Positions 1 to 13,353 of a stretch of DNA of 13,353 nt are shown in pieces (position 1 is the stretch's first letter; each line of letters begins with the position of its first letter). This DNA comes from Desulfovibrionaceae bacterium (GTDB lineage Bacteria; Desulfobacterota; Desulfovibrionia; Desulfovibrionales; Desulfovibrionaceae): positions 1 to 13,353 of the forward strand of contig WRHT01000017.1 of assembly GCA_009783115.1 (NCBI GenBank), given 5' to 3'. The position numbers and the translations under genes are program-made. The notes below the pieces were generated by a model, which searched no databases, had not been told where the DNA came from, and was given only the letters and a program-made list of their open reading frames with translations.

Positions 1-45
1 CAGGGCGGAGCGGGCCGGAAGGTTGGCGGGGATGTTGATAGGCAT
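1..45 (-). CDS. metA: Homoserine O-succinyl/acetyltransferase (MetA-like), N-terminal fragment
   Basis: Only the first 15 codons lie in the window; the gene runs off the left edge. They read MPINIPANLPARSAL, which resembles the conserved MetA start (MPI.(I/V)P..LPA). MetA acylates L-homoserine in the first committed step of methionine synthesis in the cytoplasm. The start is supported by AAGGAG about 11 bases upstream of the ATG on the minus strand. It is divergent from the tRNA-Pro unit. The call rests on a very short peptide, so it is moderate; no other family with this N-terminus came to mind. Confidence 0.6.
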   Translation of the reverse strand, partial: MPINIPANLPARSAL

Positions 46-99
46 GGAATCGCTGGCTCCTTGAAAATTTGGGGCGCGCAATAAGCGCCACGGCCAGCC

Positions 100-128
100 T
101 GTATAACACCGATGCGCCGGCGTCTCAA
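100..128 (-). promoter_or_regulatory. Predicted sigma70 promoter of the metA-like gene
   Basis: On the minus strand, TTGAGA (123-128) and TATACA (100-105) are separated by exactly 17 bases. This would give a leader of roughly 50 bases before the ATG at 45. I see no SAM riboswitch or other recognisable structure in that leader. Predicted from motif and spacing only. Confidence 0.4.
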
Positions 129-147
129 GCAAAAGGAGGGAAACAGC

Positions 148-176
148 TTGCCAAGGAACAGGCTTTGACTTATACA
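148..176 (+). promoter_or_regulatory. Predicted sigma70 promoter of tRNA-Pro
   Basis: TTGCCA (148-153) and TATACA (171-176) are separated by 17 bases. The expected start site, about 183, is only a few bases before the mature tRNA 5' end at 186. Good motif agreement and ideal placement for a tRNA gene. Confidence 0.6.
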
Positions 177-185
177 GCTTAACCA

Positions 186-262
186 CGGGATGTAGCTCAG
201 TTTGGTGGAGCGCTGCGTTCGGGACGCAGAGGCCGGAGGTTCAAGTCCTCTCATCCCGACCA
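186..262 (+). tRNA. tRNA-Pro (anticodon CGG)
   Basis: A full cloverleaf can be folded by hand. The acceptor stem is CGGGATG (186-192) with CATCCCG (252-258). The D stem is GCTC/GAGC. The anticodon stem CTGCG/CGCAG (213-217/225-229) carries loop TTCGGGA with anticodon CGG at 220-222. The T stem 235-239/247-251 carries loop TTCAAGT. Discriminator A259 is followed by an encoded CCA (260-262). The C1-G72 pair is characteristic of bacterial proline tRNAs. It reads CCG codons. Its 3' flank borders the accessory region, as is common for tRNA-associated insertions. Confidence 0.96.
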
Positions 263-270
263 AGTATTTC

Positions 271-304
271 AAGGGGTTACAGTATCGTCCGTAAGTCCTT
301 TTTT
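271..304 (+). terminator. Intrinsic terminator of tRNA-Pro
   Basis: A 10-position stem pairs 271-280 with 291-300 (AAGGGGTTAC with GTAAGTCCTT; one G-T wobble, one G-G mismatch) around a 10-base loop. It is followed directly by a T run through 304. It lies 8 bases past the tRNA CCA end, so the tRNA is a self-contained transcription unit. Confidence 0.65.
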
Positions 305-314
305 CTTGGGTACT

Positions 315-485
315 TCAATTTTTCCAAAACTCTTTCAGTTTGCCCCTTTCATCCAGCTTATTCGGCAGCTTGGGGCATGGAGGCTTCCCATTTTCAAACT
401 CTTTGTTGAATTTGCAGAATTTACCTCCGCCTATGTCATCTTTGTGCTGGCAAGGGGTATTACATTCTTTGCGAGTTCCGGTCAT
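315..485 (-). CDS. Small Cys-rich protein, 56 aa, unknown function
   Basis: Not recognised as a named family. The ORF starts at ATG 485 (minus) with GGAGG eight bases upstream and stops with TGA at 315-317. The protein begins MTGTRKECNTPC and is rich in Lys, with four cysteines at 8, 12, 24 and 37 (C-x3-C-x11-C-x12-C). That pattern suits a small zinc-binding or disulfide fold. There is no signal peptide or membrane segment. A near-consensus promoter lies upstream (541-569). A 16-codon ORF starting at ATG 532 (MTKLYEIIAKNRRLPL) ends in a TGA that overlaps this ATG (ATGA), so the two are probably translationally coupled or are one gene split by a frameshift. SD plus promoter plus codon content make a real gene likely; the function is open. 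Confidence 0.65.
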   Translation of the reverse strand: MTGTRKECNTPCQHKDDIGGGKFCKFNKEFENGKPPCPKLPNKLDERGKLKEFWKN

Positions 486-532
486 AAGGGAAGCCTCCGA
501 TTTTTAGCAATGATTTCATATAGTTTTGTCAT
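482..532 (-). CDS. 16-aa upstream ORF coupled to the Cys-rich gene
   Basis: ATG at 532 (minus) begins MTKLYEIIAKNRRLPL and its stop codon overlaps the ATG of the 56-aa Cys-rich gene by the ATGA arrangement. The predicted transcription start (about 534) is almost at this ATG, so it would be leaderless. It could be a genuine leader ORF, or the true N-terminus of the Cys-rich protein displaced by a frameshift. No Shine-Dalgarno is visible. Confidence 0.35.
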   Translation of the reverse strand: MTKLYEIIAKNRRLPL

Positions 533-540
533 TGTCGCGG

Positions 541-569
541 ATTAAAACTAAATTTTTAGGTAATGTCAA
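541..569 (-). promoter_or_regulatory. Strong predicted promoter of the Cys-rich gene
   Basis: On the minus strand, a perfect TTGACA (564-569) and TTTAAT (541-546) are separated by exactly 17 bases. This is among the best sigma70-like promoters in the window and reads toward the small Cys-rich gene ending at 315. Confidence 0.65.
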
Positions 570-695
570 GGAGTTAAGGAGAAGCCAACTATCAGGGGGA
601 AAGTGCAATAATTATGTAAGATATATTACTTTTTTAACCATCTTTAGTGCTGTGAAAATTGGGCAGTTTTCCAGACTTGCCCAGGTCCGATTTAG
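546..695. other. AT-rich intergenic stretch
   Basis: Apart from the promoter at its left edge, I see no ORF with a ribosome binding site on either strand. A hairpin at 661-682 (GGGCA...TGCCC) could weakly terminate leftward transcripts arriving from 696. On the minus strand it is followed by AATTTT rather than a clean T run. Confidence 0.4.
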
Positions 696-956
696 TTAAC
701 CAAGCATCTTTTTCATCTCGGCCTTTTGTTCCGGCGTCCACGTTTTCACCATTTCCGCAATTTTCGCTATCGCCTTCTCCGCCGATTCTACTTCTCCGCC
801 GGGATTCATAAAGCTACGGTGGATAATCCCTTCGGTATCCTTGAGTAAGGAAGCCAATTCCGTATCGGAGAGCTTCCTCAGTGTGGCCTGCGCGTCAATT
901 ACCTTTGACCGAAGCGCGGCCTCAAGGATGTCACAGCAAACGATTGATCGCCTAAA
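696..956 (-). pseudogene. Degraded reading frame, unknown family
   Basis: A minus-strand frame stays open from 956 to a TAA at 696-698 and reads like real protein: a helical, charged sequence with RKLSDTELASLLKDTEGIIH and a C-terminus WTPEQKAEMKKMLG. It has no ATG/GTG/TTG start near its 5' end. The first usable codon is a TTG at 857 without a Shine-Dalgarno. It lies about 35 bases downstream of the XRE regulator on the same strand, so it may once have been its operon partner. The most likely reading is a frameshifted or 5'-broken gene. No known domain was recognised. Confidence 0.45.
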
Positions 957-990
957 TTACCGATTATTTCCCATCGGCTGATTCCCCAGG

Positions 991-1254
991 TCAGCTATTT
1001 TGGGCATGGCTTTGAAAATGAGCCATCTTGTTTCTGATTTCACTAAGCAACTCCCCAGCGTCCACGCCGAGCGCATCCGCTAATAGCAAAAATGTTTCCA
1101 AGGACGGACTGCTGGCGGCGCGTTCCCAGGTTCGCACGCCGATCTCTGAGCCACCGATTAGTTCAGCCAACTGCGGTTGTGTCAGCCCAGCCAGAGTGCG
1201 GCGATGGCGGATTACATCGGCAACTGCCTGTCTAAATTGAACAATTTTCACCAT
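991..1254 (-). CDS. XRE/Cro-CI-type HTH transcriptional regulator, 87 aa
   Basis: A small DNA-binding protein with one HTH_3 domain spanning nearly the whole chain. The helix-turn-helix lies around residues 24-44 (LTQPQLAELIGGSEIGVRTWE), followed by the family hallmark SSPSLETFLLLADALGV. Repressors of this size usually bind short palindromes and control themselves and a divergent gene. Here the divergent neighbour is the small secreted protein at 1364. Two GATA...TATC inverted repeats lie in the gap, one only 4 bases upstream of this ATG. No Shine-Dalgarno is visible, but TATTTT (1261-1266, minus) sits 6 bases from the ATG, so the mRNA may be leaderless. Alternatives are an antitoxin or an orphan phage-like regulator; no toxin partner is recognisable. 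Confidence 0.85.
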   Translation of the reverse strand: MVKIVQFRQAVADVIRHRRTLAGLTQPQLAELIGGSEIGVRTWERAASSPSLETFLLLADALGVDAGELLSEIRNKMAHFQSHAQNS

Positions 1255-1257
1255 GCC

Positions 1258-1268
1258 GATAAAATATC
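1258..1268. promoter_or_regulatory. Candidate operator 1, GATA-AAA-TATC palindrome
   Basis: An 11-base inverted repeat sits 4 bases upstream of the regulator ATG. It overlaps the possible -10 element (TATTTT on the minus strand), which would suit autorepression. It shares GATA...TATC half-sites with the second palindrome about 40 bp away. Confidence 0.4.
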
Positions 1269-1289
1269 ATCGCCTACGTTTTTCAGCAC

Positions 1290-1318
1290 TAGACAGATAA
1301 AAATTTATCGGTTATCGT
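1290..1318 (+). promoter_or_regulatory. Candidate promoter of the secreted protein, with operator 2 in its spacer
   Basis: TAGACA (1290-1295) and TATCGT (1313-1318) are 17 bases apart. The spacer contains the perfect 14-base inverted repeat GATAAAAATTTATC (1296-1309). A protein bound there would block RNA polymerase. The motifs are imperfect, so the promoter call is tentative; the palindrome itself is certain. Confidence 0.4.
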
Positions 1319-1363
1319 GGGTTTAGAAATCTCGTTAATTCCTTAAACCTATTGGAGGCCCTT

Positions 1364-1696
1364 ATGAAACTCAGAAATCTCGTTTTCCCGTTGATTCTGC
1401 TCGTGTTATTCGTACCGTTATTTTTTGAGGTCGGCACTGGCAACGCCGCCAGCACATCAGATTTTGTCGGTAAATGGGACTGCGAAACTGCTATGGGTGA
1501 CCCTTTTGAAACGCAAATCTCTCGTAACAGCGAGGGTCAATTTTCTTTTACTACATCCGGGCCTGGCGGCGTAGGGAAGCCAGTTCAAGTTACTTTCATA
1601 AGTGGTATGTTGGTGGATAACAGCGGAAATAGGTTAGTTATAGACGGCACAGGAATACTGCATATTGCAGCTATAGCCTCGTGCAAAAGAAAATAA
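1364..1696 (+). CDS. Small secreted protein with signal peptide, 110 aa, unknown function
   Basis: The start is ATG 1364, supported by GGAGG at 1354-1358; an in-frame TTG at 1352 overlaps that ribosome binding site and is not used. Residues 1-29 form a classical Sec signal peptide: Lys/Arg at the N-terminus, a long Leu/Val/Phe core, and likely cleavage near GTGNAA (residues 26-29). The mature part is about 81 residues, appears beta-rich (GKWDCETAMGDPFETQI) and has exactly two cysteines (40 and 107) that could form a disulfide in the periplasm. No lipobox is present, so it is not a lipoprotein. It is divergent from the XRE regulator, which may repress it. The family was not recognised; the start of the mature part loosely recalls small lipocalin-like periplasmic proteins. 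Confidence 0.7.
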   Translation: MKLRNLVFPLILLVLFVPLFFEVGTGNAASTSDFVGKWDCETAMGDPFETQISRNSEGQFSFTTSGPGGVGKPVQVTFISGMLVDNSGNRLVIDGTGILHIAAIASCKRK

Positions 1697-1800
1697 AAAT
1701 CCCTCATTTCCGTGTAGTGGCCCTGTGGCCTCGGCAGTTGACAAAATAAGCGGTAGGTGTAAATCCAAGCGAAAAGATATGAATGAAAAATGGAGCGAGA

Positions 1801-2184
1801 ATGAAAAACCAACAAGATGAGCAATGCGATGAAGATGAATTTGATCCGTCGCTTCCACAAGTTGACACTATTCGTGTTGAATACGCTGTAGGTATTCGTG
1901 GTGAAGACAACTATGACACAGAAGGTGTCTTAGATAAACTGTCTTATTCAGAGCGCATTGATTGTAGCAACCGACATTGCGAGGGTAGTGGGTTCAGTTT
2001 CTGTGGCTTGATACAGCAAATGACCGAAAAACGCGAAGAAAAAGAAGAAGGCGAAATCCCGTGTCGCGGCACAGAACCACGCTTCAAGGGTAGTCGCAAT
2101 CGCATACATATAGAAAATCCAAAAAAGTGCATGGGGTACATAAAATATAAGACAACGATCAGATATAAAACTACCGAAAAATAA
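1801..2184 (+). CDS. Cys-rich hypothetical protein, 127 aa, possible zinc binding
   Basis: The start is taken at ATG 1801 because GGAG (1792-1795) lies 5 bases upstream; an in-frame ATG at 1783 lacks a ribosome binding site. The N-terminal half is acidic (CDEDEFDPSLPQ). The middle carries a cysteine cluster at 55, 60 and 68 (DCSNRHCEGSGFSFC) with further cysteines at 88 and 110. The C-terminus is basic (RFKGSRNRIHIENPKKC). C-x4-C together with the later cysteines suggests a zinc ribbon or a cysteine-ligated cofactor. There is no signal peptide. I recall similar DC..xxC..GGF hypothetical proteins in mobile regions but cannot name a family. The 3' end overlaps the convergent ORF at 2171 by 14 bases. 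Confidence 0.55.
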   Translation: MKNQQDEQCDEDEFDPSLPQVDTIRVEYAVGIRGEDNYDTEGVLDKLSYSERIDCSNRHCEGSGFSFCGLIQQMTEKREEKEEGEIPCRGTEPRFKGSRNRIHIENPKKCMGYIKYKTTIRYKTTEK

Positions 2185-2365
2185 CTCGAAGAACAATCCC
2201 CGTTGGAACCGTTGATACGTTTCCATCGGGATCGATATCCAAAGTCATGTCAAGAGCACAACGATCAATTATCTTACCTTTGAGACTTTTGAACAATCGC
2301 TCAACAACGGCCACGGCTTGAATCTTAGATTCTTCATTATGCACAGAAGGTGTAGTTTGGTTCAT
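2171..2365 (-). CDS. Small ORF directly behind the transposase, 64 aa
   Basis: ATG 2365 (minus) lies one base past the transposase TAG stop (2367-2369), and GGTGGGGG overlapping the end of the transposase frame could serve as its ribosome binding site. The product begins MNQTTPSVHNEESK and contains VVERLFKSLKGKIIDRCALDM followed by a short beta-like stretch. No motif is recognised and there is no signal peptide. It may be a passenger or accessory gene of the insertion element, or the truncated end of a neighbouring gene. Its stop lies inside the convergent Cys-rich gene ending at 2184. Confidence 0.4.
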   Translation of the reverse strand: MNQTTPSVHNEESKIQAVAVVERLFKSLKGKIIDRCALDMTLDIDPDGNVSTVPTGIVLRVIFR

Positions 2366-2935
2366 ACTACACCCCCACCGGCACGGCTGGCCTACGGCTA
2401 ATATCGACCCATCGGTCAAACGTGAAAGCCTTCGTAGCCAATTTCAACAGTTCAAGATGCCTTACCTTGACCTCCCGTATAACATTTTGCCATACTAAAT
2501 AGTTGTTTAGGTACTTGGTGGCAACGCCCTTGAAGCGGCGCAGGAAGTCTTTCAGCCGCGAATGATAACCGTTGACATGCTGGACATGGTATATGCCTAA
2601 CCTCTTTATACCATTCGGAACCCTGATGTGCCTAAATGGACTCCTTGAAGCATATTTCACATAGGCTGAATCGCTATCAGTACATACTGTGGCATGCCTT
2701 GATAGCCGATTGCGAAACACGCTCTTCAGAACTTTTGCAGTTGCACGTCCTTGAGCAGATACTTTGCTGTAAACCTGTCCGTTGCGGCTGACAGCACAAC
2801 TGACGCAAACCTTCTCTCTGCTTGTACCTCGCTTGGTAGCCTTTTCACCGCGCTTATGTGATTCCCTGCCTATGGGTTTGCTACCTTTGAAAGACAACGG
2901 CAAGAAGGTGTCATCGGCTTCGACGATATCCTGCC
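2171..2935 (-). mobile_element. IS1595-like insertion sequence remnant
   Basis: The remnant consists of the truncated transposase and the small ORF behind it. The 5' junction is placed near 2930-2935, where transposase homology stops. No terminal inverted repeats or target duplication were found by eye at either end, consistent with a decayed element. The left limit is uncertain. Confidence 0.5.
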
Positions 2936-2972
2936 TTGGACACGGACGGCAGTCGCTCCGTTTTACCCAAAA
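2367..2972 (-). pseudogene. IS1595-family (ISXO2-like) transposase, 5'-truncated
   Basis: The frame is open from 2972 to TAG at 2367-2369 and encodes the DDE catalytic half of an ISXO2-like transposase. The first catalytic Asp region reads IVEADDTFLPLSFKG (2928 leftward), then KRGTSREKV, the second acidic site VCTDSDSAYVKYA, and the hallmark C-terminal block HVQHVNGYHSRLKDFLRRF followed by GVATKYLNNYLVW. Full-length members are about 300 aa with an N-terminal zinc ribbon and helical domain. Here everything before IVEADD is missing: upstream codons (about 2931-2972) do not resemble the family and reach a TGA at 2973-2975. The first in-frame start, TTG 2903, lies after the first Asp. It is therefore almost certainly inactive, a relic that marks insertion next to the aromatic operon. 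Confidence 0.85.
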
Positions 2973-2985
2973 TCAAGGAGTGTCC

Positions 2986-3096
2986 ATGAGTCAGACATCC
3001 GCAATTCCGCACAATATCCGGGACGCGTTCAGCTCAAGTAGAAAATTTCAGGAAAAGTCGGCGCATTTTTTCTTGACAGGCATACCCTTATGTTAA
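2986..3096 (+). CDS. 36-aa ORF upstream of the aromatic operon, possible gene remnant
   Basis: ATG 2986 has a perfect AAGGAG (2975-2980) five bases upstream. The peptide begins MSQTSAIPHNIRDAF and ends ...AHFFLTGIPLC before TAA at 3094-3096. It is not recognised. Its 3' end overlaps the -35 and spacer of the operon promoter (3073-3102). It could be the surviving 5' end of a native gene cut short by rearrangement near the insertion relic, or a short expressed ORF. The good ribosome binding site is the main support. Confidence 0.35.
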   Translation: MSQTSAIPHNIRDAFSSSRKFQEKSAHFFLTGIPLC

Positions 3097-3102
3097 TAAA
3101 AT
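3073..3102 (+). promoter_or_regulatory. Predicted promoter of the aromatic amino acid operon
   Basis: A perfect TTGACA (3073-3078) and TAAAAT (3097-3102) are separated by 18 bases. The start site would be near 3109, just before the Shine-Dalgarno of the leader peptide, leaving a leader of about 275 bases before the first structural gene. No other comparable rightward promoter is seen before 3386. Confidence 0.65.
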
Positions 3103-3125
3103 TTTTTAAAACTTGCAGGAAAAAT

Positions 3126-3230
3126 ATGCTTTTTTACAGCCGCCCGATTAATACCGTGAATTTTTTCGAATTCAGTTCTTATAGCTATTATAGCCGGGGG
3201 CGCGGCGTGGGGGATATTTTTCTCGTGTAA
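3126..3230 (+). CDS. Phe/Tyr-rich leader peptide of the aromatic operon (34 aa)
   Basis: The ORF starts at ATG 3126 with AGGA at 3117-3120, five bases upstream, and stops at TAA 3228-3230. It begins MLFYSRPINTV and contains NFFEFSSYSYYS: six Phe or Tyr codons within ten consecutive positions (3162-3191), nine in the whole peptide (Phe 3, 13, 14, 16, 32; Tyr 4, 19, 21, 22). It lies between the operon promoter and an intrinsic terminator, in front of genes that make Phe and Tyr. In known attenuators (pheA, trp, his leaders) such codon runs make ribosomes stall when the cognate charged tRNA is scarce, which prevents the downstream terminator from forming. Nothing else in this peptide suggests another role. 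The mechanism is inferred; the ORF, its ribosome binding site and composition are seen directly. Confidence 0.85.
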   Translation: MLFYSRPINTVNFFEFSSYSYYSRGRGVGDIFLV

Positions 3231-3280
3231 GCAAACCACACAAGAAATGAACCAGGGCCGCAGACATCCGTCCGCGGCCC
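3139..3280 (+). promoter_or_regulatory. Competing RNA pairings of the leader (putative attenuator)
   Basis: Four complementary segments can be seen. GCCGCCC (3139-3145) can pair with the GC-rich block at 3198-3206. Part of that block, GCGGC (3202-3206), can pair with GCCGC (3257-3261) inside the 5' arm of the terminator. GGGGCGCGG (3197-3205) can also pair, with one mismatch, with the terminator 3' arm CCGCGGCCC (3272-3280). The terminator pairs 3255-3265 with 3270-3280. A small hairpin TGAATT/AATTCA (3157-3174) overlaps the Phe codons and could be a pause site; another lies at 3221-3245. These mutually exclusive pairings fit an attenuator, but no folding energies were computed. Confidence 0.5.
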
Positions 3281-3285
3281 TTTTT
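3255..3285 (+). terminator. Intrinsic terminator in the operon leader (attenuator)
   Basis: GGGCCGC (3255-3261) pairs perfectly with GCGGCCC (3274-3280). The stem continues with GAC/GTC past one A-C mismatch to a four-base ATCC loop, and five T residues follow (3281-3285). It lies between the operon promoter and the first structural gene, 24 bases after the leader peptide stop. Unless relieved it would end transcription at about 175 bases. Confidence 0.85.
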
Positions 3286-3385
3286 GTGCCGCGGCCTGAC
3301 TGCATCGCCAGGGGGCCTGGTTTATAAAACATCAAGATCATCAGGAAGCAGCCCCTGCCTCCGCAAACTCAGGAGAAACCGTGTC

Positions 3386-4186
3386 ATGCATACTGGTAAA
3401 GCCATACGAATGGAACGCATTGTAAACCGAAACACCAGGAAGACCATTATCGTGCCCATGGACCACGGGGTGTCCGTGGGACCGCTTGATGGGCTTGCGA
3501 ATATGCCCCACGCCATCAATGAAGTGGCCGAAGGGGGGGTAAACGCCGTGCTGGAGCACCGAGGGCTTATTCGTTGCGGACATAGAAAGGGTGGAAAAGA
3601 TGTGGGACTTATCCTGCACCTCTCCTCCAGCACGGAGCTGTCATCCAAGCCCAACCGCAAAACATTGACGGCCTCTGTGGAAGACGCTATCAAAGTCGGG
3701 GCGGACGGCGTTTCCATCCATATCAACCTTGGAGATCCGGATGAGGCCGAAATGCTCAGGGATTTCGGCAAGGTCGCCCGCGATGCCGAGGAATGGGGCA
3801 TGCCCCTTCTGGCCATGGTCTATGGACGCGGCCCCAAAATCCCCAACAGCCTGGACCCGCGGATCGTCGCCCACTGCGCCAGAGTGGGAGTGGAACTGGG
3901 CGCGGACATGGTGAAAGTTCCTTATACCGGCGATATGGACAGTTTCAAGTTTGTCACGGAAAACTGCTGCGTGCCGGTGGTGATTGCCGGCGGCCCGAAA
4001 ACAGAAACCACCAGGGAATTTTTGCAGATGGTCAAGGACGCGGATCTGGCCGGTTCCACCGGCCTGTCAGTAGGACGTAATATTTTTCAACATCCCTCCC
4101 CCCGCCTGATGTCTATGGCCCTTGCCGGCATTGTGCACGAAAATTGGAGCGTGGAAGAAGCCATGAACAAAATGGGGGAGAAATAA
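3386..4186 (+). CDS. 2-amino-3,7-dideoxy-D-threo-hept-6-ulosonate (ADTH) synthase, AroA'
   Basis: A class I aldolase-like TIM barrel that condenses L-aspartate 4-semialdehyde with a 6-deoxy-5-ketofructose 1-phosphate donor to give ADTH. This is the first step of the DAHP-independent route to dehydroquinate known from Methanocaldococcus (MJ0400). The 266-residue protein shows [18 protein letters not shown] and VKVPYTGD. Asp26, Tyr146 and Lys177 (Schiff base) all sit at a constant offset of 7 from the MJ0400 catalytic Asp33, Tyr153 and Lys184. The C-terminal GGPKTET and VGRNIFQH phosphate-binding blocks are intact. The start is ATG 3386 with AGGAG at 3371-3375; the frame runs further upstream through the terminator but without support. 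It is the first gene of the operon, 3 bases ahead of the DHQ synthase II gene. Fructose-bisphosphate aldolase is a common misannotation for this family. Confidence 0.93.
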
Positions 4187-4189
4187 GCT

Positions 4190-5179
4190 ATGCCCTCGGC
4201 TTTTTTCTTGGCGGATCCTTATATCCTGGAGGACGTCACCGCAGCCCTGGAGGCCGGGGCGGACAATTTCATTGTGCCGCCGGAACATTTGTCCCAGGCC
4301 GGAAACCTGGCCCGCTGCCGTTTTATCGCTTCTTCATCCTTTACTTTCATTTCTCTGGCCTCCAAGGAAGACGAAAACAGGGCCGAGGCTCTTCTACGTA
4401 GCGGTGTTTCAGTAATCTTACGGCATGGCTGGGAGGTTATTCCGGTGGAAAATCTCCTGGCGCATTCGCAGGGATCGCCCCAGGGCGGAGAATTGCTTCT
4501 GGAGGTTATTTCGCCTGAAGAAACGCAACTGGCCTTCGGCATTCTGGAAAAAGGCGTGCACGGCGTCGCCGTGCCCTCCTCGGCCTTGGGTAAACTTAAA
4601 GAAATTTTAAGCGCCCTGCGTAGCGAACAAACCCTCATTCCCCTCAGCGAGGCGCGGATCCTTGAAATTTCTCCAACAGGCATGGGACACCGGGTTTGTG
4701 TGGATACCCTTTCCAACTTGAACAAAGGACAGGGCCTCCTGGTGGGCAATTCCGCAGCCTTTACTTTTTTGGTGAACGCCGAAACCGAGCGGAATGAATA
4801 TGTGTCCCCGCGTCCATTTCGCGTAAATGCGGGGGCCGTGCACGCCTATACCTTTCTGCCCGGTGATTGCACGGCCTATCTGGAAGAATTGCGCGCCGGA
4901 TCCAAGGTGCTGATCGTGGATTTCCAGGGCCGCGCGGAGACAGCCGTGGCCGGACGAATCAAAGTGGAAAAGCGGCCCATGCTGCTTATCCGGGCGGAGG
5001 CGGAAGGACGGGAAGGCGTGGTCTTTTTACAGAATGCCGAAACCATCCGCCTGGTGACCCCGGAAGGAGAGGCCAGAAGCGTGGTGGCGCTTTCCCCGGG
5101 AGACCGGGTGCTTTGCCGTCTGGATCAGGCCGGCCGGCATTTTGGCGTACGCATAACTGAAAATATTGATGAAAAATGA
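4190..5179 (+). CDS. 3-dehydroquinate synthase II, AroB'
   Basis: Catalyses NAD-dependent oxidative deamination and cyclisation of ADTH to 3-dehydroquinate, replacing AroB. It is 329 aa. The C-terminal half carries the family signature blocks GMGHRVCVDTLSN, GLLVGNS, SPRPFRVNAGAVHAY, KRPMLLI, LQNAETIRLV and RHFGVRI. The N-terminal half (LADPYILEDVTAALEAGAD, FIVPPEHL) is more divergent, as usual. Start ATG 4190 follows GGGGGAG (4174-4180) and lies 3 bases after the preceding stop, so the two enzymes of the alternative pathway are presumably co-translated. The stop overlaps an ATG of the next gene (ATGA). Neither DAHP synthase nor classical AroB is present in the window. Confidence 0.93.
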   Translation: MPSAFFLADPYILEDVTAALEAGADNFIVPPEHLSQAGNLARCRFIASSSFTFISLASKEDENRAEALLRSGVSVILRHGWEVIPVENLLAHSQGSPQGGELLLEVISPEETQLAFGILEKGVHGVAVPSSALGKLKEILSALRSEQTLIPLSEARILEISPTGMGHRVCVDTLSNLNKGQGLLVGNSAAFTFLVNAETERNEYVSPRPFRVNAGAVHAYTFLPGDCTAYLEELRAGSKVLIVDFQGRAETAVAGRIKVEKRPMLLIRAEAEGREGVVFLQNAETIRLVTPEGEARSVVALSPGDRVLCRLDQAGRHFGVRITENIDEK

Positions 5180-5187
5180 GGCAGGCC

Positions 5188-6300
5188 ATGGCTACTACCC
5201 AGGCTGAGGCAAATGAAGAAAAACTTCTCGAACCGATCCGTGCGGAAATTGATCGACTGGATGCGGAACTCCTCGTATTGCTCAACCAGCGCGCCGCTTG
5301 CAGCCTTAAAGCCGGCACCATCAAAAAAAAATTCCAGGCCCCGGTATTCAGGCCTGGACGTGAACAGAGTCTTCTGCGCAAACTGAACACGGCCAACCAG
5401 GGGCCGCTTGACGAGCGGCAACTGCGGGCCATTTACCGGGAAATTTTCTCCGTCTCCAGGGATTTGCAGCGCCAGCCCAACATTGCCTACCTGGGGCCGG
5501 AGGGAACTTTTTCCCATGTCGCCTGCCTGGAATATTTCGGTGAATCAAGTTGCCTCCTCCCCAAGGAATCCTTCGGGGATATTTTTAAGGCGGTAGAAAT
5601 GCGCCTCTGTGATTTGGGGGTTATCCCCCTGGAAAATTCGCTGCACGGCGCCGTGGGGCAATGCCTGGATCTCTTTGCCACCCATGAAGTCTATGTGCAG
5701 GCCGAATGGATCAGCCGCGCACGCCTAAGTCTCATCTCCCGTGAAAGCTCGCTGGCTTCCATTAAAGTGGTTTATTCCCCCGCCCAGCCTTTTGGGCAAT
5801 GCACGCGCTGGCTGCGCGAAAATCTACCCGGAGCGGATCAGGTATTGGTAGGTAGCAACGCCGCCGCCATGCGGCGGGTAACAGACGAAACCAACAGCGC
5901 GGCCATAGGACATGCCGGCCTGGCTGAATGCCTGGAACTGCGCGTACTGGCCGCAAACCTGGAGGATTCCCCCGATAGCTGGACGCGCTTTTTCGCCATT
6001 AGCCCGGAGCCTGGCCCCTTGGCTGAAGCCGACAAATCTTCCATTGTTTTCACCCTGGGCAACCGCCCCGGAGCCTTGTCGGCGGTGCTGGCCGTTTTCG
6101 CCGGATCCGGCATAAACATAAGCAAGCTGGAATCCAGACCTTTACGCGGCGAACGCTGGCATTACATCTTTTTTACGGACCTGGATTGCAATATCCTCGC
6201 CCCTGAGCATCAAGCCGCCCTGGAACAGGTTCGGGGATACTGCGACAGCCTGAAGGTCATCGGCGCTTATACAGAGGGCAAACATGTCCGCGCCGTATGA
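5188..6300 (+). CDS. pheA: Bifunctional chorismate mutase / prephenate dehydratase (P-protein)
   Basis: Converts chorismate to prephenate and then to phenylpyruvate. Domains in order (370 aa from this start): AroQ-type chorismate mutase, residues about 12-94 (IRAEIDRLDAELLVLLNQRA); prephenate dehydratase, about 98-271 (IAYLGPEGTFSH, IPLENSLHGAV, catalytic Thr-Arg-Phe in SWTRFFAI at 266-268); and a C-terminal ACT domain, about 282-361, with GNRPGALSAVL and the Phe-binding ESRP (315-318). End-product inhibition by phenylalanine is therefore expected. One odd point: the usually conserved SHPQ block reads SPAQPFGQC, with His replaced. ATG 5188 is preferred because GAGG (5178-5181) lies six bases upstream; ATG 5176, overlapping the previous stop, would add four residues. 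The 3' end overlaps tyrA by 17 bases. Confidence 0.93.
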   Translation: MATTQAEANEEKLLEPIRAEIDRLDAELLVLLNQRAACSLKAGTIKKKFQAPVFRPGREQSLLRKLNTANQGPLDERQLRAIYREIFSVSRDLQRQPNIAYLGPEGTFSHVACLEYFGESSCLLPKESFGDIFKAVEMRLCDLGVIPLENSLHGAVGQCLDLFATHEVYVQAEWISRARLSLISRESSLASIKVVYSPAQPFGQCTRWLRENLPGADQVLVGSNAAAMRRVTDETNSAAIGHAGLAECLELRVLAANLEDSPDSWTRFFAISPEPGPLAEADKSSIVFTLGNRPGALSAVLAVFAGSGINISKLESRPLRGERWHYIFFTDLDCNILAPEHQAALEQVRGYCDSLKVIGAYTEGKHVRAV

Positions 6301-7087
6301 ATTCCGGCATTTGGCGGTAGTCGGCAACCGCGGCAAAATGGGGGCCATGCTCGCTTCCCGCCTCTCCCTGTCCGGCTACCGGGTAACCGGGGTATCCAGG
6401 ACGGCCCGCCCGGACGGCTCCAAGGGGCTGGACCCGCAATCCCTGGAAGAGGCCCTGGACGGAGCTTCCCTGGTTCTGCTCTGCGTTCCGGCGGCGGCTC
6501 TGCCGGAAACCCTGGGGGCGGTCGTCCCCTTGCTCACTCAAGAGCAAATCCTTATGGACATCGCCTCGGTCAAGAGCGAACCCATGCGGCTCATGGAAGA
6601 AAGTTTTTCCGGCGCGGTCATCGGCAGCCACCCGCTCTTCGGACCTTGTTCGGAGCCATCGGACTTGCGCGTGGCCCTGGTACGCGGCCGAAGGGCAGAA
6701 CAAACGCAATGCCGCGCGGCGGAGGAGCTTTTTGGCGGCATGGGCTGCTCCACCTTCTGGTCCAGCGCGGAAGAACACGATTTGGGGACCGGACTGACCC
6801 AATCCCTAAACTTCGCGCTCAGCGCGGCCTTTTTAACCACCCTGGCCCGCCTGGGAGACCGGCGTTTTCTCACCCCCTCCTGTAGCCGGCACCTGGAGGC
6901 CGCCAAAAGAAGCCTGACGGAAAACGCGGACATGTTCTGCGAATTTACGGCCATGAATCCATATTTCTCCGACATTCTTGAACATTATAAAAAAATTCTG
7001 CATGAGGCCGCGTCTTTTTCCCAGGCAGGCGAGCCGGACGGGCTGAACATACTGGCCCGCGAGGCCGCGACCTGGTATGCCGAGTGA
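6284..7087 (+). CDS. tyrA: Prephenate dehydrogenase
   Basis: Oxidatively decarboxylates prephenate to 4-hydroxyphenylpyruvate for tyrosine synthesis with NAD(P). The 267-residue protein has an N-terminal Rossmann fold with VVGNRGKMGAM (residues 12-22), the DIASVKS block (92-98), and the catalytic-site His116 in GSHPLFGP. A second conserved region, EEHDLGTGLTQSLNF (164-177), opens the helical dimerisation domain. The Gly-Asn-Arg-Gly-Lys-Met-Gly nucleotide loop resembles the dehydrogenase half of E. coli T-protein more than the Gly-x-Gly-x-x-Gly type. There is no chorismate mutase or ACT domain, so it should not be directly feedback-inhibited through ACT. The start is supported by GAGGG (6274-6278), five bases away, inside the end of pheA. 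It precedes aroA with overlap or an 8-base gap, depending on the aroA start. Confidence 0.9.
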   Translation: MSAPYEFRHLAVVGNRGKMGAMLASRLSLSGYRVTGVSRTARPDGSKGLDPQSLEEALDGASLVLLCVPAAALPETLGAVVPLLTQEQILMDIASVKSEPMRLMEESFSGAVIGSHPLFGPCSEPSDLRVALVRGRRAEQTQCRAAEELFGGMGCSTFWSSAEEHDLGTGLTQSLNFALSAAFLTTLARLGDRRFLTPSCSRHLEAAKRSLTENADMFCEFTAMNPYFSDILEHYKKILHEAASFSQAGEPDGLNILAREAATWYAE

Positions 7088-8382
7088 CGAAATACATGCA
7101 ATACATCGTACGTCCCTCCAGCATCAGCGGCAGTTTGACCGTACCCGCATCCAAATCGCATAGCCTGCGGGCCATCCTTCTGGCCTCCCTGGCCAACGGC
7201 ATAAGCCGCATCCGTGCCCCGCTGCCCTCCCCGGATACCTTGGCCATGATCCGGGCCTGTAGCGCCCTGGGAACGGAAATCCTTGAAAAAGGACCGGATT
7301 TGGAGGTGCACGGACTTGGCGGCCGGCCCAAGGTTCCGGATCAGGTGATCGATGTTGGCAATTCCGGCCAGGTCCTGCGTTTTGTGGCGGCTCTGGCCGC
7401 GCTTTTGCCACAGTACACGATTTTTACCGGCGATGACTCCATACGATCCATCCGGCCGGCACAACCCCTGCTGGATGCCCTTGCCGGTTTGGGCGCCTTT
7501 GCCGTGTCCAGCAAGGGGGACGGGCATGCTCCGATCATCGTGCGCGGTCCCGCAAAGGCCGGAAGCACACGCTTGGACGGGGCGGATTCACAGCCGGTGT
7601 CCGCCATGCTTTTCCTGGCCTCTTTTCTGGAAGGCGAGACCACCATCCTGGTTGACAACCCCGGAGAACAACCCTGGATCGATCTCACCCTGTACTGGCT
7701 GGAACGCCTTGGGATATCCTGCCGGCATGATAATTACCGCGAATATGCGGTGCGCGGTCCGGCCGGCTATCCCGGCTTTGATTATACCGTCCCTGGGGAT
7801 TGGAGTTCCGCCGCCTTTCCCTTGGCTGCGGCCCTGATCCAGAATCGGCCCCTGGAACTGCGAAACCTGGATTTCCGTGATCCCCAGGGCGATAAGGCCA
7901 TCCTGGATATCCTGCGTGATATGGGCGCGAATCTTATCGCGCACGAAGAGGAAAAACGCCTGGAAGCGCGTCCTCATAACGGCTTGCACGGCCTGGAAGC
8001 CGATCTGAACCATATTGTTGACGCCGTACCCGTACTGGCAACCCTAGCCTGTTTCGCCCAAAGTCCAAGCCTGTTCCGGGGGGTGGGGATCGCCAGGCAT
8101 AAAGAATGTGACCGTCTGCGGGCCATTGCCTGCGAATTGGGCAAGATGGGCGGCTTGGTGGAGGAATTGCCCGATGGCCTGCGGATCACCCCTGCCAGGC
8201 TGCATGGCGCTATCACAGAGAGCTGGCGGGATCATCGCATCGCCATGTCCATAGCGGTGGCGGCTTTGAGCTGCGGTGAAACCGTAATTCGGGACAGCGC
8301 CTGCGTGGTCAAGAGTTTTCCGGATTTTGCCCGGGCCATGTCCGCTTTAGGCGCACGCATTGAAGAGAGCGGTTTTTCATGA
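7084..8382 (+). CDS. aroA: 3-phosphoshikimate 1-carboxyvinyltransferase (EPSP synthase)
   Basis: Transfers the enolpyruvyl group of PEP to shikimate 3-phosphate. Length 432 aa (E. coli 427). Visible motifs: VPASKSHSLRA with Lys24, Ser25 and Arg29; Arg124 in SIRPAQPLLDAL; GADSQPVSAML (substrate binding); catalytic Asp313 in NHIVDAVPV; Lys340 and Glu341 in RHKECDRLRA; and DHRIAMSIAVAAL. The loop that is normally GN(A/S)GT..R reads GNSGQVLRF (92-100), an unusual version in the PEP/glyphosate-binding segment. The GTG start at 7084 overlaps the tyrA stop as GTGA, in keeping with the four-base overlaps elsewhere in this operon. ATG 7096 (428 aa) is an equally possible start; neither has a strong Shine-Dalgarno. 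The stop overlaps the kinase ATG by four bases. Confidence 0.93.
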   Translation: MTKYMQYIVRPSSISGSLTVPASKSHSLRAILLASLANGISRIRAPLPSPDTLAMIRACSALGTEILEKGPDLEVHGLGGRPKVPDQVIDVGNSGQVLRFVAALAALLPQYTIFTGDDSIRSIRPAQPLLDALAGLGAFAVSSKGDGHAPIIVRGPAKAGSTRLDGADSQPVSAMLFLASFLEGETTILVDNPGEQPWIDLTLYWLERLGISCRHDNYREYAVRGPAGYPGFDYTVPGDWSSAAFPLAAALIQNRPLELRNLDFRDPQGDKAILDILRDMGANLIAHEEEKRLEARPHNGLHGLEADLNHIVDAVPVLATLACFAQSPSLFRGVGIARHKECDRLRAIACELGKMGGLVEELPDGLRITPARLHGAITESWRDHRIAMSIAVAALSCGETVIRDSACVVKSFPDFARAMSALGARIEESGFS

Positions 8383-8915
8383 ATATAATTTTGCTGGGCT
8401 TCAAGGCCAGCGGTAAAAGCACCCTGGGCCGCGCCTTGGCCCGGATTTTAGGCCGGAATTTTCTGGATACGGATATTCTGACCGAAGACTTGCACGCAAC
8501 GGAACACCCTGGAAAACGCCTTAATTGCCGAAACATCAGCCGCGTCCACGGAATGAAAGCTCTGCGCGATCTTGAGACCAGGGCCATTCAGGGTTTGCGT
8601 TCCGCCGCCTTCAAAGGCGACGAGATCATCGCCACCGGCGGCGGCATTATCCTGCGGGAAGAAAATATGAAAATTTTGAATTCTATGGGACCGCGCGTGT
8701 TTTTGGACACTTCCCTGCCCCTGCTGGAAGAACGGCTGCGCGGACATGATTCTCCGCTCTTTGCCGAAAAAAATGTGACGGAACTGCACCGGGAACGCTA
8801 CCCTCTTTATATGCGTTTTTCAGATTTGCGTTTGCCCATTGCCCGGAACCTGCCGCCTGAAGAGTTATCCGGGCAGCTAATTGAACTGTTACAGGAGGCG
8901 GGTTATGTCCAGTAA
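8379..8915 (+). CDS. aroK: Shikimate kinase
   Basis: Phosphorylates shikimate at the 3-hydroxyl with ATP. The 178-residue P-loop protein has Walker A GFKASGKS (7-14), Asp32 in the FLDTD block, Arg63 in LRDLETR (shikimate binding), and ATGGGIIL (85-92) with the glycine triplet. The lid region normally reads RPLL; here it is DSPLFAEK, so the arginine is replaced by serine. The conserved C-terminal Arg...Tyr element is present as HRERYPLY. The ATG overlaps the aroA stop as ATGA. Position between aroA and aroC strongly supports the assignment. The altered lid may mean shifted kinetics, but the remaining substrate-binding residues look intact. It could equally be named aroL. Confidence 0.88.
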   Translation: MNIILLGFKASGKSTLGRALARILGRNFLDTDILTEDLHATEHPGKRLNCRNISRVHGMKALRDLETRAIQGLRSAAFKGDEIIATGGGIILREENMKILNSMGPRVFLDTSLPLLEERLRGHDSPLFAEKNVTELHRERYPLYMRFSDLRLPIARNLPPEELSGQLIELLQEAGYVQ

Positions 8916-10041
8916 CTCTTTTGGCCTCTTTTTCCGTTATACCAGTTGGGGAGAGTCCCACGGACAGGCCGTTGGGGTGATAGTGGACGGCTGCCCAGCC
9001 GGAATTCCCCTGGACGAGGAAATGCTGAACGAGGCCTTGGCCCGGCGCGCGCCAGGGCAAAATTTCTTTACCTCTCCCCGGCGGGAAGGAGATCAAGGGC
9101 GGCTCCTTTCCGGCGTATTTGAAGGACGCACTACCGGATCCCCCATCAGCATCCTGATCGCCAACCACGATGCCCGATCCTCGGCCTATGAGGCCATTGC
9201 CTCCCTGCTGCGTCCAGGTCACGCCAATTTTACCTATCTCGCCAAGTACGGCTGTTTTGACTACCGGGGAGGCGGGCGGGCCTCGGCCAGGGAAACCGTG
9301 GCCAGGGTGGCCGCCGGAGTGGTGGCCCGGCAATTTGCAGTAAAAACCGGGATACGGGTTCTGGCTTACCTGGGAGAATTGGGCACCAGCCAGGCCGCTC
9401 CGGCGGAAGATCTGGAAACCGCGGCGGCCTATGCCCTCCAAAGTCCTGTACATGCCCCGGATGCGTCTTCCGAAACCGCGTTCATGGAAGAATTACGCCT
9501 GGTCATGGAGGAAAAGGATTCCACGGGCGGGGTGGCCCATTTTCACATACTGAACGCGCCCGTTGGCCTGGGTGACCCGGTATATGAAAAATTTCACGCC
9601 CGGCTGGCCTATGCCCTAATGAGCATTCCGGCCAGCAAGGGTTTCGAGATCGGCGCTGGCTTCGCAGCCGCCGCCGGGCGCGGCTCCCGTCTGAATGATT
9701 CTTTTGGACTACGCGAAGGCGTAGTTGTGCCGGCTGGCAACAACGCCGGCGGCGTTCTTGGCGGCATCACCACCGGCGAAACGATTTACGGACGGGTGGC
9801 CTTCAAACCGGCTTCCAGTATCGGCCTGCCGCAAAATACTTTAGATTTGCAGGGCAAACCGGCCACCTTCCAATTGCCCGATGGATCCCGCCATGATCCC
9901 TGTGTGGCCGTCAGGGCTGTGCCGGTGGTGGAGGCCATGTGCTGGCTGGTTCTGGCCGATGCCTTGCTCATGCAAAGAGCTGTTGCCTCGCAAAACCCCC
10001 GTCCGGCCGCCGCTTTGCCTTTTGCAGGCGATTGGTTATAA
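8905..10041 (+). CDS. aroC: Chorismate synthase
   Basis: Makes chorismate from EPSP using reduced FMN as catalyst, the last common step. The 378-residue protein contains WGESHGQAVGVIVDGCPAG (15-33), PRREGDQGRLLSG (58-70), RPGHANFTYLAKYG, DYRGGGRASARET (119-131), NNAGGVLGGITTGE and RHDPCVAVRAVPVVEAM near the C-terminus. All family signatures are in order, and the length is typical. ATG 8905 has a perfect AGGAGG (8893-8898) six bases away and overlaps the kinase gene by 11 bases. The first residues, MSSNSFGLFFRYTSWGESHG, match the usual start of the family. The C-terminal extension after MQRAV is Ala/Pro-rich and short. Confidence 0.95.
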   Translation: MSSNSFGLFFRYTSWGESHGQAVGVIVDGCPAGIPLDEEMLNEALARRAPGQNFFTSPRREGDQGRLLSGVFEGRTTGSPISILIANHDARSSAYEAIASLLRPGHANFTYLAKYGCFDYRGGGRASARETVARVAAGVVARQFAVKTGIRVLAYLGELGTSQAAPAEDLETAAAYALQSPVHAPDASSETAFMEELRLVMEEKDSTGGVAHFHILNAPVGLGDPVYEKFHARLAYALMSIPASKGFEIGAGFAAAAGRGSRLNDSFGLREGVVVPAGNNAGGVLGGITTGETIYGRVAFKPASSIGLPQNTLDLQGKPATFQLPDGSRHDPCVAVRAVPVVEAMCWLVLADALLMQRAVASQNPRPAAALPFAGDWL

Positions 10042-10072
10042 AAAAAAATAAAAAGCAACCAAGGAGCAGGCA

Positions 10073-10495
10073 ATGTCTTATACATGGGATTCGAATCTGG
10101 AAACAGGAAATACGGCTATTGACAACCAGCATAAGCAACTTTTCGCCGCGGTGAATGCTTTGTACGACGCGCATAGGGAAGGCAAAGGCCAGGCGGAGGT
10201 GGAAAAAACCATGGATTTTCTGCTGGCTTATACCATCAAGCACTTCGCGGACGAGGAAAAACTTCAGGAAAAATATCTGTATCCGGGATTTCTGACCCAT
10301 AGGCAGACCCACATGGATTTCAAAGCCACGGCCAGCCGGCTGGCGCGGGAAATGTCCGAAGTCGGGCCGTCGGATGAATTTATCGGCCGGGTTTATGCGC
10401 TTATCGGCGATTGGCTGGTCAACCATATCAAGGGTGATGACTTCGGAATGGCGGCCTTTGTGCAAAACAAGGAAAAAGAAGCCTCCGGCAAGTAA
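10073..10495 (+). CDS. Bacteriohemerythrin
   Basis: A single-domain hemerythrin of 140 aa, expected to bind O2 at a non-heme di-iron centre in the cytoplasm. All seven ligands are present at standard spacing: His20 (DNQHKQL), His57 and Glu61 (HFADEE), His76 and His80 (HRQTH), His118 and Asp123 (HIKGDDF). The conserved N-terminal Trp5 is also there. Strict anaerobes and microaerophiles use such proteins to store, scavenge or sense oxygen. It has AAGGAG at 10061-10066 and lies 31 bases after aroC with no visible terminator. It is probably read through from the aromatic operon, although an A-rich gap (10042-10057) could also carry a weak promoter. No membrane or sensor domain is fused. Confidence 0.93.
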   Translation: MSYTWDSNLETGNTAIDNQHKQLFAAVNALYDAHREGKGQAEVEKTMDFLLAYTIKHFADEEKLQEKYLYPGFLTHRQTHMDFKATASRLAREMSEVGPSDEFIGRVYALIGDWLVNHIKGDDFGMAAFVQNKEKEASGK

Positions 10496-10515
10496 GCGCA
10501 GTTCTATTTACAGGC

Positions 10516-11538
10516 ATGATGCCTTTGTCTGATACGGATCCGCCTCTACGGGCCTGCCGCCTTTGCGGGCGTTCCTGCCGGGCCTGCCGCCAGGATTCCG
10601 GCGTGGGATACTGTGGAGCGGGGTCCGATGTAGTCTTGTCTTCGGCCTTGATCCACCACGGTGAAGAACCGCCCATTTCCGGCCAGGGCTTATCCGGTTC
10701 CAGGCGCGGTTCGGGAACAATTTTTTTTGCCCGCTGCCCCCTGCACTGCGTATTTTGCCAAAACTGGCAAATTTCCCAAGCTGTTCCTCCGGCCGGAACA
10801 AAAAACCCGGCCGGCTCCTCCGTTTCTCACCTGGAAATCTCTCCTGAGGAACTATCCGGAATTATGCTGAATCTGGAGGCGCGTGGGGCGCTGAACATCA
10901 ACCTGGTTTCCCCCACGCCCTATGTACCACAGATCGCCCTGGCCTTGCGCCATGCCAAGATTGCCGGACTGCGCCTGCCCATCGTGTATAACAGCGGAGG
11001 GTATGATTCGCTGGAGGCCCTACGGCTGCTGGACGGACTCATTGACATATATCTGCCGGACGCCAAGCTGGCCCCGGAAAGCGAAACCTCGTCCACGAAA
11101 GATGACCCACTAACAGCGCGCCTTTTGGGCGCTTCCAATTATGTGCGGGTCAACCGTCCGGCCCTTTTGGAAATGTTCCGGCAATGCGGGCATTTGCGTC
11201 TGGATGAACGGGGAGTGGCCTATAAGGGGCTGCTTATTCGCCACTTGGTGTTGCCGGGCAACCTGGCCCGCACCAGGCAGATGATCCCCTGGCTGGCCGA
11301 AAACTTTGGCCAGGATTTATGCCTCAGCCTTATGGCTCAGTACCAGCCCATGTACCTGGTACACAACCGCCCGAAGGACTTCAGGGATTTGCCGGATCTG
11401 AGCCGGCCCCTGCGGGAGAAAGAATACGATGAGGCCGTGGATTTGGCCCTGGAACACGGACTTGCCCGGACCTTTATCCAGGAATTGTCCTCAGCCGTGG
11501 AATACCTGCCGGATTTCACCCGCCGGAAAGTTTTCTAA
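10516..11538 (+). CDS. Radical SAM protein, PflX/pyruvate formate-lyase activating enzyme-like
   Basis: A 340-residue member of the PflX-type (COG1313) radical SAM proteins. The [4Fe-4S]-binding CxxxCxxC reads CPLHCVFC (Cys74, 78, 81), followed by QNWQIS. An N-terminal cysteine group (14, 17, 21, 24, 33; CRLCGRSCRAC) precedes it, as is usual in this subgroup, and may hold an extra metal site. Later blocks INLVSPTPYVPQI, LPIVYNSGGYDS and IDIYLPDAKL are typical for the subgroup. The family is often annotated as a PFL-activating enzyme, but its substrate is not established and no glycyl radical enzyme gene is adjacent. Two tandem ATG codons (10516, 10519) are possible starts; the Shine-Dalgarno is weak. 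It follows the hemerythrin gene by 20 bases. Confidence 0.88.
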   Translation: MMPLSDTDPPLRACRLCGRSCRACRQDSGVGYCGAGSDVVLSSALIHHGEEPPISGQGLSGSRRGSGTIFFARCPLHCVFCQNWQISQAVPPAGTKNPAGSSVSHLEISPEELSGIMLNLEARGALNINLVSPTPYVPQIALALRHAKIAGLRLPIVYNSGGYDSLEALRLLDGLIDIYLPDAKLAPESETSSTKDDPLTARLLGASNYVRVNRPALLEMFRQCGHLRLDERGVAYKGLLIRHLVLPGNLARTRQMIPWLAENFGQDLCLSLMAQYQPMYLVHNRPKDFRDLPDLSRPLREKEYDEAVDLALEHGLARTFIQELSSAVEYLPDFTRRKVF

Positions 11539-11569
11539 CCCGTCATATTAAGGCTGAACCCAAGCCAAA

Positions 11570-11598
11570 TTGTCAACGGTTTAATCTTGGATTATAGG
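11570..11598 (+). promoter_or_regulatory. Candidate promoter of the aminotransferase gene
   Basis: TTGTCA (11570-11575) and TATAGG (11593-11598) are 17 bases apart. The start site would fall at about 11605, so the mRNA would begin at or next to the ATG at 11606 (leaderless). A weak hairpin GGCT/AGCC lies just upstream (about 11552-11566) without a T run. The evidence is suggestive only. Confidence 0.3.
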
Positions 11599-11605
11599 GT
11601 AGTCT

Positions 11606-12694
11606 ATGCGCTTGAAAAGAGAAATCCACGTCACCCGCCCCTGGCTGCCGCCCAAGGAAGATTTTTTGCGTTACGTGGATGAAATTTACGCCAGCCGCCG
11701 GCTGACCAACCGGGGACCGCTGCACGACAAACTGGAACGCAGGCTGGGGGAGCGGCTGGAAACCGAAAAACTACTGCTCACGGCCAACGCCACCTTGGGG
11801 CTGCTCCTGGCCCTGCATGCCCTGGACATCAAAGAAGGCGAGGTCATCACCACCCCTTTTTCCTACGCGGCCACGGTGAATGCAATTTTGTGGGGACGCT
11901 GCCTTCCGGTGTTCGCGGATATCCGGGCCGATAATCTGAATCTGGACCCGGACAGGGTGGAACAGGCCATCACCAGGCGCACCAAGGCCATCTTGCCGGT
12001 GCATATCTATGGCATCCCCTGCGCTATGGAATCTATCCAGTACCTTGCCGACAAGCACGGCCTGAAAGTCATCTATGACGCGGCCCAGGCCTTTGGGGTG
12101 AAGTTGGGGGGCAAGTCCCTGCTGGTCCACGGCGATGTGAGCGTTTGTTCCCTGCATGCCACCAAGCTTTTTAATACGGCGGAAGGCGGGCTGCTCCTGG
12201 TCCGGAATCCGCAGATACACCAGAGACTGGAACTGCTGCGCCGCTTCGGCCATAATTATGACGATTACCAGGAGCCGGGGATCAATGCCAAACTCTCCGA
12301 GCCTCTCGCCGCCCTGGGGCTGGCAGGACTGGATCACCTGGAAGAAATCATCGCGTCCAGGCGAGAGCTAACCGCCTGCTATGATCAACGGCTGGCAGGT
12401 CTGCTCCGGCGTCCTTCTATGCCTGCGGATTTGGAATATAATTATGCTTACTACCCGGTGCTGTTCAAGGATGAAGAACAGCTCCTGCGCGTTTTCCAAG
12501 CCCTGGCCGGCATCGGGGTTTACCCCAGGCGCTACTTTTTTCCTTCGCTAAACACCTTGCCCTACCTGAACGGAGCCGCCCCTTGTCCGGTGTCGGAACG
12601 GTCCGCCCGCGTGGCGGCCTGTCTGCCTCTTTTCCCCGGATTGCTGGAAGAGGAAATAGAAGAAATCTGCCGGGTGATTAAAGAGCGGCTCTGA
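11606..12694 (+). CDS. DegT/DnrJ/EryC1/StrS-family sugar aminotransferase
   Basis: A PLP-dependent, fold-type I enzyme of 362 aa that likely transfers an amino group from glutamate to a keto-sugar nucleotide for surface polysaccharide or glycan synthesis. Seen directly: TANATLGLLLAL (cofactor phosphate region, 59-70), TPFSYAATVNAI (83-94), PVHIYG (131-136), Asp158 in IYDAAQAFG (ring-nitrogen Asp) and the Schiff-base Lys187 in SLHATKLFNTAEGG. Family length is normally 360-400 aa. The HATK variant occurs in a subgroup of dideoxy-sugar transaminases; the exact sugar cannot be told from sequence. The Shine-Dalgarno is weak (AGGG at 11596-11599). It is 67 bases after the radical SAM gene and 20 bases before a glycosyltransferase, so it opens a new functional group. 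Confidence 0.9.
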   Translation: MRLKREIHVTRPWLPPKEDFLRYVDEIYASRRLTNRGPLHDKLERRLGERLETEKLLLTANATLGLLLALHALDIKEGEVITTPFSYAATVNAILWGRCLPVFADIRADNLNLDPDRVEQAITRRTKAILPVHIYGIPCAMESIQYLADKHGLKVIYDAAQAFGVKLGGKSLLVHGDVSVCSLHATKLFNTAEGGLLLVRNPQIHQRLELLRRFGHNYDDYQEPGINAKLSEPLAALGLAGLDHLEEIIASRRELTACYDQRLAGLLRRPSMPADLEYNYAYYPVLFKDEEQLLRVFQALAGIGVYPRRYFFPSLNTLPYLNGAAPCPVSERSARVAACLPLFPGLLEEEIEEICRVIKERL

Positions 12695-12714
12695 AACAGG
12701 CCCCGGAGAAGCGC

Positions 12715-13353
12715 GTGTCCCCGAAACTGACCATACTCTGCCTTGCTTTCAACCAGGCCGCCTTCTTGCCGCAGGCCCTGGAAGGCTTTGTCAGCCAGAA
12801 GACCAACTTCCCCTACGAGGCGATCGTCGCCGATGACTGCTCCACCGACGGCAGCGCGGAAATTATCCTTGAATACGCCCGCAAGCATCCGCGGATCATC
12901 AGGCCGGTGCTGCGCGGGCGCAACTTGGGCATCCAGAGGAATCTTACTGAAGCCTTCAGCCTTGCCCAATCGGAATACGTGGCCCTGTGCGAGGGGGATG
13001 ATTACTGGACTGACCAGGAAAAATTGCAATCACAGGTGGATCACCTGGAGGCTCACCCTGAAGACGCTCTTTGCTTTCATTACACCACCTTGAAATACGA
13101 GGACGGCGTCCGGGATGGAGAGAGCGCGATATATCCGGCGATCCTCCCGCATCAGCCACCTTTGTTTCTGGAAGATCTCCTGCCGGGCAATTTCATGCAC
13201 ACGGCCTCGGTGGTCTACCGCTGGCGCTTTCGGGGAGAGAAGCTACGGGAGGCGCTCCCCCCGGACATCCTGCCTCTGGACTGGTTTTTGCATTTGCTGC
13301 ATGCCGAACGCGGGAGCATCGGATTTATTCCCAGGAACATGGCGGTTTACCGC
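12715..13353 (+). CDS. Family 2 glycosyltransferase, N-terminal part
   Basis: The gene starts at GTG 12715 with GGAG (12705-12708) six bases upstream and runs off the right edge after 213 codons without a stop. The GT-A fold signatures of family 2 are present: LTILCLAFNQAAFLPQAL at the N-terminus, VADDCSTDGS (nucleotide-binding acidic pair, residues 38-47) and CEGDDYWTD (92-100), which contains the metal-binding DxD-like acidic group. It would transfer a sugar from a nucleotide donor to a glycan or lipid acceptor at the cytoplasmic face of the membrane. It follows the sugar aminotransferase by 20 bases and is probably co-transcribed with it. The acceptor is unknown. The C-terminal part lies outside the window. 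Confidence 0.9.
   Translation, partial: MSPKLTILCLAFNQAAFLPQALEGFVSQKTNFPYEAIVADDCSTDGSAEIILEYARKHPRIIRPVLRGRNLGIQRNLTEAFSLAQSEYVALCEGDDYWTDQEKLQSQVDHLEAHPEDALCFHYTTLKYEDGVRDGESAIYPAILPHQPPLFLEDLLPGNFMHTASVVYRWRFRGEKLREALPPDILPLDWFLHLLHAERGSIGFIPRNMAVYR

Follow-up and report, generated by a model that had tools for sequence, protein, structure and literature searches.

A putative Phe/Tyr-codon transcription attenuator before an archaeal-type aromatic operon of a Desulfovibrionaceae bacterium, and its relatives with other codon runs

In enterobacteria the leaders of pheA and pheST carry Phe codons and the trp leader carries Trp codons, while the leader of ilvGMEDA unites Ile, Val and Leu codons in one peptide. 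The first step of the aromatic pathway is catalysed in E. coli by the DAHP synthase isozymes AroF, AroG and AroH, which respond to Tyr, Phe and Trp, respectively. We know of no homologous RNA family whose codon set has been re-specified from gene to gene. At the time of one account, Rfam covered attenuators for His, Leu, Thr and Trp, and Ile/Val and Phe types were known in addition, according to its accessible text (PMC3766115). The uORFC-13-1 motif is described, in the accessible part of its report, as a predicted Phe-coding leader before aroF in Acholeplasma, accompanied by a terminator (PMC8632094). By word search, the main text of the study of Rodionov (2004) on metal-reducing delta-proteobacteria mentions no leader peptide and contains neither aromatic nor tryptophan. 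In the titles and abstracts searched, a scope outside which most subscription journals fell, neither the switch family presented here nor an archaeal aromatic one is described.

The DNA analysed here, called the window throughout, is a stretch of 13,353 nucleotides from a Desulfovibrionaceae bacterium. Its aromatic operon lies on the plus strand and starts with ADTH synthase (2-amino-3,7-dideoxy-D-threo-hept-6-ulosonate synthase; 3386-4186; TIGR01949, 375 bits, cut-off 299), followed by a member of the 3-dehydroquinate synthase II family (4190-5179; 429 bits, under the curated cut-off of 508), a chorismate mutase/prephenate dehydratase (5176-6300; the mutase at 70.9, above its cut-off of 69.55, and the dehydratase at 210.9, just below 219), a prephenate dehydrogenase-like protein (TyrA; 6284-7087; below cut-offs), EPSP synthase AroA (7084-8382; TIGR01356, above cut-off), a shikimate-kinase-like protein in the place of AroK (8379-8915; below cut-offs, its best listed match being a homoserine kinase model, also sub-cut-off) and chorismate synthase AroC (8881-10041; TIGR00033, above cut-off), whose true start is probably later than the first TTG of the ORF. 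The seven genes that were identified between 3386 and 10041 include neither 3-dehydroquinate dehydratase (aroD) nor shikimate dehydrogenase (aroE); the complete pathway from ADTH to chorismate and on to Phe and Tyr, which a preliminary description had read here, was therefore too strong a statement. No trp genes were identified in this operon. Elsewhere, the window holds a tRNA gene (186-259, plus strand), an IS1595-family transposase match upstream of the promoter described below (2367-2903, minus strand), which covers only profile positions 75-210 of 215 and is a remnant, and, after aroC on the same strand, a bacteriohemerythrin together with a weak AmmeMemoRadiSam radical-SAM match (10073-11538). 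The window DNA gave no match in a plasmid collection.

Upstream of ADTH synthase, a sigma-70-type promoter TTGACA-18-TAAAAT with 11 of 12 consensus matches occupies 3073-3102 of the plus strand. It is the one sigma-70-like site listed between 2500 and 4500, where shuffles give 1.4, so that the score is weak evidence alone. Of 95 loci compared, 41 have a site with at least 9 of 12 matches, as do 94 of 475 shuffles, the 11 of the window being the top score, and an exact TTGACA is also found in the best promoter site of the relatives L113-L116. A ribosome-binding site AGGA (3117-3120) precedes a predicted leader ORF of 34 codons (3126-3230, plus strand), which belongs to a conserved class of ORFs and encodes MLFYSRPINTVNFFEFSSYSYYSRGRGVGDIFLV, with nine Phe/Tyr and no Trp. 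The aromatic residues fall at codons 3, 4, 13, 14, 16, 19, 21, 22 and 32, and the six within codons 13-22 (F F. F.. Y. Y Y; 3162-3191 in this reading frame) form the putative sensor. Downstream of the ORF there is a G+C-rich hairpin at 3254-3281 with a run of five T at 3281-3285. Its 5' arm AGGGCCGCAGAC (3254-3265, plus strand), which would also be the target of the antiterminator, and its 3' arm with the T run (3270-3285, plus strand) were both placed by arm search, alignment and folding, the latter also lying in a covariance-model match at 3177-3288. The segment 3230-3285 folds at -21.3 kcal/mol (z -4.66), a stability equalled by 0 of 200 shuffles, while the whole leader 3109-3300 has a z of -2.43 with 5 of 200 shuffles as good; a consensus terminator scan gave the hairpin on the minus strand only. 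Promoter, 34-codon ORF with its own AGGA and six of its nine Phe/Tyr codons in ten positions, and GC-rich hairpin with five T before the first aro gene are all present as the preliminary description had given them. Thus a short predicted ORF with a ribosome-binding site precedes the first gene, carries a codon run for amino acids of the operon and is separated from that gene by an intrinsic terminator, as is expected of an attenuator. Rfam covariance models, which include one for the T-box, returned a tRNA as the only match at E ≤ 1 in the window, hence neither a leader family nor a T-box riboswitch, and in nine relatives tRNAs only, at gathering scores, and no leader family.

We propose that this element is very probably a ribosome-mediated transcription attenuator. 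In the mechanism that we infer, from the start site and the translation of the leader to the stall on uncharged tRNA, an antiterminator that wins the kinetic race and a cell that responds to Phe and Tyr, transcription would start near 3109 and the leader ORF would be translated behind RNA polymerase. When Phe-tRNA and Tyr-tRNA are plentiful, the ribosome would reach the stop codon at 3228-3230 and cover the last leader codons, the hairpin 3254-3281 would form and transcription would end near 3285. When either of them is short, the ribosome would stall within codons 13-22, leaving 3202-3211 free to pair with the 5' arm of the terminator (core 3257-3261) before the 3' arm is made, and RNA polymerase would read on into the aro operon. 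The putative antiterminator strand (3202-3211, plus strand, core GCGGC at 3202-3206) thus lies within the leader ORF; it is placed by the minimum free energy fold of 3193-3265 and by covariation in relatives, and is weak in the window. The window would be one member of an order-wide family of switches, in which the codon run (Phe, Tyr, Trp or mixed) differs with the genes controlled.

In order to compare relatives, the genome set was reached via a locus titled Desulfoplanes, taken as Desulfovibrionales, an order in which 322 of 348 genomes contain ADTH-synthase relatives. One hundred regions around the listed matches, mostly the best-scoring, were fetched and gave 101 loci with the window, 100 of them with sufficient upstream DNA (L125 being too short upstream). 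An ORF with at least six Phe, Tyr or Trp in 12 codons lies upstream of ADTH synthase in 94 of these 100 loci, the window included, the other six falling under the threshold; the corresponding numbers are 7 of 100 for reverse strands and 37 of 1000 for shuffles. The count becomes 94 of 104 once the leaderless matches L097, L098, L099 and L101 are included, which together with a 46% paralogue (L082) stood outside the 100 fetched regions. Leaderless matches such as L101 may be due to an intervening ADTH-synthase-like gene, as in L382 (contig C10) of G205, a genome with a leaderless match, where some 900 nt separate the leader from the best ADTH-synthase match and the tandem ADTH-synthase-like gene stands between them. 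L207 (G024) and L188 (G026) are without a leader, and both genomes have leader-bearing loci elsewhere (L391 and L407). The leader peptides vary in sequence (VYFYGFYFYGFS, AYFSNFYFWYWYS, YYFWYFFSY etc.) and are constant in kind.

Five of the 100 loci, scoring fewer than five aromatics, were left out of the RNA analysis, which thus comprised 95 leaders. A terminator follows the leader in all 95 by direct arm search, which replaced an earlier fold-based search that had given hairpins for 70 of the 95, some evidently wrong. It lies 17-43 nt from the leader stop codon (56 in L179), and shuffled stretches gave one in 57 of 475 cases, none of which reached the weakest real one. The alignment of related leaders that had been proposed as a check on the preliminary description therefore finds both aromatic codons and terminator kept at this place. 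A covariance model built without the window (R1; its E-values are rough) matches the window at 3177-3288 with 47.3 bits (E 1.3e-12). Among 81 genomes of the order it has matches in 78, with an E of 1e-10 or lower in 76, and the three genomes that it misses (G050, G057 and G060) are also without an ADTH-synthase match. Since the terminator alone can score about 1e-5 against R1, as on the minus strand of the window, matches near that value are no evidence of a leader.

The analysis of the leader tails demonstrates that the last leader codons, GCC-NGC-GGN in most loci, are complementary to the 5' arm of the terminator, with a variable base that covaries between leader and arm (TGC with A, CGC with G, AGC with T and GGC with C). 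For 92 loci with a register, which was picked for best complementarity (three loci, the window included, have none), the tail-arm combinations in this column are C-G 42, T-A 28, T-G 14, A-T 5 and G-C 1 against C-A 1 and one gap, that is, 90 of 92 pair when T-G is counted; among distinct pairings, 60 of 61 are paired, a number that never rose above 53 in 10,000 shuffles. In a MAFFT alignment made without regard to pairing (A1; 34 rows from 87 distinct, the window and L179 left out), 91.2% of the antiterminator cells pair against 36-44% when the strands are slid, a value as high being reached by 0 of 500 shuffles; its three pairs with double changes do not exceed shuffles, of which 147 of 500 have as many. 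In the terminator, 98.4% of cells pair. Within that hairpin, the variable base of the arm is paired with its partner in 38% only; some covariation exists there too (9 of 500 shuffles reach it), and the main constraint on this base therefore seems to be the leader codon. Thus the competing stem, for which covariation had been asked of relatives, does covary, and an antiterminator that would sequester the 5' arm on stalling is present in them.

The folding of these leaders around a ribosome of assumed footprint was modelled in 94 loci, L179 being left out. With the ribosome placed at the first aromatic codon, the arm is predicted to pair with the leader in 93 of 94, and with the ribosome at the stop codon in 0 of 94, the terminator being formed in all 94; a stall at the last aromatic codon would free the antiterminator strand in 37 of 94 only. 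With the ribosome at the first aromatic codon, equilibrium nevertheless favours the complete terminator in 78 of 94 loci; the switch model therefore needs co-transcriptional kinetics, in which the order of synthesis matters.

Three competing pairings had been named for the window itself. The one between 3202-3206 and 3257-3261 (GCGGC:GCCGC) stands, being part of the minimum free energy fold of 3193-3265, before the 3' arm is made, and covarying in relatives; the entire segment folds no better than shuffles do (z -1.02, 31 of 200). For 3139-3145 with 3198-3206, a fold of 3109-3212 that contains such pairs does not surpass shuffles (z 0.85). The third, 3197-3205 with 3272-3280, is possible, the leader tail and the 3' arm pairing at -20.8 kcal/mol, but the preference for the 3' arm is peculiar to the window among 95 loci. 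This preference is one of the features expected if the family is real and the window copy has decayed, its antiterminator too weak and its terminator nearly constitutive. The complementarity of leader and arm in the window has the lowest score of 95 (88th of 95 by duplex energy), and the stall-state probability of 0.47 computed for it is the only value below 0.5 among the 94 modelled; the nearest relative by ADTH synthase (L113, 81%) has a strong antiterminator. Against decay, the core pairing is still in the fold, the terminator of the window is also weaker than most (88th of 95), and no damage is seen in promoter, ribosome-binding site, codon run or open reading frame. The window antiterminator is present as a predicted pairing and ranks among the weakest examined, and we consider decay an unlikely, though not a negligible, explanation.

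Nascent-peptide sensing, as exemplified by TnaC, would have the aromatic peptide stall the ribosome on free Phe or Tyr rather than at codons awaiting charged tRNA. The conservation of the peptides in kind would fit such a mechanism, but their sequence is not conserved, Phe, Tyr and Trp being interchanged and their order varying, and the tail is kept as RNA while the reading frame shifts in L134, L206 and L211, which makes this reading very improbable. It is scarcely credible that the ORF is fortuitous and the hairpin an ordinary terminator left by an upstream gene: the hairpin does match, on either strand, that part of the model which describes the terminator, and the minus strand upstream carries an IS1595-like transposase remnant, but leader, terminator and covarying alternative pairing are conserved across the order. 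The attenuation role first suggested for the window is therefore supported by a leader, a terminator and a covarying antiterminator conserved in relatives, even with its own antiterminator among the weakest; the parts, their conservation, both alternative pairings and the tendency of codons to go with genes can be read from the sequences themselves.

This last tendency was examined after dropping sixteen loci with too little downstream DNA. In 57 operons that bear trp genes, the 14-codon leader core contains Trp in 56 and two Trp in 40, L179 having trp genes and no Trp in the frame picked; in the 18 aro-only operons, to which the window belongs with neither trp genes nor leader Trp codons, Trp is absent in 8, single in 10 and double in none. 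The strict rule that operons without trp genes have no Trp codons was rejected, given the 10 of 18 aro-only operons with one Trp codon. Four solitary ADTH-synthase genes (L128, L153, L178 and L199) have Phe-only leaders. Along a tree of 79 loci the presence of trp changes six times, and in five independent pairs at least two Trp go with trp in 3-4 and the opposite way in none (p 0.125-0.25); the association of Trp codons with trp genes is consistent but unproven, the kinship-corrected test being not significant. The putative mixed Phe/Tyr sensor that had been put forward as a different wiring is indeed present in the window, but mixed sensing is common in the order and most relatives add Trp. 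TrpE was also sought in 30 genomes, picked mostly for having no trp genes seen in the aro operon, and matched in 21 of them and not in the other 9, giving 22 loci. Upstream of these, at least three Trp in 12 codons are found in 12 of 22, against 0 of 22 reverse strands and 3.2% of shuffles, whereas at least two Trp is a weak criterion (19 of 22 against 6 of 22 reverse strands and 30% of shuffles).

Further members were sought in 40 regions fetched under R1 matches in genomes of the order. Tyr runs (YYY(Y)GY) with the same terminator precede ADTH-synthase paralogues in L370 and L371 (Pfam DeoC) and in L375 and L369, where the gene was identified by eye (from its reading frame in L375, from a shifted one in L369); Phe runs precede such paralogues in L389 and, with one Tyr, in L372. 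The same switch stands before sodium:solute symporters (PF00474), with Phe in L373, L376 and L381 and with Phe and Tyr in L384, and this suggests that the Phe-leader symporters are aromatic amino acid carriers. Trp-rich runs precede TRAP transporter genes in L374, L383, L386, L397 and L399 (PF03480; the WWW run of L374 was read by eye from the sequence), as well as in L378 (DctQ) and, by eye only, L392, suggesting that these transporters (DctP/DctQ) take up Trp or a related compound. The gene of a PLP-dependent enzyme (L387) is preceded by two Trp codons and that of an AMP-binding enzyme (L400) by a Phe/Tyr leader, and mixed leaders stand before the main-operon ADTH synthase in L382, L388, L390, L391 and L408 (in L407 by like layout) and before a TrpE gene in L385; for the TrpE locus L379 no leader was picked. 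No clear leader-gene pair was seen in 13 of the 40 regions (L377, L380, L393-L396, L398 and L401-L406), some of which may hold leaders, since the ORFs picked have six aromatics in twelve codons in L396, five in L402 and three Trp in eight codons in L394.

Outside the order, 50 of 79 loci in a mixed set (Desulfobacterales, Aquificota, spirochaetes and more, some loci being duplicated) reach the leader threshold, and the Desulfobacterales among them have leader and terminator, often as two tandem terminators. Read by eye, L008, L010, L013, L018, L025, L037 and many of L271-L298 of the Desulfobacterales show a second architecture, in which a leader tail such as GGTCTGCCTG is complementary to the first of two tandem terminators. 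For Archaea, action of uORFs by attenuation is stated in general terms in the accessible part of one article (PMC10219788), and small ORFs are reported in 5'UTRs of Methanosarcina mazei, the accessible text mentioning no aromatic amino acids (PMC11456600). The archaeal loci compared here are L043, L045, L057, L060, L063, L071, L073-L080 and L240-L358, the Methanomicrobiales titles in L043-L080 including Methanolinea, Methanoregula and Methanospirillum. A uORF of Methanomicrobiales with an aromatic-rich C-terminus ends mostly 33-105 nt before ADTH synthase. At least six Phe, Tyr or Trp are found in the last 14 uORF codons in 77 of 108 archaeal loci, some genomes being counted twice, against 6 of 1080 block-shuffled sequences; the start codon is ambiguous. 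The uORF frame has no excess of synonymous change (18%, with 20% and 28% in the other two), while exchanges among Phe, Tyr and Trp are commoner in it (9%, with none or almost none in the others). The folds do not support sequestration of the ribosome-binding site, the mean unpaired probability being 0.44 against 0.39 for shuffled segments, and a stalled ribosome on the uORF is predicted to open that site by more than 0.2 in 21 of 66 loci and to close it in 13 of 66. A hairpin often lies between the uORF stop codon and the ribosome-binding site of the gene; seen by eye, it has a median score of 17.5 against 13.0 for shuffled sequences, with 10% of shuffles as good. We regard the archaeal aromatic uORF as a possible ribosome-read amino acid sensor, a lead and not a finding.

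Taken together, it is quite possible, though we would stop short of calling it probable, that exchanges of the codon run (Phe, Tyr, Trp, Phe plus Tyr, or all three) have many times given one homologous switch a new specificity, each aromatic gene set, be it the main aro/trp operon, a single ADTH-synthase isozyme, a symporter or a TRAP transporter, thereby heeding its own amino acid, and that the uORF of Methanomicrobiales is a ribosome-read sensor. Such a family would offer natural variants of one RNA switch that differ in their codon input, which makes the rule that leader codons set the signal testable by comparison and by codon swapping. Furthermore, it suggests how bacteria with the ADTH (archaeal-type) route may share first-step control among isozymes, and points to a possible sensor of this kind in Archaea.

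Like the pheA, pheST and trp leaders, the putative switch combines a peptide rich in the regulated amino acid with alternative hairpins and a terminator before biosynthetic or synthetase genes, but it occurs in another bacterial order, before genes of the ADTH type, would read several aromatics at once, has its antiterminator strand within the final codons of the leader ORF and gives no Rfam leader match. With ilvGMEDA it shares the reading by one leader of several amino acids made by one operon, the codons being aromatic here instead of branched-chain. As with AroF, AroG and AroH, first-step isozymes appear to be specialised to different end products; in contrast to them, the specialisation of the ADTH-synthase paralogues would lie in the leader RNA, as Phe or Tyr runs, irrespective of any allostery of the enzymes. 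The uORFC-13-1 motif differs from the window family in comprising, as far as its accessible description goes, 24 sequences with at least one Phe codon before a DAHP-synthase gene, with no Tyr or Trp codons mentioned, and resembles it in placing a leader and a terminator before the first gene of the aromatic pathway (PMC8632094).
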